Source: Sphingopyxis sp. KK2 (lineage in GTDB: Bacteria; Pseudomonadota; Alphaproteobacteria; Sphingomonadales; Sphingomonadaceae). Taken from it: 42,709 nucleotides of DNA. The stretch lies in assembly GCF_001990265.1 (NCBI RefSeq), contig NZ_LYVN01000021.1, positions 1 to 42,709 of the forward strand, read 5' to 3'. Below, piece after piece: positions 1 to 42,709 of the stretch. Position numbers and translations under genes: made by a program. Every line of letters begins with the position of its first letter. Position 1 is the stretch's first letter. The notes beneath the pieces are model-generated. The model had not been told where the DNA came from, searched no databases, and worked only from the letters and a program-made list of their open reading frames with translations.

Positions 1-1402
1 GCTCGGCGGCGCGGCGGGCAGCGGCGAGCCGGCGCCCGAAGAGGCCGCGATCGCGATCTATGGCGAGAGCGGCCAGTTGATCGGCCACCAGAGCGAACGG
101 ACTGTGGCGAGCGCCGAGGGCAGTGAAACGCTGCGGCAGCTCGAATCCGCCTTCACCGTCGCGGGTCATGGCCCGACCGAGTTCGGCGAGACGCTGCGCA
201 TCGTCCGCGGCGCCGACGGGACGCCGCAACGCTGGCAGTGGCGGCGCAGCGTCAACGGCCGGGTGCTGACCGTCGATCTCGAACGCAAGGACGGCATGCT
301 GAAGGGGCAGGCGGTGGGCGAGGGGCAGCGGCATATGGTGCGCGCCGCGCTCCCCGCGCTGCCGATCGGCGACCCCGAAGCGCTGGCGCCCGTCCTTGTC
401 GAACCCGACGGCGCGCGGCGCTGGTCGATCGCCGAATTCGACCCCGTCGCGCTGCAATTCCGGCCGGTCGAGCTGGCGCTGGCGAAGCGCGCGGGCGTCG
501 ATCAGGCCTATGTGCTGACGCTGTCGCGCGGCGGGCGGCTGCAATCGGTGCGCTGGCTGAGCTATGAGCAGGGCCGGCTGGTCGAGGCACGCCAGCCCTT
601 GCTCGGCAGCAGCCGGTCGTGGCGCCGCGACGACGGCCCACTGACCAGGGACGATGTCCTGTCGCGCGGCCGCACCATCGCGCACGAACAATATCGGCCC
701 GCGGTGCATATGACGCAGCGCGCCGCGCTCGGGCGCATCCGCTATGATTTCGGCGTCCCCGCCGACATCGGCGTCGTCTTTCCCGAGACTGGCGAACAGC
801 GCGTGCGCCGCGAGGGCGACGGCTGGCAGCTCGATATCTGCGGCGATTGCGGCGCGGCGCCCGCACCGACCGATGCCGAGCGCGCGATCTGGACGCGCGC
901 CACGCCATGGGTCCAGAGCGACGACGCCGCCTTCGCCGAAAAGGCGGCGCAGGCGCGGCGCGGCGCGAAGACCGACGCGGCGGCGATGGAGCGGCTGGCG
1001 GTCGTCGCGCGCGGGCGGCTGCCGCGGATCGATTTCGACGGCTATGTCTCGGCCCGCACCGCCTGGCGTCGCCGCGCAGGCGACTGCACCGAGGATGCGC
1101 TGGTGCTCGCGGCGCTCGGCCGCGCGGCGGGCATCCCGACGCGCGTCGCGCACGGGCTGGTCTTTTCGCCGGGGCGCTATCATGGCGCGAGCAACGCCTT
1201 CATGCCGCACAGCTGGGTGCTCGCCTTCGTCGACGGGCGCTGGAAAAGCTATGATATCTCGCTGAACGGTTTCGACGCGACGCATATCGCGCTCAGCCTC
1301 GGCGACGGCGAGCCCGAAGCGATGGTCGAGGCCAATCAGGTCGCGGCGCTGCTCGACTGGCGCGCGATCGCCGAAGTCAGGAAGCGGCCGGCCGATCCTT
1401 GA
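1..1402 (+). CDS. Transglutaminase-like domain protein, 5' end missing
   Basis: The reading frame is open from the first bases of the window, so the true start lies upstream; the first internal start-like codon is a TTG at 77. The C-terminal third carries a transglutaminase/cysteine-protease-like core: Cys in GDCTED (codon at 1085), His in PHSWV (1208) and Asp in SYDIS (1253), in the order and spacing of the Cys-His-Asp triad of the transglutaminase-like superfamily. The upstream 300 residues are beta-rich and not recognised. Bacterial relatives are usually secreted or periplasmic and may act as peptidases or amidases rather than true cross-linking enzymes. The signal region is not visible here. 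The 3' end overlaps the convergent gene ending at 1377 by 26 bp. The family call is firm; substrate and role are unknown. Confidence 0.8.
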   Translation, partial: LGGAAGSGEPAPEEAAIAIYGESGQLIGHQSERTVASAEGSETLRQLESAFTVAGHGPTEFGETLRIVRGADGTPQRWQWRRSVNGRVLTVDLERKDGMLKGQAVGEGQRHMVRAALPALPIGDPEALAPVLVEPDGARRWSIAEFDPVALQFRPVELALAKRAGVDQAYVLTLSRGGRLQSVRWLSYEQGRLVEARQPLLGSSRSWRRDDGPLTRDDVLSRGRTIAHEQYRPAVHMTQRAALGRIRYDFGVPADIGVVFPETGEQRVRREGDGWQLDICGDCGAAPAPTDAERAIWTRATPWVQSDDAAFAEKAAQARRGAKTDAAAMERLAVVARGRLPRIDFDGYVSARTAWRRRAGDCTEDALVLAALGRAAGIPTRVAHGLVFSPGRYHGASNAFMPHSWVLAFVDGRWKSYDISLNGFDATHIALSLGDGEPEAMVEANQVAALLDWRAIAEVRKRPADP

Positions 1403-1910
1403 CCAGCTGCGGCGGGTCGCGCTCGTCCTGGGTCCGGTCGCTGCTATCGGCGGCAGGGGACGGCGCGGCTGGCACGGCGCGCGGCGCCGTATCGGCGTCA
1501 TCGTCATAGACGACCGGCATGTCGGGCAGGCTGGTGTCGAGATCGGCGGTCAGCCATTCGACCGCGCCCGGATTTTTCAACCCGCCGACGATGATATATT
1601 GGTCCTCGAGACAATATTCGCCGCTCGCGGGCTCGCCCTCGACCGCGAGCACCTCGTCGATCTGCGCGAAGGCGGGGGTCGCCATGCTCGCGCCCAGCGC
1701 CATCGCGGCGAGCGCCGATTTCACCGGCACCTTGTAGCTTACGCAAAGCTCGTCGGCGCAGTCGGCGACCAGCGCCTGGCGCGCCGCGCTCGAAAGGTCG
1801 GAGATGTCATGCACCTCGCGGTGGCAGAGGCGGCAGATGTCGCCGTCCATGATGTCGCCAAGCTTGCCCTTGTAGGGGCAGGGGCTTTGGATCCGCGGGA
1901 ACAGCGACAT
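1377..1910 (-). CDS. Small Cys-rich protein, DUF1289-like N-terminus (paralogue 1)
   Basis: Protein of 177 residues. The N-terminus SPCPYKGKL...DICRLCHREVHDI (Cys11, Cys26, Cys29) resembles the layout of DUF1289-type small Cys proteins (SPC, then CxxC, then an R-x-L-D-E-I-like helix). This is my inference from motif layout. At residues about 62-84 lies a small-residue hydrophobic stretch ending in PAFAQ, which looks like a signal-peptide cleavage site placed inside the protein. The C-terminal 90 residues are acidic and proline-rich. A homologous gene lies directly upstream on the same strand (1985..2500), so this is a tandem duplication. The 3' end overlaps the convergent transglutaminase-like gene. 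Function unknown. Confidence 0.75.
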   Translation of the reverse strand: MSLFPRIQSPCPYKGKLGDIMDGDICRLCHREVHDISDLSSAARQALVADCADELCVSYKVPVKSALAAMALGASMATPAFAQIDEVLAVEGEPASGEYCLEDQYIIVGGLKNPGAVEWLTADLDTSLPDMPVVYDDDADTAPRAVPAAPSPAADSSDRTQDERDPPQLVKDRPAAS

Positions 1911-1984
1911 AGGGCCTCCATCTCTCTCCGGTCTGGAAGAATGCCAGAGTTGGGCGCGGCTGACAATCGCCGTCGGCTATAGGT

Positions 1985-2500
1985 TCACGAGGCGGCGGGG
2001 CGTTTCACCATAAGGGGTGGCGGTGCATCGCGCGCGGGGCTTTGCTCGTCGCCTGGCCGTGCTTGTTGCGGGGCAGCGGGCTCGTCGTCATCTTCATAGA
2101 CGACCGGCATGGCCGGCCGCGCATCGTCGAGATCGACCGCGAGCCACTCGACCGCGTCGGGGGCCTTGAGGCCGCCTGCCGCCACGATGATGACATCGCC
2201 TTCGAGGCAGAAGTCGCCATCGGCGGCCTCGGTCGGCGCGGGCGTGTCCGATTGCGCAAAGGCGGGGCTACCGAGGCTCGCGCCCAGGGCCGCTGCGGCG
2301 AGCGCCGATTTGGCGACCAGCCGATAGCTGACGCAAATCTCGCCGCTGCATCCCGCGACGAGCGCGCGGCGGTCGCGGCTCGACAGGTCGGTAATGTCAT
2401 GGACCTCGCGGTCGCACAGGCGGCAGATGTCACCGTCGACGATGTCGCTGAGCTTTCCCTTGTAAGGGCAGGGGCTCTGGATCTTGGGGAATAGCGACAT
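1985..2500 (-). CDS. Small Cys-rich protein, DUF1289-like N-terminus (paralogue 2)
   Basis: Protein of 171 residues starting MSLFPKIQSPCPYKGK, nearly identical at the N-terminus to the product of 1377..1910. The start is fixed by this alignment and an ATG at 2500; a longer open frame upstream is only antisense to prfC. It shares Cys11, Cys26 and Cys29, a central KSALAAAALGASLGSPAFAQ segment that looks like an internal membrane or signal segment, a conserved AVEWL...MPVVY block, and an acidic or proline-rich tail. Divergence is greatest in the tail. The two genes are 74 bp apart and co-oriented, consistent with duplication and possible co-transcription. Function unknown; metal or Fe-S binding by the N-terminal cysteines is plausible. 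Confidence 0.75.
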   Translation of the reverse strand: MSLFPKIQSPCPYKGKLSDIVDGDICRLCDREVHDITDLSSRDRRALVAGCSGEICVSYRLVAKSALAAAALGASLGSPAFAQSDTPAPTEAADGDFCLEGDVIIVAAGGLKAPDAVEWLAVDLDDARPAMPVVYEDDDEPAAPQQARPGDEQSPARDAPPPLMVKRPAAS

Positions 2501-2611
2501 GGGCGATCTCCGTCTTTCTCCAGCCCCGGAGGGTGACAGAGATGGGGCGGCCAGGCAATCCGGGATTGCCAGCCCCTTCCCACGCCGCGCCGTCGCTGCT
2601 AGGCGCGCGCG

Positions 2612-4210
2612 ATGATCGCTCCCCATCCCGAACGCCGCACCTTTGCCATCATCTCGCACCCCGACGCGGGCAAGACGACGCTGACCGAGAAATTGCTCGT
2701 CGCCGGCGGCGCGATCCATATTGCTGGCGAGGTCAAGGCGCGCGGCCAGGCGCGGCGCGCGCGCTCGGACTGGATGAAGATCGAGCAGCAGCGCGGGATT
2801 TCGGTGACCTCGTCGGTGATGACCTTCGAGCACGCCGGGCTGATCTTCAACCTGCTTGACACCCCGGGGCACGAGGATTTCAGCGAGGATACCTATCGCA
2901 CGCTGACCGCGGTCGACAGCGCGGTGATGGTGATCGACGCCGCCAAGGGCATCGAGCCGCAGACGCTCAAGCTGTTCGAAGTGTGCCGCCTGCGTTCGGT
3001 GCCGATCATCACCTTCATCAACAAGGTCGACCGCGAGGGCCTGCCGCCGTTCGAACTGCTCGACGAGGTCGCCGACCGGTTGGCGCTCGACGTCTGCCCG
3101 ATGAACTGGCCCGCGGGCATGGGCGGCCAGTTCGAGGGCATCTATGACCTTGCCGATCCGGCGATCATGCGTCCCGGCGGCGATGCGTCGCGCATGTATG
3201 AGGGGCACCGTGCCAAGGTCTCCGGCCTCGACGATCCCGCGCTGGCGTCCGAACTGTCGGCGGACGCGCTCGCGCATCTCAGGGAAGAGACCGAACTGGC
3301 CTCGGCCTGTTACGCGCCCTTCGACGGCGCGGCGTACCGGGGTGGCGACCTGACTCCGGTCTATTTCGGCTCGGCGCTCAAGGAATTCGGCGTCACCGAC
3401 CTGCTCGCCGCGCTTGCCGCGCATGCGCCGGGGCCGCAGCCGCAACCCGCCGAACCCGCGCCGGTCGACCCCGGCGACGATGCCGTCACCGGCTTCGTGT
3501 TCAAGGTGCAGGCGAACATGAACCCCGCGCACCGCGACCGCATCGCCTTCATGCGCCTGTGCTCGGGCAAGTTCGAGCGCGGCATGCGGCTGATGCAGGG
3601 CGGCACGGGCAAGGCGATCGCGATCAGCCGCCCGATGCTGTTCCTCGCGCAGGACCGCGAAATGGCCGAGGAGGCCTTTCCGGGCGACATCATCGGCATT
3701 CCGAACCACGGAACCTTGCGCGTCGGCGACACCTTGTCCGAACGCACCGACATCACGATCACCGGCCTGCCGAACTTCGCCCCCGAACTGCTGCGCCGCG
3801 TCGCGCTCGTCGATCCGACGCAGACCAAGAAATTGCGCAAGGCGCTCGACGACATGGCCGAGGAGGGGATCATCCAGGTCTTCTATCCCGAGATCGGTGC
3901 GAACATGATCGTCGGCGTCGTCGGCCAGCTCCAGCTCGAAGTGCTGATCAGCCGCCTCGACGCCGAATATAAGGTCGCGGCGAAGCTCGAGCAGTCGCCG
4001 TGGGAAACCGCGCGCTGGGTCGCGTCGGACGATCCGGCGAAGCTGAAGGCGTTCCAGTCCGAACATCGCGGCGCCAGCGCCACCGACCGCGACGGCGCGC
4101 CGGTGTTCATGGCAAAGGACGGCTGGGAGGTCGGCTATATCACCCAGCGCAATCCGGACATCCGCTTTACCGCGACAAAGGAACGGCGGCTGGGGGCTCT
4201 GGCGGAGTAG
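2612..4210 (+). CDS. prfC: Peptide chain release factor 3 (RF3)
   Basis: Protein of 532 residues, the normal RF3 length. RF3 is the cytoplasmic GTPase that recycles RF1/RF2 from the ribosome after peptide release. Visible G motifs: G1 HPDAGKTT (residues 16-23), a threonine-rich switch I with RGISVTSS (61-68), G3 DTPGH (83-87) and G4 NKVD (137-140). The C-terminal half has the translation-factor domain II and the RF3 C-terminal domain (EVGYITQRNPDIRF). The ATG at 2612 places G1 at the expected distance. It is divergent from the Cys-rich paralogues. The two flanking gaps are short (111 bp before, 37 bp after). Identification is secure; RF3 rather than EF-G is shown by length and by the C-terminal motifs. 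Confidence 0.97.
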   Translation: MIAPHPERRTFAIISHPDAGKTTLTEKLLVAGGAIHIAGEVKARGQARRARSDWMKIEQQRGISVTSSVMTFEHAGLIFNLLDTPGHEDFSEDTYRTLTAVDSAVMVIDAAKGIEPQTLKLFEVCRLRSVPIITFINKVDREGLPPFELLDEVADRLALDVCPMNWPAGMGGQFEGIYDLADPAIMRPGGDASRMYEGHRAKVSGLDDPALASELSADALAHLREETELASACYAPFDGAAYRGGDLTPVYFGSALKEFGVTDLLAALAAHAPGPQPQPAEPAPVDPGDDAVTGFVFKVQANMNPAHRDRIAFMRLCSGKFERGMRLMQGGTGKAIAISRPMLFLAQDREMAEEAFPGDIIGIPNHGTLRVGDTLSERTDITITGLPNFAPELLRRVALVDPTQTKKLRKALDDMAEEGIIQVFYPEIGANMIVGVVGQLQLEVLISRLDAEYKVAAKLEQSPWETARWVASDDPAKLKAFQSEHRGASATDRDGAPVFMAKDGWEVGYITQRNPDIRFTATKERRLGALAE

Positions 4211-4247
4211 GGCTTGCTGGCTTACCTTCGAGAGCGAGGTGTCGTAG

Positions 4248-4835
4248 ATGTCGGATGCGAAGCGATTTGGATTGGCGCAGGCATCGGAGTGCTTGGCACG
4301 CGTTGACTACCTGCTGGATGCTGAGCCGCGTCGATACCATCTGATCAATCGTTGGTGGCCAAGATTTCCTGAGCGCCCGCCCACGAGCTACTATCACGAT
4401 GAGCCGGGAGCCTATGACCGATCGGGTCGGCTCATCGACCAGCATCGATATAGGGGCGGCGTGATCGAATTGGCGATCGACGACGACCAGTTCGACTTCG
4501 ATTTTTGCGGACAGGGCGGTTCGATCTGTTCGCGGCGATTCCGCGAGACACTCGAAATCGACAGCTCGATTGTCGAATATATTCCGGTGGATGACTCGCG
4601 ATGTTCACCCGAAGTGAGGGCGATGGAGTATCACGGTCTTCACCTGCTCAGGCTGAATGATCGATCGCTGGAAGGCAGGCCAGCACTATTTTTCATGCCC
4701 GGCGACTTCCGCATGATGTGCAACGTGGAAATGCGACAGGCCATCGAGCTTCGCGGTTTGTCTTGCAAGTTCTATGATCCGGACACTCGGGGATGGCGCC
4801 CTCCGAAGCACCCACTGTACGACCTGCCCGATTAG
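4248..4835 (+). CDS. Imm11-like (DUF1629-type) orphan protein
   Basis: Protein of 195 residues, cytoplasmic, with no signal peptide. The second half has a pattern that resembles the Imm11/DUF1629 immunity-like family: IPVDDSRCSPEVRAMEYHGLHLL, then a short LFF strand, then EMRQAIELRGLSCKFYDP (the usual 'induced residue, late AIE..GL..F' ending). Imm11-type proteins are predicted immunity factors of polymorphic toxins. No toxin gene is next to it, so the role is unproven. Base composition is visibly lower in GC than the neighbouring prfC and dinB, and codon use includes many A/T-ending codons, suggesting horizontal acquisition. It lies 37 bp after prfC and runs towards the convergent dinB with a 9 bp gap. 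Family call is tentative; an unclassified hypothetical is the alternative. Confidence 0.55.
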   Translation: MSDAKRFGLAQASECLARVDYLLDAEPRRYHLINRWWPRFPERPPTSYYHDEPGAYDRSGRLIDQHRYRGGVIELAIDDDQFDFDFCGQGGSICSRRFRETLEIDSSIVEYIPVDDSRCSPEVRAMEYHGLHLLRLNDRSLEGRPALFFMPGDFRMMCNVEMRQAIELRGLSCKFYDPDTRGWRPPKHPLYDLPD

Positions 4836-4844
4836 GCCAATCTC

Positions 4845-5981
4845 CTATATCAGGCTGAGCAGGTCGGCCGGCGCGCTGTCGCCACCGTCCTCCTCATCCT
4901 CTTCGCCCTCGAACTTGCTCAGCGTCAGCCCGAGCAGCCTGATCCCCTGTTCGGTCGGCAGCAGCGGCGCCAATATCGCTTCGCCCGCCGCGAGCAGCGC
5001 CGCGCCGTCGCCGATCGCGAAGGGCACCGACTTCGCGCGCGTGATCGTGCGGAAATCGGCGTAGCGCAATTTCAGCGTCACGGTGCGCCCGCGCGCGCCC
5101 TTCTTGGCGGCGCGGTCCCACACCACCGCGCTGACATGCGCAAGCGCCTCGCGGATTTCGGTATCGCTGATCAGGTCGTTGAAGAAGGTACGCTCGCCGC
5201 CGAGCGATTTCAAAGGCCGGTGCGACTTGACCCGCCGATGGTCGATCCCGCGCGCGAGGTTGAACAGCCATTCGGCGCTGTTTCCGAAGTTTTCGGCGAG
5301 CCACAGCGGGTCCTTGTCCGCGAGGTCGGCGCCCGAGAAGATGCCGAGCCCCTCCATCTTCGCCGCGGTGACCGGGCCGATGCCGTGGAAACGCCGGATC
5401 GACAGCGTCTGGACGAAGGCCGCACCTTTGCCGGGAGGAATGACGGTCAGCCCGTCGGGCTTGTTCTGGTCCGACGCCAGCTTGGCGATAAACTTGTTGT
5501 ACGACACGCCCGCCGAGGCGGTGAGCCCCGTCTCGTCGCGGATGCGGCGGCGGATCAGCTTCGCGGTCGCGGTCGCGCTGCCGAGCCCGGCCTTGTCGGC
5601 GGACACGTCGAGATAGGCCTCGTCGAGCGACAGCGGCTCGACCTCGTCGGCATAGTCGCGAAAGATCGCGCGGATCTGGTGCGAGATGTCGCGATAGACC
5701 TCGAAGCGCGGCGGCACGAAGATCAGGTCGGGGCATTGGCGCTTCGCGGTCACGCTCGGCATCGCCGACCGCACCCCGAATTTGCGCGCCTCGTAACTTG
5801 CCGCTGCGACCACCCCGCGCCGCGACGAGCCACCGACCGCGACGGGCTTGCCGCGCAGCGAGCGGTCGTCGCGCTGTTCGACCGACGCGTAAAAGGCATC
5901 CATGTCGACATGGATGATCTTGCGGACCCGGACCTCCGCGGCATCTTCGGCCAGAATCTCGGCGTCTTCCACGCCCTCCAT
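4845..5981 (-). CDS. dinB: DNA polymerase IV (Y-family)
   Basis: Protein of 378 residues. It is the error-prone Y-family translesion polymerase that extends past damaged or misaligned primer termini. The N-terminal catalytic motif IIHVDMDAFYASVEQ and the palm motif PLSLDEAYLDVS hold the metal-binding acidic residues. A helix-hairpin-helix region (FHGIGPVTAAKMEGLGI) and the little-finger domain follow. The C-terminus after residue 350 is short and acidic, and the beta-clamp binding motif is probably LLGLTLSKF near residue 350. The ATG at 5981 leaves a 20-residue N-terminal extension before the first motif, which is a little longer than usual, so a later start is possible. No LexA box was identified upstream. 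Convergent with the Imm11-like gene. Confidence 0.95.
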   Translation of the reverse strand: MEGVEDAEILAEDAAEVRVRKIIHVDMDAFYASVEQRDDRSLRGKPVAVGGSSRRGVVAAASYEARKFGVRSAMPSVTAKRQCPDLIFVPPRFEVYRDISHQIRAIFRDYADEVEPLSLDEAYLDVSADKAGLGSATATAKLIRRRIRDETGLTASAGVSYNKFIAKLASDQNKPDGLTVIPPGKGAAFVQTLSIRRFHGIGPVTAAKMEGLGIFSGADLADKDPLWLAENFGNSAEWLFNLARGIDHRRVKSHRPLKSLGGERTFFNDLISDTEIREALAHVSAVVWDRAAKKGARGRTVTLKLRYADFRTITRAKSVPFAIGDGAALLAAGEAILAPLLPTEQGIRLLGLTLSKFEGEEDEEDGGDSAPADLLSLI

Positions 5982-6072
5982 CTACCATGTTGCCACGATG
6001 TTCTCAATGCCGTGCTTACGGCCCGCTTGACGAAGCCGGGCCGAAATGGCAATCGCCGCCGACCTTGGGTGA

Positions 6073-6146
6073 GCGGGTATAGCATAGTGGTAATGCTCTA
6101 GCCTTCCAAGCTAGCTAGGCGGGTTCGATTCCCGCTACCCGCTCCA
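6073..6146 (+). tRNA. tRNA-Gly (anticodon TCC)
   Basis: The acceptor stem GCGGGTA pairs with TACCCGC, followed by discriminator T and an encoded CCA (6144-6146). The anticodon arm is ctagc-CTTCCAA-gctag, giving anticodon TCC for GGA/GGG codons. The T arm contains the expected GGTTCGATTCC. The D arm includes AGCATAGTGGTAATGCT. All four arms fold without mismatches of note. It is a single tRNA between dinB (opposite strand) and a small membrane protein gene. Confidence 0.97.
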
Positions 6147-6335
6147 GTCACCTCTTGCATCGCTGCGATCCACGCCCGGAACCTTTCCCGGCCGCCGCCG
6201 TTTATCCGGCGCAACCAACATTCAGATTATCGAGGCGCGGCCAAAGGTCGTCTCTCTCCGGCAGGGGCCTATGCGCGCTGCTTCGGAGGTCGGTGCCGCG
6301 CGCTCATGGACTGTGCTTTGTCGAGGAGATTTCCA

Positions 6336-6509
6336 ATGTTCAAATGGGCTTTGATTTTCGCCGTGATCGCGCTGCTCGCCGCGGTGCTGGGTTTTGGCGG
6401 CATCGCCGGCGCGTCGGCCGGGATCGCCAAGATCCTGTTCTTCATCGGGCTCGCGCTGGTCGCGCTGTTCGTGATCCTCGGCGCCTTCGCGGCGAAGAAG
6501 GTCGTGTAA
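6336..6509 (+). CDS. DUF1328 (UPF0391) small membrane protein
   Basis: Protein of 57 residues made of two hydrophobic helices separated by a Gly/Ala-rich turn ([19 protein letters not shown]), ending in a short basic tail (AAKKVV). This is the typical size and pattern of DUF1328/YtjA-like inner-membrane proteins, often stress-induced. The start MFKWALIF is chosen because the ATG at 6336 has a GAGGAG ribosome site seven bases upstream; a longer open frame upstream has no such site. It is followed directly by a strong hairpin (6518-6550). Function in the family is not established. Confidence 0.85.
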
Positions 6510-6517
6510 AAACTCGC

Positions 6518-6556
6518 GCGCCCGCCGGAACCATCCGGCGGTGCGGGCGCTTCTTG
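6518..6556 (+). terminator. Probable intrinsic terminator after DUF1328 gene
   Basis: GCGCCCGC (6518-6525) pairs perfectly with GCGGGCGC (6543-6550), with an inner CGGA/TCCG extension, followed by TTCTTGG. The stem is very GC-rich; the T tract is interrupted, so efficiency is uncertain. It starts nine bases after the stop codon. Confidence 0.55.
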
Positions 6557-6585
6557 GTTCTACTTGACCGAAAGTGAGAGTGGAG

Positions 6586-6656
6586 ATGGTCCCGTTCTTC
6601 GGACGGAACCTAGGGAGCCCCGCCGCAGAAATGCGACGGGGCTTACCTGTTTCCGG
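6586..6656 (+). other. Two tetraloop hairpins, possible small RNA or attenuator
   Basis: The 300 bp between the DUF1328 gene and the EF-hand gene hold no coding sequence but clear structure. After the terminator there is a hairpin capped by a C(TTCG)G tetraloop (6588-6610, two bulges), then a second hairpin AGCCCCG-C-CGCA / TGCG-A-CGGGGCT capped by GAAA (6616-6643), followed by TTACCTGTTT. The two stable tetraloops side by side suggest a structured transcript. No convincing promoter was seen, and the direction is inferred from the weak T-rich tail only. Confidence 0.35.
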
Positions 6657-6695
6657 GGCCTCGAACTTTCGCAGCGATGAACCGCCGCTGATTTC

Positions 6696-6712
6696 TGCGA
6701 CAATTTGCGACA
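6696..6712 (+). promoter_or_regulatory. TGCGACA direct repeat, probable response-regulator box
   Basis: TGCGACA (6696-6702) is repeated after three bases (6706-6712), giving a 10 bp period as in OmpR-family tandem half-sites. It lies 98 bp upstream of the EF-hand gene start, at the head of the EF-hand/response regulator/kinase group. The same arrangement is found upstream of the RcnB-like gene at 31160-31176, at a similar distance. Autoregulation by the regulator encoded at 7562..8296 is my inference. Confidence 0.5.
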
Positions 6713-6809
6713 ATTTTCCGCCAAACCGGCATGGCGCTGGGACAAGTGCCCCCTAGACCGGCTTCATCGAGAGCCGGCCCCCTTCGGCTCCGCATCAGGA
6801 GTTCGTACC

Positions 6810-7430
6810 GTGAAGAAGAAGCTCACCCTTTTGACGCTCGGCGCCGCGCTGGTCGCCGTGCCCGTTCTCGCCGCACCGGGCATGGGTCCCAAGGCCGATG
6901 CCGACGGCAATGGCACCGTGACCCGCGCCGAGGCGCAGGCCAATGCGACCGCGATGTTCGCAAAAATGGATGCGAACAAGGACGGCAAGCTCGACGCCAC
7001 CGACCGCGCCGCGCGGCATGCCGAAATGCGCGCCAAGGCCTTTGAACGGCTCGACGCGAACAAGGACGGCAACGTCAGCAAGGCCGAATGGGACCAGGCC
7101 TCGGCCGACCGTCAGGCGAAGCGCGCCGAGCGCGGCGAAAAGCGTGCCGAAGCCGGCGAACCCGGCAAGCGCGGCCCCGGCATGCGCGGCCATCGCGGCA
7201 AGCATGGCGGCCATCATGGTGGCCCCGGCGGTCGCGGCGGCATGATGAAGGCCGACACCAATGGCGACAAGGCGATCAGCCAGGCTGAATTCCAGACCGC
7301 GGCGCTCGCGCGCTTCGACGCCGCCGACGCCAACAAGGACGGCCAGGTGACCGCCGAGGAACGCCAGGCGCAGCGCGGCGCGTGGAAGGCGAAGCGCGCC
7401 GCTCCGCCGGCAGCCCCCGCCGGCGAATGA
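6810..7430 (+). CDS. Secreted five-loop EF-hand protein
   Basis: Protein of 206 residues with signal peptide KKKLTLLTLGAALVAVPVLA (cleavage near residues 21-22), so periplasmic or secreted. Five canonical 12-residue EF-hand loops are visible, starting at Asp30, Asp54, Asp82, Asp149 and Asp173, each with D-x-[DN]-x-[DN]-G spacing and most with an acidic twelfth residue. Between loops 3 and 4 is a basic and then Gly/His-rich linker (residues 101-147), which might bind other metals. The start is GTG at 6810, preceded by AGGAG at 6797; the longer upstream frame would destroy the signal peptide. It is followed by a two-component system on the same strand, so a role in calcium buffering or sensing under that system is likely but inferred. 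Confidence 0.85.
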   Translation: MKKKLTLLTLGAALVAVPVLAAPGMGPKADADGNGTVTRAEAQANATAMFAKMDANKDGKLDATDRAARHAEMRAKAFERLDANKDGNVSKAEWDQASADRQAKRAERGEKRAEAGEPGKRGPGMRGHRGKHGGHHGGPGGRGGMMKADTNGDKAISQAEFQTAALARFDAADANKDGQVTAEERQAQRGAWKAKRAAPPAAPAGE

Positions 7431-7561
7431 TCGGCAGCGGACCGGCGGCAACGGCAGGCTCTTCCCCCTCCCTGGCATTGCCTTTGCCGCTGGTCCCTGC
7501 CAGCTATCGCCCACCGGCTTCCCCTGGCCGGTGGGCGAACTATTACCGGGATTTCATCCGA

Positions 7562-8296
7562 ATGAGTGACAGCGACGCGCCGCGCATCCTGCTGATCGAC
7601 GACGAGCCGTCGATCCGCGAGCCGCTGACCGACTATCTGTCGGCGCAGGGCTTCGCCGTAACAGATGCGGCCAACGCCGCCGAGGCGCGGTCGGTGCTGC
7701 GCGCGCAGAGCATCGACCTGGTCGTCAGCGACATCATGATGCCCGGCGAGGACGGATTGTCGCTGACGCGCCATTTGCGCGAGACGAGCAGTATCCCCGT
7801 GATCCTGCTGACCGCGCGCGCCGAGGATACCGAACGGATCATCGGGCTGGAGATCGGGGCCGACGATTATGTCGTCAAACCCTTCAACCCGCGCGAACTG
7901 GTCGCGCGCATCCGCACCGTGCTGCGCCGGACGCAGGCGGGCGGGCGCATGCTCGACCCCGGCGGCACCGCCTTCGCCTTTGGCCCGTGGGTGCTGCGCG
8001 AGGTCGAACGCGTGCTCGTCGACGAGGCGGGCGAGGAGGTCGCACTGTCGTCGGGCGAATATCACCTGCTCCACGCGCTGGTGCGCCACCCGCGGCAGGT
8101 GATGAGCCGCGACCGGTTGCTCGACCTCGTACGCGGGCGCGAGGCCGACATCTTCGATCGCGCGATCGACAATCTGATCAGCCGCCTGCGCAAGAAGATC
8201 GAGGCAGACCCCGCGCACCCGCAACTCGTGAAGACCGTGTGGGGCGGGGGCTATACGCTCGCCTGCGAGGTCAAGCGGCTGGGCGGCGCGACGTGA
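7562..8296 (+). CDS. OmpR-family response regulator
   Basis: Protein of 244 residues. Receiver domain at residues 8-120: acidic pair D13-D14, phospho-acceptor Asp57 (in SDIMMPGEDG), Thr84 region (LLTAR) and Lys106 (VVKPF). The winged-helix DNA-binding domain follows (about 140-240), with the recognition region RAIDNLISRLRKKIE and the C-terminal hairpin VWGGGYTLA typical of OmpR/PhoB. The ATG at 7562 is preferred because it starts just before the receiver; the frame is open further upstream without homology. The stop overlaps the GTG of the kinase gene (GTGA), so the two are translationally coupled. The EF-hand gene 131 bp upstream and the TGCGACA box suggest a metal-responsive, autoregulated system (inference). 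Confidence 0.93.
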   Translation: MSDSDAPRILLIDDEPSIREPLTDYLSAQGFAVTDAANAAEARSVLRAQSIDLVVSDIMMPGEDGLSLTRHLRETSSIPVILLTARAEDTERIIGLEIGADDYVVKPFNPRELVARIRTVLRRTQAGGRMLDPGGTAFAFGPWVLREVERVLVDEAGEEVALSSGEYHLLHALVRHPRQVMSRDRLLDLVRGREADIFDRAIDNLISRLRKKIEADPAHPQLVKTVWGGGYTLACEVKRLGGAT

Positions 8297-9654
8297 AGCT
8301 TCGGCCCTGGCCCCGCAATCTCGTCGGGCAGATGGTGCTCGCGGTCGCGGTGGCGCTGTTCGTCGCGCAGGCGATCAACTTCGCGCTGCTGGCGCGCGGC
8401 CAGCGGCAACAGGCCTATGCCAATGGCGGCGGCATGGCGGTGGCGCGGATCATCGACGCGCTCGAACGTGATCGCCGCGGCGCGATCGCCGATCCCTATG
8501 ACACGGTGCCCGATGCCCCGCCGGCGAAGCGCCAGCCGCGCCTTCAGGTCCGCGACACGCCCTTCGCGCCGCCGCCGCGCGCGCGCGCCGATGCCGACCT
8601 CGCGGCGCATGTCGCGGCGGAACTCGAACAGGCAGGGCTCGATGCCGAACAGGTGCAGGCATGGGTGCTGCCACCGCGCCCGAAGATGGAGAAGATGCAC
8701 GGTCCCGCGCGCACCGCGATCGTGTCGGCGAAAATCGGCGGGCGCTATGTCGTCGTGCGCAGCTGGCTCCCAGCCGAGGGCAAACGGCTGCAGGGTTTCC
8801 TGATCTGGCAGACGCTGTCGCTCTATATGCTCATCCTCGTCCCCGTGCTGCTGATCGCCTGGCGCGCGGCGCAGCCGCTGCGCACGCTGACGCAGGCGGT
8901 GCGGCGCGACCCGATGGGTGACGGGCCGCCCTTGCTCGAAGAGGGGCCGTCGGACGTGCGCGACGTGATCAGCGCCTTCAACGCCTCGCGCGCGCGGATC
9001 GCGACGATGCTCGCCGACAAGGACCGGATGCTCGGCGCGGTCGGCCACGACCTGCGTACCCCGCTTGCCAGCCTGCGCGTGCGCGTCGAGGCGGTCGAGG
9101 ACGACAAGCTGCGCGACAAGATGATCGCGACGATCGACGAGATGACCGCGATGCTCGCCGACATCCTCGCGGTGGCGCGCAGCGGCGCGGGCAAGGAAGC
9201 GCCCGAAATTTATGACGCGGCGACCTTGCTCGCCCAGATGGGCGAGGAATATCGCACGATGGGCAAGCCGGTGGCGGGGCCGGAGGCGATGCCGGCGCTG
9301 CCTGCGCTCAGCGGCCGCCCGCTGCTGCTGCGGCGCGCGCTGCGCAACCTGATCGACAATGCGCTCGCCTATGCGGGCAGCGCGGCGCTGATCGTCGAAC
9401 GGACCGACACGGAGCTGAAGCTGATCGTGCGCGACGACGGGCCGGGGATCGACCCGGCGCGGATCGCCGACCTCGTCGAACCCTTTGCGCGTGGCGAGGC
9501 GTCGCGCAACCGCGCCACCGGCGGCGCCGGGCTGGGGCTGGCGATCGCCAAGGCGCTGGCCGAGGGCGAAGGCGGGCGGCTGGTCATCGCCAACCGCGGC
9601 GACGCGAGCGGGCTCGATGCCGCGGTGGTCTTGCCGATCGACGCTCAGGCGTAG
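8293..9654 (+). CDS. Sensor histidine kinase
   Basis: Protein of 453 residues. TM1 at about 12-34 and TM2 at about 172-192 enclose a 135-residue periplasmic sensor region that is Pro/Ala-rich and not recognised. HAMP-like linker at 192-240, then the HisKA dimerisation helix with His252 in GHDLRTPLASLR. The HATPase domain has an N box (NLIDNALAY), G1 (DDGPGID) and G2 (GGAGLGLAIAKAL). Start GTG at 8293 overlaps the regulator stop codon by the GTGA arrangement. It phosphorylates the partner regulator in the inner membrane/cytoplasm. The 3' end overlaps the convergent thioesterase gene by 10 bp. The signal is unknown; calcium or another divalent metal is suggested only by the EF-hand neighbour. 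Confidence 0.93.
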   Translation: MKLRPWPRNLVGQMVLAVAVALFVAQAINFALLARGQRQQAYANGGGMAVARIIDALERDRRGAIADPYDTVPDAPPAKRQPRLQVRDTPFAPPPRARADADLAAHVAAELEQAGLDAEQVQAWVLPPRPKMEKMHGPARTAIVSAKIGGRYVVVRSWLPAEGKRLQGFLIWQTLSLYMLILVPVLLIAWRAAQPLRTLTQAVRRDPMGDGPPLLEEGPSDVRDVISAFNASRARIATMLADKDRMLGAVGHDLRTPLASLRVRVEAVEDDKLRDKMIATIDEMTAMLADILAVARSGAGKEAPEIYDAATLLAQMGEEYRTMGKPVAGPEAMPALPALSGRPLLLRRALRNLIDNALAYAGSAALIVERTDTELKLIVRDDGPGIDPARIADLVEPFARGEASRNRATGGAGLGLAIAKALAEGEGGRLVIANRGDASGLDAAVVLPIDAQA

Positions 9655-10445
9655 ATCGCGATCCCCTGGCTGCCGCTGACCACCGGTTCGCCGGCGCGGT
9701 TCCAGATCATCATGTCCTGCACCGAAAAGCCGCCGCGCGCGAAGCCGGTCTTTGCCGAGAGCAGCCACCAGCCGTCCTCGGTCTCGGGTGTGCCGCTGAG
9801 CATGTTGACCGTCCAGTTCATCGAGCTGATCGGGCCGAATTCGGTGAACAGCGCCATCGCGGCGGGGGGCAGGGCATCGCCCATCGCGAGCAAGGCGACC
9901 GCGGGGTGGCACGCGGGTTCCTCGACGAAGCGCACCCAGGTCAGATAATCGCCGACGTCGCTCTTCCAGTTGAAGCGCGGGCCGGTGGTCGGGCGCATGT
10001 CGAAATGGCGCACGAAGCTGGGGCGCGCCTTGTGGTCGGGGACCGGCGCCAGCTCCTCGGGGGGCGGCGCGTCGGGCATCGACAGGCTGTTGTGGTCGAG
10101 GTGGCTCGGCCGGTCGCCCGAGAAGGCGAAGGTCGCGGCGGTGCCGAAGCCCATGTCGCTCGATACGCCGGCGTCGACGAACAATGACGATTTCGACTGG
10201 CGCAGCACGCGGGTGTCGACGGTGCAATCGCCGCCGACCGGGCCGACGAAGCTGATCTGCGCATAGCGCAGCGGGGTTTCGGTCGGGTGCAGCGCCATCG
10301 CGCCGGCAAGCGCGACCGCCGAGCTGATCCCGCCATAGGCGGTGCGGCCCTGCATCCATCCGTCGTCGATATGCGCCTTGGCCACGCCGTCTTCGGTGCG
10401 CAGCGTCGAGAGCAGCGCGTCGAGCGCGCTGGGAGAGGTCGTCAT
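9645..10445 (-). CDS. TesB-like acyl-CoA thioesterase family protein
   Basis: Protein of 266 residues with a double-hotdog layout: an N-terminal hotdog with QGRTAYGGISSAVALAGAM (long helix) and YAQISFVGPV, and a C-terminal hotdog with YLTWVRFVEE, ALLAMGDALPPAAM and SMNWTVNML. This matches the TesB-like thioesterase family, which hydrolyses acyl-CoA to free acid and CoA. No signal peptide, hence cytoplasmic. It is seven bases downstream of the enoyl reductase-like gene on the same strand, so the pair is probably co-transcribed in acyl-CoA or branched-chain metabolism. Substrate chain length cannot be read from the sequence. Confidence 0.85.
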   Translation of the reverse strand: MTTSPSALDALLSTLRTEDGVAKAHIDDGWMQGRTAYGGISSAVALAGAMALHPTETPLRYAQISFVGPVGGDCTVDTRVLRQSKSSLFVDAGVSSDMGFGTAATFAFSGDRPSHLDHNSLSMPDAPPPEELAPVPDHKARPSFVRHFDMRPTTGPRFNWKSDVGDYLTWVRFVEEPACHPAVALLAMGDALPPAAMALFTEFGPISSMNWTVNMLSGTPETEDGWWLLSAKTGFARGGFSVQDMMIWNRAGEPVVSGSQGIAIYA

Positions 10446-10452
10446 TCTGATT

Positions 10453-11625
10453 CTATTCCTCGATCTGGAAAGTCAGTCCGGCATTGGCGGTCAGCCGGTC
10501 GATCAGCGCATCGCCGAGCAGCGCGCCCGGGGTCCATACGCCGCCATCGCCCTTGTTCGCGAGCAGCGCCATGCCGGTTTCGGCGAGCATCTTCGACGTC
10601 GAGCCGTAACCCGGGTCGCGGTCGCCCTGCACGCTGGCACGGATGCTCGTTCCGTCGGGATATTCGCCGATGAAGAGAATGTCGTAGAAGCCATTCTCGC
10701 GCTCTTCCTTGCTCGGCCCTTCGCCGGGCTGGAGCTTGGATTCGCCGAAGGGGTTCGCCTTCGCCATCGCTTCGGCCATCGCCTTTCCGGCGTCGCCGAT
10801 CGTCGTCATCACCATCTCGTCATAGACGAGGTCGGCGCCCCACGCGTGACCGAGCAGGAAATTGGTGCGGTGGACATTCTTGGTGTTGATCGGCGCCATC
10901 ACGAAGGGCGCGGTCCAGGTGCCCGTCGCGCCGTCATATTCGGGGATCAGCCCGCTCGGCTGCGACGGGCCGTCGAACCCCGGGGTGAGCGCGAAGCTCG
11001 ATTTGAGCAGCAGCGCGAGCGACGGCTTTTTCGCGACCGCCTTCAGCGTCTCGGTCAGGCTGGCGATCGTACCGCCCGATGCGCCGCCCGCCATCTTGCG
11101 GACGCGGCCCTTGACGCGCGGCGCGGGGCTCCCGTGGCGTTTCGCCGCCTCGGCCTGCAGGAACAGCACGCCGAGGTCGAAGGGGATCGAGTCGAAACCG
11201 CAGCTGAAGGTGATGCGCGCGCCCGACGCCTTGGCCGCGTCCTGGTGCGCGTCGATCATCTCGCGCATCCAGCCGGGTTCGCCGCACAGGTCGGCATAGG
11301 CGGTGCCCGCCTTGACGCAGGCCGCGACGACGTCGCTGCCATAGAGCTGGTAGGGGCCGACCGTGGTCAGCACGACCGAAGTGCGCGCGGCCATCGCGTC
11401 GAGGCTGGCAAGGTCGCTTGCGTCGGCAACGACGAGCGGCGTGTCCTTCGGCGCGCCGATCAGGTCGCGCACCTCGGCGAGCTTGTCGGCGCTGCGTCCC
11501 GCCATCGCCCATTTGGGCGCGTCGGCGCGGCCGCCATAATGCTGGACGAAATATTCGGCGACGAGCCGGCCGGTAAAGCCGGTCGCGCCATAGACGATGA
11601 TGTCGAACTCGCGGGTCCCCGCCAT
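10453..11625 (-). CDS. Saccharopine dehydrogenase-like / trans-acting enoyl reductase family protein
   Basis: Protein of 390 residues. The N-terminal Rossmann motif VYGATGFTGRLVAEYF is followed by WAMAGRSADKL and TTVGPYQLYG...CVKAGTAYADLCGE, the pattern of the saccharopine dehydrogenase-like NAD(P) domain used by trans-acting enoyl reductases. FSCGFDSIPFDLG is also typical of that subgroup. True saccharopine dehydrogenases lack this pattern, so an oxidoreductase acting on acyl or lipid substrates is more likely. It is followed within seven bases by the thioesterase gene. A LiuR-like palindrome lies 13 bp upstream of the start. Substrate unknown. Confidence 0.85.
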   Translation of the reverse strand: MAGTREFDIIVYGATGFTGRLVAEYFVQHYGGRADAPKWAMAGRSADKLAEVRDLIGAPKDTPLVVADASDLASLDAMAARTSVVLTTVGPYQLYGSDVVAACVKAGTAYADLCGEPGWMREMIDAHQDAAKASGARITFSCGFDSIPFDLGVLFLQAEAAKRHGSPAPRVKGRVRKMAGGASGGTIASLTETLKAVAKKPSLALLLKSSFALTPGFDGPSQPSGLIPEYDGATGTWTAPFVMAPINTKNVHRTNFLLGHAWGADLVYDEMVMTTIGDAGKAMAEAMAKANPFGESKLQPGEGPSKEERENGFYDILFIGEYPDGTSIRASVQGDRDPGYGSTSKMLAETGMALLANKGDGGVWTPGALLGDALIDRLTANAGLTFQIEE

Positions 11626-11638
11626 GGCCAGCTCTCCC

Positions 11639-11655
11639 TTTACGTAAACGTTAAG
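11639..11655 (-). promoter_or_regulatory. LiuR-like palindromic operator
   Basis: TTTACGTAAACGTTAAG (as read on the + strand) is a near-palindrome that closely resembles the TTTACGTAAACGTAAA-type sites of MerR-family LiuR regulators of branched-chain amino acid and acyl-CoA catabolism. It sits directly upstream of the enoyl reductase/thioesterase pair. The regulator gene is not in the window; identity rests on motif similarity only. Confidence 0.4.
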
Positions 11656-11697
11656 TGGAGGCTAGCGCAGGCGCGCGGGCTTGCCAAGCGAAAGGCG

Positions 11698-12210
11698 TCA
11701 GCGCCGCCAGAAGGGGCGCTTGGTGACCGCTACCGGGGCGCCGACGGCCTCGGCGCGGCCTTCGGCGCGCGCGGCGCGCAGTTCGGCTTCGGTCAACCGG
11801 GCCTCGGCCTGGTGCTTCGCCAGCTCGTCGCGGCGGCGCTGGCGCAGCGCGTCATAGCTCCAGCGGGTATGGCCATAGCCGAACAGGCAGAGCAGCCCGC
11901 CGGCGATCGCGAGATTCTTCATCGCCGCCATCGCCTGCATCGGATCGCCAAACTCGCGGTGGAAGAAGAGAATGGTGAGCAGCACGAAACCCGCGAGCAG
12001 GATCGCGAACAGTCGCGTCGCGATGCCGAGCGCGATGCAGATGCCCGCGACCGTTTCGAAGAGGCCGGTCGGGATCGCGAGCCCGGCGGGCAGGCCCGCG
12101 GCCGAAATCATGGCGTTGGTGTCGGCGACATGGATCAGCTTGTTGATCCCCGACACGACGAAAATCACGGCGATGAACAGGCGGCCGATGAAGACGGCAA
12201 TCATGGACAT
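11698..12210 (-). CDS. DoxX family membrane protein
   Basis: Protein of 170 residues with four predicted transmembrane helices in the first 125 residues (FIGRLFIAVIFVVSGINKL, the LFETVAGICIALG segment, FAILLAGFVLLTILFF and NLAIAGGLLCLFGYG), matching DoxX. The first helix carries the typical R-x-x-x-A-x-x-F-x-x-x-G-x-x-K pattern. A charged Arg/Glu-rich cytoplasmic tail of about 45 residues follows, which is longer than in minimal DoxX proteins. The family has been linked to thiosulfate:quinone oxidoreductase subunits and oxidative stress, but most members are uncharacterised. It starts 86 bp downstream of the small peptide gene on the same strand. Confidence 0.85.
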   Translation of the reverse strand: MSMIAVFIGRLFIAVIFVVSGINKLIHVADTNAMISAAGLPAGLAIPTGLFETVAGICIALGIATRLFAILLAGFVLLTILFFHREFGDPMQAMAAMKNLAIAGGLLCLFGYGHTRWSYDALRQRRRDELAKHQAEARLTEAELRAARAEGRAEAVGAPVAVTKRPFWRR

Positions 12211-12295
12211 GGGTCATCCTCCACTCAGCGCCCCGACCGCTTGTGCAGTCAGGACGCGCGGAGGCGCCGGAGGTTCCGCCGCTCAGGCGGACAGG

Positions 12296-12454
12296 TCAGC
12301 TCAGGTCGTAGATCAGCCCGTCGATGTCGCCATTGGCCTCGCCGCTGCCGCCGCGCGTACGGCGCGCGGGGGTGATGCTGCGCAATTGCGGCGCCGACCA
12401 GTCCTTGCGGTCGCAGCGCTCGTCATTGGCCTCGGGAATATTGCGGTCGATCAT
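12296..12454 (-). CDS. Putative orphan lasso-peptide-like precursor
   Basis: Protein of 52 residues. The start ATG at 12454 has a strong GGAGGGG ribosome site eight bases upstream, so the gene is probably real; a longer frame upstream lacks support. The leader has W19-x2-P22-x-L24, like the Y/W-x-x-P-x-L recognition motif of lasso precursors. Thr33 lies two residues before Gly35, and the segment from Gly35 (GGSGEANGDIDGLIYDLS) would allow a Gly1-Asp9 macrolactam. These fit the rules Thr at -2, Gly at +1, Asp/Glu at 7-9. No B (leader peptidase) or C (cyclase) gene is nearby, so it would be an orphan. Alternative: a short conserved sphingomonad peptide of other function. The identity is inference. 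Confidence 0.5.
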   Translation of the reverse strand: MIDRNIPEANDERCDRKDWSAPQLRSITPARRTRGGSGEANGDIDGLIYDLS

Positions 12455-12503
12455 TTGGAACCCCTCCAGAACCGCGCAAATATGCGGCATTGCACCGGTG
12501 CCG

Positions 12504-14228
12504 TCAAGGAAGGGGCGCCAGCGCCAAGTCGTTGATTTCACAGTCGTCGCAGGCGGCCGCGCGCAGGATGAGCGCGTTGGGCCCGGCCTTCATGCTTAGA
12601 TCGGGCAGGGCGATCGTCTGCCACTCGCCCCCGGCCGGTACGTGGATTTCGCGGTCGCCGAGCGCGATCGTCCCGCCCTTGGCCGAGCGCGCGCGGATGG
12701 TGACGCGCCAGCGCCCCGCCGTCGCGGCGTCGAGGCTGTAGCGCATCCATTCGCCGGTCACGAAGTCGTCGACATAGGGCGTGCCGTCCGATGCGCGCGC
12801 GATATCGACGCCGTCGTTGCGAAAGGTCGTGCCATTGTTCCACGGCGTGCGCTCGCCGCCCGTTGCGACGTGATAATTGGCGTCGACGCTGTCGCGATAG
12901 GCGACGTCGGCGGGGCCGAGGTCATAATCGACGGCGCGGACCGTCAACGGCGCGGTGCCGAGCCTGCGCTCCACAAAGGCTTGTGCGCTGGCATCATGTG
13001 GCTGACGGAACATCGCGTCGATGACGTCGGGCTTGGGGATCGTGCGGTCGAACCGCGTATTTTCGGTCAATTGCATCATCGCGGCAAAGGCTTCGTCGGG
13101 CGCGGGCTTCGGCCCCTTGCCCGTCGCCCAGGCGGTGATCTTCATCCAGCCGTCGCCGGCCGCGATCTCGAGCGGCTGGTTGAAACCGATCTTCTTCCAG
13201 GGCCAGAAATTCCAGCCGATGCCTTCGCCCTCGACGAGTTGGATCGCGTCACGATACCAGACATTGCTGTTCTCGCCCGATTCCCCCAGCCAGACGGGGC
13301 GGCCATAGCTGGTCCGCAATTTCACGATATCGGCGATGCTCGCCGCGTCGTTGCGGTTCCAATATTTGTGGAAGCTGAGCACCATATTGGCGTCCCATGC
13401 CGGCGGCAGGCCCTTGTAATTATTGCCCCAGCAATTGCCCTCGACGATGACGATATGCCGCTTGTCGACGCCGCGGATCGCCGCGGTGATCCGCTGTTGC
13501 AGGTCCCAGACTGCCCTGTTCTCGGTCTCGTCGCAGCCATTGCCCTTGCCGGGGGTGGCGAAGCTCCAGTTCGGTTCGTTGATCAGGTCGTAACCGCCGA
13601 TCCACGGCTCGTCCTTGTAGCGCGCCGCGAGCTTCGTCCACAGCGCCACCGTCTTGCGCTGGTTCTCCGCGCTCTCCCACAGCGAGGGCTTGGTCGGGTC
13701 GCGGTCGGAAATCGCGAGGTCGTTGCCTTGCCCGCCCGGCGCGGCATGGAGGTCGAGGATCAGCCAGATGCGGTTCGCCTTGCTCCACGCGAGCAATTTG
13801 TCGATGCGCGCGAAGCCCTCCTCGTGCCAGGTGTCGACCCCGGCCTTGGGTTCCTTGTCCACGGGCAGCGTGAGCTGGTCGAAATGGATCGGCAGCCGCA
13901 CCGAGTTGAAGCCCCACGCCGCCATCTGCGCAATGTCGGCCTCGGTGGTGTGGTTGTCGAGCCAGGCGCGGTAGAAGGTCGCCGTGCGCTCTTCGCCGAC
14001 CAGTTCGACCAGCTTCGCGCGGATCCTGTGCTGCTGCCCGACCGCGCCGAGCTTGAGCATATAGCCCTCCTGCAGCATCCACCCGCCGAGCCCCATGCCG
14101 CGCAGGATCACCGGCTCGCCGCCGTCGTCGACGATCTTTGTGCCGTCGACTTTCAGCCAGCCCTCGGCATGGGCTGTGGTGGAAGAAAACAGCGCACCAA
14201 GCGCCAGCAGAGCCGACCCGAATTTCAT
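12504..14228 (-). CDS. Secreted GH5 glycoside hydrolase with C-terminal carbohydrate-binding region
   Basis: Protein of 574 residues. Signal peptide MKFGSALLALGALFSSTTAHA, then a GH5 TIM barrel at about 25-400. Acid/base Glu218 (LINEPNW), nucleophile Glu316 (LGESGEN), and family signatures RLPIHF and LDLHAAPGGQ are present. After residue 420 a beta-rich module (VDANYHV, NDGVDI, GEWMRYSLDA, GRWRVTIRARS) looks like a CBM6/CBM35-type domain. It probably degrades a beta-glucan or mannan outside the cytoplasm; specificity cannot be decided. A LacI-type operator overlaps the promoter (14253-14266), suggesting induction by sugar. The gene precedes the peptide and DoxX genes on the same strand, but the gap to the peptide gene is 49 bp. 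Confidence 0.92.
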   Translation of the reverse strand: MKFGSALLALGALFSSTTAHAEGWLKVDGTKIVDDGGEPVILRGMGLGGWMLQEGYMLKLGAVGQQHRIRAKLVELVGEERTATFYRAWLDNHTTEADIAQMAAWGFNSVRLPIHFDQLTLPVDKEPKAGVDTWHEEGFARIDKLLAWSKANRIWLILDLHAAPGGQGNDLAISDRDPTKPSLWESAENQRKTVALWTKLAARYKDEPWIGGYDLINEPNWSFATPGKGNGCDETENRAVWDLQQRITAAIRGVDKRHIVIVEGNCWGNNYKGLPPAWDANMVLSFHKYWNRNDAASIADIVKLRTSYGRPVWLGESGENSNVWYRDAIQLVEGEGIGWNFWPWKKIGFNQPLEIAAGDGWMKITAWATGKGPKPAPDEAFAAMMQLTENTRFDRTIPKPDVIDAMFRQPHDASAQAFVERRLGTAPLTVRAVDYDLGPADVAYRDSVDANYHVATGGERTPWNNGTTFRNDGVDIARASDGTPYVDDFVTGEWMRYSLDAATAGRWRVTIRARSAKGGTIALGDREIHVPAGGEWQTIALPDLSMKAGPNALILRAAACDDCEINDLALAPLP

Positions 14229-14252
14229 GATGGCATCCCCGTTTATGATTTA

Positions 14253-14280
14253 TGGGAACGTTATCAATTTATCCGGTCAA
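14253..14280 (-). promoter_or_regulatory. Promoter with LacI-type operator for GH5 gene
   Basis: On the minus strand TTGACC (14280-14275) could serve as -35. Between it and an AT-rich -10 region lies TGATAACGTTCCCA (14266-14253), a near-palindrome centred on CG as in LacI/GalR-family operators. It ends 25 bp from the GH5 start codon. A repressor bound here would block the promoter; no lacI-type gene is in the window. Confidence 0.5.
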
Positions 14281-14309
14281 AGCAAGCTGCGGTCGCCAGG
14301 GTTGCCGCA

Positions 14310-14864
14310 TCAAAGCTTGGGCAGCGTGACGCCCTTTTGCCCCATATATTTGCCCGCGCGGTCGGCGTAGCTCGTCTCACACGGCTCATTGCCCTGCAGG
14401 AACAGGAACTGGCACGCGCCTTCATTGGCGTAAATCTTGGCGGGCAGGGGTGTGGTGTTCGAAAATTCGAGCGTCACATGGCCTTCCCAGCCGGGCTCGA
14501 GCGGGGTGACGTTCACGATGATGCCGCAGCGCGCATAGGTCGACTTGCCGAGGCAGATCACCAGCACGTCGCGCGGGATGCGGAAATATTCGACCGTGCG
14601 GGCGAGCGCGAAGCTGTTCGGCGGGATGATGCAGACATCGGTTTCGCGGTCGACGAAATTCTTGGGGTCGAAGTCCTTGGGATCGACGATCGTACTGTCG
14701 ACATTGGTGAAGATCTTGAATTCGGGCGCGACGCGCGCGTCATAGCCATAGGAGGAAAGGCCATAGCTGATGCACCCGTCGCGGCGCTGCGCCTCGACGA
14801 ACGGTTCGATCATGCCCTGCGTTCGGGCGGCTTCGCGAATCCAGCGGTCGGAAAGAATGGCCAT
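14310..14864 (-). CDS. dcd: dCTP deaminase
   Basis: Protein of 184 residues, the usual length. It converts dCTP to dUTP, feeding dTMP synthesis. Signature motifs: [39 protein letters not shown] and [17 protein letters not shown], the last holding the catalytic Glu and substrate loop, and a C-terminal [10 protein letters not shown]. It is cytoplasmic and homotrimeric in the family. The gene follows cdd on the same strand with a 39 bp gap, so two pyrimidine deaminases are adjacent. The downstream gap to GH5 is 81 bp and carries the GH5 operator. Confidence 0.96.
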
Positions 14865-14903
14865 GGCGTTGTCTTGTCGGGGCGCTGCGCTTTGCGCAAG
14901 CGG

Positions 14904-15356
14904 TCAGTCGATCAGGCCAAGGTCCTTCGGCCCGAAAGCGGCCGGCAGCAACTCGCTGAGCCGGTAACTCTTCACCGCGTTGCCGTCGCCCGAGGCACAA
15001 TGGACGAGGATGTCGGTCTTCGACCGCTCGGCGGCCTCGTTCAATATCTGGCGGCAGCGTCCGCACGGGTTGACCGGATCGCTGCCGATCAGCGCATCGC
15101 CGTCGGGCCGCCCGCCGACGATCGCGACCTCGGCGAGCTCGCCGATCCAGCCCTCGTTGGCGATCTTGGCGATCGCGGCGGTCTCGGCGCAGAGCGTCAG
15201 GCCATAGCTTGCATTTTCGACATTGGCGCCGGTGACGACGCTGCCGTCCTTGAGCAGCAGCGCGGCGCCGACGTGAAAGCCCGAATAGGGCGCATAGGCC
15301 CGGCTCGCGGCGTCGCGCGCGGCGTCGATCAGCGCGTCGATCGTCTCTTCGCTCAT
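14904..15356 (-). CDS. cdd: Cytidine deaminase
   Basis: Protein of 150 residues, the size of the homotetrameric class. It deaminates cytidine and deoxycytidine to uridine and deoxyuridine. Motifs: APYSGFHVGAAL, GANVENASYGLTLCAET (Cys56-Ala-Glu58, zinc ligand and proton shuttle) and PCGRCRQ (Cys98, Cys101), giving three zinc cysteines. The ATG at 15356 overlaps the stop of the GH25 gene as ATGA, so translation is coupled. The C-terminus ends with the usual LLPAAFGPKDLG. Confidence 0.96.
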   Translation of the reverse strand: MSEETIDALIDAARDAASRAYAPYSGFHVGAALLLKDGSVVTGANVENASYGLTLCAETAAIAKIANEGWIGELAEVAIVGGRPDGDALIGSDPVNPCGRCRQILNEAAERSKTDILVHCASGDGNAVKSYRLSELLPAAFGPKDLGLID

Positions 15357-16114
15357 TTGATGTCTCCGTCGGGGCGCACGACGTTCCAGCCGACGGTGCC
15401 GTCGGCGCCCGCGATGCGCATATAGTCGTTCGCCTGCCACATCGCCCAGGGGTGCGCGCCATATTCGGGGGTGAAAAAATCGCGGCGCAGCCAGGTGGTG
15501 CGCGCAATACTCCGCGTCACCTGATATTCGGCCTCGAAGGCCGGGCTCGGCGCGATCAGGCTTTCCTTGCCGGTATGCGCCTCGATCTGCGCGAGGAAAG
15601 TCGTCAGTTCGGACAGCAGCAGCGCGCGCGTCGGCCGGTCGGGGCAACGGTCGTCGAAGTCGAGCCAGATGGCTGCGGGGAACATGTCTTTGCGGCGCGG
15701 GACATTGCGGATGAAATTGGCCGCCTGGTCGGTGGCGAGGCGGCACAGGTCATAGCGGTGGATCGCCCCCGCCTGCACGTCGGCGAGCGCGGCATCGCGC
15801 AGGTTGCGCGCAAAGGCCGGGTCGACCCGGTCGGCACCGCTGGTTGCAGCGATATAGGCGAAGTCGGCGCCCGCGGCCTTGATCGATCCCCAATGGACCG
15901 TCCCGTTCGACGCGTCGATCGTCACCCCCTGCCACGGATATTGGTCGCGCGCCGGCGCCCAGCGCGCCGCCCACCACAGCGCGAGGCCGATGGCGAGCAG
16001 GCTCAGCAGCAGCGCCGCACCGATGCGCTTGAGCAGGCGCAGCAGCGCGCCGCGCCAGTCGCGGCCCGGCTTGGCCGGCTTCTTGCCGCCGCTCTTGATC
16101 GCCCCCGTCGCCAT
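15353..16114 (-). CDS. GH25-family (lysozyme-like) membrane-anchored protein
   Basis: Protein of 253 residues with a basic N-terminus and one transmembrane helix (GAALLLSLLAIGLALWWAA, about 32-50), so the catalytic domain faces the periplasm. The GH25 fold is shown by GVTIDASNGTVHWGSIKAAGADFAYIAAT, FAYI strand, IWLDFDDRCP and WAMWQANDY. GH25 muramidases usually carry Asp-x-Glu in the second motif; here it reads DFDD, so the catalytic Glu seems replaced by Asp. This may lower activity or change its role. It starts two bases after the UPF0262 stop codon and overlaps cdd by 4 bp. It may take part in wall remodelling, but that is inferred. Confidence 0.85.
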   Translation of the reverse strand: MATGAIKSGGKKPAKPGRDWRGALLRLLKRIGAALLLSLLAIGLALWWAARWAPARDQYPWQGVTIDASNGTVHWGSIKAAGADFAYIAATSGADRVDPAFARNLRDAALADVQAGAIHRYDLCRLATDQAANFIRNVPRRKDMFPAAIWLDFDDRCPDRPTRALLLSELTTFLAQIEAHTGKESLIAPSPAFEAEYQVTRSIARTTWLRRDFFTPEYGAHPWAMWQANDYMRIAGADGTVGWNVVRPDGDIK

Positions 16115-16116
16115 GG

Positions 16117-16614
16117 TCAGCCCTTGATATGCAGCACGCAGATCAGCGTGAACAGCCGCCGCGCGGTATCGAAATCGACCGCGATCTTGCCGTCGAGCCG
16201 GTCCATCAGCATCTCGGCCGCCTCGTTATGCAGCCCGCGCCGCGCCATGTCGACGGTCTCGATCTGCTGCGCGGTCGAGGTCTTGATCGCCTGGTAATAG
16301 CTATCGCAGATCGCGAAATAGTCGCGGATCGGGCGGCGAAAGCGCCCGAGGCCGAGGATGATCGCCTCGAGCGGTGATCCATCTTCGCGGCTGATTTCAA
16401 AGATCAGGCGGCCGTCCTCGACACGCAGCATCAAACGATAGGGCCCGGCATAGCCATCGGCATGCCCGCGCTGGGGCACGAACTTGTTGTCCTCGATCAG
16501 GTCGAAGATCGCGACGCGCCGCTCCTGCTCGACGTCGGGGTTACGCCAGACGATCGAACCCTCGTCGAGCTCGATCGAAATGATGCGCTGTTTGGCGGGG
16601 TCGGCGTCGGTCAT
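16117..16614 (-). CDS. UPF0262 family protein
   Basis: Protein of 165 residues matching the alphaproteobacterial UPF0262 family: IISIELDEGSIVWRNPDVEQERRVAIFDLIEDN, YRLMLRVEDGRLIFEI and IKTSTAQQIETVDMARRGLHNEAAE. No signal or membrane segment, so cytoplasmic. Function is unknown in the family; it is often found beside wall or nucleotide genes. Start ATG at 16614 matches family N-termini. It is the first gene of a tight group UPF0262-GH25-cdd-dcd, with a 2 bp gap to GH25. Confidence 0.9.
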   Translation of the reverse strand: MTDADPAKQRIISIELDEGSIVWRNPDVEQERRVAIFDLIEDNKFVPQRGHADGYAGPYRLMLRVEDGRLIFEISREDGSPLEAIILGLGRFRRPIRDYFAICDSYYQAIKTSTAQQIETVDMARRGLHNEAAEMLMDRLDGKIAVDFDTARRLFTLICVLHIKG

Positions 16615-16743
16615 GCTGTCCGTGCTTCTACTTGGCCGTGCTTGAAGGGCAAGCGGTGACTTATGCACAGCAATCCCCAGATATGATATGCGGGGCCATA
16701 TCGCCGGTTGCACCGCTCCGGCCCTCGGCGCATGAGGATGGCT

Positions 16744-18255
16744 ATGCCTGAATTTGCCCTTGTTCCCGCCCCGGCCTCGCCGGGGGACGACCGCCAATTG
16801 CCGCGCAATATCGAGGCCGAGGCCGCCTTCCTCGGCGCGATCCTGATCGACAACCGAGTCGTCGAGGATCTGCCCGTCCAGCTCCACCCCGATCATTTCT
16901 TCGAACCGCTGCACGGCCGCATCTTCCAGCAGACGATGGCGCTGATCGAGCGCAACAGCATCGCGACCCCGGTCACGCTCAAGCCCTTTTTCGAGGCCGA
17001 CGAGGCGATGAAGGCGGTCGGCGGGCCCGGCTATCTTGCGCAGCTGACCGGCAGCGGTGCGGGCCTGATCGGCGCGCGCGATTTCGCCAAGCAGATTTTC
17101 GACCTCGCGCTCTTGCGCGAACTCGCGGGCGTCGGCCGCACGCTCGTCGACAATGCGCTCGACACGAGTGAGCGCGTCGACCCGCAGGCGCAGATCGAGG
17201 AAGCCGAAACCGCGCTCTACCGTGTCGCGGGCGGCGAGGCCGAGATGGGGACGGTCAAGAATTTCAGCCAGGCGAGCCTCGTCGCGCTGCAGGCGGCCGA
17301 ACGCGCGCTCAATTCGGGCGGCCATCTGTCGGGGATCACCACCGGCATCGGCAGTATGAACGCCAAGATCGGCGGCATGCACAATTCGGACTTGATGATC
17401 CTCGCGGGCCGTCCGGGTATGGGCAAGACCTCGCTTGCGACGAACATCGCCTATAACGCCGCCGAACGCTTCCGCCGCGACGAGGAGGACGGCATCCCGC
17501 CCGAGAAGAATATGGGCGCCAAGGTCGCCTTCTTCAGCCTCGAAATGTCGGCGGACCAGCTCGCGACGCGCGTGCTCGCCGAACAGTCGGGCGTCTCGGG
17601 CGAGGCGCTGCGCATGGGCAAGATCAGCAAGGAACAGTTCCAGCAGCTCTCCCGCGCCGCGCAGGCGCTCCAGACCTTGCCGTTGTTCATCGACGACACG
17701 CCGGGCCTGACGATCGCCGGTCTGCGCACCCGCGCGCGGCGGCTCCAGCGACGCCACGGCATCGGCTTCATCATCGTCGACTATCTCCAACTGCTGCAGG
17801 GGTCGTCGAAAAGCGGCGACAACCGCGTGCAGGAAATCTCCGAAATCTCACGCGGCCTGAAGACCTTGGCGAAGGAACTTCATGTTCCGGTGATGGCGCT
17901 CTCGCAGCTCAGCCGCCAGGTCGAAAGCCGCGAGGACAAGCGGCCGCAGCTCTCCGACCTTCGTGAATCGGGCTCGATCGAACAGGACGCCGACATGGTG
18001 CTCTTCGTGTTCCGCGAGGATTATTATGTCGCGGCGCGCGAGCCCAAGCGCCCGGTCGAGGGCGACGACGTCAAGATCCACGCCCAGCACGAGGAATGGG
18101 CCGCCGAAATGGAACGCGTCTTCGGCCTCGCCGAAGTCATCGTCGCCAAATCGCGTCACGGTTCGACCGGCAAGGTCCGCCTGCACTTCGAGGCGAAGAC
18201 GACCAAGTTCAGCGACCTCGCCGACGACAGCATGGCCTATGAGGATTATGAGTAG
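16744..18255 (+). CDS. dnaB: Replicative DNA helicase DnaB
   Basis: Protein of about 503 residues; the hexameric 5'-3' helicase of the replisome. The N-terminal domain begins RQLPRNIEAEAAFLGAILID. The RecA-like ATPase has Walker A GRPGMGKTS, FFSLEMS, FIIVDYLQLL (Walker B) and MALSQLSRQVE, and ends with HGSTGKVRLHFEAKTTKF. Three in-frame ATGs lie at 16732, 16738 and 16744; the last is chosen because GAGGA ends five bases before it, but 16732 is equally possible. It diverges from UPF0262. No intein or insertion is seen. Just after the stop codon lies the first copy of the palindromic repeat of the GIY-YIG cassette (18270). Confidence 0.97.
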   Translation: MPEFALVPAPASPGDDRQLPRNIEAEAAFLGAILIDNRVVEDLPVQLHPDHFFEPLHGRIFQQTMALIERNSIATPVTLKPFFEADEAMKAVGGPGYLAQLTGSGAGLIGARDFAKQIFDLALLRELAGVGRTLVDNALDTSERVDPQAQIEEAETALYRVAGGEAEMGTVKNFSQASLVALQAAERALNSGGHLSGITTGIGSMNAKIGGMHNSDLMILAGRPGMGKTSLATNIAYNAAERFRRDEEDGIPPEKNMGAKVAFFSLEMSADQLATRVLAEQSGVSGEALRMGKISKEQFQQLSRAAQALQTLPLFIDDTPGLTIAGLRTRARRLQRRHGIGFIIVDYLQLLQGSSKSGDNRVQEISEISRGLKTLAKELHVPVMALSQLSRQVESREDKRPQLSDLRESGSIEQDADMVLFVFREDYYVAAREPKRPVEGDDVKIHAQHEEWAAEMERVFGLAEVIVAKSRHGSTGKVRLHFEAKTTKFSDLADDSMAYEDYE

Positions 18256-18269
18256 CTCGATCACCAACA

Positions 18270-18299
18270 CGTCATCCCAGCGAAAGCTGGGATCGCTGG
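18270..18299 (+). repeat. Palindromic repeat family A, copy 1 (exact inverted match to copy 3)
   Basis: A 30 bp element beginning CGTCAT and holding the perfect hairpin ATCCCAGCGAAAGCTGGGAT (18274-18293: 8 bp stem, GAAA loop), then CGCTGG. It is an exact reverse complement of 18660-18689. It starts 14 bp after the dnaB stop codon. REP-like in size and in location between convergent genes; may also end dnaB transcripts. Confidence 0.9.
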
Positions 18300-18314
18300 C
18301 GGTTTAGCGGGACG

Positions 18315-18344
18315 ATAGCGGTCCCAGCTTTCGCTGGAACGACG
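18315..18344 (-). repeat. Palindromic repeat family A, copy 2 (degenerate, inverted)
   Basis: On the minus strand this copy reads CGTCGTTCC-AGCGAAAGCTGGG and matches copy 1 at 25 of 30 positions. It forms an inverted pair with copy 1 (REPIN-like, 15 bp between them) and lies one base from the stop codon of the GIY-YIG gene (stop at 18346-18348). Confidence 0.85.
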
Positions 18345-18345
18345 G

Positions 18346-18636
18346 TCAAAGAATATTGGCCGCCAGATCACTCCAATCTGGATTGCCTGCTTCGATCAAC
18401 TCGATTTTCCATTGCCGCTTCCAAGCCTTCATCGCTTTTTCGCGTGCGATGGCCTCTTCGATCGTTGGATATTCCTCGGCGAGCACAAGCGTGGTTAATC
18501 CATATTTTCGACAGAAAGCTGAGCCTTTGCCGGTCTTGTGCTGGAAAACGCGTGCCGAAATGTCCGCCGTGACTCCGATATAGAGCACGCCACCGCGCTT
18601 GTTCGTCATGATGTACACATGTCCGCCACGGCTCAT
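18346..18636 (-). CDS. GIY-YIG nuclease superfamily protein (cassette A)
   Basis: Protein of 96 residues, or 102 if the TTG at 18654 is used. Single GIY-YIG domain of the UPF0213/COG2827 type: VYIMTNKRGGVLYIGVT contains the GIY and YIG strands, followed by RVFQHKTGKG (catalytic Arg region), YGLTTLVLAEE and EEAIAREKAMKAWKRQWK (Glu and basic helix), ending NPDWSDLAANIL. The gene has no operon partner. It is boxed by palindromic repeats: copy 3 upstream (5 bp from the TTG, 23 bp from the ATG) and copy 2 one base after the stop codon. It sits between convergent dnaB and cysH. Likely a DNA nuclease or nicking enzyme tied to the repeats (inference); the single-domain family is otherwise uncharacterised. 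Confidence 0.88.
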   Translation of the reverse strand: MSRGGHVYIMTNKRGGVLYIGVTADISARVFQHKTGKGSAFCRKYGLTTLVLAEEYPTIEEAIAREKAMKAWKRQWKIELIEAGNPDWSDLAANIL

Positions 18637-18659
18637 GCCGACAGCGTAGCGCAAGGTTC

Positions 18660-18689
18660 CCAGCGATCCCAGCTTTCGCTGGGATGACG
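18660..18689 (-). repeat. Palindromic repeat family A, copy 3 (exact inverted match to copy 1)
   Basis: Exact 30 bp reverse complement of 18270-18299, with CGTCAT at its outer end on the minus strand. It lies six bases after the cysH stop codon and just upstream of the GIY-YIG start. With copy 1 it forms 30 bp terminal inverted repeats bounding a 420 bp unit. Confidence 0.9.
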
Positions 18690-18695
18690 GCTATC

Positions 18696-19499
18696 TCAGA
18701 ACGCCGGGTCGTTCGCCGGATTGTCGTCGATCGGCGTCACTTCGCTGTGGATGCCGCATTCGGTCTTGTCCCAGCCGCGCCAGCGGCCCGAGCGGGGGTC
18801 TTCGCCGGGTTTGACCTTCGAGGTGCAGGGCGAGCAGCCGATCGACGGATAGCCCTCGGCTTCGAGCGGGTGGCGCGGCAGGTCGTGCGCCTCGAAATAG
18901 GCGTCGAGGTCGGCGCGCGACCAGTTGGCGAGCGGGTTGAACTTCAGCCGGCCGGTGTTGCCGTCGAGTTCGAAGCGCGGCAGGCCGGTGCGCGTCGAGG
19001 CCTGGAAGCCCTTGCGCCCGGTGATCGAGGTGTCGAAATCGGCCAGCGCCTTTTCGAGCGGCTTGACCTTGCGGATCTCGCAGCAGCCGTCGGGGTCGTA
19101 GGACCAGCGCAACTCGGTCGCGTCCTTCGCCGCGAGGTCGTCGGGATCGGGGGTCAGGTTGACGATATTCAGCCCGAGCTTCGCCGCCAGTTCGTCGCGA
19201 TAGGCCAAGGTTTCGGGGAAATGCTTGCCGGTGTCGAGGAACAGCACCGGCATGTCGGGCGCGGCGCGCGTGACGAGGTGCAGCAGCACCGCGCTCTCGG
19301 CGCCGAAGCTCGACACGATCGCGGTCTCGCCGAGCAGCCCGGCGCCGATCACGCTCGCGACGACCTCGGCGGCGTCCTGGCCGCGGAACAGATTATTCAG
19401 CCGGATGACGTCGGTCGGCGCGAAGCGCGGCGCGACGTCGATGCGGTCGCGCGTGCGGTCTTCGCCGGTGTTGGGGGGAGAGACCCTCACCTCAGCCAT
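18696..19499 (-). CDS. cysH: Assimilatory adenylyl-sulfate (APS/PAPS) reductase
   Basis: Protein of 267 residues. It reduces APS or PAPS to sulfite in cytoplasmic sulfate assimilation. ATP-PP-like motifs SSFGAESAVLLHL and FLDTGKHFPETL bind the nucleotide. Cys139-Cys140 (GCCEIRK) and Cys222-x2-Cys225 (GCSPCTS) are the four cysteines of a [4Fe-4S] cluster, which points to the bacterial APS-reductase subtype. The catalytic Cys248 lies in ECGIH near the C-terminus. It is the last gene of the cobA-DUF2849-cysI-DUF934-cysH operon and overlaps the DUF934 gene by 8 bp. A family A palindrome follows six bases downstream and may aid termination. Confidence 0.95.
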   Translation of the reverse strand: MAEVRVSPPNTGEDRTRDRIDVAPRFAPTDVIRLNNLFRGQDAAEVVASVIGAGLLGETAIVSSFGAESAVLLHLVTRAAPDMPVLFLDTGKHFPETLAYRDELAAKLGLNIVNLTPDPDDLAAKDATELRWSYDPDGCCEIRKVKPLEKALADFDTSITGRKGFQASTRTGLPRFELDGNTGRLKFNPLANWSRADLDAYFEAHDLPRHPLEAEGYPSIGCSPCTSKVKPGEDPRSGRWRGWDKTECGIHSEVTPIDDNPANDPAF

Positions 19500-19938
19500 G
19501 CCTCAGCTTCCAGATCGGCACCGCGCCGTCGGCCGCGCCCTGATAATGCTCGGGCCAGCGGCTGAGCGCTGCCTCGACATCGGCGGGGTTCAGGTCCTTT
19601 TCGGGCGCGAATGTATCGAAGCCGCAGCGTTTCATATAGGCGATCTGGTCGACCAGCACGTCGCCCTGCGCGCGCAATTCGCCGACATAGCCCGCCTCGC
19701 GCAGGATGCGCGCCGACGAATAGCCGCGCCCGTCGCGGAACTTCGGGAAAGCAACCTCGATCAGCGCGAGCCGGTCGAGATGCGGGATCAGCGCGCGCGC
19801 ATCCTCGTCCGGCTCGAGCCGCACCGCGGTCGCGTTCGACTGCGACAGAAAGGCGTCGAGGGTGACGCAGGGTTCCTCGCCGTCCGTATGCCACCCTTCC
19901 GCTTGCGGAAGGGACTGATTATCGGCGCGCTCAACCAT
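19492..19938 (-). CDS. DUF934 protein of sulfite reductase operon
   Basis: Protein of 148 residues. The block IALIEVAFPKFRDGRGYSSA-like segment (here LIEVAFPKFRDGRGYSSARIL), GYVGELRAQGDVLVDQI and MKRCGFDTF is the signature of DUF934, which almost always lies beside cysI and cysH in proteobacteria. It is presumed to assist sulfite reduction, perhaps as an electron-transfer or assembly factor; the activity is not established. No signal peptide. The ATG at 19938 lies inside the end of cysI (8 bp overlap) and its stop overlaps cysH, so the three genes are translationally coupled. Confidence 0.9.
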   Translation of the reverse strand: MVERADNQSLPQAEGWHTDGEEPCVTLDAFLSQSNATAVRLEPDEDARALIPHLDRLALIEVAFPKFRDGRGYSSARILREAGYVGELRAQGDVLVDQIAYMKRCGFDTFAPEKDLNPADVEAALSRWPEHYQGAADGAVPIWKLRHG

Positions 19939-21562
19939 AGATCGCCTCCTTGAAGGGGGCCATGCCGATGCGGCGATAGGTGTCGACGAAGCGCTCGCCC
20001 TCGGCGCGTTCGGCGAGATATTTGTCGGTGACGCGCTCGATCGCATCGACGACGCCGTCCTCGTCGAAGCCGGGGCCGGTGATCGTGCCGAGCGACACAT
20101 CCTCCGCGCCCGATCCGCCGAGCAGAAGCTGGTAGTTTTCGGTGCCTTTGCGATCGACCCCCAGGATGCCGATGTGGCCGGCGTGGTGATGCCCGCAGGC
20201 GTTGATGCAGCCCGAAATCTTGAGCTTGAGCTCACCAAGTTCCTTCTGGCGGCCGAGATCGGAGAAGCGCGTCGCGATCTTCTGCGCGACCGGGATCGAG
20301 CGCGCATTGGCGAGGCTGCAATAATCGAGGCCGGGGCAGGCGATGATGTCGCTGATCAGGTCGAGGTTCGGCGTCGCGAGCCCTGCGGCGTCGAGCGCCT
20401 GCCAGATCGCGTAAAGGTCGGCCTTGCGGACATGCGGCAGCACGATGTTCTGCGCATGGGTGACGCGCAGCTCGTCATGGCCGTATTTCTCCGCAAGGTC
20501 GGCCATCAGGTCGATCTGCGCCGACGATGCGTCGCCGGGGATGCCGCCGACGGGCTTCAGGCTGATGTTGACGATCGCATGGCCGGGCAGCTTGTGCGCG
20601 GCGACATTCTGGTCGACCCAGACCGCGAAGTCGGGATCGCTGCGGTCGATTTCGTCGGGTGCCGATGCGTCGAGCGGCGGCGGCGCGAATTGTGCGGCGA
20701 TGCGGTCGAACTCGGCCTTCGGCGGGTCGATGCCCAGCGACTTCACATGGACGAACTCTTCCTCGACCTGGCGGCGATATTCGTCGGCGCCGAGTTCGTG
20801 GATCAGGATCTTGATCCGCGCCTTGTAGATATTGTCGCGGCGGCCATAGCGGTTGTAGACGCGCAGGCACGCCTCGGCATAGCTCAGCATGTCGTCGAGC
20901 GGCACGAAATCCTTGATCAGCGGCGCGATCATCGGGGTGCGGCCCATGCCGCCGCCGACGTAGAAGGCCGCGCCGTGCTGGCCGTCCTTCTCGACGATCT
21001 GGATGCCGATGTCGTGCAGGCGCATCGCGGCGCGATCCTCGTCTGCGGCGATGACGGCGATCTTGAACTTGCGCGGCAGATAGCTGAATTCGGGGTGGAA
21101 GCTCGACCATTGGCGGAGCAGTTCGGCCCACGGACGCGGATCGGTGATCTCGTCGGCGGCGGCGCCCGCCCACTGGTCCGAACTGATGTTGCGGATGCAA
21201 TTGCCGCTCGTCTGGATCGCATGCATCTCGACCGACGCGAGATCCTCGAGGATCGCGGGCGCATCCTCCAGCTTGATCCAGTTATACTGGATATTCTGGC
21301 GCGTGGTGAAATGGCCGTAATCGCGGTCGTACTTGCGCGCGATATGCGCGAGCATCCGCATCTGGCGGCTGTCGAGCGTGCCATAGGGCACCGCGACGCG
21401 CAGCATATAGGCGTGCAGCTGGAGATAGAGGCCGTTCATCAGCCGCAGCGGCTTGAACTGGTCCTCGGTGATTTCGCCGGCAAGGCGGCGCTTCACCTGG
21501 TCCGAAAATTCGGCGACGCGGGCGGCGACCATCGCATGGTCATATTCGTCATATTTATACAT
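19931..21562 (-). CDS. cysI: Sulfite reductase hemoprotein (nitrite/sulfite reductase family)
   Basis: Protein of 543 residues. It catalyses the six-electron reduction of sulfite to sulfide using siroheme and [4Fe-4S]. Visible: duplicated ferredoxin-like half domains (YGTLDSRQMRMLAHIARKY, HFTTRQNIQYNWIKLEDAP), CIRNISSD, and the siroheme/cluster ligands CPGLDYCSLA and KISGCINACGHHHAG. The nitrite reductase alternative is disfavoured because it lies within a sulfate assimilation operon (SUMT, DUF934, cysH). It follows DUF2849 with a 1 bp gap. No CysJ flavoprotein gene is present, so ferredoxin or another donor is implied. Confidence 0.94.
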   Translation of the reverse strand: MYKYDEYDHAMVAARVAEFSDQVKRRLAGEITEDQFKPLRLMNGLYLQLHAYMLRVAVPYGTLDSRQMRMLAHIARKYDRDYGHFTTRQNIQYNWIKLEDAPAILEDLASVEMHAIQTSGNCIRNISSDQWAGAAADEITDPRPWAELLRQWSSFHPEFSYLPRKFKIAVIAADEDRAAMRLHDIGIQIVEKDGQHGAAFYVGGGMGRTPMIAPLIKDFVPLDDMLSYAEACLRVYNRYGRRDNIYKARIKILIHELGADEYRRQVEEEFVHVKSLGIDPPKAEFDRIAAQFAPPPLDASAPDEIDRSDPDFAVWVDQNVAAHKLPGHAIVNISLKPVGGIPGDASSAQIDLMADLAEKYGHDELRVTHAQNIVLPHVRKADLYAIWQALDAAGLATPNLDLISDIIACPGLDYCSLANARSIPVAQKIATRFSDLGRQKELGELKLKISGCINACGHHHAGHIGILGVDRKGTENYQLLLGGSGAEDVSLGTITGPGFDEDGVVDAIERVTDKYLAERAEGERFVDTYRRIGMAPFKEAIYG

Positions 21563-21563
21563 G

Positions 21564-21860
21564 TCAGATCACCCAGTCGCCGGCCGCAGGATCGGCGGGT
21601 TTCAATGTCAGGTCGGGGCGCACGGTCGGACCCAATGCGCGGATGCGGTCCTTGATATGCGCGGGGCGCGGACCATCGGCGGTTGCTTCGCCCGCGATGA
21701 TGTAAGGCGCATTGACGCGGCGCGCAGCCTCCTCGACGGCGAGCACCGCCTCGCCATGCTCGCCGACGTCGGCGGCATCCTCGATGTGCAGCGACCAGTC
21801 GGCGCCGGTCCACCAGGTGACGAAACCTGTTTTCAGGTCGTTGCCCGTGAGCAATTTCAT
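21564..21860 (-). CDS. DUF2849 protein of sulfite reductase operon
   Basis: Protein of 98 residues: MKLLTGNDLKTGFVTWWTG, then VNAPYIIAGEAT, HIKDRIRALGPTVRPDL and the C-terminal D-W-V-I. This is the DUF2849 family, found almost only between SUMT and cysI genes of alphaproteobacteria. Cytoplasmic, with no Cys or metal motif. Its job is unknown; location suggests help in siroheme delivery or in sulfite reductase function. It overlaps the SUMT gene by 4 bp (ATGA) and ends one base before cysI starts. Confidence 0.88.
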   Translation of the reverse strand: MKLLTGNDLKTGFVTWWTGADWSLHIEDAADVGEHGEAVLAVEEAARRVNAPYIIAGEATADGPRPAHIKDRIRALGPTVRPDLTLKPADPAAGDWVI

Positions 21861-22654
21861 GTGAAGTCCCTTATATTTTCTATGTTTTGAGCGATGCCGG
21901 GGGCGCCGAGGCAGTCGAGCGCGTCGGCGCGCGCCGCGACCTTGCCGACGATGATCAGCGCTGGGCTGGCGACGCGTTCGCGCGCGACGAGGTCGCCGAG
22001 ATCGGTGAGCAGCGTGCGCAGCACGCGGGCATCCTTGGTGGTGCCGCGTTCGACCACCGCGACGGGCAGGTCGGGCGATACGCCGTCGGCGATCAGCTTG
22101 TCGGCGATGGCCGATGCGGTCGCGAGCCCCATGTAGATGACGAGCGTGCGGCCATGCCCCGCGAGCCCCGACCAGTCCTGGTCGGACAGATCCTTGCACT
22201 GCCCCGCGACGAAGCTCACCGCGCTCGCATCCTCGCGGTGCGTCAGCGGCAGCCCCGCCTGCGCGGCGCATCCGGCGGCGGCGGTGATGCCGGGGACGAC
22301 TTCGCAGGCAACGCCCGCTTCGCGCGCCGCGTCGAGTTCCTCGCCGCCGCGCCCGAAAATGAACGGATCGCCGCCCTTCAGCCGCACGACCTGCTTGCCG
22401 GCCTGCGTTTCGCGCACGAGCAGCTCGTTGATCGCCTCCTGCTTCATCGTGTGGCGGCTGCGCTGCTTGGCGACCGAGATGCGCTCGACATGCGCCGGGA
22501 TCAGCGCGAGCACGCCGTCGCCGACCAGCCCGTCATGCACGACCAGGTCGGCGCTCGTCAGCAATCGCGCCGCGCGCAGCGTCAGCAGGTCGGGATCGCC
22601 GGGGCCGGCGCCGACGAGCCACAGCTTGCCGGTGGAAGGGGGAGTCTTTTCCAT
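21857..22654 (-). CDS. cobA: Uroporphyrinogen-III C-methyltransferase (SUMT)
   Basis: Protein of 265 residues, single SUMT domain without the CysG dehydrogenase/ferrochelatase part. It makes precorrin-2 by two SAM-dependent methylations of uroporphyrinogen III, here for siroheme needed by CysI. Motifs: LVGAGPGDPDLLTLRAARLL, VRLKGGDPFIFGRGGEE, VVPGITAAAGCAAQAGLPLTHR and VIYMGLATA. It is the first gene of the sulfur operon; the promoter should lie in 22655-22747, where I saw no clear operator. Naming as cobA or cysG-type is a matter of convention. Confidence 0.94.
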   Translation of the reverse strand: MEKTPPSTGKLWLVGAGPGDPDLLTLRAARLLTSADLVVHDGLVGDGVLALIPAHVERISVAKQRSRHTMKQEAINELLVRETQAGKQVVRLKGGDPFIFGRGGEELDAAREAGVACEVVPGITAAAGCAAQAGLPLTHREDASAVSFVAGQCKDLSDQDWSGLAGHGRTLVIYMGLATASAIADKLIADGVSPDLPVAVVERGTTKDARVLRTLLTDLGDLVARERVASPALIIVGKVAARADALDCLGAPGIAQNIENIRDFT

Positions 22655-22747
22655 CCAGCGTAGATGGTCCGCGCCCGCCGATATGGCAAAGCAGGCTTTG
22701 TTGACGGGGGTGTAGGTAAAATTGACCCGCTTGCCGGCGGGAACTGT

Positions 22748-24193
22748 TCAGAGGAACTTCTTCGCCACCAGCTGCGATTCCTCGGGGTCGCGCAGGCCGA
22801 CGCCGATCGAGGCGCGCACGGCGTCGCTTTCGCTGCTCGCGACCGGATAGGCGCAATAATCGGCGGCGTAAAAGGCGCTCGGGCGATGGTTGCCCGACAG
22901 CCCGACCCCGCCGAAGGGCGCCGCCGACGAGGCGCCGTTGGTCGGGCGGTTCCAGTTTATGACCCCTGCGCGCGCATTCGCCCAGAACTGGTCGTAGAGC
23001 TGCGGCGACCCGCCGATCAGCGCCGCCGACAGGCCGAAGGCGGTGTTGTTCGCCTCGGCGATCGCCGCCTCGAAACTGTCGACGCGCACGATCTGGAGCA
23101 GGGGGCCGAACAATTCGATATCGGGACGTTCGGGCATGTCGGTGACGTCGATGATGCCGGGGGTCAGGAAGGGGCGATCCTTGACCGGGCGCGTCATGTG
23201 GCGGACGACCTTGCCGCCGTTCGACATCAGGATCAGGAAGCTTTCGGTCAGCCCGTCGGCGGCCTCGTTATCGATCACCGGCCCCATATAGGGCGGCGGC
23301 GTCGCAAAGGGCTCGTCGACGATCAGCCGGTTCGTCAGCTTGCGCACTTCCTCGACCAGCCGGTCGGCCATGCTGTCCTTGACGATCAGGCGACGCGCGT
23401 TGGTGCAGCGCTGCCCGGCGCTGAGGAAGGCCGACTGGACGACAAGGATCGCCGCGGTGTGGAGGTCGGGGGTGTCCCAGACGACGACGGGATTGTTGCC
23501 GCCCATTTCGAGCGCGAGGATCTTGTCGGGGCGGTTCGCGAACTGGCGGTTGAGCGCCAGCCCGGTGCGCGCCGATCCGGTGAACAGCAGCCCGTCGATG
23601 CCGGCATGGCCCGCGAGCGCCTTGCCCTCGTCGGGGCCGCCGATCACCAGCCGCAGCACCTCTTCGGGCACCCCGGCGCTGTGATAGAGGTCGACGAGCA
23701 TCGCGCCGGTCGCCGGGGTCTTTTCGGACGGCTTGAAAGCCACTGAATTGCCCGCGATCAGCGCCGGCACGATATGGCCGTTGGGCAGGTGCGCCGGGAA
23801 ATTATAGGGGCCAAGCACCGCGAGCAGCCCGTGCGGCTTGTGGCGCACCGCGTTGCGCAGCCCCATCGCGCCCTCGATGCGGCGGTTCGGGGTGCGCTCG
23901 GCATAGGCGTTGATCGAGATATTGACCTTGTTCGCGACCGATTCCACCTCGGTGCGCGCTTCCCACAAGGGCTTGCCGGTCTCGCGCGCGATCAGCGTCG
24001 CCAGCGTTTCGCTCTCGGCCTTCACCCGGTCGGCGAAGCGGCGCAGCGTTTCGGTGCGAAAGGTAAGGGGCTTCGCCGCCCATTCGGGCCAGGCGCGGCG
24101 GCCGATCTCGACCTCGCGGTCGATATCGCTGATCGCACCGCGCCAGATTTCGGCGCCGGTCGCGGGTTCGTGGGAAACCAGTTCGGCCGTCAT
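22748..24193 (-). CDS. astD: Succinylglutamate-semialdehyde dehydrogenase
   Basis: Protein of 481 residues of the NAD-dependent aldehyde dehydrogenase superfamily. AstD oxidises N-succinylglutamate 5-semialdehyde to N-succinylglutamate in the arginine succinyltransferase pathway. Features: VLGPYNFPAHLPNGHIVPALIAGNSVAFKPSE (cofactor binding), LEMGGNNPVVVWD with the catalytic Glu, and SAGQRCTNARRL with the catalytic Cys. The N-P-N and AHLPNGHI wording is AstD-like. Start ATG at 24193 has GGAGG eight bases upstream; a longer frame of 41 codons lacks homology. No other ast genes are in the window. It is divergent from the hydrolase gene. Confidence 0.92.
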   Translation of the reverse strand: MTAELVSHEPATGAEIWRGAISDIDREVEIGRRAWPEWAAKPLTFRTETLRRFADRVKAESETLATLIARETGKPLWEARTEVESVANKVNISINAYAERTPNRRIEGAMGLRNAVRHKPHGLLAVLGPYNFPAHLPNGHIVPALIAGNSVAFKPSEKTPATGAMLVDLYHSAGVPEEVLRLVIGGPDEGKALAGHAGIDGLLFTGSARTGLALNRQFANRPDKILALEMGGNNPVVVWDTPDLHTAAILVVQSAFLSAGQRCTNARRLIVKDSMADRLVEEVRKLTNRLIVDEPFATPPPYMGPVIDNEAADGLTESFLILMSNGGKVVRHMTRPVKDRPFLTPGIIDVTDMPERPDIELFGPLLQIVRVDSFEAAIAEANNTAFGLSAALIGGSPQLYDQFWANARAGVINWNRPTNGASSAAPFGGVGLSGNHRPSAFYAADYCAYPVASSESDAVRASIGVGLRDPEESQLVAKKFL

Positions 24194-24390
24194 GCGACCT
24201 CCGGGCCTGCCGCGCGCTTGCCGCGAGGGGAGGTGGGCTGGATGTCGGGGACCGGTCGCTGCATTGTCCCAGCCTCTTATCGGTGAAAGCCGGGAGCGGC
24301 AAGCCGAGGCAAGCATCGCTTGCGCGGCCGCGCCGGGTTGGCGATAGGGGATAGGAATCCCCGGGGGGCGGGCGAAGAAGGGAAGCCGTT

Positions 24391-25299
24391 ATTTCGGTCA
24401 GGCAGGACAAGGCATCGGACGGGCGCGGCGACTGGGCGGACCATTATTGGTGGTCGGCCGATAGCGTGCGGCTGCACGCGCGCATCTATGCCGGGCCCGA
24501 CGCGGCGGCGGGTGCGCCGCCGATCCTCTGCATGCCCGGCCTCGCGCGCAACGCGCGCGATTTCGAAGCGCTCGCACCGCATCTCGCGCAGGTCCGCCGC
24601 GTCATCGTCGTCGAGTTCCGCGGCCGCGGCGAAAGCGCTTTTGCCAAGGACCCGATGACCTATGTCCCGCTGACCTATGTGCAGGACGTCATCGCGCTGC
24701 TTGACGACCTTAAGGTCGATCGTTTCGCCACCGTCGGCACCTCGCTCGGCGGGCTGGTGTCGATGCTGCTCGCGGCGACGCAGCCGGGGCGGCTCGTCGG
24801 TGCGGTGCTGAACGATGTCGGCCCCGAACTCGAGGCGGCGGGGCTCGCGCGTATCCGCGACTATATCGGCGCCGGGGGCAGCCAGCCGACGTGGATCCAC
24901 GCCGCGCGCGCCTTTGGCGAACTCAACGCGGCGGTCTATCCTGGCTATCATATCCACGACTGGTTGCGGCTGACCAAGCGCACCCACCGGCTGACCGCCG
25001 AGGGGCGGATCGTCACCGATTACGACAAGCAGATCGCGGCGCCGCTGCGCGTGCCGAACGGCGGGGATGCCGGGGTCGACCTGTGGCCCGCCTATCGCGC
25101 GCTCGGCGGGGTGCCGCTGCTGGTGCTGCGCGGCGAACTGTCAGACATCCTCGGGCGCGATGCCGCCGCGAAAATGACCGCCGAACTGCCGCAGGCGCGG
25201 CTGGTCGAGGTCCCCGGCGTCGGCCATGCCCCGACGATGGACGAGCCCGAGGCGCTGGCGGCGATCGACGGCTGGGCAATGGAGCTTCCCGCCGCGTGA
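24391..25299 (+). CDS. Alpha/beta hydrolase, possible ATT start
   Basis: Protein of about 302 residues. Motifs: MPGLARNARDF (oxyanion region), VVEFRGRGES, nucleophile Ser in GTSLGG, acid Asp in GELSDIL, and His in GVGHAPTMDEP. No signal peptide; a cytoplasmic esterase/hydrolase of unknown substrate. Homologues of this type have a conserved N-terminus like D-H-Y-W-x-S-x-D-x-x-R-L-H, which is encoded here from 24439 and lies upstream of the first standard start (GTG at 24466). The frame is closed by TAG at 24352 and contains no ATG, GTG or TTG before 24466; ATT at 24391, preceded by AGAAGGGA, is the best candidate. The gene ends in a GTGA overlap with the glycosyltransferase gene. Confidence 0.85.
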   Translation: MSVRQDKASDGRGDWADHYWWSADSVRLHARIYAGPDAAAGAPPILCMPGLARNARDFEALAPHLAQVRRVIVVEFRGRGESAFAKDPMTYVPLTYVQDVIALLDDLKVDRFATVGTSLGGLVSMLLAATQPGRLVGAVLNDVGPELEAAGLARIRDYIGAGGSQPTWIHAARAFGELNAAVYPGYHIHDWLRLTKRTHRLTAEGRIVTDYDKQIAAPLRVPNGGDAGVDLWPAYRALGGVPLLVLRGELSDILGRDAAAKMTAELPQARLVEVPGVGHAPTMDEPEALAAIDGWAMELPAA

Positions 25300-26474
25300 A
25301 TGGCGACGATTCTGCACGGCCGTGGCCGATCCGCATCCTGCACCTCCATTCGAGTTTCGCGCTGGGCGGCAAGGAAGCGCGTGCGACGCGGCTGATGAAC
25401 CTGATGGGCGACCACGCGCGTCACACCATCCTGTCAGCGGTGCCCGATGCCCTGGGTGCGCGCGATGCCATCGCGCCGGGGATCGTCGTCGATTTCCCGA
25501 CCGATGCGCCGCCGCTTCACGGCAAGCCATCGCCGGGCCGCTATCGCGACCTGATGCGCTATATGCTGAATTTCGAACTGGTGCTGAGTTACAATTGGGG
25601 TGCGATGGACGGCGTGATGGCGCATCGGCTCTACTGGAATCGCTGGTGGTATAATATGCCGCCCAGCCTGATCCATCATGAGGATGGTTTCAACGAGGAT
25701 GAAAGCGTCCGGCGGAACTGGAAACGCAATCTGTTTCGCCGCGCCGGGTTGAAGCACGCGCTGGGCGTCGTGGTGCCCTCGGTCCTGCTGCAACGCATTG
25801 CGACCGAAGAGTGGCGGGCCGATCGTGTCCATCTGATCCGCAACGGCATCGACGTCGCAGCCTATGGTCATGGACCGACCGTGCCGATCCCGGGGTTCGA
25901 ACGCCGCGCTGGCGAAGTCGTGATCGGCACCGTCGCCGGGCTGCGCAAGGTCAAGGATCTGCCGCGTCTCGTCCGCGCGGTGGCGACCTTGCCATCGAAC
26001 GTCCGGCTGGTGATCGTCGGCGAGGGACCCGAACGCCAGGCGATTGCGGCCGAGGCGGCCGCCTGCGGCATGGCGGATCGGCTGGTCATGCCCGGCTTCA
26101 TGGCCGCGCCCGATCGTTGGGTCGGCCATTTCGACATCCTCGCGCTGTCGTCGCGGAGCGAGCAGGCGCCGATCGCCGTGATCGAGGCGATGGCGGCGGG
26201 GCTGCCGGTGGTCAGTCCCGATGTCGGCGACGTCGCGGCGATGGTGGCGGGCGAGAACCGGCGCTTCATCGCCCTCGACGAAGCCGCGTTCCGGGCGGGG
26301 CTGGCCGAACTGGCCGCAAATCCGGCGCTGCGCAGCGAAATCGGGACCGCCAACCGGTGCGTCGCCGCCGAACGCTTCGACGAATCAGCGATGGTCGCCG
26401 CCTATGAAAAGCTCTATGCTCGCGGCCTTGGTGGCTATGGCCCGTTCAGCGGTCGCTGGGTGGGTTCGGATTGA
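25296..26474 (+). CDS. GT4-family glycosyltransferase
   Basis: Protein of 392 residues. GT-B fold: N-terminal HLHSSFALGGKEARATRLMNLMG (acceptor-side domain) and C-terminal Rossmann domain VIGTVAGLRKVKDLPRLVRAVATL, LVIVGEGPER and the E-x7-E motif EQAPIAVIEAMAAGLPVV, as in GT4 retaining enzymes. It transfers a sugar from a nucleotide sugar to an unknown acceptor, probably a glycolipid or polysaccharide, at the cytoplasmic face. The start is GTG at 25296, overlapping the TGA of the hydrolase, with coupled translation. The TTGACA -35-like hexamer of the next gene overlaps its stop codon. Confidence 0.9.
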   Translation: MNGDDSARPWPIRILHLHSSFALGGKEARATRLMNLMGDHARHTILSAVPDALGARDAIAPGIVVDFPTDAPPLHGKPSPGRYRDLMRYMLNFELVLSYNWGAMDGVMAHRLYWNRWWYNMPPSLIHHEDGFNEDESVRRNWKRNLFRRAGLKHALGVVVPSVLLQRIATEEWRADRVHLIRNGIDVAAYGHGPTVPIPGFERRAGEVVIGTVAGLRKVKDLPRLVRAVATLPSNVRLVIVGEGPERQAIAAEAAACGMADRLVMPGFMAAPDRWVGHFDILALSSRSEQAPIAVIEAMAAGLPVVSPDVGDVAAMVAGENRRFIALDEAAFRAGLAELAANPALRSEIGTANRCVAAERFDESAMVAAYEKLYARGLGGYGPFSGRWVGSD

Positions 26475-26506
26475 CAAAAGGGACCGCCTTCCGCTTACGG
26501 AGGCGG
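26471..26506 (+). promoter_or_regulatory. Candidate promoter and leader hairpin of NMO-type gene
   Basis: TTGACA at 26471-26476 (a perfect -35 hexamer, overlapping the glycosyltransferase stop) is followed by CCGCCTTCCG-CTTA-CGGAGGCGG (26484-26506), a hairpin with one bulged T. The hairpin could end the upstream transcript or lie in the promoter spacer. No clear -10 hexamer was found, so this is tentative. Confidence 0.35.
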
Positions 26507-26558
26507 CAAATGGGGGCCATGGCGCACGAACGCCCGTGGTGCAGAGAAAGAGGTTCAA

Positions 26559-27962
26559 GTGTTCAAAGGTTTGAAGCCCATCCTTTATGGCGGGCGTGAA
26601 GTTTGGCCGCTGGTCGAGGGCGGCAAGGGCGTGTCGGCGACCAACCATATGTCGAGCGGCGCCTGGGCCGCCGCGGGCGGCATCGGCACCGTGTCGGCGG
26701 TCAACGCCGACAGCTATGACGCCGAGGGCAAGATCATCCCGCAGGTCTACAAGGCGCTCACCCGCAAGGAACGCCACGAAGAACTGATCCAATATGGCAT
26801 CGAAGGCGCGGTGGCGCAGGTCGAACGCGCCTATGAGGTGTCGGGCGGCAAGGGCGCGATCAACATCAACGTCTTGTGGGAAATGGGCGGCGCGCAGCAG
26901 ATCCTCGAAGGCGTGCTCGCGCGCACCCCGGGCATGATCGCGGGCGTCACCTGCGGTGCCGGCATGCCGTACAAGCTCAGCGAAATCGCCGAGCGCCACA
27001 ATGTCATGTATCTGCCGATCATCAGCTCGGCGCGCGCCTTCCGCGCGCTGTGGAAGCGCGCCTATCACAAGGTGCCGCACCTGCTCGGCGCCGTCGTCTA
27101 TGAAGATCCCTGGCTTGCCGGCGGCCACAACGGCCTGTCGAACGCCGAAGACCCGCTGGTGCCGCAGGACCCCTATCCGCGCGTCAAGGCGGTGCGCGAC
27201 ACGATGCGCGCCGAGGGCATTGCCGACAGCGTGCCGATCGTGATGGCGGGCGGCGTCTGGTATCTGCGCGACTGGGAGGATTGGATCGACAATCCCGAGC
27301 TCGGCCAGATCGTCTTCCAATATGGCACCCGCCCGCTGCTGACCGAGGAAAGCCCGATCCCGCAAGCGTGGAAAGATCGCCTCCGCACCCTCGACGACGG
27401 CGACGTGCTGCTCCACCGCTTCTCGCCGACCGGCTTCTACTCCAGCGCGGTGCGCACACCGTTCCTGCGCGACCTCGAAGCACGCTCGGAACGCCAGATT
27501 CCCTATTCGAAGCAGGAAGCGGGCGATCATATCGTCCAGCTCGACGTCGGGGTGAAGGGCAAGAATTTCTGGGTCACCCCGCACGACCGCGCCCGCGCGC
27601 GCGACTGGGCGGCCGAAGGCTATACCGAGGCGCTGAAGACCCCCGACAATACGGTCGTGTTCGTGACCCCCGAGGACAAGGCGATCATCCGCAAGGACCA
27701 GACCGACTGCATGGGCTGCCTGTCGCATTGTGGTTTTTCGTCGTGGAAGGACCATGACGACTACACCACCGGCTACCTCGCCGACCCGCGCAGCTTCTGC
27801 ATCCAGAAGACGCTGCAGGACATCGCGCACGGCGGCGACCCCGAACAGAATCTGATGTTCGCGGGCCACGCCGCGTTCAACTTCAAGACCGATCCCTTTT
27901 ATTCGAACAACTTCACCCCGACGGTGAAGCAGCTCGTCGATCGGATTTTGACGGGGGACTAA
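26559..27962 (+). CDS. Nitronate monooxygenase-type flavoprotein
   Basis: Protein of 467 residues, longer than the usual 320-350 of nitronate monooxygenases. The TIM-barrel core has NINVLWEMGG, GVTCGAGMPYKLSEIAERHNV (FMN site), LLGAVVYEDPWLAGGHNG and VPIVMAGGVWYLRDWEDW, like the NMO/2-nitropropane dioxygenase family. After residue about 370 comes an extra region with DCMGCLSHCGFSSW and SFCIQKTL, five cysteines that could hold a metal or Fe-S cluster. It may act on nitroalkanes, or on other acids as many relatives do. Start ATG at 26559 follows AAAGAGG. A family B palindrome begins seven bases after the stop codon. Confidence 0.85.
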   Translation: MFKGLKPILYGGREVWPLVEGGKGVSATNHMSSGAWAAAGGIGTVSAVNADSYDAEGKIIPQVYKALTRKERHEELIQYGIEGAVAQVERAYEVSGGKGAININVLWEMGGAQQILEGVLARTPGMIAGVTCGAGMPYKLSEIAERHNVMYLPIISSARAFRALWKRAYHKVPHLLGAVVYEDPWLAGGHNGLSNAEDPLVPQDPYPRVKAVRDTMRAEGIADSVPIVMAGGVWYLRDWEDWIDNPELGQIVFQYGTRPLLTEESPIPQAWKDRLRTLDDGDVLLHRFSPTGFYSSAVRTPFLRDLEARSERQIPYSKQEAGDHIVQLDVGVKGKNFWVTPHDRARARDWAAEGYTEALKTPDNTVVFVTPEDKAIIRKDQTDCMGCLSHCGFSSWKDHDDYTTGYLADPRSFCIQKTLQDIAHGGDPEQNLMFAGHAAFNFKTDPFYSNNFTPTVKQLVDRILTGD

Positions 27963-27968
27963 AACCCC

Positions 27969-28003
27969 CCGTCATTGCGAGCGAAGCGAAGCAATCCAGA
28001 GCG
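27969..28003 (+). repeat. Palindromic repeat family B, copy 1 (exact inverted match to copy 2)
   Basis: 35 bp element starting CCGTCATTGCGAGCGAAGCG and ending CAATCCAGAGCG, typical of repeats widespread in alphaproteobacteria. Its exact reverse complement is 28310-28344. It ends three bases before the ATG of the GIY-YIG gene, so it also forms that gene's leader. An inner TTGC/GCAA pairing can form an imperfect hairpin. Confidence 0.92.
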
Positions 28004-28006
28004 GCC

Positions 28007-28309
28007 ATGCGCGAACGCCTGCCAGCGGTTTATATGATGGCGAACCGGCGCAATGGCACGGTTTATACTGGCGTGACCTCGCAATTGGTACGCCGCGTCT
28101 GGCAGCACCGCGAGGGGATAGCGGGGTTTTCGCAGCGCTATGATTGCAAGCTGCTGGTTTGGTTCGAGATGCATGGGGATATGGTCGCCGCGATCACGCG
28201 CGAGAAGCAGATCAAAGGTGGAAGCAGGGCAAAGAAGCTGGCTCTGATCGAGGCGGAGAACCCGCTCTGGCGCGACCTGTGGCCGACGATCCTCGACGGC
28301 AGCGAGTAA
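28007..28309 (+). CDS. GIY-YIG nuclease superfamily protein (cassette B)
   Basis: Protein of 100 residues, single GIY-YIG domain: VYMMANRRNGTVYTGVT (GIY and YIG strands, here YTG), RRVWQHREG, YDCKLLVWFEM, ITREKQIKGGSRAKKLALIE and NPLWRDLWPTIL. It is clearly diverged from the cassette A protein while sharing the layout. The gene fills the space between two inverted 35 bp repeats almost completely: three bases separate copy 1 from the ATG, and copy 2 begins directly after the TAA. There is no room for a normal ribosome site outside the repeat. It lies between the convergent NMO-type and hydroxyacid dehydrogenase genes. Likely a nuclease acting with the repeats (inference). Confidence 0.9.
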   Translation: MRERLPAVYMMANRRNGTVYTGVTSQLVRRVWQHREGIAGFSQRYDCKLLVWFEMHGDMVAAITREKQIKGGSRAKKLALIEAENPLWRDLWPTILDGSE

Positions 28310-28344
28310 CGCTCTGGATTGCTTCGCTTCGCTCGCAATGACGG
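28310..28344 (-). repeat. Palindromic repeat family B, copy 2 (exact inverted match to copy 1)
   Basis: Exact 35 bp reverse complement of 27969-28003, beginning in the base after the GIY-YIG stop codon. Together the two form a 376 bp unit with 35 bp terminal inverted repeats. It also pairs with copy 3 as an inverted doublet. Confidence 0.92.
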
Positions 28345-28359
28345 AGTTTTATTGCGCTT

Positions 28360-28399
28360 CGTCATTGCGAGGAGCGAAGCGACGAAGCAATCCAGAGCG
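28360..28399 (+). repeat. Palindromic repeat family B, copy 3 (variant)
   Basis: A 40 bp variant in the direct orientation: starts CGTCATTGCGAG, has a small insertion (GGAGCGAAGCGACGAAGC in place of the shorter core) and ends CAATCCAGAGCG. It lies 15 bp from copy 2 in inverted orientation, REPIN-like. It lies 31 bp from the 3' end of the hydroxyacid dehydrogenase gene. Confidence 0.88.
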
Positions 28400-28429
28400 A
28401 GTTAGAACTGCCGCCCCGGTGATCTCCGA

Positions 28430-29428
28430 TCAAACCCACCCCTCCAGCACCTGGTCGGGCGGGCGATGCCCGTCGCTCCATGCGCGGATATTGGCGATGA
28501 CCTTCTCGCCCGACGCCTCGCGGCCCTCGATCGTCGCCGAGCCGAGGTGCGGCAGCAGCACGACATTGTCGAGCGCGAGCAGTTCGGGGTCGACAGCGGG
28601 TTCGTGGGTGTAGACGTCAAGGCCCGCGCCCGCGATGCGCCCGGCCTTGAGCGCCGCGACCAGCGCGCCTTCGTCGACGATCTCGCCGCGCGCGGTGTTG
28701 ATCAGATAAGCGGTGGGCTTCATCGACGCGATGCGCGCCGCATGGATCATCTCGTGCGTCTCGCTCGTATGCGGGCAATGGATCGTGACGACGTCGCTGA
28801 TCCGCAGCAGCGTGTCGACGCTCGCATGATAGCTTGCGCCCAATTCCTCCTCGATCGCTTCGGGCAGGCGGCGGCGGTTGTGATAATGGATCGACAGGCC
28901 GAAGGCGCGCGCGCGGCGTGCGACGGCGAGGCCGATGCGTCCCATGCCGATGATGCCGAGCAATTTGCCGCCGACGCGGTGGCCGAGCATCGCGCTCGGC
29001 GCCCAGCCCTGCCATTGGCCCGAACGCATCAATTTCTCGCCCTCGGCGAGCCGGCGCGGGACCGAGAGGATCAGCGCCATCGTCATGTCGGCGGTATCTT
29101 CGGTGAACACGCCCGGCGTGTTCGACACCATGATGCCCTTGGCGCGCGCGGCGGCGAGGTCGATATGGTCGACCCCGGCGCCGAAATTGGCGATCAGCTT
29201 CAGCCGCTCGCCCGCCGCGGCGATCACTTCGGCGTCGATCTCGTCGGTCACCGTCGGCACAAAGACGTCGCAATCGGCGACCGCGGCCTTCAACTCGTCC
29301 TTGGTAAAGGCATGATCCTGCGCCGACAGCGCGACGTCGAACAATTCGGCCATGCGCCCCTCGACATGCGGCATCAACTGGCGGGTGACGATGACGCGCG
29401 GGCGGCGGGGACGGGATGAATCGGGCAT
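28430..29428 (-). CDS. D-2-hydroxyacid dehydrogenase (glyoxylate/hydroxypyruvate reductase-like)
   Basis: Protein of 332 residues. NAD(P)-dependent reduction of 2-oxoacids such as glyoxylate or hydroxypyruvate. Motifs: NFGAGVDHIDL, LLGIIGMGRIGLAVARRARAFG (Rossmann), NTARGEIVDEGALVAAL with the catalytic Arg, DVYTHEP with the catalytic Glu, and LLPHLGSAT with the catalytic His. Start ATG at 29428 gives the usual N-terminus RVIVTRQLMP; a 24-codon upstream extension is not supported. Cytoplasmic. It faces the GIY-YIG cassette at its 3' end and is divergent from the SH3 gene. Exact substrate cannot be assigned. Confidence 0.9.
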   Translation of the reverse strand: MPDSSRPRRPRVIVTRQLMPHVEGRMAELFDVALSAQDHAFTKDELKAAVADCDVFVPTVTDEIDAEVIAAAGERLKLIANFGAGVDHIDLAAARAKGIMVSNTPGVFTEDTADMTMALILSVPRRLAEGEKLMRSGQWQGWAPSAMLGHRVGGKLLGIIGMGRIGLAVARRARAFGLSIHYHNRRRLPEAIEEELGASYHASVDTLLRISDVVTIHCPHTSETHEMIHAARIASMKPTAYLINTARGEIVDEGALVAALKAGRIAGAGLDVYTHEPAVDPELLALDNVVLLPHLGSATIEGREASGEKVIANIRAWSDGHRPPDQVLEGWV

Positions 29429-29553
29429 GGCGCCGATAGAGCGTGCGGCGCGGGAACGGTCAAGGGGCGCGCGCGTCTTGCCCTTGTGGAAAAGCCGCAT
29501 CGCGCGGGACGCCGACGGTTGAAAAAAGGCGCGATTTGCAACAAGGGTTGCCG

Positions 29554-30015
29554 ATGACCAGCCAAAAAATCCTGACGCTTGCCTTGTGCCTCGCCGCCAT
29601 CGCGCCCGCCGCGGCGCAGAGCGATCCCGAATTGCCCTATTGGGCGTCGATCAGCGTCGACGAGGCACGGATGCGCAAGGGCCCGTCGCCCGATGTGCCC
29701 GTCATCTGGGAATATCGGCGCAAGAATCTGCCGGTCAAGGTCGTCGCGCGCCACGAAACCTGGCGCAAGATCGAGGATCCCGACGGCACGCAGGGCTGGA
29801 TGGCGGCGCGCCTGCTCAGCCGTACGCGCACCGCGATCGTCACCGGCAATGACGTGCGCCCGCTGCACGAGGCGGCAAGCACCTCGTCGGCGATCCTCTA
29901 TCGCGCCGAACCCGGCGTCGTCGGCCGGATCACCGATTGCAGCGGCGGCTGGTGCCAGTTCGACGTCAATGGCCGGCGCGGCTGGATCCAGACCGACCAT
30001 ATCTGGGGCGACTGA
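29554..30015 (+). CDS. Secreted SH3-like domain protein
   Basis: Protein of 153 residues. Signal peptide ILTLALCLAAIAPAAAQ (cleavage after residue 22), then two bacterial SH3-like repeats: residues about 29-90 (ARMRKGPSPDVPVIWEYRRKNLPVKVV...WRKIEDPDGTQGWMAARLL) and about 91-153 (VRPLHEAASTSSAILYRAEPG...WCQFDVNGRRGWIQTDHIWGD). Such periplasmic proteins bind peptidoglycan or stabilise partner proteins. The ATG at 29554 has an AAGGG site upstream. A single-gene unit, convergent with the lipoprotein gene (21 bp gap). Confidence 0.88.
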   Translation: MTSQKILTLALCLAAIAPAAAQSDPELPYWASISVDEARMRKGPSPDVPVIWEYRRKNLPVKVVARHETWRKIEDPDGTQGWMAARLLSRTRTAIVTGNDVRPLHEAASTSSAILYRAEPGVVGRITDCSGGWCQFDVNGRRGWIQTDHIWGD

Positions 30016-30036
30016 CGACCGGCCGCCCCGGCCCGA

Positions 30037-30435
30037 TCATTTCTTCGGCGTCACCGTCACCACCGTGCCGTCGTCGGCGGTCGCGGTGAAGCTGCCGTCG
30101 GCGCCCGGCTTGGTCACCGCCCAGCACATGCCCGGCGCATCGCCCTCGGGATCGAAGCAATCCTTGCCGTCGTGCGAGGCATAGAGGCCCTTGACCTGCT
30201 TGCCGTCGGGGCCGGTGTCGACATAGGTGCCGTCGGCGTTGATCGTCGTGCTGGCCATCTTCCCGTCGGCCATCTTGACGTCATAGGTCCCCGGCGCGGT
30301 CCCCGAACCCGAGTCGGCCGCCGGCGCGGGCGCCGCGGTCTCGGCCGGTGCGGCCGGCGTTTCCTGTTTCTCTTCAGTCTTTTGCGAACAGGCCGACAGC
30401 GCGGCGAGCGCGGCGAACAGGACAAGCTTTTTCAT
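30037..30435 (-). CDS. Small lipoprotein of unknown function
   Basis: Protein of 132 residues with a lipobox LSAC (Cys16) after a short hydrophobic signal, so attached to a membrane on the periplasmic side. A Pro/Ala/Glu-rich linker (20-48) leads to a small beta-rich domain with TYDVKMADGKMASTTINADGTYVDTG, CFDPEGDAPGMCW (two cysteines, perhaps a disulfide) and a basic end. I do not recognise the family; similar lipoproteins are common in sphingomonads. Start is set by the signal peptide, with GGGGAG upstream. Confidence 0.8.
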   Translation of the reverse strand: MKKLVLFAALAALSACSQKTEEKQETPAAPAETAAPAPAADSGSGTAPGTYDVKMADGKMASTTINADGTYVDTGPDGKQVKGLYASHDGKDCFDPEGDAPGMCWAVTKPGADGSFTATADDGTVVTVTPKK

Positions 30436-30520
30436 GGTGCATTCTCCCCTTGTTGCGGGGCGCAGGCTATGCCTTTCCGCCCGCGCCAACAATGGAAATC
30501 GGCTGCGTTCCGCGCGCATG

Positions 30521-30552
30521 AAAAAGGGGCCGGACCTGTCTGGTCCGGCCCC
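30521..30552 (-). terminator. Intrinsic terminator of RcnB-like gene
   Basis: Perfect 11 bp stem GGGGCCGGACC/GGTCCGGCCCC (30526-30536 with 30542-30552) and a five-base loop. On the minus strand it is followed by TTTTT (30525-30521). It lies 17 bp after the stop codon of the gene at 30569..31045. Confidence 0.88.
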
Positions 30553-30568
30553 TCTTTGGCCCAAAGGC

Positions 30569-31045
30569 TTAGCGCCAGCGGAAGTGGTTGCGATAGACCT
30601 TGACCACCCGGCCGTTGCGCTCGTTGACGAGCAGCAGGTCGTTATAGTGGTGGACATAGGTCAGGTTGCGACCCGCCCGCGGCACGCCCCAGCGGCTGTC
30701 CCAGGTCGGGCGATAGCTGGGGGCGTAATAGTTCGACCGCAGCGTCGCGCCGACGCGGAACTGCTGATATTTGAACGGCGCGCGATAATTGGCGTAGCGG
30801 TTGTCGCGGCGCCAGTCCTGCTTGCTGTCGCGCAGGTCGCGGCGGGCGTCATTATATTCGCGGCGTTCCTCGCGGATGTCGCTGCGGCTGCCATAGCGCT
30901 GCGCGTCGCGCAGTTCGCGGCGCTCTTCGCGGACGTCGGCGCGATCCTTGCGGATCTCGCGGGTCTGCGCCTGCGCGGCGACCGGCATGGTGGCGGGGAC
31001 CATCATCGCGGCGATCAGGCCGGCGGTGAGAAATTTGCTCTTCAT
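30569..31045 (-). CDS. RcnB-like secreted protein
   Basis: Protein of 158 residues. Signal peptide MKSKFLTAGLIAAMMVPATMPVAAQA, then a highly charged Arg/Glu/Asp-rich segment (residues about 28-82, predicted helical) and a C-terminal domain YAPSYRPTWDSRWGVPRAGRNLTYVHHYNDLLLVNERNGRVVKVYRNHF, which fits the RcnB pattern (a periplasmic family linked to nickel/cobalt homeostasis in E. coli). Its metal role here is unproven. A TGCGACA direct-repeat box lies 115 bp upstream of the start, shared with the EF-hand operon. It ends at a strong terminator. Confidence 0.82.
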   Translation of the reverse strand: MKSKFLTAGLIAAMMVPATMPVAAQAQTREIRKDRADVREERRELRDAQRYGSRSDIREERREYNDARRDLRDSKQDWRRDNRYANYRAPFKYQQFRVGATLRSNYYAPSYRPTWDSRWGVPRAGRNLTYVHHYNDLLLVNERNGRVVKVYRNHFRWR

Positions 31046-31159
31046 TGTGCCATTCCTTTTTCCGTCAGGGGGGAGGGGATCTGCCCGATGACAAGGAATG
31101 ATCTACGTGAGTCGATTTGAATTGTTCCGGAACGACGCGTTTATATTCAGGACATTAGT

Positions 31160-31176
31160 GTCGCAATTTGTCGCAC
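31160..31176 (-). promoter_or_regulatory. TGCGACA direct repeat, probable response-regulator box
   Basis: On the minus strand TGCGACA is repeated after three bases (AAT), with a 10 bp period, 115 bp upstream of the RcnB-like gene. The same box and similar distance occur upstream of the EF-hand/two-component operon (6696-6712). Shared control by that system is inferred. Confidence 0.5.
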
Positions 31177-31189
31177 CATAACGACGAAG

Positions 31190-31215
31190 GGGCGCCGTCC
31201 TGCGACGACGCCCCG
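31190..31215 (-). terminator. Probable terminator of thiolase gene
   Basis: GGGGCG/CGCCCC stem (31190-31195 with 31210-31215) continued, across one mismatch, by CGTC/GACG, loop of four. On the minus strand a short TTCGTCGTTA follows. It lies 24 bp after the thiolase stop codon. Confidence 0.55.
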
Positions 31216-31238
31216 GAACTTTTCGCCGGTCTGCAAAA

Positions 31239-32426
31239 TCAGACGAGTTCGATCGCCACCGCGGTCGCTTCGCCGCCGCCGATGCACAGGCTCGCGATGC
31301 CGCGGGTCTTGCCGTGGCGCTGCAGCGCGGCGATCAGCGTGGTGATGATGCGCGTGCCGCTCGCGCCGATCGGGTGGCCGAGCGCGGTCGCGCCGCCATG
31401 CACGTTGATCTTCTCGCGCGGGATGCCCAGGTCGTGCATCGCGAACATCGCGACGCAGGCGAACGCCTCATTGACCTCGAACAGGTCGACGTCGGCGATC
31501 GACCAGCCGGTCTTGGCGAGCAGCTTGTTGATCGCGCCGACCGGGGCGACGGTGAAGTCCTTGGGCTCCTGCGCATGCGCGGTGTGCGCGACGAGGCGCG
31601 CGACGGGCTTGGCGCCCTTGGCATCGGCGACCGACTGGCGCGTCAGCACGACGGCGGCGGCGCCGTCGGAGATCGAGCTGCTCGTCGCGGCGGTGATCGT
31701 GCCGTCCTTGGCAAAGGCGGGCTTCAGCGTCGGGATCTTGTCGGGCATCGCCTTGCCCGGCGCTTCGTCGGTGTCGACGACGACATCGCCCTTGCGCGTT
31801 GCGATCGTCACCGGCGCGATTTCGTTGGCAAAGGCGCCGTCGGCGATCGCCGCCTTGGCGCGGCTCAGCGATTCCAGCGTATAGTCATCCTGCGACTGGC
31901 GGCTGAGCTGATAGGCGTCGGCAGTGTCCTGCGCGAACGTCCCCATCGCGCGGCCGGCCTCATAAGCGTCTTCCAGTCCGTCGAGGAACATATGGTCATA
32001 GGCGGTGTCGTGGCCGATGCGCGCGCCCGAACGGTGCTTCTTGAGCAGGTACGGCGCGTTGGTCATCGATTCCATGCCGCCCGCGACGACCAGGTCGATG
32101 CTGCCCGCGGCGAGCGCTTCGGCGCCCATGATGACGGTCTGCATGCCCGAACCGCACACCTTGTTGACGGTTGTCGCCTGCACCGACTTGGGCAGGCCGG
32201 CCTTGATCGCGGCCTGCCGCGCCGGCGCCTGGCCGAGGCCGGCGGGGAGGACGCAGCCCATATAGATGCGCTCGATATCGTCGCCCGACACGCCCGCGCG
32301 CTCGACCGCTGCCTTGACTGCGGTGGCACCCAGATCGGTCGCGCTCGCGTCCGACAGGCTACCCTGCATGCCGCCCATCGGGGTGCGCGCATAGGAGAGG
32401 AAAACGACGGGATCGGTGGCGGTCAT
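31239..32426 (-). CDS. Acetyl-CoA C-acyltransferase (thiolase)
   Basis: Protein of 395 residues, thiolase II length. It condenses or cleaves acyl-CoA: acetyl-CoA plus acyl-CoA to 3-ketoacyl-CoA and CoA. Motifs: NKVCGSGMQTVIMG (nucleophilic Cys), NEAFACVAMFAM, GHPIGASGTRIITTLI (His) and CIGGGEATAVAI (second Cys). The start ATG at 32426 begins MTATDPVVFLSYARTPMG as in the family; 43 codons of open frame upstream are not homologous. Cytoplasmic. No beta-oxidation partner is adjacent, so biosynthetic (phaA/atoB-like) and degradative roles cannot be separated. Confidence 0.93.
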   Translation of the reverse strand: MTATDPVVFLSYARTPMGGMQGSLSDASATDLGATAVKAAVERAGVSGDDIERIYMGCVLPAGLGQAPARQAAIKAGLPKSVQATTVNKVCGSGMQTVIMGAEALAAGSIDLVVAGGMESMTNAPYLLKKHRSGARIGHDTAYDHMFLDGLEDAYEAGRAMGTFAQDTADAYQLSRQSQDDYTLESLSRAKAAIADGAFANEIAPVTIATRKGDVVVDTDEAPGKAMPDKIPTLKPAFAKDGTITAATSSSISDGAAAVVLTRQSVADAKGAKPVARLVAHTAHAQEPKDFTVAPVGAINKLLAKTGWSIADVDLFEVNEAFACVAMFAMHDLGIPREKINVHGGATALGHPIGASGTRIITTLIAALQRHGKTRGIASLCIGGGEATAVAIELV

Positions 32427-32594
32427 GGCAAAAGACTCCGTAGGGGAAACCAGTTTCGGCGGCCCGATTAGCCCAAATGCTGCACGTGCGAAAGGGGGAG
32501 GGTGATTGCCGGCCCAAGGCTTTCTCGGGAGTGGGAAAGAAGGGGTTGTGGTCACCGATCAGCAGGCCAGCTTTGGGATGGGAAGCGGATGTTG

Positions 32595-32718
32595 ATCTCC
32601 CCTCCCGCTTGCGGGAGGGGTCGGGGGAGGGCCTGTTGCGTTGCCAAAACCCTCCCCGCTGCGACTAGGGCGCGGGGCGCCCAAGTCTCGCTACCCCTCC
32701 CGCAAGCGGAAGGGGTAA
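32595..32718. repeat. Composite palindromic repeat (family C)
   Basis: CCCCTCCCGC-TT-GCGGGAGGGG (32599-32620, perfect 10 bp arms) and a degenerate second copy CCCCTCCCGC-AA-GCGGAAGGGG (32694-32715). Between them GGGGAGGG (about 32624-32631) pairs with CCCTCCCC (32650-32657). REP-like; no gene inside. Confidence 0.75.
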
Positions 32719-32761
32719 TAGGCTCGATCCTTCAGCGTCCCCAACCGGTCGTTTCCTGCCA

Positions 32762-32810
32762 ATCCTCCCTGTGGTGCTGCCACCTCCCATCGCTCCGCCA
32801 CAGGGAGGAT
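32762..32810. repeat. 13 bp inverted repeat (family E)
   Basis: ATCCTCCCTGTGG (32762-32774) and CCACAGGGAGGAT (32798-32810) are exact reverse complements separated by 23 bases. It could fold as a cruciform or RNA hairpin. It is not next to a stop codon. Confidence 0.75.
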
Positions 32811-33103
32811 CAAATGGGCCGCACCCATCCGTTATGATCCCAAAAAATTCGCTTTCCTAAAATATCCCGCCATGCTCCAAACGCACCGATGACCCGATTT
32901 CTCTCTCATTCTCTGTCGCCGCGCCCTGGCTGCGCGGGCCGGGGAGCGAAAGAGAAGGGGGACGTGGCGTGACCTTTGTGACCTTCCGAACCAAACGGCG
33001 CGCTCTGCCCCTGCGCTCCGCGCCGCGTGGCAGTGCGTTTCAACTTGCAACCCGCCGTGCGTCATGGTCAAACATGTGCGACAGAACATAGGGGAGACGG
33101 GTC

Positions 33104-34558
33104 ATGGCCACCGCCATCAAGCAGGATATCGCCGGCGAAACGCAGCGCATGCACGACGTGCTCGCGGCGCAGAAGGCGAGCTTCACCGCCGCGATGCCCG
33201 AAAGTCTCGCGACGCGCGCCGACCGCATCGACCGCGCGATCGCGCTGCTCGTCGACAATGCAGAGGAGTTCGCGAAGGCGGTGAGCGAGGATTTCGGCCA
33301 CCGCAGCCGCGAACAGACGCTGATGACCGACATCATGCCCTCGGTCGGCGCGCTCAAGCATGCGAAGAAACATATGGCCGCCTGGTCGAAGGGCGAGAAG
33401 CGCAAGCCGACCTTCCCGCTTGGGCTGCTCGGCGCGAAGGCCGAGGTGGTCTATCAGCCCAAGGGCGTCGTCGGCATCGTCGCGCCGTGGAATTTTCCCG
33501 TCGGCATGGTGTTCGTGCCGCTCGCGGGCATCCTCGCCGCGGGCAATCGCGCGATGGTCAAGCCGTCCGAATATACCGAAAATGTCTCGGCGCTGATGGC
33601 GCGGCTGATCCCCGATTATTTCGACGAGAGCGAGATTGCGGTGTTCACCGGCGATGCCGATATCGGCGTCGCCTTCTCGAAGCTCGCCTTCGACCATATG
33701 ATCTTCACCGGCGCGACGAGCGTCGGCAAGCATATCATGCGCGCCGCCGCCGATAACCTCGTCCCCGTCACGCTCGAACTTGGCGGCAAGTCGCCGACTT
33801 TCATCGGGCGCAGCGCCAACAAGGAACAGGCGGGGCAGCGCGTCGCGCTCGGCAAGCTGATGAACGCAGGCCAGATCTGCCTCGCCCCCGATTATCTCCT
33901 CGTCGCCGAGGATCAGGAGGGCGAGGTGATCGACAGCGTCACCAAGGGGGCCGCCGCGCTTTATCCGACGATGCTCGCCAACGACGACTATACGTCGGTC
34001 GTCAATGTGCGGAATTACGACCGCCTGCAGTCCTATCTCGCCGACGCGCGCGAAAAGGGCGCCGAGGTGATCGAGGTCAATCCGGGCGGTGAGGATTTCG
34101 CCAGCGCCAACGGCCACAAGATGCCGCTGCATATCGTACGCAACCCGACCGACGACATGAAGGTGATGCAGGAGGAAATCTTCGGCCCGATCCTGCCGGT
34201 GAAGACCTACAAGAATATCGACGAGGCGATCGACTATGTGAACGCCAACGACCGCCCGCTCGGGCTCTATTATTTCGGGCAGGACAAGAGCGAGGAGGAC
34301 CGCGTGCTGTCGCGGACGATCTCGGGCGGCGTCACGGTCAACGACGTCGTGTTCCATAACGCGATGGAGGACCTGCCCTTCGGCGGGGTCGGCCCGTCGG
34401 GCATGGGCAATTATCACGGTTTCGACGGCTTCAAGACCTTCAGCCACGCGCGCGCGGTGTATCGCCAGCCCAAGCTCGATGTCGCGGGCCTCGCGGGCTT
34501 CAAGCCGCCCTATGGCAAGACGACCGCCAAGACGCTGGCCAAGGAACTGAAGAAATAG
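33104..34558 (+). CDS. Coniferyl aldehyde dehydrogenase-type aldehyde dehydrogenase
   Basis: Protein of 484 residues of the NAD(P)-aldehyde dehydrogenase superfamily; the AGETQRMHDVLAAQKASF N-terminus and FGHRSREQTLMTDI are typical of the CalB (coniferyl aldehyde dehydrogenase) subgroup. Motifs: PWNFPVGMVFVPLAGILAAGNRAMVKPSEYTE, VTLELGGKSPTFI with the catalytic Glu, NAGQICLAPDYLLV with the catalytic Cys, and EEIFGPILPV. It oxidises aromatic or long-chain aldehydes to acids; substrate not proved. A hydrophobic C-terminus is absent. RBS GGGAG precedes the ATG. It is convergent with the permease gene. Confidence 0.9.
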   Translation: MATAIKQDIAGETQRMHDVLAAQKASFTAAMPESLATRADRIDRAIALLVDNAEEFAKAVSEDFGHRSREQTLMTDIMPSVGALKHAKKHMAAWSKGEKRKPTFPLGLLGAKAEVVYQPKGVVGIVAPWNFPVGMVFVPLAGILAAGNRAMVKPSEYTENVSALMARLIPDYFDESEIAVFTGDADIGVAFSKLAFDHMIFTGATSVGKHIMRAAADNLVPVTLELGGKSPTFIGRSANKEQAGQRVALGKLMNAGQICLAPDYLLVAEDQEGEVIDSVTKGAAALYPTMLANDDYTSVVNVRNYDRLQSYLADAREKGAEVIEVNPGGEDFASANGHKMPLHIVRNPTDDMKVMQEEIFGPILPVKTYKNIDEAIDYVNANDRPLGLYYFGQDKSEEDRVLSRTISGGVTVNDVVFHNAMEDLPFGGVGPSGMGNYHGFDGFKTFSHARAVYRQPKLDVAGLAGFKPPYGKTTAKTLAKELKK

Positions 34559-34585
34559 GATTGGGAGGTTGCGCGGGGAGGGCGT

Positions 34586-35686
34586 TCATTCCTTCCCGGC
34601 GATCTTGATATCCTTGCCCAGCAAAGTCTTCACATAGACGCGCTGGACCAGCACATAGACCACCACGGTCAACGGCGCGGCGAGCAGCACGCCGAGGAAG
34701 CCGAACAATATGCCTGCCGCGACCACCGCGAACAGCAGCACCGCGGGCGGCACGTCGACCGCCTGTTTCTGGATCATCGGCTGCAGGAAATTGCCCTGCA
34801 ACTGCTGGATCAGCAGGAACAGCACGAGCGTCCACAGCGCGGTCATCGGCGATACGGTGAAGGCGAGCAGCACCGCGGGAATGCCCGCGATGATCGGGCC
34901 GATCATCGGGATCACGTCGAGCAGGCCCGCGATCAGCCCGAGCCCGCCCGCCGCCGGCACACCGAGCAGCGCAAGACCCGCCCAGGTCAGCGCCGCGACG
35001 ACGAGCGACGACACCGCCTGACCCATCATCCAGCCCTTCAGGCCGCGCCCGGCGTCGCCCATCGCCAGCGCCGCGGTTTCCTCGGCACGCGCCGGGAGAA
35101 GCAGCAGCAGACCGCGGCGATAGGTCGCGGGGTCGCTGGCAAGAAAAATCGCGGCGACCAGAACCAGCACGAAATCGGCGATGCCGCTGCCCGCCGCCAG
35201 CGCATAACCGCCCGCCTGTTGCAGCGCGCGCGAGATATCGTCGCTGCCGACCGCGGCGAGGTCGCGGACCTGCTCGCCCAGCCCATAGCGGTTCAGAAAG
35301 GCTTCGAGCCCCTGCAGCGCGGGCGGAATCTGTTCGCGGATCGTGTCGACCTCGCGCGCGAGCTGCGACCCGAACAGCATGAACGCCCCGGCGAAGATCG
35401 CGACGATGCCCGCGACCGAGAGCGCGAGCGCGATGCCGCGCCCGATCCGCGTCTTGGCGCACAGCCAGCTCGCGATCGCATCGAAAATCGCGCCGAGCAC
35501 GATCGCCGCGAAAACGAGCATGAAAAAGCGCGTCAGCTCGATCATCAGCAACGCGACCCCGACCAGCGCCAGCACGATCAGCGTCGCCCCCGCGATGCGG
35601 CCGGGGCCGAAGGTTGGCGGCGGCGGCTCTGCCTTGGCGCGCGATCGGGCGGGGGATGCGGCGGGCGCCTTGGTCTTTTCGGTCAT
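34586..35686 (-). CDS. AI-2E/PerM family transporter
   Basis: Protein of 366 residues with a Pro-rich cytoplasmic start and about eight transmembrane helices: two at 35-75 and 85-110, then a periplasmic loop (residues 115-155), and five or more from 160 to 345. The motif WAGLALLGVPAAGGLGLIAGLLDVIPMIGPIIAGIPAVLLAF matches the AI-2E family signature with its conserved PxxGPxxxxxP region. Members export or import small molecules or ions (AI-2, Na+/Li+ antiport in some); substrate unknown. Single gene, 28 bp from the convergent aldehyde dehydrogenase. Confidence 0.9.
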   Translation of the reverse strand: MTEKTKAPAASPARSRAKAEPPPPTFGPGRIAGATLIVLALVGVALLMIELTRFFMLVFAAIVLGAIFDAIASWLCAKTRIGRGIALALSVAGIVAIFAGAFMLFGSQLAREVDTIREQIPPALQGLEAFLNRYGLGEQVRDLAAVGSDDISRALQQAGGYALAAGSGIADFVLVLVAAIFLASDPATYRRGLLLLLPARAEETAALAMGDAGRGLKGWMMGQAVSSLVVAALTWAGLALLGVPAAGGLGLIAGLLDVIPMIGPIIAGIPAVLLAFTVSPMTALWTLVLFLLIQQLQGNFLQPMIQKQAVDVPPAVLLFAVVAAGILFGFLGVLLAAPLTVVVYVLVQRVYVKTLLGKDIKIAGKE

Positions 35687-35787
35687 GGCACCAGTCTAGC
35701 CCGGCCAGGCGGCGGCGCAACCATCGGATTTCGCGGATAGAGGCTGGACGTCACGGGGGTTTCGTGGCAACGGCTCCGCGTCCACGG

Positions 35788-35872
35788 GCCCCTGTGGTGA
35801 AATTGGTAGACGCGCTCGACTCAAAATCGAGTTCCGCAAGGAGTGCTGGTTCGAGTCCGGCCAGGGGCACCA
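35788..35872 (+). tRNA. tRNA-Leu (anticodon CAA)
   Basis: Acceptor GCCCCTG pairs with CAGGGGC, discriminator A, encoded CCA (35870-35872). The anticodon arm is ctcga-CTCAAAA-tcgag giving CAA for TTG codons. A long variable arm (ttccgcaaggagt) marks it as a class II tRNA, and the T arm has GGTTCGAGTCC. No integrase or direct repeat of its 3' end was found within the window. Confidence 0.97.
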
Positions 35873-36147
35873 CTCACCGTCTTGCCGAGGCGGTTCGCCG
35901 ATCCGTGCCAATATGCTTCAAAATTGGCAATAATTAACGCGGCGTAGTTGGAAATTATTCATATTCTAAAGGCATTATCTGTCCAAGCCCTGATGGGCGC
36001 GTCACATCGTCCTTAATAGTCACCGGATGGACCAGCCGGATAGGGAACGAAAGCGCGCCGACCGGGCGGAGGTGGGGGAAAACTGAGTGGATGAATTTTA
36101 GCAGCAAAAATGTCTCTTCTGGGCGCTGTTGGAATCAGGAGGAAGGC

Positions 36148-36762
36148 ATGAACGACCCCCGCTTCTCTATCCCCGGAGAAGGCCAGGATACCGAGGCGGA
36201 CCGCCGTGGCGGCGACCGTTATCGCACCGTGTGGCGCATCGCCAAGGTGACGCGCGACGGCGACGCTGGGCTGTGGCGTGTGCGCAACATGTCCGACGGC
36301 GGCATGATGCTCGCGGTCGAGGTTCCGGTGACCGTCGGCGAACGGCTCGAAATCGCGCTGTCCGAAACCATCGTCATCCATGGCCGCGTCGCCTGGTGCG
36401 AAGAGGGGCGCTGCGGCGTCGCCTTCGACGCCGCGGTCGACGGCAACGACGTGCTCAAGCAACTCGCCGCCGAACAGCAGTCGGGCGACTATCGCGCCCC
36501 GCGCCTCGAAGTCCGCACACGTGCGCAACTGGTTACCGACGGCGAAGCGAGCGACATCGAACTCGCCGACCTGTCGCAGAGCGGCGCCGGTTTCCTGCAC
36601 GATGCCCCGCTCGAAGTGGGCAAGCCGCTCGAACTCGTGCTGCCCGGCGGCATCCGCCGCAAGGCGATCGTCCGCTGGTCGCGCGCCGGCCGCGGCGGCC
36701 TGTGGCTCACCGAACCGCTCGGCCGCGCCGACCTGGAAAGCATTCGCCACTTCAAGGCGTGA
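36148..36762 (+). CDS. Tandem PilZ domain protein
   Basis: Protein of 204 residues with two PilZ domains and no signal peptide. First: residues about 19-100, with DRRGGDRYRTVWR (the RxxxR-type c-di-GMP motif) and NMSDGGMMLA (D/N-x-S-x-x-G). Second: about 116-204, with RAPRLEVRTRAQL and DLSQSGAGFLHD. PilZ domains bind cyclic di-GMP and control motility, adhesion or exopolysaccharide. In the second domain the arginine motif is weaker (RAPRLEVR), so it may not bind. The ATG at 36148 has a strong AGGAGGAAGG site. The upstream 275 bp are AT-rich and contain no gene, only the probable promoter. Confidence 0.87.
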   Translation: MNDPRFSIPGEGQDTEADRRGGDRYRTVWRIAKVTRDGDAGLWRVRNMSDGGMMLAVEVPVTVGERLEIALSETIVIHGRVAWCEEGRCGVAFDAAVDGNDVLKQLAAEQQSGDYRAPRLEVRTRAQLVTDGEASDIELADLSQSGAGFLHDAPLEVGKPLELVLPGGIRRKAIVRWSRAGRGGLWLTEPLGRADLESIRHFKA

Positions 36763-36806
36763 CCATCGATGACGGCCTTCGGGCGAGAGCTGCCATGGGG
36801 CCGACG

Positions 36807-36968
36807 CTCCTCTCTCCCCTTGAGGGAGAGATACGCAGGCTTGGCAGCTTGCTGCCTAGCCGCAGTTGAGAGGGGGTTTTGAGTCCGCCGACGTCGCATC
36901 CCCTCACCAAGCTTCGCTAGCTCCTGACGGAGCAAGCTGCGCTATCCTCTCCCTCAAGGGGAGAGGAG
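36807..36968. repeat. Composite inverted repeat, MITE-like (family D)
   Basis: A 162 bp structure between the PilZ and DUF885 genes. Arms CTCTCCCCTTGAGGGAGAG (near 36812-36830) and CTCTCCCTCAAGGGGAGAG (near 36947-36965) are near reverse complements, each also a hairpin. An inner palindrome GGCAGC-TT-GCTGCC lies at 36843-36856. No coding sequence. The shape fits a short non-autonomous element or REP cluster. Confidence 0.7.
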
Positions 36969-37048
36969 ATCATATCCGCTTCCCACCCCAGGGAAGACAT
37001 TCCCTTCCGACTGTGCAATCCTTTTCGTCGAAAAACGAAAGGGGTCCC

Positions 37049-38866
37049 ATGCAGCTTTCCCGACGCGAATTTTCGCTGGCCATCGGTGCCAGCATCCTCG
37101 CCGCTCCCGTGGCGCGCGCGGCGGCGCCTACCGCCGGCGCCGACGCGGCGCTCACCGCCTTCCTCGACGCGGCGTTCGAAGCGGAACTCCAGCTCGACCC
37201 CGAACAGCTGACCCAGCTTGGCCGCAAGGAACAGCAGGACCGTTTCACCGACCCCAGCGACGCCGCGGCGGCGGCGCGGCTCGCATGGCGGCGCGGCAGC
37301 GTCGCCGCGATGAAGAAGCAGTTCGATCGCGCAAAGCTCGGCGAGGATGCGCGCGTTTCCTACGACATGTGGGCGCTCGAACTCGAACGCGCCGAAGCGT
37401 CGACCAAATGGCGCGACCATGGCTATATCTTCGATCGGAACGGGCCGCACACCGGCCTGCCGAATTTCCTGATCAACCAGCACCGCGTCGACACCCCCAC
37501 CGACATGGACACCTATGCGGCGCGCGTCGCCGCGCTCGGGCCGACGCTCGATATCTATCTCGACCGCGCGAAGGCGGCGGCGGCGAAGGGCATTCGCGCG
37601 CCGGGCTTCGCCTATGACCAGTCGATCGAATTGATCGGACGGCTCACCACCGGCGCGCCCTATGACGCGGACGCCGACAACGCGCTGTTCGCCGATGCGA
37701 AGGGCAAGGCTGCGGCGCTGGTGAGTGCGGGCAAGATCGATGCGGCGGCGGCCGACGCCTTCACCGCACGCGTCGCCGCGGCGATGACGGGGTCGCTGAA
37801 ACCCGCCTATGCGCGGATATCGGCATGGCTTTCCACCGACCGCGCCAAGGCCGGGGCCGAGCCGAAGGGCGCCGGCGCGCTGCCCGATGGCGCGGCCTAT
37901 TACAACGCGATGCTGCGGCTCCAGACGACGACCGGGATGACCGCCGACGAGATCCACGATCTCGGCCTCGCCGAAGTCGCGCGCATCCGCGCCGAGATGG
38001 AAGCGCTGAAGGCCAAGATCGGCTATGAGGGCAAGCTCGAGGATTTCTTCGTCTTCCTGCGCAGCGACGACCGTTTCTACGTTGCAAATGATGACACCGG
38101 CCGCGCCGCCTATCTCAAGAGGGCCGGCGATTATCTCGACGGCATGCGCGCGCGGCTGCCCGAACAATTCGGCCGGCTGCCCAAGGCCGATCTGGTCGTC
38201 AAGCGCGTCGAGGCGTTTCGCGAGGAGCCGGGCGGCGCGGCGCATTATTCGCCAGCGGCGCTCGATGGCTCGCGCCCCGGCATCTATTATGTCCACCTCG
38301 CCGACACGCGCGCGACCCCGACCTACGAGATCGAGGGCACGACCTATCACGAGGGCCTGCCCGGGCATCATATGCAGATCGCGCTGGCGCAAGAGATGAC
38401 GGGCACGCCCGAGTTCCGGAAGAATTATTTCTATGGCGCCTATGGCGAGGGGTGGGCGCTCTATGTCGAGCGGCTCGCCAAGGAGATGGGTTTCTACACC
38501 GATCCTTACAGCGATTTCGGGCGACTGGGACGCGAGATCTGGCGCGCGATCCGCCTCGTCGTCGACACCGGCATCCACGCCAAGGGGTGGAGCGAGGCGC
38601 AGGCGCTGGCCTATTACACCGCCAATTCGCCGCAGCCGGTGGCCAAGATCAAATCCGAAATCCGCCGCTATTTCGTGATGCCGGGACAGGCGACCTCGTA
38701 CAAGGTCGGCATGCAGCGCATCCTCGCGCTGCGCGACAAGGCGCGGGCCGGGCTCGGCGATCGCTACGACCAGAAGATGTTCCACGAGATCGTCCTCGGC
38801 CGCGGATCGGTGCCGCTGCCGGTGCTCGAGGCACAGGTCGACCGCTGGATCGCCGCGCCCGCCTGA
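37049..38866 (+). CDS. DUF885 family secreted peptidase-like protein
   Basis: Protein of 605 residues, usual for DUF885. A twin-arginine-like signal begins SRREFSLAIGASILAAPVARAA, so exported by Tat (RR followed by hydrophobic stretch). The C-terminal half has TYHEGLPGHHMQIALAQEM, a HExxxHH-type zinc site of the family, and later YFYGAYGEGWALYVERLAKEMGFY with the acidic ligand. DUF885 proteins are predicted zinc-dependent peptidases; no substrate is known here. The ATG at 37049 is preceded by AAAGGGG and places the signal at the terminus. A MITE-like repeat lies just upstream. Confidence 0.87.
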   Translation: MQLSRREFSLAIGASILAAPVARAAAPTAGADAALTAFLDAAFEAELQLDPEQLTQLGRKEQQDRFTDPSDAAAAARLAWRRGSVAAMKKQFDRAKLGEDARVSYDMWALELERAEASTKWRDHGYIFDRNGPHTGLPNFLINQHRVDTPTDMDTYAARVAALGPTLDIYLDRAKAAAAKGIRAPGFAYDQSIELIGRLTTGAPYDADADNALFADAKGKAAALVSAGKIDAAAADAFTARVAAAMTGSLKPAYARISAWLSTDRAKAGAEPKGAGALPDGAAYYNAMLRLQTTTGMTADEIHDLGLAEVARIRAEMEALKAKIGYEGKLEDFFVFLRSDDRFYVANDDTGRAAYLKRAGDYLDGMRARLPEQFGRLPKADLVVKRVEAFREEPGGAAHYSPAALDGSRPGIYYVHLADTRATPTYEIEGTTYHEGLPGHHMQIALAQEMTGTPEFRKNYFYGAYGEGWALYVERLAKEMGFYTDPYSDFGRLGREIWRAIRLVVDTGIHAKGWSEAQALAYYTANSPQPVAKIKSEIRRYFVMPGQATSYKVGMQRILALRDKARAGLGDRYDQKMFHEIVLGRGSVPLPVLEAQVDRWIAAPA

Positions 38867-39164
38867 TCGCGGGGCGTGCGACCGCGGCGCATCGTGCACA
38901 GCCGCCGGTTAACCAGCTTCGGTAGGATTTGTTTAAGGTCCAGGGCACAGTCTCGGTCTGTCGACAACCGCATGCCTATCCAATCAAGACACTGACGAAG
39001 CGTCTTTTTCTCTGGCCGTCGCCGCTGGCGAACGGTTCATCGCTCTTGGCGTATTCGTCCAATCGGGTCCGGGCCGGCCAATGTTAGCCTGAGGCTCCAA
39101 CCAAAAAATTCCGGTCGCACAAACTTCGTCGCTTGCGTTTCAGCAAAGGGAGGTTGTGCCTGTC

Positions 39165-39545
39165 ATGCCACAGAAATTTTCCTGGTCGTTCAGCGGGGGC
39201 TCGCCCTCCGGTGCCGGCGTCAACAACGGCGGGAGCCTGGAGATCGACGCGATCACCAGCGCCGGGGTGACCCTCGTCAAGAATATGGGCGCCGACCGCG
39301 ATCTCGCGCTGCAGATCGACGATGTCGAAAAGCTCGCCTTCTTCATCATGACCTCGTCGCTCAACGACGGATCGGTCGACGTGAAGACCGACAGCGCGAC
39401 GCGCACCACGCTCACCGGCCCGCTCATCCTTTATGGCGAGGCGATCAAGCTGTTCGCCGGCGATCTCCAGACGATCAGCCTCAAGAACAGCTCGGCGACC
39501 GACGCCGCCGATATCACCATCCTGATGGGCTTCAAGCTCGACTGA
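39165..39545 (+). CDS. Unknown 126-residue protein at head of contractile tail cluster
   Basis: Protein of 126 residues, no signal peptide, predicted mostly beta with Ser/Thr/Gly-rich loops: GGSPSGAGVNNGGSLEIDAI, NDGSVDVKTDSATRTTL and KLFAGDLQTISLKNSSA. I do not recognise it. It lies 69 bp upstream of the tail sheath gene on the same strand and probably belongs to that operon. The ATG at 39165 has AGGGAGG 11 bases upstream; a GTG at 39156 is possible but too close. It could be a small structural, decoration or baseplate component. The 298 bp before it have no gene and should carry the operon promoter; no clear hexamers seen. Confidence 0.7.
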   Translation: MPQKFSWSFSGGSPSGAGVNNGGSLEIDAITSAGVTLVKNMGADRDLALQIDDVEKLAFFIMTSSLNDGSVDVKTDSATRTTLTGPLILYGEAIKLFAGDLQTISLKNSSATDAADITILMGFKLD

Positions 39546-39614
39546 CAAGCGCGGCTCCCCGAAGCCATTTTCATTGGGGGGCCCCTATCCGACTGGCGAA
39601 AAGGGAGTGCAGCC

Positions 39615-41201
39615 ATGCCCGTGTCCGTGACCTATCCCGGTGTCTATATCCAGGAACTGCCATCGGGGGTGCGCACCGTTAGCGGCGTCGCGACCTCGAT
39701 CGCCGCCTTTGTCGGGCGCGCGCTGCGCGGTCCGGTGAACCAGCCGCTGACCTGTTTCAGCTTCGGCGAATTCACCCGCCGCTTCGGCGGCCTGTGGGCG
39801 AATGGGCCGATGTCCTATGCGATCGACGATTTCTATGGCAATGGCGGCGGCCAGGCCGAGGTCGTGCGGCTGTTCAAGCCCAGGGCGGCCGATGACGACG
39901 GCATCGCGCTGCTCGAGATCGGCGCGCTCGCGCTGCGGGCGTCGAGCCCGGGCGAGTGGGGCAACAACCTGACCGGCAGCGCGTCGCACCCCGACGTCGC
40001 CGACCCCGTCGGCGCGGCGCAGGCGGCGGAGAAATATGGCCTCGCCGTCGCCGACCTGTTCGACATCCGGATCGAGGACAAGGCGACGGGGGCGGTCGAG
40101 GTCTTCCGCAACCTCACCGTCAGGGACAGCGGCGGCGCCCGCCGCTTCGACCGCGTGCTCGCCGCCGAATCGAGCCTCGTGCAATGCCAGCTCAACGTCA
40201 ACGGCACCCCCAAGCTCGGCGTGCGCCCGGCGAATGGCGCGACCGGCACCGGCGCCGACGGCAATGACGGCGACCCGCTGCTCGACGTCGATTATATCGG
40301 CGACCCGGCGACCAAGACCGGCATCTACGCGCTCAAGAAGTCGGACATCTTCAACCTGCTGTGCATCCCCCCCGATACGCGCGACGGCACGCTGCCGCGC
40401 ACGGTCAACGAGAAAGCGGCGCAATTCTGCAAGGAAGAGCGCGCGGTGCTGATCGTCGATCCCCCCGCCGAGTGGGAGGCGAAGCCCGAGGAAGCGGCGG
40501 CGCTGGTCAAGACGAAGCAGCTCGACGGCGCGACTGCGGTGCTGTCGATGTCCTTCGCCGACAATGCCGCGCTCTATTTCCCGCGCATCCGCCGGCGCGA
40601 TCCCAAGCGTGGCGGCCAGATCGACAGCTTCGTCCCGTGCGGCGCGGTGGCGGGAATCATCGCCCGCACGGATACGAACCGCGGCGTGTGGAAATCGCCC
40701 GCCGGCATGTCGGCGACGCTCGCGGGGGTCGAGGGGCTGACGGTCAAGATGACCGACGAGGAGAACGGCCTGCTCAACCCGATCGGGGTCAATTGCCTGC
40801 GCAGCTTCCCCGGCACGGGCCTGACCGTCTGGGGCGCGCGCACCTTGCGCGGGTCGGACCAGCTGTCCGACGATTATAAATATCTCGCGGTCCGCCGCCT
40901 TGCGCTGTTCATCGAGGAAAGCCTCTATCGCGGCACGCAATGGGTGGTGTTCGAGGGCAATGACGAACCGCTGTGGGCGCAGATCCGCCTGTCGGTCGGC
41001 ACCTTCATGCAGCGCCTGTTCAAGCAGGGCGCCTTCCAGGGCGCGAGCCCGCGCGACGCCTATTTCGTCCGCTGCGACGCCAGCACGACGACGCAGGACG
41101 ACCGTAACCAGGGCATCGTCAACATCGTCGTCGGTTTCGCGCCGCTGTTGCCGGCCGAATTCGTCGTCATTTCCATCCAGCAGATCCGCAACGCGGCCTG
41201 A
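39615..41201 (+). CDS. Contractile tail sheath protein
   Basis: Protein of 528 residues. Sheath N-terminus VTYPGVYIQELPSGVRTVSGVATSIAAFVGRALRGPVNQPLTCFSFGEFTRRFGG is the classical phage/eCIS sheath pattern, and the C-terminal part has GVNCLRSFPGTGLTVWGARTL, YLAVRRLALFIEESLYRGTQWVVFEGNDEPLW and a final strand-forming segment for subunit linking. The sheath surrounds the tube and contracts to drive it through a membrane. With the tube and baseplate genes following, a contractile injection system is indicated. AAAAGGGAG precedes the ATG. Confidence 0.95.
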   Translation: MPVSVTYPGVYIQELPSGVRTVSGVATSIAAFVGRALRGPVNQPLTCFSFGEFTRRFGGLWANGPMSYAIDDFYGNGGGQAEVVRLFKPRAADDDGIALLEIGALALRASSPGEWGNNLTGSASHPDVADPVGAAQAAEKYGLAVADLFDIRIEDKATGAVEVFRNLTVRDSGGARRFDRVLAAESSLVQCQLNVNGTPKLGVRPANGATGTGADGNDGDPLLDVDYIGDPATKTGIYALKKSDIFNLLCIPPDTRDGTLPRTVNEKAAQFCKEERAVLIVDPPAEWEAKPEEAAALVKTKQLDGATAVLSMSFADNAALYFPRIRRRDPKRGGQIDSFVPCGAVAGIIARTDTNRGVWKSPAGMSATLAGVEGLTVKMTDEENGLLNPIGVNCLRSFPGTGLTVWGARTLRGSDQLSDDYKYLAVRRLALFIEESLYRGTQWVVFEGNDEPLWAQIRLSVGTFMQRLFKQGAFQGASPRDAYFVRCDASTTTQDDRNQGIVNIVVGFAPLLPAEFVVISIQQIRNAA

Positions 41202-41219
41202 CCATAAGGGAGAGCGATC

Positions 41220-41753
41220 ATGGCACCACCTTTCAGCGTCAACCCCGAGCGGCGCGACCCGTACAAGACCTACAAGTTCCGCCTGCGGCTGCCCGACGGC
41301 GCCTATCTTGCGGGGCTCAGCAAGATGAGCGCGCTCAAGCGCAGCACCGAAGTCGTCAAGTTCCGCGAAGGCGGCGACCCGTCGACCTCGCGCAAGTCGC
41401 CCGGCCAGACCGAATATGAAGCGGTCACGCTCGAACGCGGGGTCACCCACGACACGACCTTCGAGCAATGGGCGAACAAGGTGTGGAACTTCGGCTCGGG
41501 GCTCGGCGCCGAGGTGTCCTTGAAGGATTTCCGCAAGGACCTCGTCCTCGAAATCTACAACGAGGCGGGGCAGCTCGTGCTCGCCTATCGCCTCTTCCGC
41601 TGCTGGCCTTCCGAATTCGTGGCCTTTCCCGATCTCGACGCCTCGGCGAGCGCGGTCGCGATCCAGACGCTCAAGCTGGAGAATGAGGGCTGGGAACGCG
41701 ACTATGACGTCGCCGAACCCGCCGAGCCGAGCTTCACCGAACCGACGCTGTAG
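41220..41753 (+). CDS. Tail tube protein (gp19-like)
   Basis: Protein of 177 residues. The pattern FRLRLPDGAYLAGLSKMSALKRSTEVVKFREGGDPSTSRKSPGQTEYEAVTLERGVTHDTTFEQWANKVWN is that of T4-type tail tube proteins used in extracellular contractile injection systems. The C-terminus has an acidic or proline-rich tail. It assembles the inner tube inside the sheath. It starts 18 bp after the sheath stop codon, with AGGGAGAG upstream. Confidence 0.93.
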   Translation: MAPPFSVNPERRDPYKTYKFRLRLPDGAYLAGLSKMSALKRSTEVVKFREGGDPSTSRKSPGQTEYEAVTLERGVTHDTTFEQWANKVWNFGSGLGAEVSLKDFRKDLVLEIYNEAGQLVLAYRLFRCWPSEFVAFPDLDASASAVAIQTLKLENEGWERDYDVAEPAEPSFTEPTL

Positions 41754-41758
41754 GGCCG

Positions 41759-42454
41759 GTGCATCGTTTCACCGCCCTGGAGCTGATCGAGATCAGCGAA
41801 AGCGGCGCGTCGCTGGGACCCGCCGGCCGCGGGCTGTTGCTGCTCGTTTCCGGAGGCCTGCCCCGCGAGGCGGCCGAAGCGCTGCCGCTCGGCGCGCGCG
41901 ACCGGGCGCTGTTCGGCTTGCGCGCCGCGCAGTTCGGACCGCGCATGGAGATCGCGCAGGTCTGCACCGCCTGCGGCGAGGCGATGGAATATGCGCTCAC
42001 CGCCGCCGACCTCGGCCGCGATGCCTTGGTGGGTGAGGGCGCAGGCGAGGGCGTGCCCACCGCGACCGTCGACGGCATCACCGTGCGCGCGATCAATGCC
42101 GGCGACCTCGCCGCGTGCGAGCGCGAGGGTGATGCCGGTGCCGCTCGCCGCGTCCTGCGTGCCCGCGTCGCGCCCGGCGGCGGTGCGATCGACGACGACC
42201 GGCTCGACACGATCCTCGGCCACCTCGATCCCGACGCCGAACTCGACATTGCAGCGGCATGCCCCGCCTGCGGCGCCGACCAAGTGCTCGCCTTCGACAT
42301 CGCGGCCTTCTTCTGGGACGAATTTGCGCTGCGCGTGCCGCGCCTGCTCGACGATGTCGTCGACCTCGCCCACGCCTTTCACTGGTCCGAACGCGACATA
42401 TTGGCGCTGACCGCGTCGCGGCGGAATTTCTACCTGTCTCGGGTGCGCGCATGA
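41759..42454 (+). CDS. T4-type baseplate protein with two CxxC motifs
   Basis: Protein of 231 residues. A conserved baseplate-type protein resembling the T4 gp26-like baseplate family, as found after the tube genes in eCIS clusters. It contains CTACGEAMEY (Cys69, Cys72) and CPACGADQVL (Cys168, Cys171), two CxxC pairs that may together bind zinc. The C-terminus FFWDEFALRVPRLLDDVVDLAHAFHWSERDILALTASRRNFYLSRV is the best conserved part. The GTG at 41759 is five bases after the tube stop codon; the stop overlaps the next start as ATGA. Role: structural baseplate component (family-level call). Confidence 0.8.
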   Translation: MHRFTALELIEISESGASLGPAGRGLLLLVSGGLPREAAEALPLGARDRALFGLRAAQFGPRMEIAQVCTACGEAMEYALTAADLGRDALVGEGAGEGVPTATVDGITVRAINAGDLAACEREGDAGAARRVLRARVAPGGGAIDDDRLDTILGHLDPDAELDIAAACPACGADQVLAFDIAAFFWDEFALRVPRLLDDVVDLAHAFHWSERDILALTASRRNFYLSRVRA

Positions 42455-42709
42455 CCGGGCTGCTCGCCCGTATGGCCGCGCGCGCGGCGGGGACGGTGCC
42501 GGTCGCGGCGCCGCGCATCCCGACGCGCTTCGAACCGCTACCCGAGGAGCTGGGGCAGCCGCAAAGCCAGGTGCCCCCGCCGGCCGCCCCGCTTGCCGCG
42601 CCGCCGCTGGCCGATCCGGTCGCGCCTGCATCGGTGCCGGCCCCCGTTCACCCGCTGGCCGTCGCGCCACCAGCTGCGCCGGTCGCGCCACCACCGCTCG
42701 CTGCTATTG
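42451..42709 (+). CDS. Pro/Ala-rich protein of contractile tail cluster, 3' end cut by the window
   Basis: Only the first 86 residues are visible. It starts with MTGLLARMAARAAGTVPVAAPRIPTRFEP and continues as a Pro/Ala/Val-rich stretch with repeated P-x-A-P. Coupled to the baseplate gene by ATGA overlap, so clearly in the same operon. I do not recognise it. The low-complexity tail may be a disordered linker. No function is claimed. Confidence 0.7.
   Translation, partial: MTGLLARMAARAAGTVPVAAPRIPTRFEPLPEELGQPQSQVPPPAAPLAAPPLADPVAPASVPAPVHPLAVAPPAAPVAPPPLAAI

Follow-up and report, generated by a model that had tools for sequence, protein, structure and literature searches.

Ssn is said to be a GIY-YIG family of site-specific single-strand nucleases that cut a repeat of Neisseria, reportedly described by Chenal, Veyrier and co-workers in Nat Commun in 2025. 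The Neisseria repeat reportedly exists in many copies, thousands of homologues are reported to have target sequences of their own, and the interaction of Ssn with its repeat is said to modulate natural transformation in Neisseria. The CGTC-REPs are, according to the available text of Di Nocera, De Gregorio and Rocco (2013; PMC3733652), mainly alphaproteobacterial repeats with a CGTC head, a stem of 8–9 bp starting with AT, a loop of 4–5 nt and a short tail that is mostly CCA; they lie between convergent or unidirectional genes, and the dRS3 repeats of Neisseria and the RPE repeats of Rickettsia are counted among them. They "apparently lack a dedicated transposase", and the available part of that paper (PMC3733652) names no nuclease for them and contains no word beginning with GIY. 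RAYTs are described, in the accessible parts of PMC8266576 and PMC8049555, as HUH tyrosine transposases that are single-copy and vertically inherited and are associated with a GTAG head.

We analysed a window of 42,709 nt, positions 1 to 42,709 of contig NZ_LYVN01000021.1 of Sphingopyxis sp. KK2 (assembly GCF_001990265.1), and found two cassettes where the initial annotation had placed them, each with one GIY-YIG gene of about 100 aa between inverted CGTC-headed hairpin repeats. Element A (18270..18689, minus strand) is a 420-bp cassette with a CGTC head at both outer ends. Its nuclease gene (18346..18654, minus strand) encodes 102 aa from the TTG start listed, an ATG at 18636 being a possible alternative, and exact repeats found by pattern match form the outer ends on the 3' side (18270..18293, plus strand) and the 5' side (18666..18689, minus strand) of the gene. 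Element B (27970..28343, plus strand) is a 374-bp cassette, again with a CGTC head at both outer ends, whose nuclease gene (28007..28309, plus strand) encodes 100 aa and whose exact repeats lie at 27970..27999 (plus strand, pattern match) and 28314..28343 (minus strand). Both cassettes are located between convergent genes, as had been claimed. Element A lies between the gene of the replicative DNA helicase DnaB (16708..18255, plus strand; NF006606, E 1.9e-209) and that of the phosphoadenylyl-sulfate reductase CysH (18696..19499, minus strand; NF002537, E 1.2e-84), and element B between a 467-aa ORF (26559..27962, plus strand) for which NCBIfam gave no match with an E cut-off of 1e-10 and a D-2-hydroxyacid-dehydrogenase-like gene (28430..29500, minus strand; NF009714, E 1.7e-97, below the curated cut-off).

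The initial annotation had also described an outer end CGTCAT on every exact copy, a CGAA(A)GC core and a stop codon abutting a repeat, all of which apply to both cassettes, the distance from stop codon to repeat being 1 nt at A and 4 nt at B (the copy at 28314..28343). Three repeat copies are indeed present at each cassette; one is degenerate at A, with three mismatches (18321..18344, minus strand, next to the stop codon), but the third copy at B is a longer variant (28360..28395, plus strand). The doublets claimed for the 3' side exist in both, but their arrangement is not the same, since the orientation differs: in A, the copy at 18270 forms the outer end and the degenerate one lies inside, whereas B ends at 28343 and its extra copy lies outside, with the head facing the element.

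Repeat A is CGTCATCCCAGCGAAAGCTGGGAT and forms a hairpin with an 8-bp stem and the loop GAAA. It had no match in 100 shuffles of the window, and a genome-wide search allowing up to three mismatches gave 15 matches, with none for the reversed-pattern control. The full 30-base pattern of repeat B matches 37 times in the genome (reversed control 0), and its 12-base head, with up to one mismatch, is found three times in the window against 0.52 expected; three matches were likewise obtained in one of 100 shuffles. Every exact copy of either repeat has an unpaired CGTC at one end adjoining a stem, but repeat B, with a 5-bp outer stem and an internal mismatch, fits the shape of a CGTC-REP less well. 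Across all loci examined we collected 131 different repeats of that shape, in which position 6 of the stem is occupied by four pair types, an outcome favoured by a detector that requires pairing. Their tail is CCA in 70 of the 131; repeat B also ends in CCA and repeat A in CGC. Paired units at these loci, a sample biased towards nuclease loci, are oriented head-outward in 91 cases, inward in 51 and direct in 16, while the available text of PMC3733652 reports predominantly one orientation (HH) by a convention that may differ from ours. The head, stem and loop and the intergenic placement are common to our repeats and the CGTC-REPs as described there, and the difference is the cognate GIY-YIG gene found here. 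The initial annotation knew of no published account of the pairing; the repeats themselves had in fact been published as CGTC-REPs (PMC3733652, available text), and for the pairing of GIY-YIG proteins with REPs we found no publication in the literature searched, whose incomplete coverage makes this weak evidence of absence. A candidate account, PMC10928387, is unrelated as far as its available text goes.

Both proteins match Pfam PF01541 (E 1e-14 for A, 8.7e-12 for B), which has three matches in this genome, two of them being genes A and B, and they share 43% identity over 90 aa. In sequence and fold they resemble UPF0213-type GIY-YIG proteins: profile searches identified the solved relatives 1zg2 (BH0048, E 1.6e-10) and 1ywl (EF2693, E 1.3e-6), and 1zg2 is also the best fold match. 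The AlphaFold model of protein A has a mean pLDDT of 92.5. The active-site columns Y14, Y25, R35, H39, E72 and N91 are kept in 152–157 of 157 proteins. No more specific NCBIfam identity could be assigned, protein A giving weak partial matches only and protein B none, and a PADLOC search for defence systems gave no match.

For a flank scan in Sphingomonadales, as the initial annotation had proposed, we used 158 genes from 88 genomes of the host's order, the best-scoring among the matches listed and including the two of the window (160 distinct genes were found and two dropped for short flanks). An exact inverted repeat of at least 14 nt across the flanks was present at 100 of the 158 genes, compared with 6 of 1037 control pairs, and was missing at the other 58. 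Where a head-outward repeat occurs on both flanks of a gene, the two sides match in 63 of 65 cases, as opposed to 406 of 1268 mismatched flank pairs.

The repeat follows the clade of the protein, as the proposed pairing of each clade with its own repeat had implied. Similarity of repeats and similarity of proteins are correlated (Mantel r 0.59, reached in 0 of 999 permutations), and pairs of genes from different genera share a repeat in 91% of 35 pairs with at least 70% protein identity and in 3% of 529 pairs below 45%. At 57% identity, clade B has its own repeat in 12/12 genes versus 2/145 others and clade A in 17/21 versus 7/136; clade C has it in 8/8 versus 0/149 at 62% identity and in 8/17 at 57%, where the reference gene is included in each clade and the thresholds were chosen from five computed. 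In addition, C repeats with at most one mismatch occur beyond the cassette's own pair in all 7 genomes with a sampled C-clade gene, to which unsampled genes could add more, and any C repeat occurs in 1 of the remaining 189 genomes of the order, a co-occurrence that is to some extent automatic, as every cassette brings the repeat with it. Taken together, the flank scans, the congruence, the clade tables and the co-occurrence bear out the idea of a REP-like system with a separate CGTC-headed repeat for each GIY-YIG clade, and suggest that the GIY-YIG nucleases are the partner so far lacking for these widespread, dispersed repeats.

The cassettes also have common boundaries. Three A-like copies in one genome (G110) show the same CGTC...GACG boundaries as element A, and identity between cassette copies is 0.76–0.94 inside and 0.54–0.70 outside, the baseline for unrelated 200-mers having a median of 0.62 and a 95% point of 0.70; likeness is confined between the outer CGTC ends. 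Cassettes are found at different sites, in multiple copies in G110 and G130, and cassette-free sites exist as well: element A is absent from the orthologous dnaB–cysH junction in 5 of 7 congeners, those in which the junction could be aligned, while a related cassette occupies the site of element B in the congener G035. Azospirillum lipoferum has a cassette in the interval from sufB to sufC, and it is missing, either lost or never gained, in G228, where the flanks are 97% and 95% identical. A search of the orthologous junctions for a target-site duplication or a precise insertion point gave none that was readable, the spacers of the empty sites being different. Among 20 repeat loci, two outward doublets (L365 and L366) contain a gene remnant and one single repeat (L379) lies beside one, with no clear nuclease-gene match at the others of the 20. 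In both remnant doublets, which are found on two contigs of one genome, part of the C-terminal region of the nuclease is preserved.

These cassettes probably represent REP-type elements of about 370–420 bp, consisting of one nuclease gene of about 100 aa and, on either side of it, a copy of its own CGTC repeat with the head pointing outward; they may spread with the help of the nuclease. Most of our confidence in this explanation is carried by the pairing, the element structure and the mobility; that the nuclease drives the spreading of the repeats is, taken alone, a more tentative proposal to which we give slightly less than an even chance. The nuclease would recognise its own hairpin repeat in single-stranded DNA, for example on the lagging strand, at repair gaps or in DNA entering the cell, and would nick it at or near the CGTC head. 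Repair of the break might then produce copies of doublets, as non-autonomous elements, and of complete cassettes, as autonomous ones, at new intergenic sites. GIY-YIG enzymes act on DNA by hydrolysis and are not known to remain covalently attached to it, so that such spread would be of the cut-and-repair type and not strand transfer as in RAYT/IS200 systems. There is a likeness to RAYTs, REPtrons and REPINs, as far as the available texts describe them, in that head-tagged hairpins flank the gene, inverted doublets are dispersed and the class of repeat is matched to the protein; unlike RAYTs, the proteins are GIY-YIG nucleases, the head is CGTC, several are often present per genome and the sites of the cassettes vary between relatives. 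A free-standing homing endonuclease would be expected to insert precisely into its own target and to disrupt it; the repeats here are intact at both ends, and the empty-site spacers differ.

Alternatively, the nuclease could act on the repeats in the control of DNA uptake or recombination or in host regulation, with selection or gene conversion preserving the repeats and the nuclease playing no part in moving them. The reported effect of the Ssn–repeat interaction on transformation points in this direction, as do the CGTC-1-type repeats on both sides of a homologue from N. gonorrhoeae that shares 46% identity with protein A across 90 aa. Like Ssn as reported, proteins A and B are small GIY-YIG proteins tied to a multicopy repeat, with an intact active site, and the strong conservation of that site would be expected of a selected function; the Neisseria relative may or may not be the published ssn. 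Furthermore, 183 genomes lack a close B nuclease (the 13 best-scoring genomes, with at least 117 bits and the next at 108, being taken as B-nuclease genomes), and 37 of them hold B repeats, in up to 77 copies, so that these repeats can persist where no cognate nuclease resides. However, the variable sites of the cassettes, their multiple copies, their polymorphism between relatives and the remnant-bearing doublets on two contigs of one genome argue against this alternative, which we regard as rather unlikely as a full explanation. A role in uptake control and mobility are compatible, and both may hold.

It is very improbable that the CGTC-REPs are merely preferred landing sites between which the nuclease cassette was inserted as a passenger. 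One junction does carry different repeat families in different congeners, but the type of repeat depends more on the clade of the protein than on the genome that houses it: in 40 of 52 comparisons the repeat agrees better with that of the nearest protein from a different genus than with that of a paralogue in the same genome (11 opposite, one tie), 6 of 21 being opposite to expectation when counted per gene. Moreover, likeness between copies stops at the outer CGTC, and the strict repeats in the gene flanks have outward more often than inward heads (88 versus 31 on the 5' side, 74 versus 29 on the 3' side).

Equally improbable is the view that the repeats serve to terminate transcription or, as hairpins, to stabilise mRNA, and were co-inherited with a small gene. 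Their position between convergent genes would suit such a function, and G035 and G097 carry, as judged by eye, a terminator-like spacer of 41 bp at the corresponding site; this view, however, predicts neither a clade-specific sequence nor a CGTC head nor common element boundaries, and termination may be a side role of the repeats. That the CGTC-REPs are moved in trans by a RAYT or another IS200/IS605-type tyrosine transposase, a possibility raised in the available text of PMC3733652 and suggested by the similar layout of RAYT REPs, has a negligible probability, since the genome of the window (assembly completeness 99.98) has no match to Y1_Tnp (PF01797, the RAYT superfamily domain) despite at least 52 repeat matches, which rules out a RAYT as hidden partner there, and the domain was found in 38 of the 196 genomes of the order.

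Extending the preferred explanation of nuclease-bearing REP-type elements, one could imagine a second kind of REP system that has no kinship with the RAYTs, in which autonomous elements of about 400 bp encode a single-strand nuclease for their own hairpin ends, doublets are gene-less deletion derivatives, spread occurs by cut and repair, and many distinct enzyme–repeat pairs evolve in parallel, often several per genome; we consider this suggestion nearly, if not quite, as likely to be right as wrong. If true, the cassettes would be among the smallest autonomous mobile elements. For the superfamily of repeats reported in 2013 to lack a dedicated transposase, a candidate enzyme can now be named, the many natural enzyme–repeat pairs would have a specificity readable from sequence, and the origin of the repeats can be put to the test in laboratory bacteria that are harmless. 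Should the reported work on Ssn hold, the Ssn family would be linked with CGTC-REPs far outside Neisseria as well, and with the lifestyle of a mobile element.

A further set of named loci, the best 80 of at least 588 (two dropped for short flanks, three also in the order set), was scanned together with 28 viral loci, one of which was dropped for short flanks. An inverted flank repeat of at least 14 nt was present at 38 of the 78 named loci compared with 2 of 1075 controls, including 7 of 22 loci with titles outside the Proteobacteria, for which the controls gave 0 of 310.

The two window cassettes exist as the initial annotation described them, as inspection of the sequence confirmed. Element A (18270-18689) and element B (27970-28343) both carry CGTC at their two outer ends, with the heads pointing away from the gene. 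The encoded nucleases, protein A (102 aa) and protein B (100 aa), are 43% identical over 90 aa, both match PF01541 in Pfam and account for two of the three PF01541 matches in the genome (4.34 Mb, 320 contigs). Repeat A has 15 matches in this genome at up to three mismatches and repeat B has 37, the reversed pattern giving none in either case. Variants of repeat A keep the stem pairing while the sequence is altered (CAGC..GCTG, CGGC..GCCG, CCGC..GCGG), as expected of a hairpin, and several copies of repeat B form inverted pairs, 46-48 bp apart with heads outward.

The AlphaFold model of protein A has a mean pLDDT of 92.5, and its closest solved fold is UPF0213 BH0048 (1zg2, E 3.8e-4), followed by a weaker match to Slx1 (7cq3, E 0.011). 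Y14, Y25, R35, H39, E72 and N91, which we take to be the GIY-YIG active site, are conserved in 152-157 of 157 proteins.

The pairing of a GIY-YIG gene with its own inverted repeat, proposed from these two cassettes, proved real and general when flanks were scanned against controls. Of the 196 genomes of the host's order, 123 have matches to protein A and 114 to protein B (E up to 0.001), with up to eight per genome. The best-scoring among the matches listed gave 160 distinct genes. The 158 whose flanks were complete over 250 bp come from 88 genomes, count the window's two among them and form the order set. An exact inverted repeat of at least 14 nt links both flanks in 100 of these 158 genes, compared with 6 of the 1037 control window pairs taken within those loci, and one of at least 25 nt in 42, compared with none of the 1037. 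With a stricter detector, at least one CGTC hairpin was found near 109 of the 158 genes and in 21 of 637 control pairs. In a further set, the best 80 of at least 588 loci (three of the 80 belong to the order set as well), the 14-nt test was passed by 38 of the 78 loci that could be tested and by 2 of 1075 controls; among those of the best 80 lying outside Proteobacteria by record title, 7 of 22 passed (controls 0 of 310).

Each nuclease clade mostly has its own repeat. Where head-outward repeats lie on both sides, the two sides are similar in 63 of 65 genes (repeat B included), compared with 406 of 1268 mismatched flank pairs. Protein identity correlates with repeat similarity over 62 genes (r 0.59, 0 of 999 permutations), also for pairs from different genera (r 0.57), and the protein tree requires 8 changes of loop class, where 200 shuffles needed 22 on average and never fewer than 15. 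With clades drawn at 57% identity to protein A or B and reference genes included, repeat B is carried by 12 of 12 genes of the B clade and by 2 of 145 others, repeat A by 17 of 21 genes of the A clade and 7 of 136 others, and repeat C, which belongs to a third nuclease family of the order, by 8 of 8 genes at 62% identity and 0 of 149 others, but by only 8 of 17 at 57%. The expectation that flanks hold repeats and that the repeat follows the protein was thus borne out, though with exceptions. Repeat identity is not governed chiefly by the host genome, since repeats are shared better with the nearest protein of another genus than with a same-genome paralogue in 40 cases, worse in 11 and equally in one (15 to 6 when each gene is counted once, against its best paralogue).

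Alignments of eight C cassettes, drawn from seven genomes, and of three A-like ones from G110 show 76-94% identity inside the outer CGTC ends and 54-70% beyond them; for unrelated 200-mers this aligner yields a median identity of 62% and a 95% point of 70%. Of the genomes compared, only the window's carries the A cassette between dnaB and cysH. Among its seven congeners, the junction is a 41-bp spacer in two and holds hairpin doublets (paired copies without a nuclease gene) of other families in three; the remaining two did not align in this region. The B site is occupied by a B cassette in one congener, by a 48-bp spacer containing a single CGTC-headed hairpin in another, by other repeat doublets in two and by a 2-kb insert in one. 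In Azospirillum lipoferum 4B a nuclease cassette lies between sufB and sufC; G228 has a 90-bp spacer there, its sides being 97% and 95% identical to A. lipoferum, and the close relatives G218 and G215 have spacers of 86 and 68 bp. No target-site duplication was readable at the cassette sites compared with relatives. In G121, two C doublets that lack the gene, each on its own contig, still encode about 17-26 residues resembling the C-terminal part of the nuclease, and therefore look like internal-deletion derivatives.

Several smaller observations concern the same sites and doublets. Repeat families vary among congeners at the window junctions 18256-18695 and 27963-28429, and in genome G080 the two sites hold doublets of each other's type, B-type at the A site and A-type at the B site. 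A. brasilense (G196) likewise has a cassette between sufB and sufC, though part of its repeat set differs from that in A. lipoferum (loci for this junction: L385:1507-1800 and L442). A truncated nuclease (35 aa found) lies between the repeat ends of an A-like cassette in G110 (L112). In G130 the same doublet occurs twice (L362 and L363) with similar left flanks and the interior inverted relative to them, as if it had flipped between its inverted ends.

At 0-1 mismatch, all seven genomes with a sampled C nuclease hold C repeats beyond the pair bounding the cassette, and one of the 189 others (G150) has the repeat, a co-occurrence partly built in because the cassettes themselves carry it; in G145 the extra copy adjoins the cassette. 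Every one of the 13 genomes with a close B nuclease contains repeat B (at least 10 copies in 10), and so do 37 of the 183 that lack one (at least 10 copies in 12, maximum 77). This abundance indicates that repeats can persist after loss of a resident nuclease or do not require one, and the distribution counts against a simple rule, as first proposed, by which the resident nuclease upholds its repeats. Orphan populations of B-type repeats are seen in G080 (77 copies), G166 (61) and G173 (59).

The nuclease may move the repeats, may only trim or police them, or may serve DNA uptake. Ssn proteins, reportedly described by Chenal, Veyrier and colleagues (Nat Commun 2025) as GIY-YIG enzymes that cleave a repeated Neisseria sequence in single-stranded DNA, are also said to influence transformation. 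The Neisseria gonorrhoeae homologue is 46% identical to protein A and has CGTC-1-type repeats on both sides, which fits that description. Should the Ssn paper already contain clade-specific repeats, the novelty here narrows to how the element is built, its deletion derivatives and the CGTC-REP link. As to that link, the window repeats are members of the CGTC-tagged REP superfamily, which PMC3733652 calls predominantly alphaproteobacterial, extends to the Neisseria dRS3 and Rickettsia RPE repeats and says to 'apparently lack a dedicated transposase'. The parallel drawn with REP/RAYT units holds for layout and specificity but does not extend to family membership: as described in PMC8266576 and PMC8049555, RAYT systems have the layout in common with the GIY-YIG/CGTC cassettes and differ in enzyme and head motif. 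A domain search found no Y1_Tnp match in the window's genome.

Nuclease relatives also occur on 28 viral contigs (L334-L361), 19 of 27 tested showing flanking inverted repeats compared with 1 of 328 controls, and phages may carry such cassettes between hosts.
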